DNA of 64,000 bases from Altererythrobacter sp. H2 (GTDB lineage Bacteria > Pseudomonadota > Alphaproteobacteria > Sphingomonadales > Sphingomonadaceae). Positions within the stretch are counted from its first letter, which is position 1; each line of letters starts with the position of its first letter. Below the pieces are notes generated by a model. It was not told where the DNA came from, did not search any database, and saw only the letters and a program-made list of their open reading frames with translations. Of this stretch, positions 1 through 64,000 are shown piece after piece. Where the stretch lies: contig NZ_CP141285.1 of NCBI RefSeq assembly GCF_035319885.1, positions 1,674,001 to 1,738,000 of the forward strand. Direction: 5' to 3'. The position numbers and the translations under genes are program-made.

Positions 1-343
1 GCATCTGCAAGGCCTGATCGGACAGGGCTGCACCGAGATTGAACACCAGGCCGCCTGCCGCATTGCGATCATCATCGGTTTCGATGGCGGCCAGCACCGT
101 CGGCACCTGGGCCTTGGCACCCTGGTTGTCGCCAGACTTGGTCAAAGCCTCCGCCGCAGTATAAGCGGCAATGAAGCCCTTGGAATAGTTGGGCTTGCCC
201 GAGGTATCTTCCTTCTTCTTCTTTTGCGCGGCAGCCGGCGCCTCAAGCGCGACCATGCCGAGCGCGCTGCCGCACATCAGGGCAAGGGCGAGCGCCGCAC
301 TGGCTCCCGGACGGCGGCTGGTGTTGCGGGTAAATGCGAACAT
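1..343 (-). CDS. Secreted protein of unknown function, C-terminus cut by window edge
   Basis: The ATG at 341-343 (minus strand) is preceded by a clear ribosome site (TTGGGAGA about 7 nt upstream), and the frame stays open for 114 codons to the window edge. Residues 1-40 look like a signal peptide: arginines near the start, an Ala/Leu-rich core around 16-32, and an APAAAQ stretch at a likely signal-peptidase site. A basic KKKK cluster follows, then an Ala-rich helical region (FIAAYTAAEAL, VPTVLAAIE) that could be helical repeats of TPR type. I do not recognise the family. Divergent from gyrA. Confidence 0.7.
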   Translation of the reverse strand, partial: MFAFTRNTSRRPGASAALALALMCGSALGMVALEAPAAAQKKKKEDTSGKPNYSKGFIAAYTAAEALTKSGDNQGAKAQVPTVLAAIETDDDRNAAGGLVFNLGAALSDQALQM

Positions 344-640
344 CTGGGTGTCTCCCAAGGGTAGTTAAAAGGTGTGTCTGGCAGGGTCGTAGCCTGGCGA
401 CTTGCTAGTGCCGCGTCAGCCCCCGCATTGCAACGGCCTATCGCCGCCCCGGGCTGAACGCGCTTTGAATGGCCTGTGCAGGTGCGGTTCGGACCGGGCG
501 CTTCGGCAACCCCAGCGAGGTGTGGAAAAATTCGCCGCGTGCCAGCGATTTGGCAAGACGAAGGTGGCGATTTGCGCCCCCTTCACCTAGGGTGGATTTT
601 CGCAGGAAAACCTGTCCGCAATGACGGAAATGGAACTATC

Positions 641-3427
641 TTGACCGACGCCACCGATACCCTTTCCCCGCCATCCGCGCCTGACGAATTCGAACGGATC
701 GATATCGTCGACGAGATGAAGACCAGCTACCTCGATTACGCGATGAGCGTGATCGTGAGCCGCGCCCTGCCCGACGTGCGCGATGGTCTGAAACCGGTGC
801 ATCGGCGCATCCTGTTCGCCAGCCAGGAAGGCGGCTTTGTCGCCGGGCGGCCCTATCGCAAGAGCGCCAAGATCGTTGGTGACGTGATGGGTAACTACCA
901 CCCGCACGGCGATTCCGCGATCTACGAAGCCTTGGCGCGGATGACGCAGGACTGGTCGATGCGGGTGCCGCTGGTCGATGGTCAGGGCAACTTCGGCTCG
1001 ATGGACCCCGATCCGCCGGCCTCGATGCGTTACACCGAAGCGCGCCTCGCCCGCGTCGCCAACAGCCTGCTCGACGATCTTGACAAGGACACCGTCGATT
1101 TCGCTGAAAACTATGATGGTTCCCGGCAGGAGCCGACCGTTCTGCCGGCCCGCTTCCCCAACCTGCTGGTCAATGGCGCAGGCGGGATCGCGGTCGGCAT
1201 GGCGACCAATATCCCGCCGCACAACCTGGGCGAAGTGATCGACGGCTGCCTCGCCTATATGGAGAACCCGTTCATCACCAGCGAGGAGCTGTTCCAGATC
1301 ATTCCCGGCCCGGACTTTCCCACGGCCCCGCTGATCCTGGGTCAGTCTGGCGCCCGCTCTGCCTATACCACCGGTCGCGGCTCGATCATCATGCGGGCGC
1401 GCCACATGATCGAGAAATCGCGCGGTGACCGCGAAAGCATCGTGCTGACTTCGATGCCTTACCAGGTCGGCAAGTCCGGCCTGGTCGAGAAGATCGCGGA
1501 AGCAGCCAAGGACAAGCGGATCGAAGGCGTTTCCGACATCCGCGACGAATCCAGCCGCGAAGGCGTGCGGGTGGTGGTGGACCTGAAACGCGACGCGACG
1601 GCAGAAGTCGTGCTCAACCAGATCTGGCGCTTTACCCCTGCCCAGTCGAGCTTCCCGGCCAACATGCTGGCGATCCGGGGCGGTCGCCCCGAAACGCTGA
1701 CCCTGCGCGACATCATTCAGGCGTTCATCACCTTCCGCGAGGAAGTGATCACCCGCCGTACCAAGTTCGAGCTGAACAAGGCGCGCGAGCGGGCGCATAT
1801 CTTGCTGGGCCTGGTCGTGGCAGTGTCCAACCTTGACGAGATCGTCGCGATCATCCGCGGGTCGTCCAACCCGGCCGAGGCGAGGGGCAAGCTGCTGGTG
1901 CGCGAATGGCCTATCGGCAACATCGCCCAGTACATCCGCCTGGTCGAGGCGATCGAGCCCGATGCCGAACAATCCGGCGGTACCTACCGTTTGAGCGAGC
2001 GGCAGGTGAAGGCCATCCTCGAACTGCGCCTCCATCGGCTGACCGCGCTGGGACGCGATGAAATCGGCGACGAGCTGAAAGTGCTGGCCGACGCAATTGC
2101 GGAATATCTCGCCATCCTGGGTGACCGGGTCAAACTCTACGCGGTTATGCGAGAGGAGCTGATGGAAATCCGCGAGCTCTACGCTACGCCGCGCGTCAGC
2201 GAGATCGCCCCGGCGTGGGACGGGCTGGAAGACGAGGACCTGATCGAGCGGGACGAGATGGTCGTGACCGTCACCCATGACGGCTACATCAAGCGCACGC
2301 CGCTTTCGACCTTCCGTGCCCAGCATCGCGGCGGCAAGGGGCGCAGCGGAATGGCCACCAAGGACGAGGATGCGGTGCGCGAGATGTTCGTCACCAGCAC
2401 CCACAATCCGGTGCTGTTCTTCTCCACCCACGGCAAGGTCTATCGCCTGAAAGTGTGGAAGCTGCCCGAAGGCGGGCCAACCACGCGGGGGCGCCCGATC
2501 GTCAATCTTCTGCCTGCGCTGGACACCGGGGAGACCATCCGCACTGTCCTGCCGCTGCCGGAAGACGAAAGCACCTGGGGTGCGCTGTCGGTCGTGTTCG
2601 CCACGGCTAAGGGCAATGTCCGGCGCAACAGCATGGATGCCTTTGCCAACATCCCGTCGAACGGTAAGTACGCGATGCGTTTCGACGATGACAGCGACGA
2701 TCGCCTGATCGGCGTTGCCCTGCTCGATGCCTCGGACGACGTGCTGCTCGCCACCCGCGCGGGCAAGGCGATCCGGTTCGCCGGGGACGAAGTCCGGGAA
2801 TTCACCTCGCGCACTTCGACCGGCGTGCGCGGAATGCTGCTGAAGGGTGATGACGAGGTCGTCTCCCTGTCGATCCTGCACAAGGTCGGCGCCGACAGCG
2901 AAGAGCGCGAGCAATACCTGCGCTTCGCCCCTTGGAAGGGCGACAAAGAAGGCGAGCCCGAGCTTGCGCCGGAACGCTACGAAGAACTGGCGGCGCGGGA
3001 ACAGTTCATCCTGACCGTCTGCGCCAATGGTTACGGCAAGCTTTCGTCCGCTTATGAATACCGCCGCACCGGGCGTGGCGGGCAAGGCATTACCAACATC
3101 GACAACATTGCCCGCAACGGGCCGGTTGTCGCCAGCTTCCCGGCGACCCCGTCGGATCAGTTGCTGCTGGTGACCGACCAGGCCAAGCTGATCCGGATCG
3201 GGTTGCACACCTTGCGGGTAATCGGGCGCGGCTCGGCCGGTGTTCGCCTGTTCGATGTGTCCGACGGCGAAAACGTGGTCAGCGCGGTTCGGATCGACGA
3301 GCAGGAAGAACCGGAAAATCCGGCTGAGGAAGCCATCGTCGAGGAAATGGCCGGACGCACGACCGACGCCATCGTGCCGGAGGCTTCAGCATCTGGCGAT
3401 GACGCAGGCGGTACAGACGGCGAATAA
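641..3427 (+). CDS. gyrA: DNA gyrase subunit A
   Basis: Breakage-reunion subunit of the GyrA2B2 topoisomerase that introduces negative supercoils. The TTG at 641 is the best start: it gives the usual short N-terminus before [19 protein letters not shown], and no ATG lies in frame nearby. This yields 928 aa, a usual GyrA length. Visible are [18 protein letters not shown], the quinolone region [12 protein letters not shown] (Ser92, Glu96), the catalytic Tyr131 in SMRYTEARL, and a GyrA box QHRGGKG near residue 561 that opens the C-terminal DNA-wrapping pinwheel. The GyrA box and length argue against ParC. The C-terminal tail is acidic. Convergent with the lysoplasmalogenase gene; no clear promoter seen upstream. 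Confidence 0.95.
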
Positions 3428-3447
3428 GCGCTGGAATGCAGTGGATT

Positions 3448-4101
3448 TCAGGCGGCGCGCGGGGTGTGCCGCCTGAGGGCCTGCACCACTCCGGTCGCAA
3501 TCAGGAACTGCCCGGAATAATACAGCGGCCAGATCAGCCAGTCGGCGAGCAGGTTCTCCCCGATGGGCCCCATCCGGGTGAAGATCAGCCAGTCGGAAAC
3601 CACGAACAGCACAGCGCCCGTTCCCACCCGGTAGCGGCCGAACCGGCTGCTCCATGCAGCCGCCGCCATGGCCCCCAGTGCCACGGAATAGAGCGCAACT
3701 GCGGCATCACGGCTGAGCAACCAGGCGATCAATGGCGTAGCCACCAGCAAGGCGACAGCCGCCAGACGCTGGCTGGCCGTCGTCTGGGCCCGCCGATTGC
3801 GCAGGTACAGGCCGATTGCGACCAGATGCCCCAGGAAGAATGCGCTGCCACCCGCAATAAAGCTGACCTCGATCGCAGCGTCACCCACGGCGCCCAGTGC
3901 CATCACGATAGCAATCAACCGGCCATCGTGACCCGGAGCCCGGCGCAGGGCATAAGCCGCGAGGAAAGCCACCCCGAGCGCCTTCAGCACCATCAGCTGT
4001 ATGCCGCCCAGTGGAGCGTCCGAGAGGGCGTAATAGGCTACCGCAGCGACAATGCTCGCGAGCAGCCAAGGACGGTGTTCGATCAGTGCTGCGCGCGACA
4101 T
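3448..4101 (-). CDS. YhhN/TMEM86-family membrane protein (lysoplasmalogenase-like)
   Basis: A 217-residue protein that is almost entirely hydrophobic, with about seven to eight predicted membrane helices. The pattern, with polar residues in VGDAAIEVSF, FFLGHLVAIGLYLR and VVSDWLIF, matches the YhhN family, whose eukaryotic relative TMEM86B hydrolyses the vinyl-ether bond of lysoplasmalogens. The start at 4101 was chosen because GGGAGGAGGGAAA lies directly before the ATG. A longer upstream frame would overlap divergent trmFO and lacks a ribosome site. The substrate in this organism is unknown. Confidence 0.8.
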   Translation of the reverse strand: MSRAALIEHRPWLLASIVAAVAYYALSDAPLGGIQLMVLKALGVAFLAAYALRRAPGHDGRLIAIVMALGAVGDAAIEVSFIAGGSAFFLGHLVAIGLYLRNRRAQTTASQRLAAVALLVATPLIAWLLSRDAAVALYSVALGAMAAAAWSSRFGRYRVGTGAVLFVVSDWLIFTRMGPIGENLLADWLIWPLYYSGQFLIATGVVQALRRHTPRAA

Positions 4102-4163
4102 TTTCCCTCCTCCCGCGCTCCTAGGGCTTGATGGTGGTGCGACACAAGCGGTAGGTGTCCGGG

Positions 4164-5540
4164 ATGACCCATGACATACACGTGATCGGCGGCGGACTGG
4201 CCGGATCCGAGGCTGCCTGGCAGCTGGCGCGGCGCGGCTTTCGGGTGCGGCTGTCGGAAATGCGCGGCAGCGGTTCGGGCACCCCGGCCCATGAAACCGA
4301 TGGTCTGGCCGAACTGGTCTGTTCCAACAGTTTCCGCTCTGATGACGATACCAAGAATGCGGTCGGGCTGATGCACCATGAGATGCGGCGGCTCGACAGC
4401 CTGGTGATGCAGGCAGGCGAGCGGGCGCGGGTGCCGGCCGGATCGGCCATGGCGGTCGACCGTGAGGCGTTCTCCGCCGAAGTCGAGCGAATGCTTGGCG
4501 CACAGTCCAACATCACTGTTGTGCGAGAGCGGATCGATGCCCTGCCCTCTTCCGGCCCCGCGATCATTGCCACCGGGCCGCTGACGGCCGAAGCGCTGGC
4601 GCAAAGCATCGTTACCGCAACCGGGCAGGACCGGCTGGCCTTCTTCGACGCCATTGCCCCGATCGTCCATCGTGACAGCATCGACATGGATATCTGCTGG
4701 ATGCAGAGCCGCTGGAACAAGGTCGACAGCATCGGCGGCGACGGCAAGGACTATATCAACTGCCCGATGACGAAGGAGCAGTACCTCGCCTTCCATCAGG
4801 GCCTGCTCGACGGCGAGAAGACCGAGTTCAAGGAATGGGAAGCGAGCACGCCCTATTTCGACGGGTGCATGCCGATCGAAGTCATGGCGTCGCGCGGTGT
4901 CGAAACCCTGCGCTACGGCCCGATGAAGCCGGTCGGGCTGGACAATCCGCGCGATCCAACGCCCGAGTTCCCGCAAGGGCGCTGGCCCTATGCCGTGGTC
5001 CAGCTGCGGCAGGACAACAAGCTGGGCACACTGTGGAACATGGTCGGCTTTCAGACCAAGCTGAAACATGCCGAGCAGGTGCGCCTGTTCCGGACCATTC
5101 CCGGCCTGGAGAATGCGGAGTTCGCGCGGTTGGGCGGGCTCCACCGCAACACGTTCCTCAACTCGCCACTGGTGCTTGACCGCCAGCTTCGCCTGAAAGG
5201 GGCGGAGCATATCCGCTTTGCCGGGCAGATTACCGGCTGCGAGGGCTATGTGGAAAGCGCCGCCGTGGGCCTGATGGCAGGGCTGATGGCGGCGGCCGAG
5301 CTGGCCGGCCGGGCATGGACGCCCCCTCCCCGCACCAGCGCATTCGGCGCCCTGCTCGCCCATATAACCGGGGACGCCGAGGCCGAGACATTCCAGCCGA
5401 TGAACGTCAATTTCGGCCTTTTTCCGCCGCTCCACGAAGTGCCGAAGAAATCGCGCAAGGAAGCCTATACCGAGCGGGGCAAAGCCGATTTCGGGGACTG
5501 GCTGGCTGAAACAGATCTGGTCGAGCCGGTGCTGGCTTAG
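4164..5540 (+). CDS. trmFO: Methylenetetrahydrofolate--tRNA-(uracil-5-)-methyltransferase, FAD-dependent
   Basis: Makes 5-methyluridine at position 54 of the tRNA T-loop, using methylenetetrahydrofolate as carbon donor and FADH2 as reductant. The N-terminus is a dinucleotide-binding fold with [14 protein letters not shown], followed by the family signature [11 protein letters not shown] and, near the C-terminus, [20 protein letters not shown]. Total 458 aa, typical for TrmFO. I chose ATG 4164 over the in-frame GTG at 4155 because it gives the usual MTHDI-type N-terminus with GTAGGTG upstream; GTG 4155 would add only three residues. The last 4 nt overlap the convergent EF-hand gene. Confidence 0.93.
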
Positions 5541-5995
5541 CAGCGGCAGGCAGGCCGGTTGGGTCGCTTGGGTGCCGTGGTGGCGAATTCTGCTGCCGAG
5601 AGTTCGCCGTTCCCATCCTTGTCCGCCCCTTCAAAACGGTCGACAGTGGTCACCGCCCATTCCTCGAACGTCAGCAGGTTGTTGCCGTCTTTGTCCAGCG
5701 CGCGGAAAGCATCCGTCCGGGTGGACAGCATCTCGTTCCGGCTGATCTTGCGGTCGCGGTTGCGGTCATAACGGAAAAAGCGGCGCTCTTCTCGGGTGAG
5801 CTCCGTCGCTTCGGGTGGAGCAGGCCCTCGCAGCCCGGCAATATCGGCAGCCGGAAGGCTATCAGGTGCCGGTTCTGTGGCGACCGGCTCAGGCGGCGGG
5901 GCGCCTTCCTCGACCTGGGCCCGGCCCTGCCACCAGAACAGGCCCACCCCGGCCAGCACCAGCGCGCCGACTGCCCCCAAGACCACCTGCTTCAT
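5537..5995 (-). CDS. Membrane-anchored EF-hand protein
   Basis: A 152-aa protein with one N-terminal hydrophobic helix (about residues 4-22), so probably a membrane anchor or uncleaved signal, then a Pro/Glu-rich linker and three EF-hand calcium loops: D77-E88, D101-E112 and D125-E136. The last two are canonical (DKDGN pattern, Glu at position 12); the first is arginine-rich and less certain. The C-terminus is rich in Pro and Cys. It starts 32 nt after the squalene-synthase-like gene on the same strand, so the two may be cotranscribed. Likely a periplasmic calcium binder; no specific function can be assigned. Confidence 0.82.
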
Positions 5996-6027
5996 GCCTG
6001 CGCCCCCTTATCCTCCAGGAGCTTACC

Positions 6028-6696
6028 TCATCTTCCGAACATGCCAACCCGCATTGCAACCAGCGCGTCGATCCGGTCGGAGAGAGGCTCGATCCCGCCT
6101 CCGCCAATCGAACGGCGGCCAAGTGCGGCGAGGACCGCGAGCGGCCGCATGGCGCGCGGCAGTGGTTCCGGCCTTGTCGGGAGTGCTGTGGCCAGCGCCC
6201 CCGCCTGCGCCCGCTCTTGCAGATCGCTCAATCGTGGCAGGGTGTCGCCCAGCACCCAGAAGCGCGCAGCCTGCTCCGCAGCGGCTTTGCCATTACCGTG
6301 TTGGTCTTCAGGGCAAAGCAGGGTGTGCAGGGCGGCATAGGCAGCAGCCCGCTGCGACAGATATTCCCCGAGGACTTCTTGCGTCACAGGCGGCTCGGCC
6401 AGCATCACTTCCCAGGCTGCGGCCATCCCCACCAGCGCATCCTCTATTCCGCGCAATTCCTGGCTGAGGGTGTCGAGCAGCGTGTCGCCGCGAGGCCGCA
6501 TCTCGGGCGGCAGGGCGAGTGTGTCGCGCCACCAGGCCAGCCGGATTTGCGCCAGCATCGGCTCGCGCGCCTGGGTGATGACGCCGGCCAGCCGCACGTC
6601 GAAATGCAGCAGTGCCGACCATGCCCCGCGATCCCCGACCGGGGCATAGCCCAGGGCAATACGCTGGGCCGGCGGCAGGAGGTCGGAATCGGGCAT
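6028..6696 (-). CDS. Squalene/phytoene synthase-family protein, probably not a prenyl synthase
   Basis: A 222-aa, mostly helical protein with the family motif ARxPMLAQIRLAWWRDTL at residues 48-65. Start ATG 6696 has GGGGAGC upstream; an upstream in-frame ATG at 6732 would add 12 residues without a good site. Active phytoene or squalene synthases are about 280-350 aa and carry two Asp-rich DxxxD motifs; neither is evident here. This resembles the small family members related to NDUFAF6, a mitochondrial complex I assembly factor, so an assembly role rather than catalysis is possible. That link is inference from family resemblance. Confidence 0.65.
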   Translation of the reverse strand: MPDSDLLPPAQRIALGYAPVGDRGAWSALLHFDVRLAGVITQAREPMLAQIRLAWWRDTLALPPEMRPRGDTLLDTLSQELRGIEDALVGMAAAWEVMLAEPPVTQEVLGEYLSQRAAAYAALHTLLCPEDQHGNGKAAAEQAARFWVLGDTLPRLSDLQERAQAGALATALPTRPEPLPRAMRPLAVLAALGRRSIGGGGIEPLSDRIDALVAMRVGMFGR

Positions 6697-6768
6697 GGCG
6701 CTCCCCTGCGCCCCGCAGACAAAGCGCGTCAAGACCGGGATTGGCGGCTATCGTGATTTTACCCTTGG

Positions 6769-6776
6769 TTAACCAT
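6769..6776 (+). promoter_or_regulatory. Candidate CtrA half-site before first TadE/TadG operon
   Basis: The octamer TTAACCAT, inside GGTTAACCATGAG, lies 78 nt before the start of the first TadG-like gene. It equals the alphaproteobacterial CtrA half-site. It is a motif match only; no good -35/-10 pair is clear next to it. Confidence 0.35.
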
Positions 6777-6853
6777 GAGACTTGGCAATCCCGTTACCAC
6801 GACCCTCTATGTCGGCATCCGAGACTTACTGTACCCAGAGGAAAACCAACGCC

Positions 6854-8137
6854 ATGGGGGCATTTTCGGACTTCTTCGGCAAGCTGCGCCACAGCCGCAG
6901 CGGCAACGCGACACTGCTGGTGGCCCTTGGGGCGCCGGCACTGATCGGCGCGGGCGGCTTCGCCATCGATACGGCGCAGTGGTACATGTGGAAGCGCGAA
7001 TTGCAGCACTCGGTCGATCAGGCCGCCTATGCCGGGGCATGGGCCCTGGCCCGCGAGGAATCCGAGGATACCTGGTCCACGCGGGCCCTGCAGGAATTCG
7101 ACGCGAACATCTCCAAGACCAGCGATTTCGTCTCGGAACCTTCGGTTTCGGTTCAGGATTATGCGGGCGGTAGCGCCAACAGCGTGGTGGTGAGCGCGAC
7201 GGCTTCCAAACTGCTGCCGTTCAGCAGCTTTCTGACTGGCAGTGCGGCCACGGTACGCGCCACTGCGCAGGCGAGCTTTGCGGAAGGGTTGAACTACAAC
7301 GCCTGTCTCATCTCGCTGACCGACGAAGGAACCGGCACCTCCATCGGCGGGAACGCCACGGTTCGCGCGCAGTGTGGTCTTGCTGCCCTGTCCTGTGACG
7401 AAAACGCGATTGTGATCGATGGCTCGGCCAATGTGTCGACGGATTCGATTGCCGCTTGCGGCACGGTCGACGTGCCGGACGAAAACGAGGACGTTACGGC
7501 TGAGGGCGTACGCGGCCTGGAAGACATCTACGCCGAGCTTGAACCGCCGACGAATGATACGAACCGCACCTACAAATGCACCGGTAAGGGCAAGAATGCC
7601 CAGGCATCACTGCTCCCCGGCACCTATGCGGGCCTGGTGGTCAGCTGCACCACGGTGCTCGCCAGCGGCATTTACGTCATCGACGGTGGCACGCTCGACC
7701 TCGCGGCGAACTACAATGTGACCGGCTCCGGGATCATGTTCGTGCTCAAGAATGGCGCAACGATGCATTTCGGCGGCAACGGCAACAGCAACTCCATCCG
7801 CCTGACGCCGATGTCGGCCTCCGATTTTCTCGGCACGCCTTATGCGGACCAGGCCGACCAGCTGTCGGATATTCTGGTGTTCGAACATCGTGACAACAGC
7901 GTGCCGAACCCGGGGCATACCTTCAACGGCAACTCCGATTCGCTGATCGAGGGGCTGATTTACCTGCCCTCGAGCAACCTGCGCGTGCTCGGCACCGCGG
8001 ATGTGAGCGCGCAGTGCCTGCAGCTTTCGGCCTACACCATTGAAATCCTGGGTAATGCCATGCTGGAGACGCTGTGCCCGACCAATGAAGCAACGTCGGT
8101 CGGCAGTGCCCTGGCCGGGGTCAAGCTGGTCAGATGA
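6854..8137 (+). CDS. TadG-like pilus-assembly protein with long beta-rich C-terminal domain
   Basis: A 427-aa protein. Residues about 15-45 form the TadE/TadG-type N-terminal segment (RSGNATLLVALGAPALIGAGGFAIDTAQWY), a hydrophobic helix that anchors the protein in the inner membrane. After about residue 150 the chain turns into a Gly/Asn/Thr-rich repetitive region (GGNATVRAQCGLAAL, DGGTLDLAANYNVTG, FGGNGNSNSIRL) suggesting a beta-solenoid surface domain. Start ATG 6854 lies just before the conserved segment; an in-frame ATG at 6809 is possible. First gene of a three-gene operon, overlapping the next by ATGA. Confidence 0.75.
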   Translation: MGAFSDFFGKLRHSRSGNATLLVALGAPALIGAGGFAIDTAQWYMWKRELQHSVDQAAYAGAWALAREESEDTWSTRALQEFDANISKTSDFVSEPSVSVQDYAGGSANSVVVSATASKLLPFSSFLTGSAATVRATAQASFAEGLNYNACLISLTDEGTGTSIGGNATVRAQCGLAALSCDENAIVIDGSANVSTDSIAACGTVDVPDENEDVTAEGVRGLEDIYAELEPPTNDTNRTYKCTGKGKNAQASLLPGTYAGLVVSCTTVLASGIYVIDGGTLDLAANYNVTGSGIMFVLKNGATMHFGGNGNSNSIRLTPMSASDFLGTPYADQADQLSDILVFEHRDNSVPNPGHTFNGNSDSLIEGLIYLPSSNLRVLGTADVSAQCLQLSAYTIEILGNAMLETLCPTNEATSVGSALAGVKLVR

Positions 8138-8595
8138 TCGCCATGGCGCATCTCTTTTCGGCCTTCCTGCGCGACCGGCGCGGCTCGATCGCGATCGAGA
8201 CGGCGCTTGTTGCGCCCGTTCTCGCGGTGCTCGCGCTGGGCAGCTTCGAGGTCGGCAGCCTTGTGTCGCGCCAGCATGAACTGCAGACTGCTGCGGCCGA
8301 AGGCGAGGCGATTGCGCTGGCGGCGGCCAGTGGCGCTACCGTCGAGCTGGCGACGATTTCCGACATCCTCGAGACCTCGCTGTCGCTGGACGAGGACCAG
8401 ATCACCCTCACCCGCCAGTTCCGTTGCAACGCGGAAACCACCATGCGGTCGGCACCAAGCCAATGTGACGAGGATGATATCGTTAGTTCCTATGTCCGGA
8501 TCGTGGTGACAGACACCTATGATCCGGTCTGGACGGACTTCGGCGTGGGCGCACCCATCGCCCTCAATGTCGAGCGGACGGTGCAGGTTTCGTGA
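8134..8595 (+). CDS. TadE-family minor pseudopilin
   Basis: A 153-aa protein with a positively charged start and a TadE-type membrane helix (RRGSIAIETALVAPVLAVLALGSFEVG, residues about 15-42), containing the Glu in the IET position typical of TadE-like pseudopilins. The remaining 110 residues form a small extracytoplasmic domain with two cysteines (C96, C110) that could make a disulfide. Translation starts at the ATGA overlap with the preceding TadG-like gene and ends in a GTGA overlap with the next, so the three genes are coupled. Likely a minor component of a Flp/Tad-type fibre or secretion apparatus. Confidence 0.82.
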   Translation: MIAMAHLFSAFLRDRRGSIAIETALVAPVLAVLALGSFEVGSLVSRQHELQTAAAEGEAIALAAASGATVELATISDILETSLSLDEDQITLTRQFRCNAETTMRSAPSQCDEDDIVSSYVRIVVTDTYDPVWTDFGVGAPIALNVERTVQVS

Positions 8596-9041
8596 GACGC
8601 ATCAGATCCCTTCGCCAACTGCTGCGCGCGCGCGGCGGCTCGGTCATCATCGAGTTCGCCCTCTTGGCGCCTGTCATGTTCATGCTGATGTTCGGCGTGT
8701 TCCAGGTCGCAATCTATGTGCAGAACTACAATGCGGTGCGATCTGTGGTGTCCGATACGGCGCGCTTCGTGGCGGTCGAATACCAGAAGGGCAACGACCT
8801 TGCGCCGCTGGAAATCCATGCGGTCATGGTCAGCATCGCCACGGCTGCCCCCTACATGCTCGATTCCGACAGGCTGGAGATCGACATCCAGCCTGTGGTG
8901 ACCAGCCGGGTGGCCGGGGCCAACGAATTCAGCATCGACGTGGACTATACGCTGGAAAGCTTCCTGCCCTTTGCAGACCTGGGCGCAGCTACGTTAACCT
9001 ACGAGCGGCCGGTCTTCGTGGTCGCCCCAACCGCGCCGTAA
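8592..9041 (+). CDS. TadE-family minor pseudopilin
   Basis: A 149-aa TadE-like protein. Residues 14-40 (RGGSVIIEFALLAPVMFMLMFGVFQVA) are the conserved membrane helix with the invariant Glu of the IEF motif, needed in this family for pseudopilin processing or assembly. The periplasmic part lacks cysteines and ends in PVFVVAPTAP. The GTG start overlaps the previous stop (GTGA). It closes the first operon; about 96 nt separate it from the second. Confidence 0.84.
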   Translation: MRRIRSLRQLLRARGGSVIIEFALLAPVMFMLMFGVFQVAIYVQNYNAVRSVVSDTARFVAVEYQKGNDLAPLEIHAVMVSIATAAPYMLDSDRLEIDIQPVVTSRVAGANEFSIDVDYTLESFLPFADLGAATLTYERPVFVVAPTAP

Positions 9042-9074
9042 GCAAGCCTGCCTGGTGCAGATCACGCGGCCGGT

Positions 9075-9093
9075 TTAACCCGCAGTTTACCAT
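9075..9093 (+). promoter_or_regulatory. Candidate CtrA box before second TadE/TadG operon
   Basis: TTAA-N7-TTTACCAT, one mismatch from the CtrA consensus TTAA-N7-TTAACC. It sits 45-63 nt before the GTG start of the VWA-containing TadG gene, in the only gap (9042-9137) of the cluster. Motif match only. Confidence 0.35.
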
Positions 9094-9137
9094 ATCCGTT
9101 TGCGAAACATTGCTTGCACCGGTGCTAGGCATTTTGC

Positions 9138-11126
9138 GTGGATATTCAACGCCCCGCAACCATAGCCGCATCAGGCGAACGCAGCTGTCCGGCCGGACCG
9201 CCACCGTTTCTGCGCCGGCTGGCGCAGGACACCTCCGGCAACACCCTGATGCTTATGGCTGCGGCCTTGCTCCCGCTGATGGGGATGATTGGCGGCGGCG
9301 TGGACATGAGCCGTGCTTACCTGGCCGAATCCCGGCTGCAGCAGGCCTGTGACGCCGGGGTGCTCGCGGCGCGCAAGCGGCTCGGCTCGCAAGCCGTCGT
9401 CACCGGCGTCGTGCCCGACGATGTGGCCCAGATCGGCGACCGTTTCTTCAATCTCAACTTCCGTGACGGCAGCTACGGCACTGAGGACCGCTCGTTCCAG
9501 ATGTATCTGGAGGAAGACTATTCGATTTCCGGCGAAGCCGCCGTGACCGTGCCGACCGCCGTCATGTCGATCTTCGGGTTCGAGGAAGTCCAGGTCGACG
9601 TGGAATGCGAGGCCGTGCTCAGCTTCCAGAACCTCGACCTGATGATGGTGCTCGATTCCACCGGGTCGATGAGGACCACCAACTCCGGCGACAGCCAGAC
9701 CCGCATGGAATCGATGAAGCAGGTGATCCGCGATTTCCACGCCGAGATCGAAGGCAACAAGCCGCCGGGTGTCCGCATCCGCTATGGTTTTGTGCCTTAT
9801 GCCACCAACATCAATGTTGGCCACTTGCTGAGCAACAACTGGGTGGTGCGCAACTGGACTTACCAGTCGCGCGAATCCGTCGGTTCAAGCACGAGTGTTT
9901 ACGAGCGCGACTACACCGAGGCCTGGACGTACGTGTCTGGCGTAGCAGGCACGCCGACCACGATCAGAACCTATGCCCCAACCTGGAGGCCTGGCACGCC
10001 ACCGACCGGGTCAGGGTCCGTCGATCAAGGTCCCAGCGGTGGCACGTCCGGTTATTACACCTGTGACGGAGCTGTTCCGGCAAGTGATTTCACCGCCAAG
10101 TATGAGCTGATTTCCTCCAGGACGGAACCGTACGTCGGGCCGCCCGCAGGCACCAAAAAGATCAATCACAATCGGATCACTGAGAACGGCAGCTATTATT
10201 ACAACCGCTATGACGGCAATTGCCACCTTGAGCGGGTCACATACGACAACCTGGTCCAGACGTATGACCACATCTACCATCCGGCTTATAGCGGAGCAGT
10301 GACCGAATGGCGTTATCGGCCGATATCGATGAGTGTGACAGGTTGGCGCACCCAGACCGCCGGTTGCATCGAAGAGCGCGACACCTACGAAATCGACGAC
10401 TACGACAATGTCGACCTGACCCGCGCACTCGATCTCGATATCGATCTTGTTCCCCGGGCGAACCAACCTGCCACCCAGTGGCGTCCGCGCTACCGCGACA
10501 TGATCTACGTCCGCTCAATCCGTGGTACCGGCTGGGGGACGATTACGCCCGAAGAAGTCACTTCGACCCAGAATTTCGCCGATACCGGGCGCTGGTGGTT
10601 TTCGGGCTGCCCAGCTCCAGCCCAGAAACTTGGCGAAATGGATTCAAGCGCACTCAATAGCTATCTGGCCAAACTCTCGCCTGAAGGAGCGACCTATCAC
10701 GACATCGGCATGATCTGGGGCGGCCGATTGCTGTCGCCAACGGGCCTGTTTGCCAGCGAAAATGCCGACGTCTCTGTCAACAAGCCGACTAACCGCAACC
10801 TGATCTTCCTGACCGACGGCCAGACCGAGCCCTATGACCTGGCCTATGGCACCTACGGCGTTGATGCGCTCGACCAGCGGCGGTGGAGCCAGTCTTCGCC
10901 GCTGACGCTGGCTGAGACGGTAGAGCAGCGTTTCCTGACCGCCTGCAAGGAAGTGAAGAAGCGCAACATTACCGTGTGGGTGATTGCCTTCGGAACCGAG
11001 CTCAATCCGGTGATGACCGAATGCGCGGGCGAGGGCCGCTATTTCGAGGCCAGCGATGCCGCGCAGCTGTCGCAGGCGTTCGAGACGATCGCTGCCTCAC
11101 TCGGTGACCTCAGGATTTCGCAATGA
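9138..11126 (+). CDS. TadG-like pilus protein with von Willebrand factor A domain
   Basis: A 662-aa protein. Residues about 30-60 (TSGNTLMLMAAALLPLMGMIGGGVDMSRAY) are the TadG N-terminal membrane helix. A VWA domain starts near residue 167, with MIDAS motif DSTGS at D173 and a further Asp at D560 in IFLTDGQT. About 280 residues rich in Tyr, Thr, Trp and Arg are inserted within the VWA fold (roughly 240-510), so the domain is far longer than the usual 200 aa. Such proteins are usually exposed, metal-dependent adhesive components of Tad systems. Starts at GTG 9138 with a poor ribosome site and overlaps the next gene by ATGA. Confidence 0.83.
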   Translation: MDIQRPATIAASGERSCPAGPPPFLRRLAQDTSGNTLMLMAAALLPLMGMIGGGVDMSRAYLAESRLQQACDAGVLAARKRLGSQAVVTGVVPDDVAQIGDRFFNLNFRDGSYGTEDRSFQMYLEEDYSISGEAAVTVPTAVMSIFGFEEVQVDVECEAVLSFQNLDLMMVLDSTGSMRTTNSGDSQTRMESMKQVIRDFHAEIEGNKPPGVRIRYGFVPYATNINVGHLLSNNWVVRNWTYQSRESVGSSTSVYERDYTEAWTYVSGVAGTPTTIRTYAPTWRPGTPPTGSGSVDQGPSGGTSGYYTCDGAVPASDFTAKYELISSRTEPYVGPPAGTKKINHNRITENGSYYYNRYDGNCHLERVTYDNLVQTYDHIYHPAYSGAVTEWRYRPISMSVTGWRTQTAGCIEERDTYEIDDYDNVDLTRALDLDIDLVPRANQPATQWRPRYRDMIYVRSIRGTGWGTITPEEVTSTQNFADTGRWWFSGCPAPAQKLGEMDSSALNSYLAKLSPEGATYHDIGMIWGGRLLSPTGLFASENADVSVNKPTNRNLIFLTDGQTEPYDLAYGTYGVDALDQRRWSQSSPLTLAETVEQRFLTACKEVKKRNITVWVIAFGTELNPVMTECAGEGRYFEASDAAQLSQAFETIAASLGDLRISQ

Positions 11127-11716
11127 GGCAACTCAGGCTCCTGAAGCGCGACCAGCGCGGTGCTGCACTCGTCGAGTTCGCTCTGGTTGCGCCTGCGGCC
11201 ATGCTGCTGATGATGGGCGTGTTCGAGCTTGGCCATACGATGTATGTCCAGGCCATCGTCAACGGTGCAATCCAGGAAGCCGGACGGGATTCGACGGTCG
11301 AGCGGGCGACGCTGGGCCGGATTGAAGGGGCGGTTCGCAGGCAGGTGGGACGCGTTGCACCCGATGCGCAAATCACCTTCAAGCGGGCCTTCCATACCAA
11401 GTACGCCACGATCGACCGGATGGAGCCGTTCACCGATCTCAACGGCGACGGCGAATGCAACGATGGCGAACCCTACGAAGACGTGAACGGGAATGGGACC
11501 CGCGATCGTGCCCGCGGCAAGGATGGCCAGGGCAATGCCCGCGACGTGGTCGTGTTCCAGGTTGACGTGGTCTATGATCGCCTGTTCCCGATGCCATCGC
11601 TTGCCGGATGGTCGGAACAGAACACGGTTGTCGGCCGGACTATGCTGCGCAACCAGCCCTTCCGGCAGCAGGACAAGCAGAAAAAGGTCCGCAACTGCAA
11701 CGGCGGGGGCGTGTGA
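11123..11716 (+). CDS. TadE-family pseudopilin with EF-hand-like calcium loops
   Basis: A 197-aa TadE-like protein. Residues about 12-40 hold the conserved helix (RGAALVEFALVAPAAMLLMMGVFELG) with the VEF glutamate. Unusually, residues 105-116 (DLNGDGECNDGE) fit a canonical EF-hand or dockerin-type calcium loop: D1, N3, D5, G6, N9, E12. A second, weaker loop begins at D120 (DVNGNGTRD). The C-terminus is basic and Cys-containing. It overlaps the VWA gene (ATGA) and the following gene (TGATG), so all are coupled. The calcium loops suggest ion-dependent folding of the exposed domain. Confidence 0.82.
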   Translation: MRQLRLLKRDQRGAALVEFALVAPAAMLLMMGVFELGHTMYVQAIVNGAIQEAGRDSTVERATLGRIEGAVRRQVGRVAPDAQITFKRAFHTKYATIDRMEPFTDLNGDGECNDGEPYEDVNGNGTRDRARGKDGQGNARDVVVFQVDVVYDRLFPMPSLAGWSEQNTVVGRTMLRNQPFRQQDKQKKVRNCNGGGV

Positions 11717-12438
11717 TGAAGTTGTTCCGCAGGCTCCTTGGTGACCAGCGCGCCGTCGCCATTACCGAGATGGCGCTCGCCGCCCCGCTGGTGCTGACCG
11801 CTGCTCTGGGCGGTCTGGAAGCGGCCAACCTTGCCGTCACCCATATGAAGGTCAGCCAGGCAGCGCTGATGATTGCGGACAACGCTTCGCGCATCGGGGA
11901 TGACACGGCCCTCATCAACCGGCCGATTACCGAGACCGACATGATCGACCTGTTGATGGGGGCCGACCTCCAGGCGGGCGGGCAAATCAACCTCTACCGT
12001 TTCGGCCGGGTCATCATCAGCAGCCTGGAGACCGATCCGGACGATCCGAGCGGTTCGCAGCAGTGGATCCACTGGCAGCGCTGCAAGGGCATTTTCCCGG
12101 CGGAGTCGTCCTACGGAGAAGAAGGCGACGGCAAGGGTGACCCTTCCTTCGTGGGAATGGGGCCTGAGGGGGAGGAAGTCCTGGCGATGCCGGGCGATGC
12201 GGTGATGTTCGTCGAGGTCGTGTACGAATATCAGCCCCTGATCACCGATGCCTGGGTGGGCGACCGGATGATCCGCACCTACGCCTCCTTCACTGTCCGC
12301 GACAGCCGCGATCTGACCCAGATTTACCAGGAAGATCCGTCCAGCCCGGCCGAACCAGCCACCTGTGACAAGTTCGACCAGTTCCGCGACGATATGCCGG
12401 CCCGCCGCGCCAGCGGTGGCTGGAACTGGAATTTCTAG
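11716..12438 (+). CDS. TadE-like pseudopilin, last gene of cluster
   Basis: A 240-aa protein with a TadE-like start (RAVAITEMALAAPLVLTAALGGLEAAN, residues about 13-39), where the family glutamate is in ITE. The remainder is an extracytoplasmic domain with two cysteines (CKG near residue 125 and CDK near 217). The ATG shares one base with the preceding stop. The gene ends 6 nt from the stop of convergent pdhB, with no visible terminator between. It is the least typical of the four TadE-like proteins but fits by N-terminus and context. Confidence 0.78.
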   Translation: MKLFRRLLGDQRAVAITEMALAAPLVLTAALGGLEAANLAVTHMKVSQAALMIADNASRIGDDTALINRPITETDMIDLLMGADLQAGGQINLYRFGRVIISSLETDPDDPSGSQQWIHWQRCKGIFPAESSYGEEGDGKGDPSFVGMGPEGEEVLAMPGDAVMFVEVVYEYQPLITDAWVGDRMIRTYASFTVRDSRDLTQIYQEDPSSPAEPATCDKFDQFRDDMPARRASGGWNWNF

Positions 12439-12444
12439 CGGCGC

Positions 12445-13824
12445 CTAGTCGTGATAGCTGACCTTCCTGACCGCCTCCACGATCCGGCCTGCATCGATGA
12501 GCGCCAGTTTTTCGAGATTGGCCGCATAGGGCAACGGGACGTCTTCGTTGCAGACCCGCAGGACCGGCGCATCGAGATCATCGAAGCCCTGCTCCATGCA
12601 CACGGCCATCACTTCGGATGCGATCGAGCAAACCGGCCAGCCTTCTTCGGCCACTACCAGCCGGTTGGTCTTGGCAAGGCTGGCGAGGATCGTTTCCGTA
12701 TCGAGCGGGCGCAGGGTGCGCAGGTCAATCACTTCGGCCTCGATGCCCTCGGCCGCTAACGTTTCGGCAGCATCCAGCGCCAGCCCGACGCCGATCGAAT
12801 AGCTGACGATGGTCACGTCGCTGCCTTCGCGCATGACCCGCGCCTTGCCGATCGGCAGCACGTGATCGTCAAGCTCGGGCAATTCGAACGTGCGCCCGTA
12901 AAGCAGCTCGTTTTCGAGGAACACCACCGGATCGTCGCTGCGGATCGCGGCTTTGAGCAAGCCCTTGGCATCGCTCGCATCATAGGGCGCGATCACGATC
13001 AGACCCGGAACGCTGGCATACCAGGGCCCGTAGTTCTGGCTGTGCTGTGCGCCAACACGGCTCGCAGCTCCGTTGGGTCCGCGGAAAACCACCGGGCAGC
13101 GCATCTGGCCGCCTGACATATAGTTGGTCTTCGCGGCAGAATTGATAATATGATCAATCGCCTGCATCGCGAAGTTGAAAGTCATGAACTCGACCACCGG
13201 GCGCAGGCCACCCATCGCGGCACCGGTGCCTATCCCGGCAAAGCCATATTCGGTGATCGGGGTATCGATCACCCGCTTCGGCCCGAATTCGTCCAGCAGG
13301 CCCTGGGTGACCTTGTAGGCACCCTGATACTGGGCCACTTCCTCGCCCATCACGAACACGCGGTCGTCACGGCGCATTTCCTCGGCCATGGCGTCGCGCA
13401 GGGCCTCACGCAGGGTGATGGTCTTCATGTTGGTGCCGTGCGGCACTTCCGGATCGGACTTGGGCTGTGCCTTCGGTTTTTCCGGTGCGGCCTGCTTTTC
13501 GGGTGCGGCCTGCTTTTCGGGTTCAGGCGCCGGTTCGGCAGTGGCTTGGGGTGCAGGTGCTGGCGGAGAAGCGGCGTCTTCCCCCTCGCCCGCCATCACC
13601 GCAATCACGGTTCCCACTTTCACGCCCTCGGTTCCCTCGGCCACCAGGATCTTGCCCAGCGTCCCTTCATCGACAGCTTCGAATTCCATCGTCGCCTTGT
13701 CGGTCTCGATCTCGGCGATCACATCGCCTGACCGGATCTCGTCCCCCTCCTGCTTGAGCCAGCGGGCCAGGGTCCCTTCTTCCATGGTCGGAGAAAGTGC
13801 GGGCATCTTGAGTTCGATTGCCAT
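12445..13824 (-). CDS. pdhB: Pyruvate dehydrogenase E1 component, beta subunit, with N-terminal lipoyl domain
   Basis: Beta chain of the E1 of the pyruvate dehydrogenase complex, which decarboxylates pyruvate and reductively acetylates lipoamide. Residues 1-78 form a biotinyl/lipoyl domain with the lipoyl-lysine motif ETDKATMEF (K43). A Pro/Ala/Lys linker of about 50 residues leads to the transketolase-like pyrimidine-binding domain ([32 protein letters not shown]) and C-terminal domain. Total 459 aa; the lipoyl fusion to E1 beta is usual in Alphaproteobacteria. It starts 3 nt after the pdhA stop, so they form an operon. Confidence 0.96.
13484..13519. repeat. Two tandem 18-bp repeats in pdhB linker
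   Basis: Two perfect copies of an 18-bp unit (13484-13501, 13502-13519) encode two EKQAAP hexapeptides in the PdhB interdomain linker. Repeat number may vary by slippage without shifting the frame. Confidence 0.9.
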
Positions 13825-13827
13825 AGC

Positions 13828-14910
13828 TCAATACTCCCCCACCAGAACATCGGTGTAGAGTTCACCGGGCGCAGGCTCTGGTGAATTTTCCGCGAAATCA
13901 GCCGATTCAGCCACGATCTTGCGAATGTCCTTGTCGATCGCCTTCAATTCGTCCTCGGTCTTGCCCTGCTCCAGCAGGGTCTTCTTCAGGCCTTCGATGG
14001 GGTCGCGGTTGTCCCGCATGTCCTGCACTTCCTCGCGGCTGCGGTACTTGGCCGGATCAGACATCGAATGTCCGCGATAGCGGTAGGTGACGCATTCGAG
14101 CAGGACCGGCCCCTTGCCGCTGCGAACGTGGGCAAAGGCGATTTCGGCGGCCTGGCGGACCTGGAGCACGTCCATCCCGTCAACTTTCATGCCCGGAATG
14201 CGGAAGGCGGTGCCCCGGCGATAGAATTCGGTTTCCGCGCTCGAACGGCCCACGGCAGTACCCATGGCATAGCCATTGTTCTCGATCACGAACACGATCG
14301 GCAGCCCCCACAGGGCGGCCATGTTGAAGGTTTCGTAGACCTGCCCCTGGTTGGCTGCGCCATCACCGAAGTAGGCCAGGCAAAGTCCGCCATCGCCGCG
14401 ATACTGGTGTGCCAGAGCGAGCCCGCCGCCCAGCGACACCTGCGCGCCGACGATGCCGTGGCCGCCATAGAATTTGTGCTCGGTGCTGAACATGTGCATC
14501 GAGCCGCCCTTCCCCTTGGAGATCCCGGCCTGGCGCCCGGTCAGCTCGGCCATGATCACCTTGGGATCGATTCCGTAGGCCAGCATATGGCCATGGTCGC
14601 GATAGCCGGTGATCACGCTGTCACGCTCGTTATCAAGCGCCGATTGCAGGCCGATCGCCACCGCTTCCTGGCCGATATAGAGGTGGCAGAAACCACCGAT
14701 AAGGCCGAGGCCGTAAAGTTGCCCGGCCTTCTCCTCAAACCGGCGGATCAGCAGCATCTGCTCGTAGAAATGCAGCATTTCTTCGGCGGTCGCCGGATAT
14801 TTTGGCGCTTTTTCATGGGCATCCTGCAGTGAATGCAGAACGAAGGAACCATCGGCGGCAGCGGCTTTCTTGTCAGCCGGAGCTTTGCGGGTGCTGGCGG
14901 TCTTGGCCAA
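13828..14910 (-). CDS. pdhA: Pyruvate dehydrogenase E1 component, alpha subunit
   Basis: Alpha chain of PDH E1. Visible motifs are the thiamine-diphosphate site GDGAANQGQVYETFNMAALW followed by IENNGYAMGT, the phosphorylation-loop-like YRYRGHSMSDPAKYRS, and RRFEEKAGQLYGLGLIGGFC near the start. I chose TTG 14910 (AKTASTRKAPADKK start, 360 aa) because homologues begin with a short Lys/Ala-rich tail and AAGGAT lies upstream; a longer frame from ATG 14982 would overlap the predicted promoter. The start is therefore moderately certain, the identity very certain. Confidence 0.94.
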   Translation of the reverse strand: MAKTASTRKAPADKKAAAADGSFVLHSLQDAHEKAPKYPATAEEMLHFYEQMLLIRRFEEKAGQLYGLGLIGGFCHLYIGQEAVAIGLQSALDNERDSVITGYRDHGHMLAYGIDPKVIMAELTGRQAGISKGKGGSMHMFSTEHKFYGGHGIVGAQVSLGGGLALAHQYRGDGGLCLAYFGDGAANQGQVYETFNMAALWGLPIVFVIENNGYAMGTAVGRSSAETEFYRRGTAFRIPGMKVDGMDVLQVRQAAEIAFAHVRSGKGPVLLECVTYRYRGHSMSDPAKYRSREEVQDMRDNRDPIEGLKKTLLEQGKTEDELKAIDKDIRKIVAESADFAENSPEPAPGELYTDVLVGEY

Positions 14911-14971
14911 GATGCAACGATCCTTGCTTGGCCCGGCCCTGGGGAGGAGGCGGGCAGTTTTTGCTGCGCCA

Positions 14972-15001
14972 GCTATAGGCACAAGCCGTTACGGCACGCA
15001 A
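14972..15001 (-). promoter_or_regulatory. Predicted pdhAB promoter with internal palindrome
   Basis: On the minus strand TTGCGT (14996-15001) and TATAGC (14972-14977) are spaced by 18 nt. The spacer holds the perfect inverted repeat GCCGT-T-ACGGC (14985-14995), a possible operator. Position fits the TTG start of pdhA about 60 nt downstream. Confidence 0.45.
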
Positions 15002-15056
15002 CGTTTGCGGCCAGATGCATACGATTACAGCAGGTCGCCTCGCTTGCCGCAGCCCC

Positions 15057-15383
15057 TCAGGGTTGTGGTGCCGGTTCCAGCGGGAGAACCACCTCGTCCG
15101 GGTGAACCACGTTCAGGTTCTGGCGCAGCAGTTCGCCGGTCAGGTCGGGATCGGCATGGTCGGGATGGAGCAGGTCAATGCGGTTGCGCAGGACGTCCCG
15201 CTCCTCGCTGAGCGCCGCGATATGAGCCTCGCGCCGCTCAAGCAGTTCGAGGTTTTCCCGCCACGACAGCAGACCTCCCGGGCCGGCGATTACGAGACCC
15301 CCCATGACCAGCAGGGCGCCAAGAGCCAGCAAGTGGACCAGTTGTTCCCTTGGCAGACTTATCTGATGTCCCTGGCGTGTCAT
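15057..15383 (-). CDS. ftsB: FtsB/DivIC-like septum formation initiator protein
   Basis: A 108-aa bitopic membrane protein: short cytoplasmic N-terminus, one membrane helix (about residues 17-38, LVHLLALGALLVMGGLVIAG), then a coiled coil (LLSWRENLELLERREAHIAALSEERDVLRNRIDLL) and a short tail. This is the architecture of FtsB/DivIC proteins, which bind FtsL and FtsQ in the divisome. Location directly upstream of pdhA on the same strand is common in Alphaproteobacteria and supports the call. The symbol is given by family and context; sequence alone cannot separate FtsB from other small coiled-coil divisome proteins. Confidence 0.75.
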   Translation of the reverse strand: MTRQGHQISLPREQLVHLLALGALLVMGGLVIAGPGGLLSWRENLELLERREAHIAALSEERDVLRNRIDLLHPDHADPDLTGELLRQNLNVVHPDEVVLPLEPAPQP

Positions 15384-15437
15384 GACGTCATCTGAATCAC
15401 ATGCAAATCAGGCGGTCAAGCGGGAACTTCACATTCG

Positions 15438-16598
15438 TTAGTAAGAACGCGGCAGACCGAGTACGTGCTCTGCCAGATAGCTGAGTATCAGGTTGGTCGA
15501 GATCGGAGCCACGGTGTAAAGCCGCGCCTCGCGGAACTTGCGCTCCACGTCGTATTCCTCGGCAAAGCCGAAGCCGCCGTGGGTCTGCACGCACATGTCG
15601 GCGGCGGCCCAGCTGGCCTCCGAAGCGAGCATCTTGGCCATGTTCGCTTCTGCCCCGGCGTTGCCGCCCCGGTCGAAGACTTCGGCTGCGTGATAGACCA
15701 TCAGCTCGGCAGCGCGCATCTGTGCATAACAGCGCGCGATAGGGAACTGGATTCCCTGGTTCTTCCCGATTGGCCTGCCAAACACGCCGCGATCGTTGGC
15801 ATAGGCGGTAGCCCGCTCGATGAACCACTTGGCATCGCCGATGCACTCGGCCCCGATCAGCACCCGCTCGGCATTCATGCCGGACAGGATGTAGCGGAAG
15901 CCCTTCCCCTCTTCGCCTATCAGCGCACTCGCCGGAATGCGCATGTCGTCGAAGAACACTTCGGTGGTGGAGTGGTTCATCATCGTGCGGATCGGCTTGA
16001 TGGTCATGCCGTTCCCCAGAACCTCGCGCATATCGACCAGGAACAGGGATAGCCCCTCGGTCTTGCTGGCTGCTTCCTCGCGGGGTGTGGTGCGGGCGAG
16101 CAGCGCCATCAGGTCGGAATGCTCGGCCCGGCTGGTCCAGATCTTCTGGCCATTGATGACATAGTGATCGCCGTCGCGCACTGCCCGGGTCTTGAGCGAG
16201 AGCGTATCGGTGCCGCTGGTCGGCTCGGACACGCCGAAGGCCTGCAGGCGCAGTTCTCCGCTGGCGATGCCGGGCAGGTAGGCCGCTTTCTGCTCTTCGC
16301 TGCCATACCGCAGCAGAGTGTTCATCACATACATCTGCGCGTGGGCCGCAGCGCCATTGCACCCGGCCGCCTGGATTTCCTCCATGATGACACAGGCCGC
16401 GTCGAGCTTGAGGCCCGAGCCGCCATATTCCACCGGGATCAGCGCGGCGAGAAAGCCGGCCTTTGTCAGGGCATTGACGAATTCGCCCGGATAAGCGCGG
16501 TCGCGGTCTTTCTCGCGCCAGTATTCGCCGGGGAACTCATTGCACAGCGCGCGCACTGCGCGGCGGATTTCGGCCAGGTCTTCGCGGGTGTCGTGCAT
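15438..16598 (-). CDS. Acyl-CoA dehydrogenase family flavoprotein
   Basis: A 386-aa FAD enzyme with the three acyl-CoA dehydrogenase domains: helical N-terminus (GFLAALIPVEYGGSGL), beta middle domain (LQAFGVSEPTSGTD, YVINGQKIWTSRAEHSDL) and C-terminal helices (GGFGFAEEYDVERKFREARL). In classical enzymes the segment after the last arginine motif contains the catalytic Glu in a YEGT context; here it reads LYTVAPISTNLILSYLAEHV, without that Glu. This is typical of a subgroup whose substrates differ from fatty acyl-CoAs, so I do not assign one. Divergent from hppD with a 160-nt gap. Confidence 0.88.
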   Translation of the reverse strand: MHDTREDLAEIRRAVRALCNEFPGEYWREKDRDRAYPGEFVNALTKAGFLAALIPVEYGGSGLKLDAACVIMEEIQAAGCNGAAAHAQMYVMNTLLRYGSEEQKAAYLPGIASGELRLQAFGVSEPTSGTDTLSLKTRAVRDGDHYVINGQKIWTSRAEHSDLMALLARTTPREEAASKTEGLSLFLVDMREVLGNGMTIKPIRTMMNHSTTEVFFDDMRIPASALIGEEGKGFRYILSGMNAERVLIGAECIGDAKWFIERATAYANDRGVFGRPIGKNQGIQFPIARCYAQMRAAELMVYHAAEVFDRGGNAGAEANMAKMLASEASWAAADMCVQTHGGFGFAEEYDVERKFREARLYTVAPISTNLILSYLAEHVLGLPRSY

Positions 16599-16697
16599 TG
16601 TGGTACCTTGGGTTGTGCCGGATATGGCCCAGCCTTGCCGCGAAAGGTTGCAGGCTGCAATCCATCATCCTGCCAGTCGTCCGCCGCCCGGAAGACT

Positions 16698-16737
16698 TTA
16701 CACCTGCCGCAATCAGGAATATAGTTTCGCCTGAAAC
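16698..16737 (+). promoter_or_regulatory. Predicted hppD promoter overlapped by inverted repeat
   Basis: TTTACA (16698-16703) and TATAGT (16720-16725) are separated by 16 nt, a good sigma-70-type promoter 34 nt before the hppD start. A perfect inverted repeat GTTTC-GCCT-GAAAC (16724-16737) overlaps the -10 end and the expected transcription start, the right place for a repressor operator. Confidence 0.5.
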
Positions 16738-16758
16738 CAGTTCATCGAGGATACCCCC

Positions 16759-17856
16759 ATGGCCGACCTGTTCGAAAACCCCGCTGGCCTTGATGGCTTC
16801 GAATTCGTCGAGTTCTGCGCCCCGCAGAAGGGCATGCTGGAGCCGGTCTTTGCGGCGATGGGTTTCACCCATGTCGCCACCCACCGCAGCAAGGACGTGC
16901 AACTGTGGCGTCAGGGCGGGATCAACCTGATTGCCAATTACGAGCCCAAGAGCGCCGCGTGGTACTTCGCCCGCGAGCATGGCCCGTCAGCCTGCGGCAT
17001 GGCCTTCCGGGTTCGGGATGCCCGCAAGGCTTACCAGCACCTGCTCGACAAGGGTGCGGAGCCGGTCCAGGTCCACACCGGCCCGATGGAACTGCACATC
17101 CCGGCAATCCGCGGCATCGGCGGCGCGATCCTCTATCTGGTCGACCGCTACGAGAACGAAGCAGGGGAAGGCCTGTCGATCTATGACATCGACTTCGAGT
17201 ACCTGCCGGGGGCAGACAAGCACCCTGTCGGGGCCGGCTTCCAGCTGATCGACCACCTCACCCACAACGTCTACGGCGGGCGGATGAAGTACTGGGCGGA
17301 CTACTATGAAACCCTGTTCAACTTCCGCGAGATCCGCTTCTTCGACATCAAGGGCGAATATACCGGCCTCACCTCCAAGGCGCTGACCGCGCCCGACGGC
17401 AAGATCCGCATCCCGCTCAACGAGGAAGGCGAAGGCGGCAAGGGCCAGATCGAGGAGTTCCTGCGCGAATTCAACGGCGAAGGCATCCAGCATATTGCGC
17501 TGATCTGCGAAGACCTGCCCGCCTGCTGGGACCGGCTCAAGGCACTGGGTGTGCCGTTCATGACCGCCCCGCCCGCCACGTACTACGACATGCTGGCCGA
17601 GCGCCTGCCCGGTCACGGCGAAGATGTGGACCAGCTCAGGATGCGGGGCATCCTGCTCGATGGAACCACCGAAGGCGGGCAACCGCGCCTCCTTCTGCAG
17701 ATCTTCGCCCAGGCGCAGGTCGGGCCGGTGTTCTTCGAATTCATCCAGCGCAAGGGTGACGACGGCTTCGGCGAAGGCAACTTCAAGGCCCTGTTCGAAA
17801 GCATGGAGCGTGACCAGATCCAGCGCGGCGTGCTGGAAGTGGAGCCGGCCCAATGA
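16759..17856 (+). CDS. hppD: 4-Hydroxyphenylpyruvate dioxygenase
   Basis: Non-haem iron enzyme that converts 4-hydroxyphenylpyruvate and O2 to homogentisate in tyrosine breakdown. It has 365 aa and two vicinal-oxygen-chelate halves. The three iron ligands are visible in the C-terminal half: His in [12 protein letters not shown], His in GEGIQHIAL and Glu in PVFFEFIQR. The C-terminal helix [17 protein letters not shown] is also family-typical. It has its own promoter and overlaps the next VOC gene by ATGA. No homogentisate dioxygenase gene is in the window. Confidence 0.96.
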
Positions 17857-18416
17857 GCACGCACCCGATCGCCCTGGGCGGCATCCACCACACCGCCTAT
17901 CGCTGCAAGGACGCAAAAGAGACCGTGGAGTGGTACGGCCGCGTACTTGGCATGGATTACACCACCGCCTTTGCCGAGGACCATGTTCCGTCGACAGGCG
18001 CCTATGATCCCTACATGCACGTGTTCCTCGATGCCGGGAATGGCAATGTCCTGGCGTTCTTCGAGCTGCCCAACCAGCCCGATATGGGCAGGGACGAGAA
18101 CACCCCGGCATGGGTCCAGCACCTCGCCTTCCGGGTCGGTTCCGAGGATGAGCTGCTCGCCGCCAAGGCCCATATCGAAGGCCTCGGTATCGACGTGCTC
18201 GGTCCGACTCATCACGGCATCTTCAAGTCGATCTACTTTTTCGATCCGAACGGCCACCGCGTCGAACTGGCCGCCGATATCGGCACGGATGAACAGTACG
18301 CCGAACTCAAGCGTGTCGCCCCGATGATGCTGGAAGAGTGGAGCCAGACCAAAAAGGCACCCCAGCACGCTGCCTGGCTGCATGAACTTGCCCGCAAGGA
18401 GCACGGCGTCGGTTAG
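17853..18416 (+). CDS. VOC-superfamily (glyoxalase/dioxygenase fold) protein
   Basis: A 187-aa protein with the beta-alpha-beta-beta-beta pattern of the vicinal-oxygen-chelate fold: [27 protein letters not shown] at the N-terminus, [16 protein letters not shown] in the middle and [18 protein letters not shown] at the end. Candidate metal ligands are His13 or His14, His in VQHLAF and Glu in HRVELA. It is translationally coupled to hppD by ATGA, so a role linked to aromatic amino acid breakdown is likely. The reaction (dioxygenase, isomerase or lyase) cannot be read from sequence. Confidence 0.85.
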
Positions 18417-18444
18417 ACTCCATTGCCGCGCCTTCAATCGCGCC

Positions 18445-18504
18445 CTCAATATTGTGAGGCCCGGGACGCTTGGCATCGGGCGGGAACCTGATAGCGCGTC
18501 CCGG
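18445..18504 (+). promoter_or_regulatory. Leader of MFS gene: AT-rich palindrome and 9-bp stem closing on the start codon
   Basis: CTCAATATTGTGAG (18445-18458) contains the perfect palindrome CAATATTG, an operator-like element. Just downstream CCGGGACGC (18461-18469) pairs perfectly with GCGTCCCGG (18496-18504) across a 26-nt loop; the last G is the first base of the GTG start. The only purine-rich ribosome-site candidate (GGGCGGGAA) is in the loop. Confidence 0.4.
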
Positions 18505-19709
18505 TGGACGAGCAGGCAACCCCGATCAAACCATCCGGACTGACGAAACGGCAGGAACACGCCCTCGCCGCGGTGACCGGCGTCACGGTTGCCAATGCCT
18601 ATTACATCCATCCGATCGTGTCGGAGGTGGCGCAGGACTTCGGGGTCAATGCGGCTACTATCGGCTTGGTGCCGGCGTTGAACCAGATTGCCCTGGCACT
18701 GGGCATCTTCCTCCTGCTGCCGCTGGGTGACCGGTACGGTAACCGTACCCTCTGCGTGATCTTTGGCTTTTGCCAGGCGGCAGCGCTGGGAATCATGGCC
18801 CTCGCCCAGCAATTCTGGCTGTTCCTGGCCGCTTCGACCGTGCTCGGCTTCTTCACCATCGCCCCTTATCTCCTGCCTGCCTATGCCTCGAAACGGGTCG
18901 GCCCTGAGCGCCTCGGCCATGTAACGGCAACTCTGACGGCGGGGATCATCTTCGGTATCCTGATTGCCCGCGTCGGCGCCGGGGCGATCGCGGAGTATCT
19001 CGACTGGCGGCTGGTCTATGTCATCGCCACAGTCCTGATCGTCGGCACCACCATGGCCCTGCCTTTCCTGATGGAGCCCCGCCGCCCCGCGTCCACACCG
19101 GCAGCTGACATGACCAGTTATCCGGCCTTGCTCGGGTCGATCTTCCCCTTGCTGGCGCGCCATCGCGAGGTGTTGCTGTCAGGCCTTATCCAGTCCCTCA
19201 ACTTCGGCATTTTCCTGTCCGTCTGGCTGGGGCTTGCGCTTCACCTGACCAGCGCGGACATGGGATACGGCACCGACGTGGTCGGCTATCTCGCCGGGAT
19301 TGCGGCGCTGAGCATCTACGTCACCCCCCGGCTTGGCCGCTGGTCTGACCGGATCGGCCCGCGCAAGGCACGTTTCCGGCTCGCCTGTGTGCAACTGGCA
19401 GGCGTGTTGCTGCTGTGGCCGCTGGGCCATTCTCTGGCCTTGCTGCTGGCTCCGATTGTCCTGATGAACGCCGTTGGCCCGTCGATCGATGTTACCAGCC
19501 GGATGACCTTTCTCGGGCTCGACCCCGCCATTCGCACCCGGCTGATGACGGCGTTCATCGTGATGATGTTCGTCGGCGGCGGGATTGCCAGCTGGGCGGG
19601 AACGGCGATCTATGCGGTGGCGGGATGGAGCGGCATTGCGGTGCTGGCTGCGGCACTTTCGCTATGCGTGGTCCTGCTCAGCCGACGCGCCATGCGCCTG
19701 GGACGGTAA
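18504..19709 (+). CDS. Major facilitator superfamily transporter
   Basis: A 401-aa integral membrane protein with about 12 hydrophobic helices and the MFS loop motif LGDRYGNR between helices 2 and 3, with a second-half counterpart LGRWSDRIGPRKAR. The N-terminus (HALAAVTGVTVANAYYIHPIV) resembles the drug-efflux-like or arabinose-efflux (AraJ-type) group of 12-helix MFS permeases. The GTG start is forced, as there is no in-frame ATG before helix 3. Substrate unknown; the preceding palindrome suggests local regulation. It ends near a bidirectional terminator shared with the tRNA gene. Confidence 0.85.
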   Translation: MDEQATPIKPSGLTKRQEHALAAVTGVTVANAYYIHPIVSEVAQDFGVNAATIGLVPALNQIALALGIFLLLPLGDRYGNRTLCVIFGFCQAAALGIMALAQQFWLFLAASTVLGFFTIAPYLLPAYASKRVGPERLGHVTATLTAGIIFGILIARVGAGAIAEYLDWRLVYVIATVLIVGTTMALPFLMEPRRPASTPAADMTSYPALLGSIFPLLARHREVLLSGLIQSLNFGIFLSVWLGLALHLTSADMGYGTDVVGYLAGIAALSIYVTPRLGRWSDRIGPRKARFRLACVQLAGVLLLWPLGHSLALLLAPIVLMNAVGPSIDVTSRMTFLGLDPAIRTRLMTAFIVMMFVGGGIASWAGTAIYAVAGWSGIAVLAAALSLCVVLLSRRAMRLGR

Positions 19710-19714
19710 GCCTC

Positions 19715-19733
19715 TGGTGCGCCCGACAGGATT
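19715..19733. repeat. 19-bp duplicate of the tRNA-Arg 3' end (attachment-site-like scar)
   Basis: This 19-bp sequence is identical to 19846-19864, the last 19 nt of the tRNA-Arg gene including the encoded CCA. The two copies are direct repeats separated by 112 bp. This is the arrangement left by integration at a tRNA 3' end, but no integrase or cargo remains. Confidence 0.85.
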
Positions 19734-19812
19734 GTGCTGCGCTTCGCTCCGCACGTCTTCGCCGCTGCGCGGCTCCGACTCCGAACCCGGCGCGATCCTG
19801 AAGCGGCCCACC

Positions 19813-19846
19813 AAAAAAAGCCGCCCCCCGGCGGGACGGCTCTTTT
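19813..19846. terminator. Bidirectional intrinsic terminator (tRNA-Arg / MFS gene)
   Basis: AGCCG-CCC (19819-19826) can pair with GGG-CGGCT (19833-19841, one bulged A), flanked by seven A on one side and CTTTT on the other. The long T-run on the minus strand makes it a strong terminator for the tRNA gene; it can also end MFS transcripts. Confidence 0.75.
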
Positions 19847-19922
19847 GGTGCGCCCGACAGGATTCGAACCTGTGGCCCCCAGATTAGGAATCTGATGCTC
19901 TATCCTGCTGAGCTACGGGCGC
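19846..19922 (-). tRNA. tRNA-Arg (anticodon CCT)
   Basis: A 77-nt cloverleaf on the minus strand with CCA encoded. Acceptor arms GCGCCCG and CGGGCGC pair fully; the D arm is GCTC/GAGC; the anticodon stem TCAGA/TCTGG encloses loop TTCCTAA with anticodon CCT; the T arm ACAGG-TTCGAAT-CCTGT is intact. It reads AGG codons. Its 3' 19 nt recur at 19715-19733. Confidence 0.96.
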
Positions 19923-19961
19923 GCCGGTCGTCCCAATAAGGCGGCGCTGCGATTCCTGCAA

Positions 19962-20420
19962 TCAGTTGAGTTTATCGGGCTCCGCCACTGGAAATGGCAG
20001 CGGTGCCACCTCGATACCCTCGTCCAGCAGAGACTTGGCCTCGGCGAGCGTCGCCTTACCGTGGATGATTTCCAGGTCCTTGTCGCCGTAATGCATGGCA
20101 CGGGTCTCGTCGGCGAAACTGTCACCCACCCAGCGGCTGTTTTCGAGCGCCTTGGCCTGCGCTGCGGCCAGCGCCCGCATCGCCCGCTCGACTTCGGGCG
20201 GGATTGGCGTGTTGGTCAACTGGCGGCCATCGTTCCTGTCGTCACGGCGATTGCCCTTCGTCGGCACGGCTGGCGCCATCGGTGCCTTGCTGATGTCGTG
20301 GGATCCACACTGGGGGCACGTCACCAATCCGCGCGACTGCTGCGCGGCATAGTCTTGCGAGGATCCGAACCAGCCCTCGAACGGGTGCCCTTCGGCGCAG
20401 CGCAAGTCGAACACGATCAT
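19962..20420 (-). CDS. DUF1178 family protein
   Basis: A 152-aa protein matching DUF1178, a family widespread in Alphaproteobacteria. The N-terminus holds a probable zinc site built from CAEGH (residues 8-12) and CPQCG (35-39); the basic middle part is charged and probably disordered, and the helical C-terminus (VERAMRALAAAQAKALENSRWVGDSFADE) is the conserved family core. The start overlaps the stop of the nitrilase-family gene by 4 nt (ATGA), and glutaredoxin lies further upstream, so the three genes form one minus-strand operon. Function unknown. Confidence 0.9.
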   Translation of the reverse strand: MIVFDLRCAEGHPFEGWFGSSQDYAAQQSRGLVTCPQCGSHDISKAPMAPAVPTKGNRRDDRNDGRQLTNTPIPPEVERAMRALAAAQAKALENSRWVGDSFADETRAMHYGDKDLEIIHGKATLAEAKSLLDEGIEVAPLPFPVAEPDKLN

Positions 20421-21244
20421 GGCCTGGCGCCCTTCCCGATATCCCGCCGGTTGGCAAGGCTGGGGAGCTGCCGCCGGACGGAGGCAATGCGTTCCGGCTC
20501 GATCTCGGCAAAGGCAAGGCCGGGCCTGTCGCCGCCCATGTCAATCAGCGGCTCACCCCAGGGGTCGATCACCAGACTGTGGCCGTAGGTCTCCCGCCCA
20601 TCCTCGTGCCGGCCGCACTGGGCGGCCGCGACGACATAGGCACTCGCCTCGATGGCCCGCGCCCGCTGGAGCAGGTGCCAGTGCGCCTGGCCGGTCGGCC
20701 GGGTAAAGGCCGCGGGAATGGCGATGATATCGCAGCCCGCCCGCCCCAGCGCTTCGAACAGGGCCGGAAAGCGGATGTCATAGCAGACAGTCAGCCCCAG
20801 CCTTCCGACGGGCGTGTCCACTGTGACGACTGCATCGCCGGGCTGGTAGGCACTGGATTCCTGCCAGCTTTCGCCGCTGTCGAGGCTGACGTCGAACATG
20901 TGGATCTTGTCATAGCGAGCCGCGACAGCGCCTGACCCGTCGATCACCAGCGAGCGATTGGCCAACTTGCCGCTATCCCCGCGCACGGCAATCGAGCCGA
21001 GCGCGACCCATATTCCGGCGCGACTGGCGGCTTCGCGCACGGCTGCCAGGACCGGATCGCTTGCTTCGTCAACAATATGGGGCGCGGCGCGGGCCCGGTC
21101 GCGATCAAGCAGGCCCGACATCTCCGGCGTGAACAGCATGGCCGCGCCGCCCTCGGCCGCGCGACCGATCGCTTCGGACAAGGCCGCAGCATTCGCCCCC
21201 GGGTCGATCCCGGAAGTCATCTGGAGAACGGCGATCCGGGTCAT
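20417..21244 (-). CDS. Carbon-nitrogen hydrolase (nitrilase family, Nit-type amidase)
   Basis: A 275-aa enzyme with the Glu-Lys-Cys triad of the nitrilase superfamily: E41 in LFTPEMSG, K112 in ARYDKIHMFD and C153 in LTVCYDIRFP. The RFP after the catalytic Cys and the length are typical of the Nit1/Nit2 branch, whose known members hydrolyse deaminated glutathione or omega-amides of 2-oxo acids. It directly follows glutaredoxin (its ATG abuts the glutaredoxin stop) and overlaps DUF1178. The glutathione-related neighbour makes a dGSH amidase role plausible, but that is inference. Confidence 0.9.
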   Translation of the reverse strand: MTRIAVLQMTSGIDPGANAAALSEAIGRAAEGGAAMLFTPEMSGLLDRDRARAAPHIVDEASDPVLAAVREAASRAGIWVALGSIAVRGDSGKLANRSLVIDGSGAVAARYDKIHMFDVSLDSGESWQESSAYQPGDAVVTVDTPVGRLGLTVCYDIRFPALFEALGRAGCDIIAIPAAFTRPTGQAHWHLLQRARAIEASAYVVAAAQCGRHEDGRETYGHSLVIDPWGEPLIDMGGDRPGLAFAEIEPERIASVRRQLPSLANRRDIGKGARP

Positions 21245-21508
21245 TCAGCCTGCCAGCAGCGCGTCGAGCTTGCCGGCGCGGTCCAGCGCCTGGAGATCGT
21301 CGGAACCGCCGACGTGGAGGTCGCCGATGAAGATCTGTGGTACGGTCCGGGCCGAGGGGGCACGCTCCATCATCTCGGTGCGCTCCTTCCCGCCAAAGGT
21401 GATGTCATGCTCGTGATACGCTGCACCCTTGCTGTCGAGCAGGGCCTTGGCGCGGACGCAGAAGCCGCAGCCGAACTTGGTGTAGATGTCGATCCTGGGG
21501 GCAGCCAT
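21245..21508 (-). CDS. grxC: Glutaredoxin 3
   Basis: An 87-aa thioredoxin-fold protein with dithiol active site CGFC (C14, C17), the cis-proline motif TVPQIFIGD and the glutathione-binding GGSDDL. It reduces disulfides and mixed glutathione disulfides with electrons from glutathione. The start at 21508 has GAGGA 9 nt upstream; longer upstream frames carry no family sequence. First gene of a three-gene minus-strand operon with the amidase and DUF1178, divergent from hsp20. Confidence 0.95.
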   Translation of the reverse strand: MAAPRIDIYTKFGCGFCVRAKALLDSKGAAYHEHDITFGGKERTEMMERAPSARTVPQIFIGDLHVGGSDDLQALDRAGKLDALLAG

Positions 21509-21605
21509 GAAAAAATCCTCGCGAATCGTAAGGGCGGTTGTGGTTGAAACCGGATGTCTGTCACTTATCTGGGCATTGGACGCGAGCGCCGCAACGGGTT
21601 CGTGT

Positions 21606-21675
21606 CCGGCAACCGCCGGGTGCCCCATCGCGGGGCTCGGCATCTGACAAATTGCTCATGAAGAGGATTTGAATC
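21606..21675 (+). promoter_or_regulatory. ROSE-type RNA thermometer in hsp20 5' UTR
   Basis: The region before the hsp20 start forms three consecutive hairpins. CCGGC-AACC-GCCGG (21606-21619) and GCCCC-ATCGC-GGGGC (21622-21636) are stable. The third, CAAATTGCTC (21648-21657) with GAGGATTTG (21663-21671) around loop ATGAA, traps the Shine-Dalgarno AGAGGA. It has 9 pairs including a T-G wobble and one bulged G in TTGCT, exactly the signature of ROSE elements (conserved UYGCU opposite the SD). At low temperature it should block translation and melt on heat shock. Confidence 0.82.
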
Positions 21676-22140
21676 ATGTCCCGTTTTGATCTTACCCCAT
21701 ATCGCCGCTCCACCGTGGGCTTTGACCGCCTGTTCGACCTGCTCGAGAACCAGGCTCGCCTCAACGGCGGCGACAATTACCCCCCGTTCAACATCGAAAA
21801 GCGGGGCGAGGACAGCTACCGCATCACGCTGGCCGTGGCGGGCTTCCGCGCCGCCGATCTCGACATCACCGCGCAGCAGAACCTGCTGGTCGTGCAGGGC
21901 AAGAAGCGCGAGGAAACGGTTGACGGAGAGATCCTGCATCTCGGCATTGCCAATCGCGGGTTCGAGCGGCGCTTCGAACTGGCGGATTATGTGCGGGTCG
22001 AACACGCAGACCTGGCTGACGGGCTGCTGGTGATCGATCTGGTGCGCGAAGTGCCGGAAGCGATGAAACCGAAGAAAATCCTGGTTGGCGGGCAGCGTCC
22101 GCTTGAAGTCGTCAAGGATGACACGTCCAGCGCAGCGTAA
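21676..22140 (+). CDS. Small heat shock protein, Hsp20/IbpA family
   Basis: A 154-aa alpha-crystallin-type chaperone that holds unfolding proteins for refolding by other chaperones. N-terminal arm FDLTPYRRSTVGFDRLFDLLE is typical of IbpA-like proteins; the alpha-crystallin domain runs about residues 36-125 (YRITLAVAGFRAADLDI, LLVVQGKK, FERRFELADYVRVEHADLADGLLVIDL). The C-terminal extension lacks a clear I-x-I motif and instead has PKKILVGG. The ROSE element and SD 8 nt upstream fix the start. A strong terminator follows. Confidence 0.95.
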   Translation: MSRFDLTPYRRSTVGFDRLFDLLENQARLNGGDNYPPFNIEKRGEDSYRITLAVAGFRAADLDITAQQNLLVVQGKKREETVDGEILHLGIANRGFERRFELADYVRVEHADLADGLLVIDLVREVPEAMKPKKILVGGQRPLEVVKDDTSSAA

Positions 22141-22170
22141 ACCAGGCTGCGCTTGCCCCTGAACATGAAA

Positions 22171-22198
22171 AGCCCGCTTCGCAGGAAGCGGGCTTTTT
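22171..22198. terminator. Bidirectional intrinsic terminator after hsp20
   Basis: Perfect 10-bp stem AGCCCGCTTC-GCAG-GAAGCGGGCT followed by TTTTC on the plus strand and preceded by AAAA, so it also works on the minus strand. It ends hsp20 and would end any minus-strand transcript from the promoter at 22393-22421. Confidence 0.9.
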
Positions 22199-22258
22199 CG
22201 TGGAGCCCTCCAGATGCTGAAGGGTATGGAGGCGGACCGTGGGCCCGCCTCCGCGACG

Positions 22259-22393
22259 CTAGGCCGCCTCGTTTCGGGTCTGACCGTCCGGGTCGCAGAA
22301 GACGATCAATCCCGAGACAAGCTCGTAATCTGGCAGGAAGGCAACGGCGCCAATTTCCGCCCCGCCCCCTAACGGATTGCTAGTGCGGCAAAA
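22259..22393 (-). other. Possible small ORF or gene remnant in the hsp20-pyrG gap
   Basis: In the 319-nt gap 22141-22459 the minus strand holds a 44-codon open frame ending at TAG 22259-22261 with gene-like, G/C-ending codons (reads AFLPDYELVSGLIVFCDPDG). It has no ATG, GTG or TTG start where needed; the only start-like codon after the purine-rich GGGGGCGGGGCGG is ATT at 22354, giving 31 aa. It lies just downstream of a good promoter and upstream of a terminator. It could be a rare-start small protein, the tail of a decayed gene, or part of a small RNA. Confidence 0.3.
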
Positions 22394-22421
22394 CTATCAA
22401 AAGATAAAGTGTAAGCGTCAA
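22393..22421 (-). promoter_or_regulatory. Strong predicted sigma-70-type promoter of an unannotated minus-strand unit
   Basis: On the minus strand TTGACG (22416-22421) and GATAGT (22393-22398) are spaced by exactly 17 nt, within an AT-rich patch unusual for this genome. An inverted repeat AGCGT...ACGCT (22414-22438) overlaps the -35. No conventional gene lies downstream before the terminator at 22171-22198. Confidence 0.6.
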
Positions 22422-22443
22422 AAAATCACTATAACGCTGTTAT

Positions 22444-22457
22444 CCGTAGTTCTACGG
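22444..22457. promoter_or_regulatory. Inverted repeat CCGTAG-TT-CTACGG between pyrG stop and small-unit promoter
   Basis: A perfect 6-bp inverted repeat with 2-nt spacer, 2 nt beyond the pyrG stop and 23 nt upstream of the -35 of the minus-strand promoter. It lacks a T-run, so an upstream operator is more likely than a pyrG terminator. Confidence 0.3.
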
Positions 22458-22459
22458 AC

Positions 22460-24094
22460 CTAGACCAGCCTCGACTGGCGCAGGGCGGCGGCGATGAAGC
22501 CGGCGAACAATGGATGCGGCGCGAAGGGCTTTGACTTGAGCTCAGGGTGGAACTGGACGCCAATAAACCAGGGGTGATCGGGACGTTCGACGATCTCCGG
22601 CAGCAGGCCGTCGGGCGACATCCCCGAAAACACCAGCCCGTCACGCTCCAGCGGTTCCCGATAGGCCGCGTTAACTTCGTAGCGATGGCGGTGCCGTTCC
22701 GAAATGCGTGCTGCGCCCCCGTAGACGCCGGAGACATGGCTGTTGCCCGTCAGCACGGCTTCATAGGCGCCGAGCCGCATGGTGCCGCCCAGGTCGCCCC
22801 CGGCCTCGCGCTTCTGCAGGCCTTCCGCCGTCATCCATTCAGTGATGAGCCCCACGACCGGCTGATCGGTCGGGCCGAACTCGGTCGAACTGGCATTGGC
22901 GTTGCCCGCCGAACGTGCCGCTTCGATGCAGGCCATCTGCATCCCCAGGCAGATCCCGAAGAACGGGACATTGCGTTCCCGAGCGAACCGGACGCTGGCG
23001 ATCTTGCCTTCCGAGCCGCGCTCGCCGAACCCGCCGGGCACCAGGATCGCGTGCATCGGCTCCAGTTGCGCCGCGATGGCGTCGTCATCCTGCTCGAACA
23101 CTTCGGCGTCGATCCATTTGATCTTCACCTTGACCCGGTTGGCCATGCCGCCGTGGACCAGTGCCTCGTTCAGTGACTTGTAGGCATCCTGCAGCCCGAC
23201 ATACTTGCCCACCACCCCGATCGTCACCTCGCCTTCGGGATTTTCGTAGCGATCGACGATATCATACCAGCGCGACAGGTCCGGTGCCGGAGCATCGGTG
23301 ATGCCGAAGCCGCGCAGGACCTCATCGTCGAGCCCTTCGCCGTGGTACTGAAGGGGCACGGCATAGATCGAGCTGGCGTCGAGCGCCGGGATCACCGCTT
23401 CGGGGCGCACGTTGCAGAACTGGGCGATCTTGCGCCGGTCGCTCTCCGGGATCGGATGCTCGGCCCGGCACAGCAGGATGTCAGGCTTGATACCAAGGCT
23501 CGCCAGTTCGCGGACCGAATGCTGGGTCGGCTTGGTCTTCAACTCGCCCGCCGCGGCGATGTAGGGGACCAGCGTGACATGGACGCTGAGCGTCTGGTCC
23601 GGCTCCAGCTCGTTCCGGAGCTGGCGGATCGCTTCCATGAAGGGCAGCGATTCGATGTCTCCCACCGTGCCGCCGATTTCGCACAGGATGAAATCGTGAT
23701 CGCCCTGGTCAGCCAGAGCGAAAGCCTTGATCGCATCGGTTACGTGCGGGATCACCTGGACGGTGGCGCCGAGATAGTCGCCGCGCCGCTCGCGGGTGAT
23801 GATCTGCTGATAGATCCGGCCGGAGGTGACGTTGTCGCTCTGGCGGGCGGAAACACCGGTAAAGCGTTCGTAATGGCCCAGGTCGAGGTCGGTTTCGGCC
23901 CCGTCGTCGGTCACATAGACCTCGCCATGCTGGTACGGGCTCATCGTGCCCGGATCGACGTTCAGATAAGGGTCGAACTTGCGAATGCGGACCTTGTAGC
24001 CGCGCGCCTGAAGCAGCGCGCCAAGGCTGGCTGCCATGAGACCCTTGCCGAGCGAGGAGACCACGCCGCCGGTGATGAAAATGTACCGCGCCAT
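22460..24094 (-). CDS. pyrG: CTP synthase
   Basis: Converts UTP to CTP with ATP and glutamine. The N-terminal amidoligase domain starts with [17 protein letters not shown] (P-loop) and contains [23 protein letters not shown]; the C-terminal glutamine amidotransferase domain carries the nucleophile elbow FFGICLGMQ and, near the end, a His-Glu pair in [10 protein letters not shown]. Length 544 aa is standard. The gene is minus strand, 88 nt downstream of secG, consistent with the common alphaproteobacterial order tpiA-secG-pyrG. Confidence 0.98.
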
Positions 24095-24182
24095 GGGATT
24101 TGGGCCTTAATCGTCTGGTGTGAGTCGGCGCAAGCGGATTGGCGCGGCGAACGGCCGCCCATCCACAGTGCTGTGCGCGTGG

Positions 24183-24569
24183 TTACTGTGCGGCGGGTGC
24201 AGGCTCGGCCGGAACCGGTGCGGTTTCGACCGGCGGAGTATCAGCCACCGGGGCCGCCAGCGGATCAACCGGCGCGGCCAGCGGATCGGCCGGTGCCGCC
24301 GTGTTGCGATCCAGCGTTGTCGTGATCTCGTCACCGCTGGTGGCCCCGACCGCGACCACTGCAAGCGCAATCGACAGGGCCACAAAGACCACCGCCAGCC
24401 ACTTGGTTGCGCGGGTGAGGAAATCGGCTGCGCCGCGTGCGCTCATCATGCCGTTCGGGCTGCCACCGATGCCGAGCCCGCCACCTTCGGACCGCTGCAT
24501 CAGGATTACCCCGACCAGAGCGGCGGCGACGATCGCCTGGACTACCGTGAGAAAGAGGAAGAGCGACAT
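24183..24569 (-). CDS. secG: Preprotein translocase subunit SecG
   Basis: Small accessory subunit of the SecYEG channel. A 128-aa protein with two membrane helices (about residues 3-22 and 55-76) joined by the conserved loop LMQRSEGGGLGIGG, with the family segment ARGAADFLTRATKWLA before helix 2. The C-terminal tail of about 50 residues is rich in Ala, Pro, Asp and Val with a repeated DPLAAPV unit, as in other alphaproteobacterial SecG. Between tpiA and pyrG on the minus strand. Confidence 0.95.
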   Translation of the reverse strand: MSLFLFLTVVQAIVAAALVGVILMQRSEGGGLGIGGSPNGMMSARGAADFLTRATKWLAVVFVALSIALAVVAVGATSGDEITTTLDRNTAAPADPLAAPVDPLAAPVADTPPVETAPVPAEPAPAAQ

Positions 24570-24660
24570 GGAGCTACTTTCGGCATGGATTGTTGCCCGC
24601 GCATGTAGGCGCGCGGAGCGATGGAGGCAAGGAGGGGGGTGGCAAGCCGGTGCGGCCGCT

Positions 24661-25425
24661 TCAGCTTTCGACCGGCTCAGCCGCCGCCACGACGATGCCG
24701 AGGAAGCTTTCTGCCGTCAGGCTGGCGCCGCCGACCAGCGCACCGCCCACTTCCTTTGCGGACAGCAGTTCGCGGGCATTGTCGGCGTTGACCGAGCCGC
24801 CGTAGAGAATGCGGACCTGGGTCGCTTCTTCCGCCCCATAGAGATCAACCAGCACGGCCCGGATGGCGCCATGCATGGCCCCGATATCTTCCACAGTCGG
24901 GGTGCGGCCGGTACCGATTGCCCAGACCGGTTCATACGCCACCGTCAGCGATTCCGCCGGGCTTTCCAGCGTGGCGGGCAAGGACGCCTTGAGCTGGGCG
25001 GTAACAAACGCCTCGGCTTGCCCGTCGTCGCGGGTTTCCTCGGTCTCGCCCACGCACAGGATCAGGCGCATCCCCGCCTGGAGCGCGGCAACGCCCTTGC
25101 GCGCAACCAGTTCATCGCTTTCGCCGTGGTCGCGGCGGCGCTCGCTATGGCCGATGATGACGAATTTCGCGCCGGCATCCGCCACCATGGTGGCGGAAAC
25201 ATCGCCGGTGCAGGCCCCGTCTGCCCCCGGATGGCAATCCTGCGCGCCGACACCGATCTGCTCCACTTCGCGATGGACCGCGTGCAGCAGGGTAAAGGGC
25301 GGCGCGAGCGCGACCTCCACTTTCATCATGTTCTGGGCGGCGCGGTCAATGGCACGGGCTTGCGACAGCATGGCGCGCGTCCCGTTCATTTTCCAGTTAC
25401 CGACGATATAGGGCCGAGCGGCCAT
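24661..25425 (-). CDS. tpiA: Triosephosphate isomerase
   Basis: Interconverts dihydroxyacetone phosphate and glyceraldehyde 3-phosphate in glycolysis. TIM-barrel landmarks are visible: YIVGNWKMNG (N and K), catalytic His in IIGHSERR, catalytic Glu in VAYEPVWAIGTG and the phosphate loop GGSVNADNA. The start ATG 25425 gives 254 aa and has AGGAA 10 nt upstream; an ATG 9 nt earlier would touch that site. A TTGACT hexamer at 25510-25515 on the minus strand could be the -35 of its promoter. Confidence 0.97.
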   Translation of the reverse strand: MAARPYIVGNWKMNGTRAMLSQARAIDRAAQNMMKVEVALAPPFTLLHAVHREVEQIGVGAQDCHPGADGACTGDVSATMVADAGAKFVIIGHSERRRDHGESDELVARKGVAALQAGMRLILCVGETEETRDDGQAEAFVTAQLKASLPATLESPAESLTVAYEPVWAIGTGRTPTVEDIGAMHGAIRAVLVDLYGAEEATQVRILYGGSVNADNARELLSAKEVGGALVGGASLTAESFLGIVVAAAEPVES

Positions 25426-25613
25426 AGGGGTCATTCCTGCAATGGTTGTGAATCGCGTCCACGGCCTTAGCGGTGGCGACGCCTGGCCCGCTACCCGTAT
25501 GTGTGCGGATAGTCAAAACACCTGCGCACCTGTTGCCGCGCGGTCGCAGGGCCGATAAAGCGCCCTACGATTGACCGCGGTACGCCGCACAGCCACCGGA
25601 TTCGCATCGCACC

Positions 25614-27548
25614 ATGATTTCCTTTTTCCGCAGGTTCTTCAATTCCAAGCTCGGCGTGCCGGTTTCGCTCGGCTTCCTCGCGCTGATCGCCCTGGCCTTT
25701 GCCAGCTCGGATATTACCGGGACTGGCATGTTCGGCGGCGTTTCGGGCGGGGATCGCGTGGCGGTGGTGGGCGACGAAAAGATCGGCACTGCCGATCTCA
25801 GCCGCGCGGCCACCAATGCGCTGGACCAGATGCGGGAGCAGAACCCCACACTGACCATGGCGGCCTTCCTGCGCGACGGGGCGATTGACGAAGTGCTTGA
25901 GCAATTGCTTGACCGCACGGCCATTGCCCGGTTTGCCGAGGACATCGGCCTGCGGGCGGGCGACAACCTGCTCAACAGCGAAATCCTGGCCATCCCGGCA
26001 TTCCGGGGGCCGGATGGCAATTTTTCCGACGAAGTCTATCGCGCTGCCATCGGCCAGCAGGGGCTGACCGACGCCCAGGTGCGGCTGGACCTTGGGCAAG
26101 GCATCCTGGCCCAGCAGCTGCTCGTTCCTTCGGCCTTCGGCGCGAAGATGCCGGACAAGATGGTAAGCCAGTATGCCAGCCTGCTTAAGGAACGGCGCAC
26201 CGGCACCATCGGGATCGTTCCCAGCGCCCTCTATGAGCCAGCCAGCGGACCCAGCAAGGCTCAGATACAGGCCTATTACACCGCCAACCGCGCCGACTAT
26301 ATCCGGCCCGAGCGGCGGGTGATCCGGTTTGCCACGTTCGATGCATCGGCCGTCGCCAAGGCTTCGGAGCCGACCGAGCGCGAGATTGCGGCCCGCTACG
26401 AAACCAATCGCGAAATGTTCGCCGCCAGGGAAACCCGCCGGCTCAGCCAGCTGATCGTGCCGACTCAGCAGGCTGCCAACGCGATCCGTGACAAGGTTTC
26501 GGCCGGGGGCTCGCTCGAAGCCGCCGCGCGCGAGGCCGGGTTTGCACTGTCCACTGTCGGGCCGATCGAACGTGAAGCGCTGACTTCGCAGTCGTCGGCA
26601 GCGGTCGCGACGGCGGCCTTTTCTGCGGCGCAGGGCGCAGTGGCCACGACAGCACGGAGTGGTCTTGGCTGGCACGTGATCCGGGTGGATGCCATCGAGC
26701 GCACGCCGGGTCGCAACCTTGAACAGGCCCGCGGTGATCTGGTGACCGCCTTGCGCGCGGAAAAGCAGCGTCAGGCAATTGCCGATATCTCTGCCTCGAT
26801 CGAGGAACAGCTCGATGAAGGCGTCGGCCTGGCCGATGTCGCCAAGACGGTCTCGGCCGAGCTGACCACGACCCCGCAGGTGACGGCGGACGGCCGTATC
26901 TATGGGACGGCAGGGGAAACCGTGCCGCAGGTCCTGGGTCCGGTGCTTCAGACTGCATTCCAGATGGAAGAGGGCGAGCCCCAGATTGCCGAACTCGTTC
27001 CGGGCGAGCTTTTCATCATTTTCGAAGCCAGCGATATCACCCCGTCGGCAACCGCTCCGCTGGCCGAGATCGAATCCCAGATCATGGCCGACTGGAAGCG
27101 GGCCGAAGGTCTCAAGCGCGCCAAGGCTGCGGCGGACCGCATTCTGGCGGCACTCGGCAAGGGGGCCACGCTGACAGCGGCGATGCGGGCGGAAAATGCC
27201 CGGCTGACCAATCTCGATCCGATCAATCTTTCGCGCGAGCAGCTGGCCGCAACCGGCCAGCGCGTGCCCCCTCCGCTCGCGCTGATGTTCAGCATGGCGC
27301 AGGGGACATCCAAGAAGCTTGAGGCACCGAACGACTCCGGTTGGTTCCTCGTCCAGCTGGACCGGATCGAAGCGGGCACGATCGCGCGTGATGATCCGGT
27401 GTTCGCCCAGGCCAAGCGCGAACTGGGCCAGACGCTGGGGCAGGAATATGCTGCGCAGCTGCGCTCTGCCTTGCGGGCTGACGTGGGTGTGGAGCGCAAC
27501 CAGGCCGCCATCGACGCCGTCCGCAAGCAGCTCACCGGCGAAAACTGA
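25614..27548 (+). CDS. ppiD: Periplasmic peptidyl-prolyl isomerase, PpiD/SurA-like
   Basis: A 644-aa protein anchored by one N-terminal membrane helix (about residues 13-32) with a periplasmic SurA-N-like helical region (GDEKIGTADLSRAATNALDQM) and a parvulin-type domain near 265-370 (RRLSQLIVPTQQAANAIRDKVSAG, GLGWHVIRVDAIER). The PpiD family assists folding of proteins leaving SecYEG. The parvulin motif is weakly conserved, so it may act mainly as a chaperone. Its ATG is divergent from tpiA. The trpE ribosome site starts at its stop codon, so it heads the long trp run. Confidence 0.88.
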   Translation: MISFFRRFFNSKLGVPVSLGFLALIALAFASSDITGTGMFGGVSGGDRVAVVGDEKIGTADLSRAATNALDQMREQNPTLTMAAFLRDGAIDEVLEQLLDRTAIARFAEDIGLRAGDNLLNSEILAIPAFRGPDGNFSDEVYRAAIGQQGLTDAQVRLDLGQGILAQQLLVPSAFGAKMPDKMVSQYASLLKERRTGTIGIVPSALYEPASGPSKAQIQAYYTANRADYIRPERRVIRFATFDASAVAKASEPTEREIAARYETNREMFAARETRRLSQLIVPTQQAANAIRDKVSAGGSLEAAAREAGFALSTVGPIEREALTSQSSAAVATAAFSAAQGAVATTARSGLGWHVIRVDAIERTPGRNLEQARGDLVTALRAEKQRQAIADISASIEEQLDEGVGLADVAKTVSAELTTTPQVTADGRIYGTAGETVPQVLGPVLQTAFQMEEGEPQIAELVPGELFIIFEASDITPSATAPLAEIESQIMADWKRAEGLKRAKAAADRILAALGKGATLTAAMRAENARLTNLDPINLSREQLAATGQRVPPPLALMFSMAQGTSKKLEAPNDSGWFLVQLDRIEAGTIARDDPVFAQAKRELGQTLGQEYAAQLRSALRADVGVERNQAAIDAVRKQLTGEN

Positions 27549-27558
27549 GGAGGCCGCC

Positions 27559-29073
27559 CTGCCCGGCCCCGCGCCCGAGAATGCCGAATCCGCTGCCCAG
27601 GCGCTCGCCCGGGGCGAGCCGGCGCTCGTCTGGCGCAAGGTCATCGCCGATACCGAAACACCGGTAGGCGCCGCCCGCAAACTGATCGAACCGGGCCGGG
27701 GCGACTTCCTGCTGGAATCGGTCGAAGGCGGCGAAGTACGCGGGCGCTACAGCCTGCTCGGTCTGGACCCCGACCTGCTGTTCCGCGCACAGGGCAACAC
27801 CGCCGAGATATTCCGCCACTGGCAGACCGACCGGTCCGGCAGCGAAGCGGTGCCCGGCAACAGCCTTGATGCGCTGAGGGCGTTGGCCGCCGCCTGCCGG
27901 ATCGACGTGCCCGATGCCTTGCCGCCCGCGCTCGCCTGCCTGGTCGGGTACTTCGGGTACGAAACAATCGGCCTGGTCGAAGACCTGCCGCGCGCGCCCG
28001 CCAGCCCGGTCGGCCTGCCTGACATGGTGTTCGTCCGCCCCACCCTGATTCTGGTGTTCGACCGGCTGACTGACGCGCTCTACCTGGTCGCTCCCATCTG
28101 GCCCGAAGGCGGCGATCCGGCCCGCCGGGTAGCCGATGCCGGGGAGCGGATTGATGCGGCGCTGGCGCGGCTCGCGCAAGCACCCCCGCCTGAGCCACGC
28201 GCTTCCGCCCTGCCCGACATGGCGCTTGAACCGACCATCTCGCAAGACCGGTACTTCGACATGGTCGCGCGGGCGAAAGATTACATCGCGGCGGGCGACG
28301 TCTTCCAGGTGGTGCTCGCCCAGCGCTTCACCTGCCCCTTCCCGCTGCCGCCGTTCGAGCTGTATCGTGCGCTGCGGCGGGTCAATCCCTCGCCTTTCCT
28401 CTACTTCCTTGACCTGCCTGGCTTTGCCGTGGTCGGATCGAGCCCGGAAATCCTGGTCCGTGTTCGCGATGGCGAGGTGACCATCCGCCCGATTGCCGGA
28501 ACGCGCCCGCGCGGCGCCACGCGCGAGGAAGACGACGCCAATGAGGCGAGCCTGCTCGCTGACCCGAAGGAACGGGCCGAGCACCTGATGCTGCTGGATC
28601 TGGGGCGCAATGATGTCGGCCGGGTGGCGGCCAGAGGGACAGTCACGGTCACCGACAGCTACACCATCGAACGCTATAGCCACGTGATGCATATCGTCAG
28701 CAACGTGGTCGGACGGCTCGATCCTGCGCATGATGCGCTCGACGCGCTGTTTGCCGGGTTCCCGGCCGGCACAGTCAGCGGTGCGCCCAAGATCCGCGCC
28801 TGCGAGATTATCGCTGAACTGGAGCCGGAGGCGCGTGGCGCCTATGCTGGCGGGGTCGGCTATTTTGCACCTGATGGCTCGGTTGACAGCTGCATCGTGC
28901 TGCGCACCGGCGTGGTCAAGGACGGGGTACTCCACGTTCAGGCCGGAGCCGGGATCGTCGCTGACAGCGTGCCCGACTACGAGCACCGTGAATGCCAGGC
29001 CAAGGCGGGGGCGCTGCTGGCCGCCGCACGCGAAGCGGCGCGGATCGCGCAGGAACCGGGGTTCGGGCAATGA
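27559..29073 (+). CDS. trpE: Anthranilate synthase component I
   Basis: Large subunit of anthranilate synthase, making anthranilate from chorismate with ammonia supplied by TrpG. It carries the tryptophan feedback-site motif LLES plus RYSLLG near residues 50-65, and the chorismate-binding core: IAAGDVFQVVLAQRF, RPIAGTRPRGAT, DLGRNDVGRVA, FPAGTVSGAPKIRA. No ATG, GTG or TTG exists in frame before the conserved region. A strong site GAGGAGG (27547-27553) sits 5 nt before CTG 27559, which I take as the start, giving 504 aa. Cotranscription with ppiD is likely; it overlaps the next gene by ATGA. Confidence 0.93.
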   Translation: MPGPAPENAESAAQALARGEPALVWRKVIADTETPVGAARKLIEPGRGDFLLESVEGGEVRGRYSLLGLDPDLLFRAQGNTAEIFRHWQTDRSGSEAVPGNSLDALRALAAACRIDVPDALPPALACLVGYFGYETIGLVEDLPRAPASPVGLPDMVFVRPTLILVFDRLTDALYLVAPIWPEGGDPARRVADAGERIDAALARLAQAPPPEPRASALPDMALEPTISQDRYFDMVARAKDYIAAGDVFQVVLAQRFTCPFPLPPFELYRALRRVNPSPFLYFLDLPGFAVVGSSPEILVRVRDGEVTIRPIAGTRPRGATREEDDANEASLLADPKERAEHLMLLDLGRNDVGRVAARGTVTVTDSYTIERYSHVMHIVSNVVGRLDPAHDALDALFAGFPAGTVSGAPKIRACEIIAELEPEARGAYAGGVGYFAPDGSVDSCIVLRTGVVKDGVLHVQAGAGIVADSVPDYEHRECQAKAGALLAAAREAARIAQEPGFGQ

Positions 29074-29888
29074 GGTGGCTGCTGTGCACCGCGCTGCTCG
29101 CGCTCGCCGCCTGCGGCCAGGAATCGGCCGGCGAGCCGGTCATGCGGACCGAAATCGGCAGCGGCGAGGCGGATCAGGCGGAGGCATTGCCCGAACCCGC
29201 GCCCACGGTTGCTTCGGCCTGCCGCACCATCGTGTTCGAGGAGGTGAGCTTCACGCACTGTGTGGCCGATCCGAAGCAGCACCGGATCGCCACCGACCTC
29301 GGCCCGGATGACGGCGCGCCCTATCGCAGCCTCGCCAACCTCGCCGCGGGCCGCCCGGCCGAAGCCGCGCCGGTCGCCTTCGCGGTCAACGGCGGCATGT
29401 TCGATGAGGAGGGCAAGCCGATCGGCTACTATGTCGAAGCGGGCAAGCGGCTCAAGGAACTGAACCGCAACGATGGCAGCGGCAATTTCCATCTCAAGCC
29501 CAACGGGGTGTTCTTCGGCACCGGCTCCAGATGGCAGGTCCGCACTGCGGAGGATTTCTACACCAACGTGGGCGACCGGCCGGAATTCGGCACGCAGAGC
29601 GGGCCGATGCTGGTGATCGGCGGGAATATCCACCCGGAAATCACCGAGAACGGCCCCTCGCGCACGATCCGCAACGCGGTCGGCGTGGACGCGGCGGGCC
29701 GCGCGCATTTCGTGCAGTCGGCAGGCGCGGTCAGCTTCGGCGTGCTGGCGCGCCTGTTCCGGGATGAGCTGAAGACGCCCAACGCGCTCTATCTCGATGG
29801 TTCGGTCAGCTCGCTGTGGGATCCGGCCAGCGACCGGCTTGATACCCGTGCCCCGCTCGGCCCGCTGATCGTCGTGGAAACCCGATAA
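29070..29888 (+). CDS. Phosphodiester glycosidase-family lipoprotein (NAGPA domain)
   Basis: A 272-aa protein with a lipoprotein signal (RWLLCTALLALAAC, lipid-attachment Cys15), followed by a Glu/Ala/Pro-rich spacer and a domain of the NAGPA type (N-acetylglucosamine-1-phosphodiester alpha-N-acetylglucosaminidase): AFAVNGGMFDEEGKPIGYYVE, FHLKPNGVFFGT, TQSGPMLVIGG, TIRNAVGVD and ALYLDGSVSSLW are family hallmarks. It probably removes sugar phosphodiesters from envelope polymers. It sits between trpE and pip with coupled 4-nt and 1-nt overlaps, although unrelated to tryptophan synthesis. Confidence 0.88.
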   Translation: MRWLLCTALLALAACGQESAGEPVMRTEIGSGEADQAEALPEPAPTVASACRTIVFEEVSFTHCVADPKQHRIATDLGPDDGAPYRSLANLAAGRPAEAAPVAFAVNGGMFDEEGKPIGYYVEAGKRLKELNRNDGSGNFHLKPNGVFFGTGSRWQVRTAEDFYTNVGDRPEFGTQSGPMLVIGGNIHPEITENGPSRTIRNAVGVDAAGRAHFVQSAGAVSFGVLARLFRDELKTPNALYLDGSVSSLWDPASDRLDTRAPLGPLIVVETR

Positions 29889-30844
29889 TGCCCCTCACCT
29901 ACGCCCGTACCCTCTACCCCGAGATCGAGCCCTACGAGAGCGGGATGCTCGACGTTGGCGAAGGCCACTCGCTCTATTACGAGCGGGTTGGCACCCCCGG
30001 CGCAAAACCGGCGGTGTTCCTCCACGGCGGCCCTGGCGGCGGCATGGCGCCCTCGCACCGCCGCCAGTGGGACCCGGCCCGCTATGACGTGCTGCTGTTC
30101 GACCAGCGCGGCTGCGGCAAGTCGCTCCCCTTCGCCGAAATCGAGCACAACGATACCTGGCGGATCGTGGCGGATATCGAGCGGCTGCGCCAGATGTGCG
30201 GGCACGAGAAATGGCAGGTGTTCGGCGGCAGCTGGGGCGCGACGCTCGCCCTTGCCTATGCCCAGACACACCCCGATCGGGTGACGGAGCTGATCCTGCG
30301 CGGCGTGTTCCTCGCCCGCGAGCAGGAGAAGAACTGGCTCTACCGCTACGGCGCAAGCGAGATCATGGCCGAGCAGTGGGCCAGTTTCAGCGGCCATATC
30401 CCCGAGGCCGAGCGCGGCGACCTGGTGCGTGCCTATCATGACCGCCTGACCAGTGAGGACGAGGCCACCCGCCTCGCGGCGGCGAAGGAATGGTCGCTGT
30501 GGGAAGGCTCGGTCGCCACCCTGCTGCCCAATCCGGACCTGCTGGCCGACTTCGCCGAGCCGGCCAAGGCGCTTCCCTTCGCCCGCATCTGCGCCCGCTA
30601 TTTCCTCAACGATTTCTACCTTGAGGAAGCGCAGCTGCTGCGTGATGCGCACAAGCTGAAGGGCATTCCCGGAATTATCGTGCAGGGACGTCACGACATT
30701 TGCTGCCCGCCAACCTCCGCCTGGGCGCTCAAGCAGGCCTGGCCTGAAGTCGACCTGCGGATCGTCCACGACGGCGGCCACGCCGCGAGCGAGCCGGGGA
30801 TCGTCGACGGCCTGGTGCGGGCGACGGATGAGTTTGCGGCATGA
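29888..30844 (+). CDS. pip: Proline iminopeptidase (prolyl aminopeptidase)
   Basis: An alpha/beta-hydrolase of peptidase family S33 that removes N-terminal proline. Landmarks: oxyanion motif [10 protein letters not shown], family motif [10 protein letters not shown], nucleophile elbow [14 protein letters not shown] (Ser), a late Asp in [12 protein letters not shown] and catalytic His in [10 protein letters not shown]. 318 aa, normal length. The ATG shares one base with the glycosidase stop and the gene overlaps trpG by ATGA, so it is embedded in the trp operon. Confidence 0.95.
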
Positions 30845-31425
30845 TCCTCGTCATCGACAATTACGACAGCTTCACCTTCAACCTGGTCCATTACCTGATG
30901 GAACTGGGGGCCGAGGTGCGGGTGGAGCGCAATGATGCGATCAGCGCCGGGCAGGCGGTATCGGGCGGGGCAAAAGGCTGCCTCATATCCCCCGGCCCGT
31001 GCACGCCTAACGAGGCGGGGATCAGCCTTGATCTCGTCGCCGCCTGCGCCGGCGCGCGCCTGCCGCTGCTCGGCGTGTGCCTGGGCCACCAGTCGATCGG
31101 GCAGTATTTCGGCGGCAAGGTGGTGCGCGGCGGGTTGATGCACGGCAAGACCAGCCCGGTGACGCACGATGGCACCGGCTTGTTCGCCGGGCTCCCCAGC
31201 CCCTTCACCGCCACCCGCTACCATTCGCTGATCGTCGAGGACATCCCGGATTGCCTTGTGGTCAACGCGCGCTCCGACGATGGCCACGTGCAGGGTTTCC
31301 GCCACGTCGAGTTGCCGATCCACGGAGTCCAGTTCCACCCCGAATCCATCGCCACCGAGCATGGCCACGCCCTGCTCGCCAACTTCCTGCGCCTGTGCGG
31401 GATCGTACCGGAGCCAATCCGATGA
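30841..31425 (+). CDS. trpG: Anthranilate synthase component II (glutamine amidotransferase)
   Basis: Provides ammonia from glutamine to TrpE. The 194-aa class I amidotransferase has the oxyanion segment [13 protein letters not shown], nucleophile Cys in [12 protein letters not shown], and the catalytic His-Glu pair in [16 protein letters not shown]. The N-terminal [18 protein letters not shown] is typical of TrpG/PabA. Because no separate pabA is seen here, it may also serve aminodeoxychorismate synthesis, as in other bacteria. Coupled to pip and trpD by ATGA overlaps. Confidence 0.96.
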
Positions 31426-32414
31426 AATCGCTGCCCGGCGCCGATGCCCACCTCAATGAAACCGAAGCCGAGGAAGTATTCGGCTGGATCCTCGACGGCG
31501 AAACCAGCGAGGACGAGATCGCCCGCTTTCTGATCGACCTTTCCGACCGGAGCGAGACGGCGGAGGAAATCGCCGGAGCCGCCCGCGCCTTGCGTGCCCG
31601 CCTGATCCCGATCGCCGCGCCCGCCAATGCGGTCGACTGCTGCGGCACCGGCGGCGATGGGCACCATACGCTCAATGTCTCGACCGCCGTCAGCCTGGTG
31701 GTGGCGGCCGCGGGCGTGCCGGTGGCGAAGCACGGCAACCGCGCCGCCAGCAGCAAGGCAGGCGCCGCCGACACCCTTGAAGCACTCGGTCTCGACATGG
31801 AAGCAGCCGGCCGCACTGCCGAGAAGACTCTTGCCGAAATCGGCATCTGCTTCCTGTTCGCCAAGAACCACCATCCGGCGATGGGCCGGATTCAGCCCAT
31901 CCGCCAGCGGCTGGCGCGCCGCACGATCTTCAACCTGATGGGGCCGCTGTCCAACCCGGCCGGGGTCCAGCGCCAGCTGATCGGCATTGCCCGCCCCGCC
32001 TATGTGCCGATTTATGCCGAGGCCAAGGCAAGGCTGGGCACGATCCGTACCTTTATCGCTTCGGGCGACGAGGGGCTCGACGAGTTGAGCCTGGCCGGCG
32101 GCAACGAACTGGCCGACGTGCGCGGGCGCAATTTCGAGATGCGGCGGGTCGATTGCACCATGGCTGGCCTGCCCCATTCCCCGGTCGAGGCGATCCGGGG
32201 CGGCGATCCGGCGCACAATGCCAAGGCGCTCAAGGCCCTGCTCGATGGTGTTCCCGGACCCTACCGCGATGCAGTGCTGTTCAACGCGGCCGCCACCCTG
32301 CTGGTGGCCGGCGCTGCGACCAGCTGGACCGACGGCGCCGCCCGGGCCGCCGAATCGCTCGACAGCGGTGCCGCAGCCAACCTGCTCACCCGCTGGATCG
32401 AGATTGCCCGATGA
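31422..32414 (+). CDS. trpD: Anthranilate phosphoribosyltransferase
   Basis: Joins anthranilate to PRPP, the second step of tryptophan synthesis. The 330-aa protein shows the PRPP-binding signature [38 protein letters not shown], anthranilate-site [22 protein letters not shown] and the metal-site region [13 protein letters not shown] overlaps on both sides (with trpG and trpC) indicate coupled translation. Confidence 0.97.
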
Positions 32415-33202
32415 ACAAGCTTGAGGAAATCTGCGCGACCAAGCAGACCGAAGTGGCCCAGCGCCGGGCCGAGCAGTCGGTAACGGCGCTCGACCATCTT
32501 GCAGCCGGGCAAACGCCGCCGCGCGGCTTCGAGGCTGCCCTGCGCGCCAAAGCGGCTGATGGTTTTGCCCTGATCGCAGAAATCAAGAAAGCTTCGCCGT
32601 CCAAGGGGCTGATCCGGGCTGATTTCGATCCCGCTGATCATGCACGTGCCTATCAGGCCGGCGGCGCTGCGTGCCTGTCCGTGCTGACCGATGCGCCCTA
32701 TTTCCAGGGGCACGAGGACTATCTGGTCGCTGCCCGCACCGCCTGTAACCTGCCGGTCCTGCGCAAGGACTTCATGGTCCATCCGTGGCAGGTGGCCGAA
32801 GCGCGGGCGATCGGTGCCGATGCGATCCTGATCATCGTCGCCGCGCTGGAAGACAGCGCGATGGCGGAAATCGAGGCGGCTGCGATGGAGCGCGGGATGG
32901 ATGTGCTGGTCGAAGTGCATGACGAAGCCGAGATGGAGCGCGCCCATGCGCTGAAGTCCCGGCTGATCGGAGTAAACAACCGCAATCTCAAGACTTTCAC
33001 CACCGATCTTGCCACCACCGAAAGGCTTGCCCCGCTCGCCCCTCCCGGCACTCTGCTGGTCGGTGAAAGCGGGATCAACAGCCATGCCGATTGCGAGCGA
33101 TTGGCCCGCAGCGGCGTCCGGACTTTCCTCGTCGGGGAAAGCCTGATGCGGCAGGCCGATGTAGAGGGCGCGACGCGGGCACTTTTGACAGGACGAGCCT
33201 GA
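32411..33202 (+). CDS. trpC: Indole-3-glycerol phosphate synthase
   Basis: TIM-barrel enzyme closing the pyrrole ring of indole-3-glycerol phosphate. Landmarks: catalytic Lys in [26 protein letters not shown]-like strand, [13 protein letters not shown], Glu in [13 protein letters not shown], and [10 protein letters not shown]. Length 263 aa is for the monofunctional enzyme; trpF is not fused and is not in the window. The last gene of the coupled trp run; a 180-nt gap precedes moaC. Confidence 0.97.
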
Positions 33203-33327
33203 CGCGCAGACACTGTCCTACAAGGTGCTCGTCTGGCATAGAGGGCGGATGAGCATGAGTGCCACTCCGTCCGTTTTCCTGCCCCCGTCTGGTGAGATGC
33301 ACCGCCCGGACTTTTTCTCTCCAGGAC

Positions 33328-33345
33328 TGTGTAACATGTGTAACA
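33328..33345. repeat. Tandem 9-bp repeat TGTGTAACA x2 upstream of moaC
   Basis: Two perfect tandem copies, 33328-33336 and 33337-33345, centred 46 nt before the moaC start in the trpC-moaC gap. Nine-base spacing puts both copies on nearly the same DNA face, suggesting a regulator site. No clear -10 is visible. Confidence 0.6.
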
Positions 33346-33382
33346 GGTCTCCGGATTCCAGGCACTTGCGGGGACCCGGCCA

Positions 33383-33849
<467 letters not shown>

Positions 33850-33853
<4 letters not shown>

Positions 33854-35031
33854 GCCTGCCTGCGCTCACCATCGAGCAGGCGCAGGCGCGGATGCTGGCC
33901 CTGCTCGCGCCGATGCCGGCGGAGGCGGTGCCGGTCGAGCGGGCGCTGGGCCGCTACCTTGCGCAGCCGCTGGTGGCGGCGCGGACCCAGCCGCCGGCCG
34001 ACCTTTCGGCGATGGACGGCTACGCGGTGGCGGGCACAGGCCCGTGGCAGCGATTGGGCGAGAGCCGCTGCGGCGAGCCGTTTGGCGGGCCGATCGCAGC
34101 GGGGCAATGCGTCCGCATCTCGACCGGCGCGATCCTGCCCCTTGGGGCGGACCGCGTGCTGATCCAGGAAGATGCCCTGGTGGCGGGCGCGCAGGTCTCC
34201 GCCACCGTCGATCCGGCCGCTGGCAAGCACATCCGCCGCAAGGGGTTCGAGTTCGCGCCCGGCGCTCTCCTCCTGCCCGCCGGGCCCTGGATCGGCCCGG
34301 CGCAACTGGCACTGGTGCGCTCTGCCGGCCATGCGACGGTGCCCGTCCACGCTGCGCCGACCGTGGCCGTGTTCGACAGCGGTGACGAGCTGACCAGCGA
34401 CCCTACCTCCTGCGCTGTCCACCAGATCCCCGCCAGCAACGGCGCCATGCTCGGGGCCATGGCGTCATCGCTGCCCTGCACCGTGCGGCAGGGCGCACCC
34501 CTGCCCGACCGGCTCGATGCGATCGTCGCCGCGCTGGAGGACCATGCCGATGCCGACCTGCTGGTCCTGACCGGCGGCGCCTCTGTGGGCGTCCATGACC
34601 TGGCCCGGCCTGCGCTGGAGGCAGTTGGGGCAGAGCTCGACTTCTGGAAGGTTGCGATGAAGCCCGGCAAGCCGCTGATGGTCGCCCGGCGCGGCCGCCA
34701 GGTCGTGATTGGCCTGCCTGGCAACCCGGTTTCGGCCTTCGTGACCGGCTTCCTGTTCATGCTGCCTGCGCTGCGCCGGTTGCTGGGGGCGGCCGAATGC
34801 CTCCCGCAAACCGTATCCATCCCCCTGGCAACCGACTGCGCACCGGGCGGACCAAGGCGCGAATTGCTGCGCGGGTCGCTCAGGCCGGATGGCGTGATGC
34901 CATCGCGCGAGCAGGACAGCAGCGCCTTGCTCAGCCTCGCCCGGTCTGACGTGCTGATCGACCGTCCCGCACACGCCGATGAGGCTAAAGCGGGAACGCC
35001 TGTTCCGGTCTACCTGCTCGGAAACGGCTGA
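33850..35031 (+). CDS. moeA: Molybdopterin molybdenumtransferase
   Basis: Inserts molybdate into adenylylated molybdopterin. The 393-aa protein shows the MoeA domains: [29 protein letters not shown], the MPT-binding MogA-like domain with [11 protein letters not shown] and [32 protein letters not shown], and the C-terminal beta domain. Translation is coupled to moaC. The lexA promoter begins 6 nt after its stop codon. Confidence 0.96.
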
Positions 35032-35036
35032 AATGC

Positions 35037-35079
35037 TTGACTCGTGAAACGGGGTTGCCTACTTGTTCCACATTCGTTC
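35037..35079 (+). promoter_or_regulatory. lexA promoter with alphaproteobacterial LexA (SOS) box
   Basis: TTGACT (35037-35042) and TACTTG (35060-35065) are spaced by 17 nt. The box GTTC-N7-GTTC (35065-35068, 35076-35079) is the exact alphaproteobacterial LexA consensus and covers the -10 end and transcription start, so LexA should repress its own gene. Confidence 0.8.
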
Positions 35080-35122
35080 GCATGGCGCGGGCGGAACAGG
35101 AACGGCACAGGGAGCCTCCGCG

Positions 35123-35815
35123 ATGCTGACAGCCAAGCAGCATGAACTGATCCGCTTCATTCAGGTTCGCCTGGAAGAAACCGGCATTTCCCCCAGTTTC
35201 GAGGAAATGAAGGAAGCGCTCGATCTCAAGAGCAAGTCCGGCGTTCACCGCCTGATTTCCGCTCTGGAAGAGCGCGGCTTCATCCGCCGGCTGCCCAACC
35301 GGGCCCGCGCGCTGGAGGTGCTCAAGCAGCCGGAAGACGTGCTGTCGGTGCCGAAAGCAGCGCCCCGTGCAGCCAATGATCCGGTCAGCCTGGCCCGCGC
35401 ACCTGCGAAGCAGGCGCCGCGCCCGGCCAACGATGTGGTCGATATCCCGCTGCATGGCCGGATTGCCGCCGGTGCGCCGATTGAGGCTTTCGAGGAGCAC
35501 AGCAGCCTGCCGGTCCCCGCCGCCCTGCTGGGCCCGGGCGAGCATTACGCGCTGGAGGTTTCCGGCGATTCGATGATCGAGGCAGGCATCTTCGACGGGG
35601 ACTTCGCGCTGGTCCGCCGGACCGATACCGCGCGTGATGGTGAAATCGTGGTCGCGCTGGTCGACAACGAGGAAGCGACGCTGAAGTACCTGCACCGCGA
35701 TGCGGGGATGGTGCGGCTTGATCCGGCCAATGCGAGTTATGACCCGCAGGTCTACGAACCCCATCGGGTCCAGGTCCAGGGCAAACTCGCGGGCCTCCTA
35801 CGGCGCTATCACTGA
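35123..35815 (+). CDS. lexA: SOS repressor LexA
   Basis: Represses DNA-damage genes and cleaves itself when RecA filaments form. The 230-aa protein has the winged helix-turn-helix ([34 protein letters not shown]) and an S24 peptidase domain with cleavage site Ala116-Gly117 in [10 protein letters not shown], Ser150 in SGDSMIEAG and Lys188 in ATLKYLH. ATG 35123 gives the canonical N-terminus with GGGAGCC upstream. The preceding perfect LexA box shows autoregulation. The last 18 nt overlap the convergent comEC gene. Confidence 0.97.
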
Positions 35816-38029
35816 GTTAGTTGGCTTCGCAGGCGTCCGGTCGGGCGGCTTGTGCCACCAGCCATGGTCGCCCTGGCTTGCGGCAACCGTTTCGATCCGC
35901 TCATCCGGGAGGTAGATGGCGAGGCCGCCGGTTTGCTCCAGCATCTTGCGGTCGGCCTTGAGCCAGGTCGGGCGGCAACTTGCGGGCAGCCAGCGGTCGG
36001 CAATGACGATGTCGGCGCGTTCGCAGGCAGAAGCCAGTGCACGCTCCTCGACCCGCTCGCGGTTCAAGGCCATCAGCAAGGCCCACTTGCGCCCATCACG
36101 TTCGATTGCCAGGGTGCAGAAATCGCGGCTGCATTGCGCGCCCGGCCAGTCCTTGAGGGAAATCGGCTCGCCGGATAGGCCGGCGGTTTCCAGCAGGTTG
36201 TCGCGCACGTACTCGCTCCGCGTCTCGCGCAGCATGAGGAGGCGCTCACCTTCCCCGGTGATGCCGACCTGTCTGCCGTCTGTCGAAACCAACACGTCGG
36301 GCACTGGGGTCATCACCAGCGCAACTGCCGCTGCAGCAACCGGAACGAGGCCTAGCAGCCGGACCCGCCCATGCCACAGCGCGAGCCAGATTCCGCCCAC
36401 GACAAACAAGGCAAAGGTGCCCGCGCCCATTTGCGGCATCAGCTTCACCGCACCCGGCTGGTCAGCCGTCCAGTGGGCAATCGCCAGCAGGGCTTCGAGC
36501 GACTTCTCGCTCACCCACCACGCCGGCCGTCCCAGCCCGACGGTGTCGAGCAGCAGGCCGAGTGCAATGGCTGGCATGGATATCAGTGTGACCAGCGGGA
36601 TGGCGATGACGTTGGCGAAAGCTCCGTAAAGGCCCGCGCGGTGAAAATGGAACAGCACGATCGGCGTGAGCACCGCTTCGATCACCAGCCCGGTGGCCAG
36701 CAGCATTGCCAGCCTGCGCCCCTGCCGCGCCAGCCAGCTTTCCTCTCGCGCAGCGAGGAAGGCCTTTACCGGTCGGCTCTCGTGCAGCGCAATAATCGCC
36801 AGAACAGCGGCAAAGCTCATCTGGAAACTCGGGCCGATCAGCGCTTCCGGCCAGACCAGCAGCACCAGAAAAGCCGCGGTTGCCAGCATCCGCACGGACA
36901 GGGGCTCCCGTCCAATCGCCAGGGCAGTCAGGACCAGCAACGCGCCTATGCAGCTGCGCACCGTCGGCACTTCGGCACCTGTCAGCAGGGTGTACCCGAC
37001 ACCGGCCAGTGCCCCTACCCCCGCCGCCAGGACCGGCAGGCGAATTCTCAGCGCCAGCCAAGGTGACAAGGCCAGCAGCTTGAGTGCCAGCAGGTACCCT
37101 GCCGCGATCACTGCGCTGACATGGACCCCGCTGATCGAGAGCAGGTGAGTCAGCCCGGAATCGCGCATGGCTTTTTCGTCACCCAGGTCGATCGCGCCCC
37201 GGTCACCGCTGGCAAAGGCCGCTGCGATCGTACCGGCTGAGCCATCGACCTGCTCCCGGACATGGGCCGCAAGGCGGCGCTGGACCTGCGCCAGACCGCG
37301 CACCTGCGGCGCGTTCTCTACCACCTCGACCGGGCCCAAGGCGGAGCCGGTTGCAGCAAGCCCGTCAAACCAGGCGCGGCGGGCGAAGTCATATCCTCCG
37401 GGAAGCATGGGCGGCGCAGGCGGCGAAAGTCTCGCGCGTAAACGCACCACCGCGCCCTCGGTCATGGCTGGCGTTGCATCGGCAGCGGGCAGGTTTATCC
37501 GGATCTTGCGGGCGATGCCTGCCTCGGCATCGCGAATGGCCAGAACCAGGCGGATACGCTGCTGGGCGGGCTGTTCCTGCCGGTCAAGCACGCGGCCAAC
37601 GATGATCGTGACGCTCGTCCGGGTAATCGGCTCCGCACCAACCAGGGCCGACCTTGCCCACACCGTCCCCACCCCTGCAGCGAGCAAGAGACTGGTGGTG
37701 ATGACTGCCAATTGCAGGGCAGCGCGATTCCTGTCACCGCGCCAAAGGGCCGCAGCCGCAATCGCTGCGATCAGGCAGGCCCCGATAAAGGCCGACCATT
37801 CCCACGGCGCATCTAGTGCAAACCACGCCGCAACGCCCGCAGCGAAGGCAATCGTGAGCCAGGGAGCCCGCTCAAATCCGGCCCTTCCGACAAATTGCTC
37901 GCAGGCATCGGCAAGGCTGGACAAGCGGACGGCCTTGGGCCAAGTGCGCTGCACTGCAGCATCGCGCAGCTTCGCGGCCGGCTCCGGCTCATCCCCCAGG
38001 GGTACATGCGGCGCGGTGCTGGTCGCCAT
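35798..38029 (-). CDS. comEC: ComEC/Rec2-family inner-membrane DNA channel protein
   Basis: A 743-aa polytopic protein. N-terminal membrane segments and an OB-like DUF4131 domain are followed by the ComEC competence core with [24 protein letters not shown] and about nine membrane helices. Family members pass single-stranded DNA during transformation. The C-terminal soluble part is a reduced metallo-beta-lactamase-like domain in which I see no HxHxDH metal site. The start (ATG 38029) has only a weak ribosome site; upstream ATGs in the frame would run into gltX, whose start is 28 bp away on the other strand. Confidence 0.85.
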
Positions 38030-38057
38030 TCGACAATAGGAAAGGAAACCGGCGTTC

Positions 38058-39482
38058 ATGGCAAGCGATAGCAGCACCGCGACCAGCCAGGTGGTGACCC
38101 GCTTCGCGCCCTCGCCGACCGGCTACCTCCATATTGGCGGGGCAAGAACCGCCCTGTTCAACTGGCTCTACGCCCGCCACCATGGCGGCAAGGTGCTGCT
38201 CCGGATCGAAGACACCGACCAGAAGCGCAGCACCCAGGATGCGATCGACAAGATCCTTCAAGGGCTCGACTGGCTCGGGCTGGATTTCGACGACGCACCA
38301 GTTTTCCAGTCCGACCGGGCGGAGCGCCACGCACAGGTTGCCTGGCAACTGCTAGAGGCCGGCCACGCCTACAAATGCTTCGCCACCTCCGACGAACTGG
38401 AGGCCATGCGTGACGAGCAGCGCCGCAACAAGCAGCCCCTTCGCTATGACGGGCGCTGGCGGGATCGCGATCCGGCAGAGGCGCCTGAAGGCGCGCCTTT
38501 CACCATTCGACTGAAGACCCCGAACGAGGGTGAAGTGACCATCCATGACCGGGTGCAGGGGCCGGTCACCGTCCAGAACAGCGAAATCGACGATTACATC
38601 CTGCTGCGCGGCGACGGCACGCCAACCTACATGCTGGCGGTCGTGGTTGATGATCATGACATGGGCGTCACTCACGTCATCCGGGGCGACGATCATCTCA
38701 ACAATGCTTTTCGCCAGCTACCGATCATTCGCGCGATGAACGCGATCGAGGGTGGATGGCCCGATCCGGTCTACGCCCACGTGCCGCTGATCCACGGGCC
38801 GGACGGCGCGAAAATGTCGAAGCGGCACGGGGCCGTGGGGGTCGAAGCGTATCGAGACGAGCTGGGCATCCTTCCCGAAGCGCTGTTCAATTACCTGCTG
38901 CGGCTTGGCTGGGGCCACGGAGACCGCGAGGAAATCAGTCGCGATGAAGCCGTGGCGCTGTTCGATCTCGACGGTGTCGGACGCAGTCCGTCGCGCTTCG
39001 ACATCAAGAAGCTGCAGCACCTCAACGGGCACTACATTCGCGAAGCTGATGACGCGCGCCTGGCGGTGCTGGTCGCCGGGCAAATTGGTGAGGGAGCCGA
39101 TGTTTCCTTGCTGACCCAGGCAATGCCGGTGCTCAAGCCGCGCGCGAAAGACCTGCACGAACTTACGGAAAGTGCGGGATTTTTGTTTGCGACGCGTCCG
39201 CTTGCGCTGACCGACAAGGCTGCGGCTTTGCTGGATGAGCCGGGCCGCGCCATTCTCGGACAGGTGGCAGCCCGGCTTGAGGCGGAAAACGACTGGACAA
39301 GCGATGCGCTGGAAGCCACTACCAAGGCCCTTGCCGAGGAGCTGGAATTGGGCTTGGGCAAGCTGGCGCAGCCGATGCGCGCGGCGCTGACCGGTACAAC
39401 GACGTCGCCCGGTATCTTTGACGTGCTGGTCCTTCTGGGACGGGAAGAATCGCTCGCGCGGATCACGGCCCAGGCGGCCTGA
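38058..39482 (+). CDS. gltX: Glutamyl-tRNA synthetase
   Basis: Class I aminoacyl-tRNA synthetase charging tRNA-Glu (and possibly tRNA-Gln if a GatCAB pathway is present). HIGH-type motif in [20 protein letters not shown] and KMSKR motif in [15 protein letters not shown] are intact; 474 aa is standard for discriminating or non-discriminating bacterial GltX. Good ribosome site AGGAAAGGAAA upstream. Divergent from comEC with only 28 bp between, so its promoter must extend into comEC. gltA follows 38 nt downstream. Confidence 0.98.
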
Positions 39483-39520
39483 TCCACACCCGGCGAGCAG
39501 GGGAATAAAGGAGAAGCAAG

Positions 39521-40807
39521 TTGGCGGACAAACTGGCGAAACTCGAACTGGGCGGGCAGACTCACGAATTCCCGGTCCTTGAAGGCAGCGTCGGGCCCGA
39601 TGTGGTCGATATCCGGAAGATGTATGCCGGCACCGGTGCCTTTACCTTTGACCCGGGCTTCACCTCGACCGCCAGCTGCGAAAGCGCGCTTACCTATATC
39701 GACGGTGAAGAGGGTGTGCTGCTGCACAGGGGCTATCCGATCGGGCAGCTTGCCGAGCAGTCCAGCTTCATGGAAGTCTCCTACCTGCTGCTGAACGGCG
39801 AACTGCCCAGCGCAGACGAACTGTCCGACTTCGAGAACACCATTACCCGCCACACCATGCTGCACGAGCAGCTGGCGACCTTCTATCGTGGTTTCCGCCG
39901 TGACGCCCACCCGATGGCAATCATGTGCGGTGTGGTCGGCGCTCTGTCAGCGTTTTATCATGACAGCACCGACATCTCCGATCCGAACCATCGCAAGATC
40001 TCGAGCCACCGCCTGATCGCCAAGATGCCGACCATTGCGGCCATGGCCTACAAGTATTCGGTCGGGCAGCCGTTCCTCTATCCCAAGAACGACCTCAGCT
40101 ATACCGGCAACTTCCTGCGCATGACCTTCGGTGTGCCCGCTGAAGAGTATGAGCTGCATCCTGCGGTCGAGCGGGCGATGGACCGGATCTTCATCCTCCA
40201 TGCCGATCATGAGCAGAACGCTTCGACCTCGACCGTGCGTCTGGCTGGCTCGTCGGGCGCCAATCCTTTCGCCTGCATCGCGGCCGGAATCGCCTGCCTG
40301 TGGGGTCCGGCGCATGGCGGCGCGAATGAAGCTGCGCTCAACATGCTGCAGGAAATCGGCACGCCCGACCGGATCCAGCACTACATCGACCGTGCCAAGG
40401 ACAAGAACGATCCTTTCCGCCTGATGGGCTTCGGCCACCGCGTGTACAAGAACTACGACCCGCGCGCGACGGTGATGCAGAAGACGGTACGCGAGGTGTT
40501 CGATGCGCTGAAGGTCACCGACCCGGTGTTTGAAACCGCGTTGCGGCTCGAAGAGATTGCGCTGAGCGATCCCTATTTCGCCGAGAAGAAGCTGTTCCCC
40601 AACGTCGACTTCTATTCGGGCATCATCCTGTCTGCGATCGGTTTCCCGACAACGATGTTCACCGCCCTGTTCGCGCTCGCCCGCACGGTTGGCTGGGTGG
40701 CGCAGTGGAACGAAATGATTTCCGACCCCGGCCAGAAGATCGGCCGCCCGCGCCAGCTCTACACCGGGCCGACGGAACGGGATTACGTGCCGATCGGCCA
40801 GCGGTAA
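39521..40807 (+). CDS. gltA: Citrate synthase (type II, hexameric class)
   Basis: Condenses oxaloacetate and acetyl-CoA to start the TCA cycle. Active-site residues are visible: His in [14 protein letters not shown], His in [15 protein letters not shown], and the late Asp in FPNVDFYSG. The N-terminal beta domain and 428-aa length match Gram-negative NADH-sensitive enzymes. Translation starts at TTG 39521, preceded by the strong site AAGGAGAA. Convergent with the histidine-kinase-like gene 11 nt away. Confidence 0.97.
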
Positions 40808-40818
40808 GCAATTGCCGG

Positions 40819-42216
40819 TTACCGGGGTTTCGTGCGCCGGTCTTCGAGGGCGGGGAGTGCCAGCGTAAAGCGGGCACCCTCGCCCTCTTTGCTTGATACG
40901 GTCAGGTCGCCGCCCATGGCGAGCGCGAGCTTGCGCGAAATGTACAGGCCCAGCCCTGACCCGCCGTCACCGCTGCGGCCAAGCCGTTCGAACTTGCGGA
41001 ACACGGCGTCCTGCTGCTCGCGCGAGAGCCCGGGGCCACTGTCGGCCACGGTTGCGAATGACTCGCTTCCAGCGCTGGAAAGGGAGATGCTTACGGTCGA
41101 CCCTTTTGGCGAATAGTGGATGGCGTTGCCGATCAGGTTGAGAAGGACCTGCAACGCCCGGCGGAATTCGCCGATCGCCAGAACCGGCGCAGTGCCGCCT
41201 TCGATCTCCAGTGTAATCTGGCGTTCGCGTGCCCTGACCCCGAGGATGCCGGTTGCCCGTTTGACAATATCCATCAGGTCGATCCGGTCGGGTGCGGTGC
41301 TGAAGCCCTCGGATTCGACGACTTCCAGATCGGCCAGGTCGTCAAGCAGCGAGAGCAGATGCTGCCCCGCCGAAGCGATGTCGGCGGCGTACTGGCTGTA
41401 TTCGTCCCCGAGAGGGCCCGCCAGGCGCGAACGGATCGTCTCCGCATTGGCAATAATCCGGGCGATCGGCTTGCGAAGGACCGGTGAGAGTTCGCGCCCG
41501 ATCCGGCGGTCGACCAGAGGAGAGGGAGCCACTTGCGCCGCTTTGACCCGGATCAGAGGACGGTCGGCGACGAGATAGAGTTCGAACCCGGCGCTCCCCG
41601 CCATCGGGCGGCCAAGCGGCACCAGCGAAACAGTCCATTCGCGCTGTGATCCTGTGACCGTGCAGCGGGCCCCGTCAAGCAGGCGCCAATGCATGGGTTG
41701 CCGATGGTTGTTCTGCACCAGTTCGACAAACTGGGTCCACGGCTTGCCGATACCGGCACGCATTGCCGTAGCCGCTTCCCGCAGGTCGGCAGCGTCGGCC
41801 TCGACCGTCAGCAAGCGCTGCCCCGGGTCGAGCCGGGCGCTCAGTTCGGCAGTTGCGCGGTCGATTTCGAGCCGTCGCCGCGCGGCGACCTGATCGGATT
41901 CGGGGGGCAACGGGCTCGCCTGCCAGCTCGCAACCGCGATGTCGCAGCCGGTCTGTCCATTCTGGCTGTACGGGGCAATCTCGACCCATGCCTCGACCCG
42001 TTCGTCCCCGTCGAGGGCGCCGACCAGTCGGGCGAGACGTAGTCCATACTGGCGCGATTTGCGCACCAGTGCGAGCAATTCGGGGATTGCCACCGTGCCG
42101 GGCAGCTCGCCGCCGCATCGCACCTGCAGACCGGCGAGCAGTTCATCAGCCTCGATCAGCCGGTCCTCCCCGTCAGTGCGGGCGTGCGCGAGCGCGGTCT
42201 TCTTGCTGGAAGCCAT
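40819..42216 (-). CDS. Sensor-histidine-kinase-like protein lacking the phospho-accepting histidine
   Basis: A 465-aa soluble protein without membrane helices. Two PAS-like regions (about 40-105 and 135-222) precede a helical DHp region (about 233-300) and an intact HATPase domain: N-box N360/N364 in LLNLIGNAIHYSP, G1 D392SGPG, F-box FRKFERLG (406-413) and G2 GGSGLGLYISRKLA. In the H-box the expected SHELRTP reads GRELSPVLRKP, placing Arg241 where His should be. It may bind ATP and act as an allosteric partner, as DivL (Tyr instead of His) does in Caulobacter, rather than autophosphorylate. Starts 3 nt after the previous stop; end of a four-gene minus-strand run. Confidence 0.85.
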   Translation of the reverse strand: MASSKKTALAHARTDGEDRLIEADELLAGLQVRCGGELPGTVAIPELLALVRKSRQYGLRLARLVGALDGDERVEAWVEIAPYSQNGQTGCDIAVASWQASPLPPESDQVAARRRLEIDRATAELSARLDPGQRLLTVEADAADLREAATAMRAGIGKPWTQFVELVQNNHRQPMHWRLLDGARCTVTGSQREWTVSLVPLGRPMAGSAGFELYLVADRPLIRVKAAQVAPSPLVDRRIGRELSPVLRKPIARIIANAETIRSRLAGPLGDEYSQYAADIASAGQHLLSLLDDLADLEVVESEGFSTAPDRIDLMDIVKRATGILGVRARERQITLEIEGGTAPVLAIGEFRRALQVLLNLIGNAIHYSPKGSTVSISLSSAGSESFATVADSGPGLSREQQDAVFRKFERLGRSGDGGSGLGLYISRKLALAMGGDLTVSSKEGEGARFTLALPALEDRRTKPR

Positions 42217-42219
42217 GGC

Positions 42220-43185
42220 CTAGCCCGCAGACCGCCGTACGGAAGATGCCAGCAGGCCGGCCGCCCGATCCCCGCGGAGAAAATCGAATCCATCCGGCAG
42301 GGCCACCTCGGGGTGGAGGTAGAGGAACTGCTCTTCCACGTCCTTCGACCGAAGGCCGGCGGCACGCAATGACAGCGCCATTCGTGCCAGCTGGCTGTCA
42401 TTGGTGGCAAGCACGGTGAGATCGCGTTCCTGCCGCGATGCATTTGCAAGGGCGGTCAGAAACAGGGCTGTGCCGGCATGGCTGATGGACAGGGCAGCGG
42501 TCACACCGCTCCCCAACCCGGAAATCAGCCTTGCCAGCAGACCAAGGCGGCTGGCGCCCTCGTCATACGCATTTCGCAGGGTCTGTTCAGCCCCATCGGC
42601 CGAATCCCCGTCACCTGTGCCGGATATCGTCCGCCATATCGTCAGGGCAGAGTGGAAGAGGTCTGCTGGCAGTTCTCCCAAGGGCAGCTCCATCCTTCGC
42701 TGCTGCTGCATGAAGCGGGCCTGTGCGGCGAGCGCGGCCATACCTGTCGTAGCCGTCGCCGGATCGTCCGAAGCAATCAGCGCCTGCATCAGCGGCGAGA
42801 GAACAGGATCGATCGCAGACCGCTCCTCAAGGCGCCGAGCGAGCTGCGCCTCGAGCGCCATGGCATGGCAATGCACGAGGAAATTCATGTTGCCCGCGAG
42901 AAGAGCGGCCAGCCGCGCCTCGAGCGGGCTGTCGACTTCCGGCATGGTCGCGGCAGGAGCCTCTTCACTGCCCTGAACGGTCAGGATCTGATGCGCCACG
43001 TGCCTCGTCATACCCCGCACCCGGGCGACGATCTCGTCACTGAACAGGGAATGGTCATGCTGTGCCAGCAAGTGGCCAAGGATAGGCCCTATCGTGCCGA
43101 GCACGATATCCCCGTGCGCGAGCTCCTCGCGGAGCACCGCTTCCACGGGCATCTCGTCTGCCGGATCGGTGGGGATGCTATCCAT
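42220..43185 (-). CDS. Helical protein of unknown function
   Basis: I do not recognise this 321-aa protein. It is Ala/Leu-rich and mostly alpha-helical, with no signal peptide and no certain membrane helix, although the segment around 230-250 (SGVTAALSISHAGTALFLTALANAS) is hydrophobic. A short basic C-terminus follows FLRGDRAAGLLASSV. It lies between the nucleotidyltransferase-like gene (24-nt gap holding a CtrA-like motif) and the kinase-like gene (3-nt gap), so it is probably a cytoplasmic partner in the same pathway. Confidence 0.7.
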   Translation of the reverse strand: MDSIPTDPADEMPVEAVLREELAHGDIVLGTIGPILGHLLAQHDHSLFSDEIVARVRGMTRHVAHQILTVQGSEEAPAATMPEVDSPLEARLAALLAGNMNFLVHCHAMALEAQLARRLEERSAIDPVLSPLMQALIASDDPATATTGMAALAAQARFMQQQRRMELPLGELPADLFHSALTIWRTISGTGDGDSADGAEQTLRNAYDEGASRLGLLARLISGLGSGVTAALSISHAGTALFLTALANASRQERDLTVLATNDSQLARMALSLRAAGLRSKDVEEQFLYLHPEVALPDGFDFLRGDRAAGLLASSVRRSAG

Positions 43186-43209
43186 CTGGCCGCCTTAGCG
43201 TGTCTGTGG

Positions 43210-43224
43210 TTAAGCGCGGGTTAG
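43210..43224 (-). promoter_or_regulatory. Candidate CtrA box upstream of the unknown helical protein gene
   Basis: Read on the plus strand it is TTAA-N7-TTAG, one mismatch from the CtrA core, 25-39 nt before the start of the 42220-43185 gene. It overlaps the stop codon of the upstream gene. Motif match only. Confidence 0.25.
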
Positions 43225-44403
43225 CCTAGCCGTATCGGGCCGGGCGAAAAGAAACACCAACAAAAGCATCGCCAGTACCTGGATTGCGATTTCCAGCCTG
43301 TTGCCTGCCGTAGCCACCGCAAGAACCACGAACAGCAGCATGTGGTCATAGGCAATCGATCGCGCCCAATCGCGCCCCCGCTTGCGTGCAAGATTCAACA
43401 GGCCAACCAGCATGACCAGGGGAAACGCAAGCGAGGTCCAGTCCCGCCCTGCCCCAGCCAGCAGAGGCGCGGCGACCACCGCAATGTCCAGCGCCAGAAC
43501 GGGGCCATCCCGGCGCAGCGCACTGGCATCTTCGCCCAAACCCTGGCGCAACTGATCAACTGCCATCCAGGCCCGCACCAGCGCCGCTGCACAAACAAGG
43601 ATGGCAAAGCTCGCTACCAGGAAGCCAGCTGCTGCGCTGATCAGCCCGAGCCCCAGAGCCAGAAAGCCCCCGCCCAGCACGAACGACACGCTTGCTGGCT
43701 GGCGCAACGTTGCCTCCGCACGGATACCCATGACACGGTCGACAAGGGCGTTGCCCGGGGCGAACCAGCTCGACGGCCGGAGCAGGGTCTTAACCATGCG
43801 CCGGCCCAATTCGCGCGCCGACCTTGCCGAGTCGACCAGCCGCCAGGAGCCATGTGCGATATGTTCCGGTGACACTTCGATCCGGGGACGTCCTGATTGC
43901 AAGGCCGATCGCATAAGCGCCGAGAGCGCATCGATGTCAGGGGGAAGCTCGGCCAGCCGTTCAAGGTCTGCTCCGCCGCACCTGAGCACGCCCGCCCAGG
44001 CCTCCGCCCGATCAACCCGTTCGAACCCGGCAGCTATCCCCGCCTCCACGGGGAAGGTCAGCACGCCTTTCCGGCGACCGATTGCCTCGGCAACGCTCTG
44101 TTCGTCCGGAATGACGCCGTCGGCGATGATCACGATTTCGTCAGCGGCGGTTATCAATCCGTGCAGCGCCTGTCGGCCGCTGACGGCATGAAACCTGCGC
44201 CCGGATCGTTCGACCCGGTGCTGGACAGCAACAAGCTCGGGCGAAAGTCCCTCAGCCAGGCAGATCACGCGTTCGCAGCCCAGTTCCAGCGCCATTTCCA
44301 CCTGACGTGCAATTACTGTATTGCCGGCCATCCGCAGGAAGGCGCGAGGACAAGAGGCGCCGTCGGTTGCGCGCTCCAGGGTTGAGAGAAGGGCAACCAG
44401 CAA
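43210..44403 (-). CDS. Nucleotidyltransferase-like domain fused to membrane helices, function unknown
   Basis: A 397-aa protein. Residues 1-130 resemble a sugar-nucleotidyltransferase Rossmann fold (PRAFLRMAGNTVIARQVEMALELGCERVICLA; then EIVIIADGVIPDEQSV where such enzymes have a metal-binding Asp), but the N-terminal G-x-G-x-R loop is degenerate. From about 240 on there are roughly five membrane helices (FVLGGGFLALGLGLISAAAGFLVAS onward). The layout recalls nucleotidyltransferase/CDP-alcohol transferase fusions, but I see no CDP-alcohol phosphotransferase motif. It may be an inactive relative anchored in the membrane. Confidence 0.6.
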   Translation of the reverse strand: MLVALLSTLERATDGASCPRAFLRMAGNTVIARQVEMALELGCERVICLAEGLSPELVAVQHRVERSGRRFHAVSGRQALHGLITAADEIVIIADGVIPDEQSVAEAIGRRKGVLTFPVEAGIAAGFERVDRAEAWAGVLRCGGADLERLAELPPDIDALSALMRSALQSGRPRIEVSPEHIAHGSWRLVDSARSARELGRRMVKTLLRPSSWFAPGNALVDRVMGIRAEATLRQPASVSFVLGGGFLALGLGLISAAAGFLVASFAILVCAAALVRAWMAVDQLRQGLGEDASALRRDGPVLALDIAVVAAPLLAGAGRDWTSLAFPLVMLVGLLNLARKRGRDWARSIAYDHMLLFVVLAVATAGNRLEIAIQVLAMLLLVFLFARPDTARLTRA

Positions 44404-44470
44404 GGCAGGGTTCCTCGAAGCGGTGACCCTTGAGTCTAGGCGGTCGATCCGTCCAAGCCAAGCATGGCTG

Positions 44471-44746
44471 TCAGTTTCGGGGAGTGTTGAAGTGCGCTCG
44501 GAAGGTTTCGAGGCGGCGTACGATCACGGGATCGCCCGGGGCGCTGGCCAGTGCTTCATCAGCCAGCGTGATGAGTTCAGCCGCGTGGAACGAAGCTGCG
44601 AGCCCCTTCAGCCGCAGCGCGGCCATGGTCCAGTTCCCATCGCACCGTGACCGCCTCAACAGGTCGATCTGGCGAGCCAGGCTGTCCGCGAAGGCCAGAC
44701 GTAATTCGGCCAGCAGGGCGGGATCCTTGCCTGCAGCAGCCGTCAA
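44471..44746 (-). CDS. Hpt-like (histidine phosphotransfer fold) protein lacking the histidine
   Basis: A small helical protein (91 aa from TTG 44746). MAALRLKGLAASFHAAELITLADEAL matches the Hpt signature HxLKGxAxxF, but the phosphorylated His position (three before the Lys) is Leu44. The frame continues upstream in a family-like way (GQTRLFDNGSFDAT) to a stop at 44807-44809, with no ATG, GTG or TTG there; the true start may be a rare codon, so the N-terminus is uncertain. First gene of the minus-strand run, divergent from the tipN-like gene. Confidence 0.6.
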   Translation of the reverse strand: MTAAAGKDPALLAELRLAFADSLARQIDLLRRSRCDGNWTMAALRLKGLAASFHAAELITLADEALASAPGDPVIVRRLETFRAHFNTPRN

Positions 44747-44806
44747 TGTGGCATCGAAAGAACCGTTGTCGAAAAGCCTCGTCTGGCCACTGTAATGCCG
44801 GCTTGG

Positions 44807-44823
44807 TTAAGACAGGGTTTAAC
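44807..44823. promoter_or_regulatory. CtrA-like motif in the tipN/Hpt divergent region
   Basis: TTAA-N8-TTAAC lies in the 106-nt divergent region, 30 nt before the tipN-like start. The CtrA consensus has a 7-nt spacer, so this is one base too long; one half-site (TTAACC, minus strand) is perfect. Confidence 0.25.
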
Positions 44824-44852
44824 ATGCAGCGAAACGTGGTAGCTTCCTGACC

Positions 44853-47468
44853 ATGAGCGGGGGATCAAAGATCAGGGCCATCGGGCCACAGCAGCCGGAA
44901 ACGGCAGAGTTGCATGATGTGGATGGCGTTGTGGCACCGCAGCCACCTCAGTCGCAGGAAGAGGATTGGGATGACGCCGATGCGCCGGCCAGGCGCGTGC
45001 CGACCTGGCTGATCCCTGCTCTGGCCCTGCTCGCAATTGCCGGGTGGACGGGTTTTTATGGCTGGGCGCTGCGCGATGCCCTTCTGGCTGGTGGTTCTCC
45101 GCAGCAGTGGATCGGATGGGTCGGCGAGTGGGCTGTGCCAACCTTGCTCATCATTGCCACATGGCTCCTGATGGTTCGCAACAGCAGCCGCGAGATGGAA
45201 CGGTTCGGTCAGGTCGCCCATTCGCTTCGGGAAGAATCAGCCGCGCTTGAAAGCCGGTTGGTCACGGTGAACCGGGAACTCAGCCTGGCCCGGGAATTCC
45301 TCTCTGCGCAATCACGGGAATTGGAATCGCTGGGCCGGGTCGCGAGCGAGCGCCTCTCCGCGCACGCTGACCACATCCAGTCACTCGTTCGCAGCAACGG
45401 CAGCGAGATCGAGGCAATCGCGTCGGTCAGTACCACTGCACTGGAGAATATGGGCCGCTTGCGTGACGACTTGCCCGTCATCGCCAATTCGGCCCGCGAT
45501 GCCGCCAACCAGATCGGCAGTGCTGGCCGCACGGCCCAAGGCCAGATTGCCGAGCTTGTTGCCGGATTCGAGCGCCTCAACCAGTTCGGCCAGGCCAGCG
45601 AACGGCAAGTCGGCTCATTGCAGTCACGAGTGGATGCCGCCATCTCAGCCTTCGAAGCGCAGTTCGATCACATGGGCGATCTGACGGGGGCACGGTTCGA
45701 TGCCCTTCGTACTGCAAGCGAGGCGTTCCGGGTTGAGCTCGATGGTCGCGAGGTCGAAGCACTTGCCGCCCTGCGTCGCCGCACCGAAGCACTGGAACAG
45801 GAAGTCGCAACAACAAGGAACGCACTTGACGAGACCGAGGCGGAAGCTTTGCGCTCGATGCGTGCGCGGGTGATCGCCTTGCAACAGGAAGCGCGGCAAG
45901 TTGCCGGTGTGCTGCGTGACACAGAGGCGCAAGCTAGTGCGCTCTGGTCGAAACAGATTGAGGCCCTGAACGCCCGACTGCTCGGCGCAATCGACGAGAT
46001 CAAGGGGATCGATGAGGCCGCACTTGAATCGGCCAATCGCAAGCTCGAAGCGCTTCGCCACGAAGCGGAAAACGTTGATCGCAACATTGCGGAACGCGAT
46101 GCGCGCCTCTTTGCAAAGATTGCCGAGCGCCAGAGCGCCATGGCGAAAACCGAACGCGAGACACTTGCTGCACTGGAAGCCCGGATCGAGGCGCTGGACA
46201 GCCTGCTCGCCAGTCGGCGCGAAACCCTGCGCGAGCAGACCGAAGTGCTTGGCGCGCAGGGCCAGGCCGTGGCTGAAAAGCTGTGGGAGCTGCGCGGAGA
46301 CATGCGGGCCATCGCCGAGGCAGGCGAGGAGACCGAAAGCCGTCTGGCGGGCAGTATCGCTGCGCTGGCAGAAAAGCTGGCCGAGAGTCGTATGGCTTTG
46401 GCCGGCACTGATGAGGCCGTGGCCGAACTGACTGACGCCAGCATCCGATTGCTGGAACTGATCCAGGCCAGCGCCCAGCATTCACGGACCGAGCTGCCGG
46501 CGGCGCTCGAAGAGGCAGAGTCGCGACTTGGTACACTCGGCAAGGAAACGGACAGCCTGCGCGGCGTGCTCGATGATGCAGCCCGAAAGGGCGCTGACCT
46601 GTCAGCCTATGTCATTGCCACGCGCGAAGACAGCGAAGCCGCAATCGGCCGGATCGCGGAGGTGCAGACCGAGCTGGATTCAAGCACGGCGGCAAGTCTT
46701 TCGCGGATAGACGGTCTGCGGAGCGCCCTGGCTGGCGCGAGTGTCGAAAGCGACGCCTTGGCCGCCAAGGCAACCGGCGCCTTGCGGGATGCGATTGCCC
46801 TGCTCGAGCGGAATGCGCGTGAGGCTATCGTTTCGGTGGAGACACTGAGCGCCGATACCGTGCGGTCACTCGCAGAGAGGATTGCGGACCGGTCAGGCTC
46901 TGCCATCGAACAGGCACTTGCTGACAGCACTGAAGGTGCGCTTGCCGGGCTCGAACAGGCCAGCGCAAGGGCCACCGCCGCTGGACGAGAGGCGACCGTG
47001 CAACTGCGTGACCAGCTGGCACGGGTCAATGAACTGGCCGGAAATCTCGAGATGCGGGTGGCCCGGGCCCGCGAACTGGCAGAAGAGCAGGTCGACAACG
47101 ATTTCGCCCGGCGTGTCGCGCTCATCACCGAAGGCCTCAATTCGACCGCGATAGATATTGCAAAGGTCATTTCGACCGATGTCAGTGACAGTGCCTGGAC
47201 TTCGTACCTGCGGGGGGATCGCGGTATCTTCACCCGGCGTGCCGTCCGCCTGCTTGACAATACCCAGGCTCGCGAAATCGCCGAGCTCTACGATGCCGAC
47301 GTCGATTTCCGCGATAACGTCAGCCGCTACATTGCCGATTTCGAAAACATGCTGCGCACCCTGCTTTCCACCCGGGATGGCAAGTCCGTCAGCGTGACCC
47401 TGCTCAGTTCAGATATGGGCAAGCTTTACGTGGCGCTTGCGCAGGCGATCGAGCGGCTGCGCGCCTAA
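44853..47468 (+). CDS. tipN: TipN-like polar marker: two membrane helices and a very long coiled coil
   Basis: An 871-aa protein with an acidic N-terminal tail, two closely spaced membrane helices (about 50-75 and 92-111), then a coiled coil to about residue 760, rich in Ala, Glu, Arg and Leu. The conserved C-terminal domain contains DNDFARRVALITEGLNSTA, WTSYLRGDRGIFTRRAVRLL and LLSSDMGKLYVALAQAIERL. Size and layout match Caulobacter TipN, which marks the new pole and orients flagellum and division-plane assembly. The homology call is by architecture and C-terminal domain; the symbol is therefore provisional. Overlaps convergent DUF1467 by 4 nt. Confidence 0.75.
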   Translation: MSGGSKIRAIGPQQPETAELHDVDGVVAPQPPQSQEEDWDDADAPARRVPTWLIPALALLAIAGWTGFYGWALRDALLAGGSPQQWIGWVGEWAVPTLLIIATWLLMVRNSSREMERFGQVAHSLREESAALESRLVTVNRELSLAREFLSAQSRELESLGRVASERLSAHADHIQSLVRSNGSEIEAIASVSTTALENMGRLRDDLPVIANSARDAANQIGSAGRTAQGQIAELVAGFERLNQFGQASERQVGSLQSRVDAAISAFEAQFDHMGDLTGARFDALRTASEAFRVELDGREVEALAALRRRTEALEQEVATTRNALDETEAEALRSMRARVIALQQEARQVAGVLRDTEAQASALWSKQIEALNARLLGAIDEIKGIDEAALESANRKLEALRHEAENVDRNIAERDARLFAKIAERQSAMAKTERETLAALEARIEALDSLLASRRETLREQTEVLGAQGQAVAEKLWELRGDMRAIAEAGEETESRLAGSIAALAEKLAESRMALAGTDEAVAELTDASIRLLELIQASAQHSRTELPAALEEAESRLGTLGKETDSLRGVLDDAARKGADLSAYVIATREDSEAAIGRIAEVQTELDSSTAASLSRIDGLRSALAGASVESDALAAKATGALRDAIALLERNAREAIVSVETLSADTVRSLAERIADRSGSAIEQALADSTEGALAGLEQASARATAAGREATVQLRDQLARVNELAGNLEMRVARARELAEEQVDNDFARRVALITEGLNSTAIDIAKVISTDVSDSAWTSYLRGDRGIFTRRAVRLLDNTQAREIAELYDADVDFRDNVSRYIADFENMLRTLLSTRDGKSVSVTLLSSDMGKLYVALAQAIERLRA

Positions 47469-47734
47469 CCGATGTAATTGGTGATATCGAGCGCCTCGAC
47501 GCCGATCCAGCCAAACTCGAAATTGGCGATGTAGAGGCCGGTCAGAAGGGCGGCCAGAATGGTTGCACGGAGGGCCACCCGCCCGGGCCGGAAATTGACC
47601 GGTGCGCTGTCTGCTTGCCCAGGCACTTTGGCAACACCCGCCTCGTCAGCCGTTTGCACGCCGAACGGCAGCATCAGAAAGGCGCACATCACCCATACGA
47701 GGAAGTAGATCGCCAGTATCGAAGTCCAGCCCAT
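47465..47734 (-). CDS. DUF1467 family small membrane protein
   Basis: An 89-aa protein with two membrane helices (about residues 5-25, SILAIYFLVWVMCAFLMLPFG, and 59-78, ATILAALLTGLYIANFEFGW) and a short linker containing the family-typical LPFGVQTADEAG. DUF1467 proteins occur widely in Alphaproteobacteria, often next to rnj, birA or lpxtl genes; function unknown. Start ATG 47734 lies 4 nt after the rnj stop, so it ends the long nuo-birA-coaX-rnj unit. Confidence 0.9.
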   Translation of the reverse strand: MGWTSILAIYFLVWVMCAFLMLPFGVQTADEAGVAKVPGQADSAPVNFRPGRVALRATILAALLTGLYIANFEFGWIGVEALDITNYIG

Positions 47735-47738
47735 TTGA

Positions 47739-49388
47739 TCAGTCCCTTGCCAGCATGACCATGACTTGCGGCTTTTTACCCGACCAGCGTTGCGCCGCGC
47801 GCCGCGCCGCAAGCCGGGCAGCCTCGGTCACTTCCGCCGGATCGGCAGCCGCCTTGCCTTTGAGTTTTCTAACAGCAGTGGCCACGTCGGCTTCCGCTTC
47901 GGTGACGAAATCACCGTAATCCTCCACCAGCGGCAAGCCGAGTCCACTGACCTGTGCCTGCCCCCCGCCATCGAGGGACACCATCACGACCCCGTTATGG
48001 GCCAGCCTCCGGCGCATCACGATGGCCTCGCCGTTGGCCGGCACGATCATGTCACCGTCCAGCACGAGGCGCCCGGATTCGACCCGGGCAATCCGCTCAG
48101 GCTTTCCGGGGGCGAGCCGGACAATATCACCATTCTTCTGGACGACATTGTGGGGAATCCCGTGCGCCCGCCCAACTCGCGCCTGTTCCTGCATGTGGCG
48201 CATCTCGCCATGGACCGGCACGAGGATCTCGGGCCTGAGCCAACCGTAAAGCGCTTCAAGCTCGGGGCGTCCGGGATGGCCCGAAACGTGGATGGCCGAC
48301 TGGCGATCTGTCACCATGACAATGCCGCGCTCGGCAAGCTGGTTCTGGATCCGGCCAATCGCCAGCTCATTTCCGGGTATCTGGCGGCTTGAGAACAAGA
48401 CAACGTCACCTGCCACCAGATCGATCTGATGGCTGCTGTCGGCGATGCGGGCCAGGGCCGCACGCGGCTCTCCCTGCCCGCCAGTTGCCAGGATCAGCAC
48501 TTCCCCGCGTGGCAGGCCCATGGCCGTATCGAAATCGACTGTTTCGGGAAAATCGGCCAGATAGCCGTTGTCCTGTGCCACTTCGATGATGCGATCGAGC
48601 GAGCGCCCGGCAACGCAGAGCTGCCGCCCTGTTTCCCGCGCAACTTCACCAAGGGTCTGGAGACGGGCGACGTTCGAGGCAAAGGTCGTCACCAGCACAC
48701 GCCGCCCCGTGTGGAGGCGCACCTCGTCCATCAGCGCCTGATAAACAGCTCCCTCCGAACCGCTGGCTTCGGGGTTGAAGACATTGGTGGAATCGCACAC
48801 CAGCGCCAGCACGCCCTCGTCACCAATCGCGACGAGTTCCTCTTCGGTCGCCGGCACGCCGACAATCGGATCTTCGTCCAGCTTCCAGTCACCGGTGTGG
48901 AACACCCGGCCATAGGGCGTGTCGATTACCAGGGCGTTGCCCTCGGCAATCGAGTGCGCCAACGGGATATAGCGGACGGTGAAATCGCCGAGGCGAATGG
49001 TGCCGTGATCATCCTCGATCACATGCAGTTTGACCCGCCCGGCCAACCCGGCCTCTGCCAGCTTGCGCTTGACCAGATCGGCCGTGAACGGGGTGGCATA
49101 GAGTGGCACGCCAAGCTCTTCCGCGAAGTAGGGTACCGCCCCGATGTGATCCTCATGGGCATGGGTCAGCACAATCCCCAGAAGATCTTTCCGCCGGTCC
49201 TCGATGAAAGCCAGGTCAGCAAAGACCAGTTCGGTGCCGGGATATTCGTTGGCACCGAATGTCATGCCAAGATCCACCATCAGCCACTTGCCGTTGCAGC
49301 CATAGAGATTGACGTTCATCCCGATCTCGGCGCTGCCGCCCAGTGCGAGGAACAGCAGTTCTTTTTCGGGGGTGAAATCCTTTTTCAT
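47739..49388 (-). CDS. rnj: Ribonuclease J
   Basis: A 549-aa metallo-beta-lactamase/beta-CASP nuclease with both endonuclease and 5' exonuclease activities in rRNA and mRNA processing. Metal motif [42 protein letters not shown], beta-[18 protein letters not shown] and [11 protein letters not shown]-like motif C ([10 protein letters not shown]) are present, with the C-terminal domain beyond. It overlaps coaX by ATGA; this birA-coaX-rnj order downstream of nuoN is common in Alphaproteobacteria. Confidence 0.96.
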
Positions 49389-50176
49389 CGGGCGGCCCGC
49401 TCAGCAAGGATTGCGAGCCCGTCCAGTGTCAGGTCGGCATCAACGGCGCCGAACATCCGGGTGTGCTTGTCAAACAGGATCGCCAGCCCACCGGTGGCAA
49501 TGACCATTGCAGGGCGGCCGATCTGCTGGCGCATCCGCTCGATCAGCCCCTCCATCATGGCGATATAGCCCCAGAATACGCCGATCAGCATCTGGTCCTC
49601 GGTGTTGCGCCCCATCACGCTGTCGCTCTCGGGGGAGCGGATCGCGATGCGCGGAAGTTTGGCCGTATTGCCGACCAACGCGTCGAGCGACAGGTTGATC
49701 CCCGGCGCGATGATCCCGCCCTTGTATGCGCCGTTGAAATCGACCGCATCGAAGGTCGTTGCCGTGCCGAAGTCGACCACGATCTTGTCACCGGGATACT
49801 TTTCATGCGCTGCAATGGTGTTGAGCGCACGGTCCGCTCCCAGTGAGCGGGGTTCGTCCACGTCGATCAGGAAACCCCATTCAGCGGCTCCCTCGCCTGC
49901 AATCAGCGGCGTGATGGAGAAATACTTCTCGGCGAGAACGGTAAGGTTATGGATCGCCCGCGGCACCACCGATCCGATGATGATCTGCGTCACATCGGTC
50001 CGTGCAAATCCCTCAATCTGGAGCAGTTGCAGAAGCCAGACCGCATACTCGTCTCCGGTGCGCCTCGGGTCGGTCGCAATCCGCCAGCGCGCCTTGATCT
50101 CGCGCCCCCCTTTGCCATCCATGGCGTACAGGGCGAAAACCACATTCGTGTTCCCGACATCGGCGGCAAGCAACAT
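49385..50176 (-). CDS. coaX: Type III pantothenate kinase
   Basis: Phosphorylates pantothenate, the first step of coenzyme A synthesis. The 263-aa ASKHA-fold kinase has phosphate motif [13 protein letters not shown], pantothenate-site [13 protein letters not shown] and the catalytic [12 protein letters not shown], followed by [15 protein letters not shown] and IATGGLA. Type III enzymes are not feedback-inhibited by CoA. Three nt separate it from birA and it overlaps rnj by ATGA. Confidence 0.97.
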
Positions 50177-50179
50177 TAT

Positions 50180-50902
50180 TCAGGTTCCTTGGTCTGCGAT
50201 CATGACATCGCCAGCGTGGATAGGACGGGTGGCACCATTGGGCAGAAGGAGCAAGAGCGAGCCGTCCTCCGCCAGCCCTGCAACCTTGCCATCCACCGCA
50301 ACTGCGGTTCCGTCGTGAACTTTGAGCGGTGTGCCTTTGGGCAGTCCTGCAGCCTGCCATCGCCGCAACAAGGGCTCCAGGCCATAGGTGCGCCATCGCT
50401 CCAGTTCCCGAGCGAACATGCCTGCCAGCGAGCCAGCGAACAGATTGCGGTCAGGAGCCGGCCCGAACGCGGCGAACGACAGCGTCTCGCGATCGGGCAG
50501 GTCCGGAGCCTCTGCCAGATTGACACCGATACCGACGACGACCGCATCCCCCTGCCCTTCCAGCAGGATACCGGCAAGCTTGGCCTTCATGTAAAGCAGA
50601 TCGTTGGGCCACTTGAGGTGCAGACGACTGGCGTCAGGCACGAGCGGCACGGTTGCTTCGTGCAACGCCATGCCTGCGAGCAAGGCGAGCGTCGGCGCAG
50701 GCGGATCGCCCGGAAGGCGATGGACCACGGTCGAACCCATGAAATTACCCAGGCCACCGTTCCATCGCCGCCCCTGGCGGCCCCTGCCAGCAGTCTGCCG
50801 ATCGGCAACCAGCCACTGGCCTTCGGCAATGCGCTCACCTGCCTTCAGTCTTTCAAGCAGGTCACTGTTGGTCGATCCGGTTTCGGCGATGTACTCAATC
50901 AA
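50180..50902 (-). CDS. birA: Biotin--[acetyl-CoA-carboxylase] ligase
   Basis: Attaches biotin to the biotin carboxyl carrier protein. The 240-aa enzyme lacks the DNA-binding N-terminus of E. coli BirA, so it is a group I ligase with no repressor role. Visible: AETGSTNSDLLERL, the biotinoyl-AMP loop GRGRQGRRWNG, LHLKWPNDLLYMKAKLAGIL and GIGVNLAE. The start codon is TTG 50902, with GAGG about 9 nt upstream; it follows nuoN by 27 nt, as in many Alphaproteobacteria. Confidence 0.95.
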   Translation of the reverse strand: MIEYIAETGSTNSDLLERLKAGERIAEGQWLVADRQTAGRGRQGRRWNGGLGNFMGSTVVHRLPGDPPAPTLALLAGMALHEATVPLVPDASRLHLKWPNDLLYMKAKLAGILLEGQGDAVVVGIGVNLAEAPDLPDRETLSFAAFGPAPDRNLFAGSLAGMFARELERWRTYGLEPLLRRWQAAGLPKGTPLKVHDGTAVAVDGKVAGLAEDGSLLLLLPNGATRPIHAGDVMIADQGT

Positions 50903-50929
50903 ACCGGCAACCTCGGGTCCGCAGAAGCA

Positions 50930-52393
50930 TCAAGGTAGCAGGAACAACGCACTGGCTGCCTTGTCGGCCAGATCGCCAAGGGAACGATTGAGAAGGTAAC
51001 CGAGCGGCGAGACGATCACGGTCGTGATGATCAGCACAGTCCAGTGCGCCCTGGTGCTATCGGCAACCGTCGCGTCGGAGGGAGCGTCGAAGAACATGAC
51101 TTTGACGAACTTGATGTAGTAGAATGCACCGATCACGCTTGCTGCCACCCCGATGGCGGCCAGCAGGACCAGGTCTGCCTCGATTGCCGCCTGGAACACC
51201 ACGAACTTGCCCCAGAAGCCGAACAGGGGCGGAATTCCGGCCAGGCTGAACATCATGGCGAGCAGGCACCACGCCAGCGCAGGGCGCTTTGCCGAGAGGC
51301 CTGCAATGTCATCGAAGGTTTCAAGCGCGCGGCCATCGTTGTCATAGAGCATCATCAGCGCGACGAAGCTGCCCAGTGTCATTGCGACATAGATTGCCAG
51401 ATAGACGAACATCGCGCTGGCTCCCGCTGCATTGGCGGCAGCAAGGCCAATCAGGATGAAGCCGACGTTGTTGATCGAGGAATAGGCCAGCAACCGCTTC
51501 AGGTTGTTCTGCCCGATGGCACCAAGTGCGCCCACGACGATTGAGGCAAGAGCGGCAAAGATGACGACCTGCCGCCATGCATCGACCTGGCTGCCAAATG
51601 CGTCCATTGCCACGCGAGCGGTTAGCGCCACAGCCGCCACCTTGGGGGCGGTAGCAAAGAAGGTCGTGACCGGGGTGGGCGCGCCTTCGTAAACGTCCGG
51701 CGTCCACATATGGAAGGGCACGGCCGAGATCTTGAAAGCGAGGCCCGCCAGCACAAAGATCACGCCAAACAGCATGCCGTTCGACATCTCGCCTTCGAGC
51801 GCCACCCGCAGGCCGGCGAAGCTGGTGGTTCCGCCAAATCCGTAGAGCAGGCTGATGCCGTAAAGCAGGATGCCGCTGGCCAGTGCGCCGAGCACGAAAT
51901 ATTTCAGGCCCGCCTCGGCGGAGCGGCTGTCATTGCGGAGGTAGGCCGCCAGCACATAAGCGGCGAGGCTGTTGAGCTCCAGCCCGAGGTAGAGCGTCAG
52001 CAGGTCGCTGGCCGAGACCATGAGGCTCATGCCCAGTGTCGCCAGAAGCACCAGCACCGGGTATTCGGGCTTCATCGCCTTGAGGCGCCCAAACCAGTGC
52101 GGCGCGACGACAAGACAGCCGATGGCGGCGAGGTAGATGAGCGCTTTGGCGAAGCCCGCGAAGGCGTCTGCGCGAATGAGGTCTCCGAATGCGTAGGTCT
52201 CGGGGCCGACCTTGCCAAGGTGCAGCACCGGCCAGAGGAGCATCCCAGCGCCGAACAGCGCGGTTACTGCCAGGATCGTGACAAGGCGGGCGGCCTTGTC
52301 GCCGCCCCAGGCCGAAGCGAGCACCAGCAGCAGGCTGGAAACCGCCAGCAGCAGTTCAGGCGCGATCAGCGCAAAAGAGGCTGCGGTGTTCAT
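50930..52393 (-). CDS. nuoN: NADH-quinone oxidoreductase subunit N
   Basis: Antiporter-like membrane subunit of respiratory complex I, one of three proton channels. The 487-aa protein has about 14 membrane helices, with the conserved LELNSLAAYVLAAY, FKISAVPFHMWTPDVYEGAPTPVTTF and NNLKRLLAYSSINNVGFILIG segments containing the proton-path Lys and Glu residues. Its ATG shares one base with the nuoM stop (TGATG). Last nuo gene before birA. Confidence 0.97.
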   Translation of the reverse strand: MNTAASFALIAPELLLAVSSLLLVLASAWGGDKAARLVTILAVTALFGAGMLLWPVLHLGKVGPETYAFGDLIRADAFAGFAKALIYLAAIGCLVVAPHWFGRLKAMKPEYPVLVLLATLGMSLMVSASDLLTLYLGLELNSLAAYVLAAYLRNDSRSAEAGLKYFVLGALASGILLYGISLLYGFGGTTSFAGLRVALEGEMSNGMLFGVIFVLAGLAFKISAVPFHMWTPDVYEGAPTPVTTFFATAPKVAAVALTARVAMDAFGSQVDAWRQVVIFAALASIVVGALGAIGQNNLKRLLAYSSINNVGFILIGLAAANAAGASAMFVYLAIYVAMTLGSFVALMMLYDNDGRALETFDDIAGLSAKRPALAWCLLAMMFSLAGIPPLFGFWGKFVVFQAAIEADLVLLAAIGVAASVIGAFYYIKFVKVMFFDAPSDATVADSTRAHWTVLIITTVIVSPLGYLLNRSLGDLADKAASALFLLP

Positions 52394-53949
52394 CAGTGCG
52401 CTCCCTCTTTTCCGGTCTCGTGCGGCAGGGGCGCAACCGCATTGGCGGCCTCCGAACGTGCCTCCCCGGCGGCAAGCCGGGCATCGCCTTCAGGCGCAGC
52501 ACGCGCCACGCGCGCTTCAAGTGAGGCAATGTCCTTGCGCATGGGAGCGAGGAAGCTCTCCGGATAGACACCCATCCACAGTACGGCAGCGGCGATCGGG
52601 GCGAGCATGGCCCATTCGCGGGCGTTGAGATCGGTCATCGCCGCAGCGTCAGCGTTCTTCTGCACGCCGAAAGCAACCCGCCAGTAGAGATAGAGCATGT
52701 AAGCTGCGCCCAGAATGATGCCGGTGGTGCACACCAGCGTGACCCAGCTGGAAACCTGATAGATCCCGGCAAGGCTGAGAAATTCTCCGACGAAACCGCT
52801 GGTGCCCGGCAGGCCGATGCTGGCCATGGTGAACAGGAGGAAGAACAGCGCATACTTCGGCATGTTGATGCTGAGGCCCCCGTAGCGGCTGATCTCGCGG
52901 GTGTGCAGCCGGTCGTAGATTATGCCGACACACAGGAACAACGCCCCCGATACAAGGCCGTGGCTCAGCATGACAATCATTGAGCCTTCGAGCCCCTGCA
53001 CATTGAAGGCGAACAGGCCGATGGTCACGATCGCCATGTGCGCAACCGATGAATAGGCAATCAGCTTCTTCATGTCCTGCTGCACCAGAGCAATCAGGCT
53101 GGTTACCACGACCGCGATCATGCTGAGCGCGAACACCAGCCAGGCAAACTGCGCGCTCGCTTCGGGGAACATCGGCAGGCTGAACCGGATGAAGCCATAG
53201 CCACCCATCTTCAGCAGCACACCGGCGAGGATGACCGAGCCGGCAGTCGGCGCCTGCACGTGGGCGTCAGGCAGCCAGGTGTGGACCGGCCACATCGGCA
53301 TTTTCACCGCAAAGCTGGCGAAGAATGCGAGCCACAGCCAGGTCTGCACTTCCGGCGCGAAGTCGTACTGCATCAGCGTGGGGATATCGGTCGTGCCCGC
53401 CTCATTGACCATCCACAGCATCGCCACGAGCATCAACAGCGAACCAAGCAGGGTATAGAGGAAGAACTTGTAGCTGGCGTAGATGCGGTCTGCCCCGCCC
53501 CAGATGCCGATGATCAGGTACATCGGGATCAGGCCGGCTTCGAACATGATGTAGAACAGGAACAGGTCCTGCGCCGAAAACACGCCGATCATCAGCGTTT
53601 CCATTACGAGGAACGCGGCCATGTATTCGCCGACGCGCTTCTGGACCGCTTCCCAGCTGGCCAGGATGCAGATCGGCATCAGGAACACGCTGAGCACGAT
53701 CAGGAGCAGCGCAATCCCGTCAATGCCGAGCGCGTAGGTGAATCCGGCGAACAGGTCGGCCCGCTCGGTGAACTGCCACTGGGCCCCGCCGATGTCATAG
53801 TTGACCCACAGCAGGATGCCGAGCGCAAGGTTGACCAGCGTCGCTGCCAGCGCCGTTAAGCGCGCCTGCGGGGCGCTCAGGAACAGGCAGGCAATCGCCG
53901 CAACAAGCGGCACCGCCAGCATGACGGACAGGATGGGAAAGCCCCCCAT
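52393..53949 (-). CDS. nuoM: NADH-quinone oxidoreductase subunit M
   Basis: Antiporter-like proton-pumping subunit of complex I, 518 aa and about 14 membrane helices. Landmarks are [18 protein letters not shown] (conserved Glu), [26 protein letters not shown] (Lys) and [14 protein letters not shown]. The C-terminal about 45 residues beyond the membrane domain are Ala/Glu/Arg-rich. One-base overlaps connect it to nuoL upstream and nuoN downstream. Confidence 0.97.
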
Positions 53950-56021
53950 TACATCAGCACCCAGGTAATCGCGGCGATCAGGCCCAGCAGCATGATCAGC
54001 GCATAGCTATAGAGATATCCGGACTGGACCTTCTTCGCGAGGGCCGCACCCTGCACCACCAGCGAAGCCACGCCATCGGGTCCGAAGCGGTCAATCAAGC
54101 CCTTGTCGCCCTTTTGCCAGAAGATCCGGCCGAACCAGAAAGCAGGTTTCACGAACAGCAGGTCGTAAAGTTCATCGAAGTACCACTTGTTGAACACGAA
54201 CCGGTGGACGAAGCTGAACTGCTCGACAAACTTGGCCGGGATAGAGGTATCCTTGATATACGCCAGCCACGCTCCGAACAGGCCAAGCAGCATGACGAAC
54301 GTGGCCGTCAGCTTGACCCAGTAAGGCACGGCATGGAGCCGGTGGATCAGGTTCTCGTTGTAGAAGATCGAACCTGCCCAGAACGCCTCGCTGTCGATGA
54401 AGGCGTCCTTGAACACAAACCCTGCGAATACCGCCCCAAGGGTCAGCACGCCGAGCGGCACGAGCATCGACCACGGGCTCTCATGCGGATGATATCCGGC
54501 CGTGCCGTCGGATTCCTGCGGCGAAGGGACTGAATGGGTCACGTCCTGTCCCGCATCTTCCTGGCGCGGCGGATTGTGTTCGTGGGGATCATCATGTCCA
54601 TGCGCCACGGCGTGCTGGATGTGCTCGCTCAGCGCCCAGCGGGGCTTGCCCCAGAACGTCAGGAACATCAGGCGCCAGCTGTAAAAGCTCGTGAGCAGGG
54701 CAGCGACCGCACCGGCCCAGAAGGCAAAGTGCGCCAGCCCGGTTTCGCGGGCGTAGGCCGCCTCGAGAATGGCATCCTTCGAATAGAAACCCGCAAAGCC
54801 GAACACGTAGAGTACGCCAACGCCCGTAATGGCGAGCGTACCCGCAAGCATCGCCCAGAAGGTCAGCGGGATGTGCTTACGCAGGCCTCCATAATACCGC
54901 ATGTCCTGCTCATGGTGCATCGCATGGATGACCGAGCCTGCGCCCAGGAACAACAGAGCCTTGAAGAAGGCATGGGTAAACAGGTGGAACATGGCCGCGC
55001 CATATGCGCCCACACCAGCTGCGAAAAACATGTAGCCGAGCTGCGAGCAGGTCGAATAGGCGATGACCCGCTTGATGTCCCACTGTGTGGTGCCGATGGT
55101 CGCCGCGAAGAAGCAGGTTGCAGCGCCCACGAACACCACCATGCCGAGCGCGACCGGTGCGGTCTCGAACATCGGCGAGAGGCGGCACACCATGAACACG
55201 CCGGCGGTCACCATGGTCGCAGCGTGGATCAGTGCGGAGACCGGGGTTGGGCCCTCCATTGCGTCAGGCAGCCAGGTGTGCAGGCCGAGCTGCGCTGATT
55301 TGCCCATCGCGCCGATGAACAGCAGGATGCACAGCACGTCCATCGTCGCGAGGCGATAGCCGAGGAAGCCGATCGTACTGCCGCTCATCGCCGGGGCCGC
55401 TTGGAGGATTTCGGTGATCGAGGTCGTCTGGAACACCAGATAGGTGCCGAAAATCCCGAGCATGAAACCAAGGTCGCCGACGCGGTTGACCACGAAGGCC
55501 TTCATCGCCGCCTTGTTGGCGCTCGGCTTCCGGAACCAGAACCCGATCAGCAGGTAGCTGGCAAGGCCCACCCCTTCCCAACCGAAGAACATCTGAACGA
55601 GGTTATCGGCGGTCACCAGCATCAGCATGGCGAAGGTGAACAGGCTGAGGTAGGCGAAAAACCGGGGCTGGTCCGGGTCTTCGTCCATGTAACCCCAGCT
55701 GTAGAGGTGGACGAGCGCGGAAACGCTGTTGATGACCACCAGCATGACCGCCGTCAGCGTGTCGACCCGCAGCGCCCAGTCAAAGCTGAGCGTGCCGGAC
55801 TGGACCCACTTGAGCACAGGCACCACAGTCGCCTGCTCGCTTCCGCTGAGGAACCCGAGGAAGATCGGCCAGCTCAGCGCGCACGAGATGAACAGCGTGC
55901 CAGTGGTGATCGACTTGGCGACCGTATTGCCGAGCGCACGGTTGCCCAGCCCCGCCACAATTGCAGCGAGCAGGGGCAGGAATACGATTATCAGGATCGA
56001 GGTCGAGGTCACGTCCGTCAC
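53949..56021 (-). CDS. nuoL: NADH-quinone oxidoreductase subunit L
   Basis: Largest antiporter-like subunit of complex I, at the distal end of the membrane arm, with a long lateral helix at its C-terminus. The 690-aa protein carries [45 protein letters not shown] and [18 protein letters not shown]. An insert of about 50 residues before the C-terminal helices is rich in His, Asp and Pro ([12 protein letters not shown]). The start is GTG 56021, overlapping the nuoK stop (GTGA). Confidence 0.97.
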
Positions 56022-56323
56022 CCTTTCAGCCGGTCGACGTCGTCAACCGCGATGGTGCCGCGATTGCGGAAATAGATCACCAGGATGGCAAGGCCGATGG
56101 CTGCTTCGCCCGCCGCCACCGTCAGCACGAACATCGCGAACACCTGGCCCACCAGATCGCCGAGGAAGGCGCTGAAGGCCACCAGGTTGAGGTTCACGCT
56201 GAGCAGGATCAGCTCGATCCCCATCAGGATGATGATCACGTTCTTCCGGTTGAGGAAGATGCCGAGCACGCCCAGCACGAACAGGATCGCGCTGACGACG
56301 AGGTAATGTTCGATCCCGATCAC
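56018..56323 (-). CDS. nuoK: NADH-quinone oxidoreductase subunit K
   Basis: A 101-aa membrane subunit of complex I with three helices and the conserved Glu in [19 protein letters not shown] and a second Glu in [15 protein letters not shown], both part of the proton path. The GTG start at 56323, overlapping the nuoJ stop as GTGA, gives exactly the usual NuoK length ([15 protein letters not shown] start). Confidence 0.96.
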
Positions 56324-56940
56324 AGCTCGACCCCCTGCCCCACGGTGGGCTGCTTCATCACTATGGCCTCTTCCGGATTGCGAGAGACCTGGCGGGAGAT
56401 GTTCTGGCTTCCCCGCGCGCTCTTGGGCGGACGATGGGTCAGCACGATGGCCCCGATCATCGCCACCAGCAGGATCATGCCGGCCACTTCGAACAGGATC
56501 AGGTAGCGGCCATACATCAGGGCGCCGAGGCTGGCCGTGTTGCTCATCCCCTCCACCGGAGCGGCCAGGCCATCCGGCGTGCCAAGCGCCAGTGACCCTG
56601 CCTGATAGGCACCGATCCCCAGCACTAGCTCCGCCAGCAGCACCAGCGCAATTGCGATGCCGAGCGGGAAATTCTTGATGAATCCGGCGCGCAGTTCGGC
56701 GAAATCGATGTCGAGCATCATCACCACGAACAGGAACAGCACTGCGACTGCGCCGACGTAGACGATCACCAGCAGCATGGCGATGAACTCGGCGCCGACG
56801 AGCACCATCAGGCCGGCGGCGTTGAAGAACGCGAGGATCAGCCACAGCACCGAGTGGACCGGGTTCCGCGCGGTGATGACGAACACCGCGCTGGCGATCA
56901 TCATCACCGCGAAGAGGTAAAAGGCGAATGTCTGGATCAT
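56320..56940 (-). CDS. nuoJ: NADH-quinone oxidoreductase subunit J
   Basis: A 206-aa membrane subunit of complex I with five helices. [26 protein letters not shown] at the start, [28 protein letters not shown] (with the pi-bulge helix 3 seen in complex I structures) and [20 protein letters not shown] identify it. The hydrophilic C-terminus ends in VGQGVEL. Gap of 27 nt to nuoI, the longest inside this part of the operon. Confidence 0.96.
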
Positions 56941-56967
56941 AGTGTCATAGCGTCCTGGGCGCGGCCC

Positions 56968-57456
56968 CTAACGGTAGGGCGCATCGGCTTCAAGGTTGGC
57001 AGCGATGGCACGCTCCCACTTGTCCCCGTTGGCCAGCAGTTTCGCCTTGTCGTAGAGCAGTTCCTCGCGCGTTTCCGTCGCGTATTCGAAGTTCGGCCCC
57101 TCGACGATGGCATCGACCGGACAGGCTTCCTGGCAGAAACCGCAGTAGATGCACTTGGTCATGTCGATGTCATACCGCGTGGTGCGGCGGCTGCCATCTT
57201 CGCGCGGTTCGCTCTCGATGGTGATCGCCTGCGCCGGGCACACCGCCTCGCACAGCTTGCACGCGATGCAGCGCTCTTCTCCATTGGGATAGCGGCGCAG
57301 CGCATGCTCCCCGCGGAAACGGGGCGACAGCGGGTTCTTCTCGAACGGATAGTTGATCGTCACCTTGGGCTTGAAGAAGTACTTCAGCGTGAGGGCGTGC
57401 GCCTTCACGATCTCCCACAGGGTGAACGACTTGATGAACTGGGCGACCGAGGTCAT
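56968..57456 (-). CDS. nuoI: NADH-quinone oxidoreductase subunit I
   Basis: Peripheral-arm subunit carrying two 4Fe-4S clusters (N6a and N6b). Both motifs are visible: [12 protein letters not shown] and [12 protein letters not shown]. Start ATG 57456 ([16 protein letters not shown]) overlaps the nuoH stop by ATGA and gives 162 aa, the usual alphaproteobacterial length; the longer upstream frame lies inside nuoH and is not used. Confidence 0.97.
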
Positions 57457-58514
57457 GCAGCGGCTCCATAGTGGCCGGTGGCCATGAGATAGCCAGAGAC
57501 GAGGACGACGAAGAGGAGGCTCAGCGGCAGGAACACCTTCCACCCGAGCCGCATCAGCTGATCGTAGCGGTAGCGGGGAACCGTCGCCATGACCCAGCTG
57601 AACAGGAAGAAGAAGAACAGGATCTTGCCGAACAGCCAGACGATGCCCGGGATGTCGAACCACGGGATCAGATCGATATCGAGCGGCGGAAGCCAACCGC
57701 CGAAGAACAGCAGCGCGTTGAGCGTGCACATCAGCAGGATGTTGGCATATTCGCCCAGCCAGAACAGCGCGAAGGCCATCGAGCTGTATTCGGTCTGGTA
57801 ACCGGCCACGAGCTCGCTTTCCGCCTCGGTCAGGTCAAACGGCACGCGCTGCGTTTCCGCCAGGCAGGAGATAAAGAACATCACCCACATCGGGAACAGC
57901 AGCAGGTTGAAGACGTAGCCGTTGACGATCCCGAACCCGTGGCCGCGCTGCGCCTCGACGATTTCGCTGAGGTTGAACGTGCCCGCCCACAGGACCACGC
58001 AGATCAGGATGAACCCGATCGAGACTTCATAGGAAATCATCTGCGCGGCAGCGCGCATGGCGGAGAAGAAGGGGTACTTTGAGTTCGATGCCCACCCGCT
58101 CATCACCACGCCGTAAACCGACAGCGAGCTGATCGCGAGAATGTAGAGCAGGCCGACGTTGATGTCTGCCAGCACCACCCCTGCGTCGAACGGGACCACC
58201 GCCCAGGCGGCCAGTGCCACGATGAAAGTGACGATCGGGGCGAGGATGAAGATGCCCTTGTTCGCCGCGCTGGGGATGATGGTTTCCTGCAGGAACACCT
58301 TGATCCCGTCGGCAAACGACTGGAGCAGGCCGAACGGCCCGACCACGTTCGGCCCGCGCCGCAGGTTGATCGCGGCCCAGACCTTGCGGTCCATGTAGAT
58401 GATCATCGCCACCGCAGCCATCAGTGGCAAGGCGATGATGAGGATGCCGGAGACGGTGGCAACGGCCCATGCCCATTCGTAGGACATGCCGAGAGACTGG
58501 AAGAACCGGGTCAT
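57453..58514 (-). CDS. nuoH: NADH-quinone oxidoreductase subunit H
   Basis: Membrane subunit forming much of the quinone site at the junction of the two arms. The 353-aa protein has about eight helices with [31 protein letters not shown], the acidic loop [27 protein letters not shown] and [21 protein letters not shown]. Overlaps nuoG upstream and nuoI downstream, both by 4 nt. Confidence 0.98.
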
Positions 58515-60520
58515 TCCGCAGCCTCCGCAATGTCTTCCCCGTGGAGCAGTTCGGCCGAGCAGCGCTGCATCACCGCGCTGGCGCGGGCGATCGGGTTGGT
58601 GAGGTAGAAGTCCTTGATCGGATAACCTTCGATCACATCTTCCACCTTGGTCTTCGCATTCCCCTTGGGCAGCGCGCCATAATTAGCGAGCCCCTCTTCG
58701 CCGAGCGCAGGCACTTCAGCGATCATCGCGGCCTGCAATTGGTCAAAGCTGTCGAAACCGACAGTCACGCCCAGCGCATCTGCCAGCGCGCGCAGGATCG
58801 TCCAGTCTTCGCGCGCGTCACCCGGCGCGAACACGGCCTTCTCGGCGAACTGCACCCGGCCTTCGGTGTTGACGTAAGTCCCGTCTTTCTCGGCAAAGCT
58901 GGCAGCGGGGAGGACAATGTCCGCCGCGTGCGCGCCCTTGTCGCCGTGGTGGCCGATGTAGACCTTGAGGCTGCCGGTAAAGGCCGACCAGTCGACTTCA
59001 TCCGCGCCCAATGCCAGCACCACCTTGGGCGAGGCCTTGGCGATGTCGCCAATTCCGCCAGCTTGCGCATATCCTAGCATCAACCCGCCCATGCGGCTCG
59101 CCGCCATGTGGAGGACGTTGAACCCGTTCCAATCGTCACGGACCAGTTTGAGCTTGTCGGAGAGCGCCAGGCACGCACCCAGTGCGCCCTTGGCCAGCCC
59201 CGCCCCGCCGAGGATCAGCGCTGGCCGCTCGGCGCCCTTGAACGCTTCCGTCACGTCCTTGGGCAGCTTGCCCAGCACCGAAAGATCGTTGCCCAGGAAC
59301 GTCACCGGATAGGTCGGTTCCCATTCAGGGCCGACGATGAACACCTTCGCCCCGCGCTTGGCCGCCTTGCGCAGGCGGACATTGACCAGTGGCGCTTCCC
59401 AGCGGACATGGCTGCCGACGATCAGGATCGCGTCAGCCGTCTCGATACCGGCGAAAGTGCTGTTGAAGTTGACCGCAGCGAGATTGCCGGTCTCGTAGGC
59501 AAGGCCGGTCTGGCGCCCTTCGAGCAGGTCGGACCCCATCGCCCGCAGCAGGGCTTTGGCGGCGAACATCGTCTCGCAATCGACCAGATCGCCTGCAATC
59601 GCAGCGATACTGGCACCGGGCTTAGCGCCCGCAATGGTCTTGAAGGCTTCGTCCCAGCTCGCGGGCTGGAGCTTGCCAGCGTTGCGGATCCACACCTTGT
59701 CGAGCCGCCGCGCGCCGAGCCCGTCGACCATGTAGCGGCCCTTGTCGGAGAGCCACTCTTCGTTCACGTCGTCGTTGACGCGGGGCAGCGCGCGCATCAC
59801 TTCGCGCCCGCGGCTGTCGAGGCGGATGTTTGCGCCCACCGCATCGCTCACGTCGATGCTCAGTGTCTTCTTCAGTTCCCACGGCCGCGCCTCGAAGGCA
59901 TAGGGGCGCGAGGTCAGTGCGCCGACCGGGCACAGGTCGATCACATTGGCCGAAAGCTCATGCGCCGCCGCCTGTTCGAGATAGGTGGTGATCTGCATGT
60001 CTTCGCCGCGATAGAGCGCGCCGATTTCGTCCACGCCCGCGATTTCCTCGCTGAAGCGGACGCAGCGGGTGCAGTGGATGCAGCGGGTCATGATCGTCTT
60101 GATCAGCGGGCCCATGTACTTCTCGGTGACGGCGCGCTTGTTTTCCTCGTAGCGGCTGCCGCCCCGGCCATAGGCCACGGCCTGGTCCTGCAGGTCACAT
60201 TCACCGCCCTGGTCGCAGATCGGGCAGTCGAGCGGGTGGTTGATGAGGAGGAACTCCATCACCCCTTCGCGCGCGGCCTTCACCATCGGCGTGTCGGTGC
60301 GGATTTCCTGTCCCTCGGTGGCGGGCAGCGCACAGCTCGCCTGCGGCTTGGGCGGCCCGGGCTTTACCTCGACCAGGCACATGCGGCAGTTGCCGGCAAT
60401 GCTCAGCCGTTCATGATAGCAAAAGCGAGGGATTTCCTTCCCCGCCAGCTCGCAGGCCTGCAGGACAGTGGCCCCGTTGGGGACCTCGATTTCCTGGCCG
60501 TCGACAGTAACCTTAGGCAT
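58511..60520 (-). CDS. nuoG: NADH-quinone oxidoreductase subunit G
   Basis: Largest peripheral-arm subunit (669 aa). The N-terminal domain binds one 2Fe-2S and two 4Fe-4S clusters: [15 protein letters not shown] with a later Cys, [18 protein letters not shown] and [10 protein letters not shown] plus CPVGAL. The rest is a molybdopterin-oxidoreductase-like domain that has lost its cofactor. Start ATG 60520 ([16 protein letters not shown]) was chosen because homologues begin there. It overlaps the end of the unknown secreted-protein gene by 8 nt. Confidence 0.97.
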
Positions 60521-61187
60521 CGTTTTCCACCTTCTGGGCGGCAAGCAGGCGATAAGAGGCGGTTGCCAACATCGAGCGCAGGCCGAGCGCGGAGGCTTCC
60601 AGCTTGCCCTTCTCGCCCGAGCAAATGTCCGCAACTGGCTGGAGCTCGGCCAAAGCTGCGCGTTCTTCCTTGCTGGCGACTTCGGTCGTGAGGGCAGCAG
60701 CCACCATGTGCGGCGCACCGCGGGCAATGCACATGGCCACGCCGTCAGTCCACGAATAGCTGGCTGCGGCCGGGCCGAGCGCGGCCATGGACAGCCGCTT
60801 CAGCAGCGACTCCTGGTCCTGCTCCAGCATTTCTTCGGCCAGCGCACCTGCGAACGGCAGGTTGCCCATCCGCATCCGCCCGGAAAGGCCGACCTTGCGG
60901 GCACAGCCTTCGTTGTCACGCGACAGGTTGCGCAGGCCATTGCGGTACTCGGTCGTGCGGAAATCTCGCACCAGCACATCGGAGACCTTGGCCGGGCTGG
61001 CAGCGACCACGCATTCGGCAAAACTGGCCATGGTGCGTCGCGCCTTTTGCTCGTCCTCGGGCACTACCGGCGCATCGCCGCGACCCATTTCCCGCTCGGG
61101 GTTGGGCCACGGGGCAGGAAACGGCTCGGGCTGCTGCTGCGCCGGGGGCGCCGCCTGCAAGGCCAGCAGGAGAGACGCGAGGATCAT
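60513..61187 (-). CDS. Secreted protein of unknown function embedded between nuoF and nuoG
   Basis: A 224-aa protein with a short, hydrophobic N-terminal signal ([18 protein letters not shown]) and a Pro-rich spacer, then a helical domain with four conserved-looking cysteines ([36 protein letters not shown]). These suggest a periplasmic domain with two disulfides. It starts in the 4-nt overlap with the nuoF stop and ends 8 nt inside nuoG, so it is translationally coupled to core complex I genes. Not a known complex I subunit; I do not recognise the family. Confidence 0.85.
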
Positions 61188-62491
61188 TCTGCCGCCTCTT
61201 CGTATTCTGGCGCAAACTGCGCGTTATGCTCGTGAATGCGCCGCTCCAGCTCAGGCCGGAAGTGACGGATCAGGCCCTGGATCGGCCACGCCGCCGCATC
61301 GCCCAGCGCACAGATGGTGTGGCCTTCGACCTGCTTGGTAACCTGCTGCAGCATGTCGATTTCCTCGATCGCCGCGTCGCCGGTACGCAGGCGCTCCATC
61401 ATGCGCCACATCCAGCCCGTGCCTTCACGGCAGGGGGTGCATTGGCCGCAGCTTTCGTGCTTGTAGAAGTAGCTGAGCCGCGAAATCGCGCGGACGATGT
61501 CGGCCGACTTGTCCATCACGATCACTGCCGCTGTACCAAGCCCGGAGCCGACATCCTTCAGCCCGTCGAAGTCCATCGGGGCGTCCATGATCTGCGCCGC
61601 CGGAACCAGAGGCACGGAGGACCCGCCGGGGATCACCGCCAGCAGGTTGTCCCACCCGCCGGTAATGCCGCCGCAATGCTTCTCGATCAGTTCGCGGAAC
61701 GGGATGCTCATCGCTTCCTCTACCACGCAGGGCTTGTCCACGTGCCCGCTGATCTGGAATAGCTTGGTGCCCTTGTTGTTCTCGCGCCCGAAGCTGGAGA
61801 ACCAGGTCGCGCCCCGCCGCAGGATCGTGGGGACGACCGCGATGCTCTCGACGTTGTTGACCGTGGTCGGGCAGCCATAGAGGCCAGCGCCGGCCGGGAA
61901 CGGCGGCTTGAGGCGCGGCTGGCCCTTCTTGCCTTCGAGGCTTTCTATCATCGCGGTCTCTTCGCCGCAGATATAGGCGCCCGCGCCTCGATGCATGAAC
62001 ACGTCGAAGTCGTAACCGGACTTGGCCGCATTCTTGCCCAGCAATCCCGCCGCATAGGCTTCGTCGATCGCCGCCTGAAGCGTCTCGGCCTCGCGGATAT
62101 ATTCGCCGCGAATGTAGATGTAGGCAGCCCGCGCGCGCATCGCGAACCCGGCGACCAGCGCGCCTTCGATCAGCTTGTGCGGATCGTGGCGGATGATCTC
62201 ACGGTCCTTGCAACTGCCCGGCTCGGACTCGTCGGCGTTGATGACCAGAAAGCTGGGGCGGCCGTCCTTGCTTTCCTTGGGCATGAACGACCACTTGAGG
62301 CCGGTCGGAAAGCCCGCCCCGCCCCGTCCGCGCAGGCCGGAGGCCTTGACCTCGTCAATGATCTTGTCCTGCCCGAGCGCGATCAGGGCCTTGGTGTTAT
62401 CCCAGTCCCCACGCGCCTGCGCCTCTTTCAGGTTCCAGGGCTGGAACCCGTAGAGGTTGGTGAAGATGCGGTCTTTGTCCTGAAGGCTCAC
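61184..62491 (-). CDS. nuoF: NADH-quinone oxidoreductase subunit F (NADH- and FMN-binding)
   Basis: Electron-entry subunit with NADH site, FMN and one 4Fe-4S cluster. Motifs: [20 protein letters not shown] (NADH/FMN), [35 protein letters not shown] and cluster ligands [12 protein letters not shown] with a later Cys in [13 protein letters not shown]. The start is GTG 62491, with GGGAGGG 9 nt upstream, giving 435 aa ([15 protein letters not shown]). The GTG shares one base with the stop of the small upstream gene, so the two are coupled. Confidence 0.97.
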
Positions 62492-62658
62492 TAACCATTC
62501 CCTCCCGACTTGTTGCGGGCAAAAACCCCGAACCCGCCGAACAGGAAGCCGAGGATCAACCAAACGACCCAGTCATCGCCTTGCAGGAATTTGAAGGCCG
62601 CAAGGGCAAGAAAGATGATGCCGACCACCGGCAAACCCTTTTTACCGATTTCGCCCAT
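62491..62658 (-). CDS. 55-aa two-helix membrane protein between nuoE and nuoF
   Basis: ATG 62656-62658 overlaps the nuoE stop (ATGA) and the TAG at 62491-62493 shares one base with the nuoF GTG. The product has a basic N-terminus (GEIGKKG), helix 1 at about 9-25 ([17 protein letters not shown]), a short QGDDW turn, helix 2 at about 30-48 ([19 protein letters not shown]) and a polar tail with RNKSGGNG. Coupling on both sides and a membrane-protein pattern show it is a real gene, although too short for most gene finders. Function unknown; possibly an accessory of complex I. Confidence 0.85.
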
Positions 62659-63326
62659 CACCATTCCCCCCGGTAATCATGGTTGGCATCGACCATCGCC
62701 TTGAGCGTGCTCAGCGCGCCCGCCGGTTCGCTGGTGTGGCGGCCCGGCTCCTGCGTGCCTGCCTTCGGCGTCTGCCCGCTGGCAAGCGCATCGAGCACTG
62801 CATCGAGCCGCTCAGGAGTCAGGTCTTCATAATTGTCGTCGTTGATCTGGACCATCGGCGCGGTGGCGCAATTGCCCATGCATTCGACTTCGGTGAGTGT
62901 CCACAGCCCATCGGCGGAGACATGGCCCTTGCTCATCCCGCGCTTCTTGCAGGTGTCGAACAGCGCGTCCGAGCCGCGCAGCATGCACGGGGTGGTGCCG
63001 CACACCTGCACGTGGAATTTGCCCACCGGACGCAGGTTGTACATGAAATAGAACGTCGCGACTTCGAGCACCCGGATCACCGGCATGTCGAGATACTTGG
63101 CGACATATTCGATCACCGGCAGCGGCAGCCAGCCCTGCGTATCGGTCTCGGCGCCGACCTGTCGCTGGGCGAGATCGAGCAGCGGCATTACCGCGCTTTT
63201 CTGGCGGCCTTCGGGATACTTGGCGATGTGCCAGTCGGCCTTCGCACGGTTTTCGTCCGTCCACGCGAAAGAACCCCAGCGGGCGCGCAGTTCGGGAGTA
63301 TCGGGTGCGGGGGAACGGTCAGCCAT
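62658..63326 (-). CDS. nuoE: NADH-quinone oxidoreductase subunit E
   Basis: Thioredoxin-fold subunit with one 2Fe-2S cluster (N1a), 222 aa. Ligands are in VQVCGTTPCMLRGSD and VECMGNCATAPM. The N-terminal helical part (DLAQRQVGAETDTQGWLPLPVIEYVA) is family-typical, and residues 185-222 are a low-complexity extension ending in NHDYRGEW, usual in Alphaproteobacteria. The ATG lies inside the 3' end of the small upstream gene, whose stop overlaps codons 2-3. Confidence 0.97.
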   Translation of the reverse strand: MADRSPAPDTPELRARWGSFAWTDENRAKADWHIAKYPEGRQKSAVMPLLDLAQRQVGAETDTQGWLPLPVIEYVAKYLDMPVIRVLEVATFYFMYNLRPVGKFHVQVCGTTPCMLRGSDALFDTCKKRGMSKGHVSADGLWTLTEVECMGNCATAPMVQINDDNYEDLTPERLDAVLDALASGQTPKAGTQEPGRHTSEPAGALSTLKAMVDANHDYRGEW

Positions 63327-63492
63327 TGTCGTTTTTCTTCTTCAGCGAGGCGGCCACCGCGATGAGCGATGAGCCGATGGCAATATTGGCCGCTCCGATC
63401 ACCACATTGCCGATAATGAACATGACGACAGCCGATACGAAGAGGACAATCGAAAACCCGATCAGCAATCCGTGCATTTGCTCCTTATTCAC
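63319..63492 (-). CDS. 57-aa two-helix membrane protein between nuoD and nuoE
   Basis: GTG 63490-63492 overlaps the nuoD stop (GTGA); an internal ATG at 63477, with AAGGAG only 3 nt ahead, would give 52 aa. The product has two hydrophobic helices (about 8-28 and 29-50; [21 protein letters not shown] then [21 protein letters not shown]) and a basic tail ending KKKNDNG, which predicts that both ends are cytoplasmic. The stop overlaps the nuoE start, so it is coupled on both sides. Unrelated in sequence to the 55-aa protein after nuoE. Function unknown. Confidence 0.82.
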
Positions 63493-64000
63493 CGGTCACA
63501 CTCCCCGAACACCACATCGATTGCGCCGAGGATGGCCGTCGCGTCGGGCAGCATGTGACCCTTGCTCATCATGTCCATTGCCTGGAGGTGGCTGAACGCG
63601 GTCGGTCGGATCTTGCAGCGGTAGGGTTTGTTCGACCCATCCGACACCAGATAGACTCCGAATTCGCCCTTGGGGCTTTCGGTCGCCACGTAGACTTCAC
63701 CCGCAGGCACGTGGAAGCCTTCGGTGTAGAGCTTGAAGTGGTGGATAAGCGCTTCCATGCTCTGCTTCATCTCGCCGCGCTTTGGGGGCGAGACTTTTCC
63801 ATCGGTGCTCGCAATCGGACCGCTGGGCATTTGCGCCAAGCACTGCTTGATGATCTTCGCGCTCTCGTAGACTTCCTTCACGCGGACCATGAAGCGGTCG
63901 TAACAGTCCGAATTGGTGCCGACGGGAATGTCGAACTCCATCCGGTCGTAAACGTCGTAGGGCTGGCTCTTGCGCAGGTCCCACGGGATCCCAGCGGCGC
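63489..64000 (-). CDS. nuoD: NADH-quinone oxidoreductase subunit D, N-terminus beyond window
   Basis: C-terminal 169 codons of the 49-kDa quinone-site subunit, open to the window end. Family segments: [86 protein letters not shown] and the terminal [14 protein letters not shown]. The gene continues to higher coordinates toward nuoA-C. Its stop overlaps the GTG of the 57-aa gene. Confidence 0.97.

Follow-up and report, generated by a model that had tools for sequence, protein, structure and literature searches.

A probable phosphorelay remnant without phospho-acceptor histidines encoded back-to-back with tipN in Sphingomonadaceae

In Altererythrobacter sp. H2 the gene for a TipN-like protein faces a minus-strand run of four genes. 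This cluster is very probably the remnant of a phosphorelay encoded back-to-back with tipN, an origin that is well supported. The best overall reading, held with moderate confidence, is that this TipN-linked remnant has been repurposed and, like DivL, is non-phosphorylating. Both the Hpt-like protein and the histidine kinase (HK) of the cluster lack the phospho-acceptor His, and this is a family-wide trait not peculiar to Altererythrobacter sp. H2. The window referred to below is the whole stretch of 64,000 nucleotides that was analysed (contig NZ_CP141285.1, positions 1,674,001 to 1,738,000), and feature coordinates are counted from its first letter.

Gene order at the tipN locus

The TipN-like gene (44853..47468, plus strand) is divergent from a minus-strand run whose order was confirmed from the open reading frames as Hpt-like, NTP, HEL and pseudo-HK. 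The gap between the Hpt gene and tipN is 106 bp (44747-44852); the initial annotation had described it as a divergent control region shared by tipN and the minus run, and the coordinates bear out its length. The spacings within the run are 3, 24 and 67 bp.

Gene order was compared across 36 genomes of the family and 80 named loci. The order gltA-HK-HEL-NTP-Hpt-tipN, or whatever portion of it the contig holds, recurs in the 80 named relatives, and it is found in Erythrobacteraceae/Novosphingobium-type genomes. A gene order specific to this strain is thereby ruled out, and the tipN linkage proposed in the initial annotation is conserved well beyond it. The grouping of all four genes with tipN was correct only in part. 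The Hpt gene is a strict tipN neighbour, but the NTP-HEL-HK trio lies away from tipN, adjoining gltA, in 10 of 34 core genomes, and wherever its separate locus was fetched it had kept its place beside gltA-gltX-comEC. The four genes are thus neither consistently apart from tipN in relatives nor always together with it, and the minus-strand run can come apart. In one genus (G035, G080, G098, G089, G118) an HK gene near tipN was considered as the orthologue and rejected because it matches far less well (2e-49 at best, against about 1e-160); the orthologue adjoins gltA wherever the gltA locus was fetched.

The Hpt-like protein

Pfam alone gave no Hpt match for the Hpt-like protein of the window (44471..44746, minus strand). 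The profile of its family matches Hpt structures, the best being 2ooc (E=8.7e-12), and the His-bearing members of the family, which lie beside tipN in relatives, score as Pfam Hpt (PF01627). The tipN-linked family is therefore related to PF01627 in fold and sequence, and the window protein is a ShpA-type pseudo-Hpt without phospho-acceptor His. It carries L at this position. The His is absent from all 25 core Hpts of the order sample, where M, L, Q, W, A or G is found instead, and every one of the 14 Hpts from the other Sphingomonadales families plus basal G053 has it at the same position. In the tree all His-less Hpts fall in one clade (support 100/99). The pseudo-Hpt was undetected in 13 of the 80 loci and in 9 of the 34 core order-sample genomes, although tipN and the trio are retained there, which indicates that some lineages can do without it or carry it in a form that can no longer be recognised.

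The pseudo-histidine kinase

The kinase gene (40819..42216, minus strand) encodes an intact HATPase_c domain (Pfam 4.9e-24) and a degenerate DHp (HisKA 2.9e-6), in which the H-box reads SPVLRKP in place of SHELRTP. None of 102 core HK orthologues has a canonical H-box. The ATP boxes are kept: G1 and G2 in 102/102 and the N-box in about 99/102. The residue at the His position varies, being mostly Pro, or else Arg, Gly, Glu, Asp or Ser. Replacement of the His by one conserved phosphorylatable residue, such as the Tyr of DivL, was not seen and is rejected. The initial annotation had proposed that none of the four proteins would signal by canonical His phosphorylation; for the Hpt and the HK this holds in all core Sphingomonadaceae examined.

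The pseudo-histidine kinase DivL is a precedent for a DHp domain without His (PMC4211667). The two kinases have in common a His-less DHp together with a CA domain, clade-wide conservation and a contextual link to polarity. They differ in that DivL carries a conserved Tyr at a position that is variable and mostly Pro in the pseudo-HK. Their domain layouts and partners may also differ.

A canonical relay beside tipN in relatives

The pair of tipN and a divergent Hpt gene is spread across Sphingomonadales. A divergent ShpA-type Hpt with His was also found beside tipN in 10 genomes from 8 families of other alphaproteobacterial orders. The pair is therefore ancient and not lineage-specific, and the suggestion of a module restricted to this lineage fails for this part of the cluster. 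In Sphingomonadales outside the core family, a receiver (REC) and then another Hpt (Hpt2) come after the canonical Hpt; both were assigned by Pfam and are present at 17 loci. In the sister lineage of core Sphingomonadaceae, G435 and G391 carry tipN|Hpt-REC-Hpt2-NTP, and G431 has the same order without the Hpt. This basal order implies that the association of NTP with tipN predates the core family. A few kb beyond NTP, G391 also has a DUF2336 gene followed by an HK with SHELRTP; this adjoining intact HK comes from one genome, of 86% completeness and 7% contamination, with frameshifted genes. Within the family Hpt2 was found with strong scores in only 4 of 60 genomes, all at the ancestral locus.

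The closest solved relative of the tipN-linked Hpt is ShpA (2ooc) of the Caulobacter ShkA-ShpA-TacA phosphorelay. Outside Sphingomonadaceae the tipN-linked Hpt keeps its His, whereas the core Sphingomonadaceae protein has lost it. In Caulobacter shpA is far from the TipN-like gene, unlike the tipN-linked Hpt gene.

HEL and NTP

HEL (42220..43185, minus strand) has a confident all-helical AlphaFold model (pLDDT 91). It had no Pfam match up to E=1, and neither Foldseek nor VIA gave a useful match to the model. Alignment with DUF2336 (PF10098) by hhalign gave a probability of 96.8 and E=2.6e-10 over 245 columns, and a bridging protein (L313:14605-15798) matches both the DUF2336 and the HEL profiles. 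By profile comparison HEL is a divergent DUF2336 protein, with a shorter N terminus. The reading of HEL as a new fold family was dropped on this ground, and the assignment replaces the unknown helical protein of the initial annotation. The locus gives DUF2336 proteins a first context.

NTP (43210..44403, minus strand) combines a nucleotidyltransferase-like domain with a CDP-alcohol-phosphotransferase-like membrane domain. Foldseek searches with its model (pLDDT 92.5) returned GlmU and AF2299/PIP synthase. The CDP-alcohol phosphotransferase fold was recovered (4o6m, 5d92; E about 5e-6 to 2e-5), and the NTP profile matches 4mnd (1.9e-5). The two-domain layout and the folds are those of the bifunctional IPCT-DIPPS enzymes (4mnd) and CDP-alcohol phosphotransferases (4o6m, 5d92), but the motifs are not. 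The CDP-alcohol-phosphotransferase motif D-x2-DG-x2-AR-x8/9-G-x3-D-x3-D occurs in 0/114 NTP homologues. The N-terminal GxGxR-type motif of nucleotidyltransferases is absent from the window protein, and GxGxR-like strings occur in only 6/114 homologues. Catalysis is therefore unlikely, and an active enzyme is ruled against. Judged by its motifs, NTP is a catalytically degraded nucleotidyltransferase/CDP-alcohol phosphotransferase, which may have a ligand-binding role.

TipN and its upstream elements

The TipN-like protein has an N-terminal membrane segment, a long coiled-coil part and a conserved C-terminal domain with residues invariant among family members. Of the genomes surveyed, 106 of 120 from the order and 79 of 190 from the class carry it. 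Caulobacter TipN has the same membrane-anchored long coiled-coil layout with a conserved C-terminal domain, but its similarity to the window protein is low and the family profile recognises Caulobacter frames weakly. In small ORF sets, frames of 830-900 codons matched at about 1e-16 to 1e-23; genome-wide, two of these frames matched at 2e-7 to 4e-7, and the matched frames are candidate TipN proteins. No Hpt gene lies within about 5 kb of the Caulobacter TipN-like gene, unlike in Sphingomonadales.

Upstream of tipN a conserved CtrA-like box, GGTTAAGACAGGGTTTAA, was found (44805..44822, plus strand). It has 62 matches in the 1.63 Mb of 81 loci, all at the tipN upstream position, and the chance expectation of TTAA-N8-TTAA is 0.02 per window. 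A strict CtrA site (TTAA-N7-TTAA) is absent from the window, where the spacing is 8. Near the tipN start there is a conserved -10-like element, TGGTAGCTT (44837..44845, plus strand), whose TG.TA columns are conserved at 0.85-0.92. The box is a putative site by which tipN expression would be set.

Selection and alternative explanations

Median dN/dS values in close pairs were 0.12 for Hpt, 0.14 for HK, 0.16 for HEL, 0.24 for NTP, 0.22 for TipN and 0.08 for gltA. Active-site residues have been lost in Hpt, HK and NTP, and Hpt is missing in some lineages, as would be expected if the His-less genes were decaying pseudogenes. Purifying selection on Hpt and HK is, however, strong. With dN/dS of 0.12-0.24, frames open in all relatives, and tighter constraint on Hpt and HK than on TipN, that explanation is rejected as extremely improbable. 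Preservation by selection despite the lost His suggests that the proteins are probably now binding partners rather than enzymes. Phosphotransfer might also continue by another route, with the HATPase targeting another residue or a separate Hpt/DHp and the pseudo-Hpt serving as a decoy in a live relay. The strictly kept ATP-binding boxes of the pseudo-HK would fit this, but neither His position holds a conserved phosphorylatable residue, both vary freely, and almost no core genome still has Hpt2. This makes the explanation improbable, and a non-catalytic repurposing of the pseudo-HK and pseudo-Hpt is considered likely.

A more serious alternative is that NTP-HEL-HK form an independent operon for envelope or metabolic regulation tied to gltA, that only Hpt belongs with tipN, and that the adjacency still present in most genera is simply inherited. 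The genomes with the trio beside gltA-gltX-comEC and away from tipN agree with this; separate promoters must exist in them, and the trio stays in some genomes where Hpt is lost. Against it, basal NTP lies directly behind Hpt-REC-Hpt2 at tipN, once with DUF2336 and HK nearby, so that the association is older than the core family, and the short gaps in the window suggest a single transcript. On balance an independent operon appears unlikely, though far less so than the two preceding explanations.

A repurposed relay remnant

The comparison shows that the first Hpt lost its His on the stem of core Sphingomonadaceae. Hpt2 is missing from nearly the whole family and the core HK lacks the His, while Hpt, NTP, the divergent DUF2336 protein and HK have persisted in unchanged order under purifying selection. 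In the favoured reading, a relay remnant linked to TipN, the pseudo-Hpt and pseudo-HK would retain folds able to bind a receiver and ATP and would act by binding, not phosphate transfer. They might sense a phosphorylated receiver, or serve as its adaptor, much as DivL does, or they might form an ATP-gated scaffold. TipN could hold this remnant at the new pole, with NTP as membrane anchor. Such a physical TipN complex is a tentative prediction, with the balance somewhat against it; the part in polarity or the cell cycle proposed in the initial annotation is likewise a prediction. A broader scenario is speculative and rather unlikely as a whole: TipN would be paired genetically with a ShpA-type phosphorelay across much of Alphaproteobacteria, and in Sphingomonadaceae the relay would have become a phosphate-free polarity complex of pseudo-HK, pseudo-Hpt, a DUF2336-derived protein and a dead lipid-enzyme anchor, under the CtrA-like tipN box.

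Caulobacter TipN localises to the new pole and has a role in flagellum placement, and the signal for its relocation has been described as unknown (PMC7403779). The recurrent pairing of tipN with a ShpA-type Hpt is a concrete candidate for this signal. In Sphingomonadales DivJ-PleC-DivK are reported to have been lost or degraded and CckA-ChpT-CtrA kept (PMC2877005). The tipN locus provides an example, mapped onto a tree, of members of a single relay that selection retained after the loss of their phospho-acceptors; it extends the single-protein precedent of DivL.

Start codons

The start codon of NTP is uncertain. That of Hpt is doubtful: the codon at which relatives begin with ATG is AGG in the window, and the TTG listed as its start comes about 12 codons later. 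The true Hpt N terminus probably lies upstream of this TTG, by at most some 12 codons.

Organisation and conservation of the tipN locus

The five reading frames described in the initial annotation are all present. On the minus strand lie HPT (44471-44746), encoding a pseudo-Hpt; NTP (43210-44403), a nucleotidyltransferase-like/CDP-alcohol-phosphotransferase-like membrane protein; HEL (42220-43185), a helical DUF2336-related protein; and HK (40819-42216), a pseudo-histidine kinase. The spacings are 67 bp (HPT/NTP), 24 bp (NTP/HEL) and 3 bp (HEL/HK). The TipN-like gene tipN (44853-47468, plus strand) diverges from HPT across 106 bp. The HK side is flanked by comEC, gltX and gltA and the tipN side by DUF1467, RNase J, coaX, birA and nuoN (housekeeping names were assigned by reading the sequences). 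The genome is a single contig of 3.24 Mb; its nearest named relatives are Pontixanthobacter, Parerythrobacter and Altererythrobacter. In the stretch 44746-44788 of the HPT frame, AGG occupies the position of the relatives' ATG, and the sole listed start is a TTG ~12 codons further inside. This is either a start mutation, an alternative start or a sequencing error.

Among 120 genomes of the order, 106 encode TipN-like proteins, and relatives of NTP, HEL and HK are essentially limited to the family to which the window belongs. Regions of about 19 kb surrounding tipN were retrieved from sampled family members and 16 genomes of other families. Iterated profile searches of these loci resolved two blocks, comEC-gltX-gltA-HK-HEL-NTP (A) and HPT|tipN-DUF1467-RNaseJ-coaX-birA-nuoN (B). 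A grouping of the four genes with tipN had been proposed, and gene order bears it out in part: the blocks are joined as in the window in 24 of 34 core Sphingomonadaceae genomes (counted without G053 and G107, deep-branching or divergent members) and are apart in the other 10, the break always falling between NTP and HPT. Separated blocks lie roughly 160-425 kb apart on one contig or otherwise on different contigs, and NTP, HK and gltA remain together at each second locus fetched. That the gene set is something real is also seen in an independent collection, where the joined order recurs in all 80 named loci as far as contigs extend (HPT detected in 67, HK in 72, HEL in 74 and NTP in 80, some contigs ending early); this set is biased to close relatives because it was selected by TipN similarity.

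In one genus (G080, G035, G098; loci L098:5690-9421, L084 and L104) the neighbours of the pseudo-Hpt/tipN pair are a TPR protein and an unrelated HisKA protein, which take the place of the NTP-HEL-HK trio.

Loss of phospho-acceptors from an ancestral relay

The neighbourhood descends from a phosphorelay whose phospho-acceptors were lost while selection was retained. Outside the core family the neighbour of tipN is a canonical Hpt with AHKLKGAARSIGA; behind it come a CheY-like receiver protein (REC; Response_reg 3.3e-16) and a second Hpt (Hpt2), and REC and Hpt2 are present at 17 loci. The core alignment is clear, A-H-K-L-K-G having become A-M/L-R-L-K-G. Core Hpts carry M, L, Q, W, A or G at this position and His in 0/25, and none of the 60 readable members of the 80-locus set has it. 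The kinase shows a similar pattern: a canonical H-box is found in 0/102 core orthologues, G1 and G2 boxes in 102/102 and the N-box in ~99/102. The suggested phosphorylation-independent character was guessed correctly. Several other Sphingomonadales families carry a small gene between tipN and the canonical Hpt (L125:9113-9514, ~134 codons, uncharacterised and without a Pfam match).

The best solved structure for the HPT family profile is 2ooc (E=8.7e-12), ShpA of Caulobacter. Its sequence was searched against 190 genomes across the class and the loci inspected. A His-bearing ShpA-type Hpt diverges from tipN in ten genomes (G122, G257, G128, G261, G241, G234, G258, G239, G175, G306) of 8 families of other orders, at inter-frame distances of up to ~1.2 kb, so the tipN|Hpt pairing is old; it was found in only 1 of another 20 class genomes inspected. 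The locus is the remnant of an old relay with a widespread tipN|Hpt part, and not a module newly put together by this lineage. In Caulobacter, by contrast, the pairing is broken: shpA lies 1.1 Mb from the TipN-like gene in G353 (single contig) and on a different contig in G383, which contains the 2ooc sequence at 100% identity. The Caulobacter gene is a 900-codon frame taken to be a candidate TipN from a weak match to the window-type profile (1e-16 in a small set).

In the TipN C-terminal tree all His-less Hpts fall within one clade (support 100/99). Outside it branch G107 (Hpt absent; 92/62), then G391, G435 and G431 (98/91), with G053 outermost and long-branched. His is retained by the Hpts of G391, G435 and G053, whereas in G431 no Hpt was detected. 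The order is tipN|Hpt-REC-Hpt2-NTP in G435 and G391 and tipN|REC-Hpt2-NTP in G431. Hpt2 scores strongly in only 4/60 family genomes (G053, G391, G431, G435), and its absence and His loss coincide in the genomes examined. Beyond NTP, these basal sphingomonad loci (L311, L312, L313) carry wzi-like and/or flgK-like genes, a possible link of the ancestral tipN locus to envelope or flagellum. G391 also has a genuine DUF2336 gene (Pfam 5.1e-63) that matches the HEL profile (7.7e-24), directly followed by a PAS-HK whose SHELRTP box is intact. The core order Hpt-NTP-HEL-HK is thereby reproduced in a locus that still has REC, Hpt2 and a flgK-like gene, the DUF2336-HK link being the weakest because the assembly is imperfect (86% complete, 7% contaminated, frameshifts).

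Median dN/dS over the 25 closest pairs was 0.12 for HPT, 0.14 for HK, 0.16 for HEL, 0.24 for NTP, 0.22 for TipN and 0.08 for gltA. Decay of the His-less genes is ruled out by the range of 0.12-0.24 for the four minus-strand genes. A wider set ranked the genes alike, but its dS was saturated.

HEL and NTP

HEL gave a confident all-helical model (pLDDT 91) with no useful PDB match in a structure search; profile-profile comparison matched it to DUF2336 (probability 96.8, E=2.6e-10, 245 columns). In the NTP model (pLDDT 92.5) the N-terminal half matches nucleotidyltransferases and the membrane part CDP-alcohol phosphotransferases (AF2299 4o6m, PIP synthase 5d92). The profile also matches the bifunctional IPCT-DIPPS 4mnd (1.9e-5). 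The catalytic CDP-alcohol motif occurs in 0/114 NTP proteins and GxGxR-like strings in 6/114; a relative in another family (G014) still scores as CDP-OH_P_transf.

Many alphaproteobacterial genomes, other orders included, carry a DUF2336 gene on the downstream side of tipN, in convergent orientation (L125:15430-16590, L132:5014-6192, L133:5586-6707, L134:10803-12026, L169, L170, L180, L182, L312, L313).

A putative tipN promoter box

Upstream of tipN, Erythrobacter/Novosphingobium-type genomes conserve a GGTTAAnncgGGGTTTAt box (window 44805-44822), mostly 45-48 nt before the gene, followed after ~13 nt by cgTGgTAnnnT (box plus TGgTAnnnT element, 44805-44845). A regular expression for the box matched 62 times in 1.63 Mb of 81 loci. 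By the fixed locus coordinate, 49 of these matches fall in the 250 nt upstream of tipN. The remaining 13 come from contig-clipped loci, where the coordinate differs: 12 lie 45-48 nt ahead of the point at which the listed match begins, and in L242 exact placement is impossible, the TipN match starting at residue 50. None of the 62 was seen away from the tipN upstream position, and the box is missing from core genera that are more distant and from the other families. It resembles a CtrA site, being similar to the strict TTAA-N7-TTAA with no exact match (N8 in the window, TTTA ends in many relatives). The -10-like element almost touches the tipN ATG, so the leader may be very short and a near-leaderless mRNA is possible.

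Possible function

DivL is a PAS-HK with Tyr in place of His that senses DivK~P rather than phosphorylating DivK (PMC4211667), and Caulobacter TipN is a new-pole marker required for flagellum placement (PMC7403779). By analogy, the pseudo-HK and pseudo-Hpt may bind a receiver or each other in a DivL-like manner, and TipN would concentrate both. Searches of open-access papers found no relevant one linking TipN to ShpA, none on DUF2336 and, for Sphingomonas, nothing relevant about TipN.

The citrate synthase gene gltA and the pseudo-HK gene (together window 39521-42216) are convergent in nearly every core genome, including those in which the trio lies away from tipN. In Caulobacter, a double mutant in tipN and cpdR has defects that are corrected when the citrate synthase CitA is lost (PMC7083601); the adjacency may be a coincidence.
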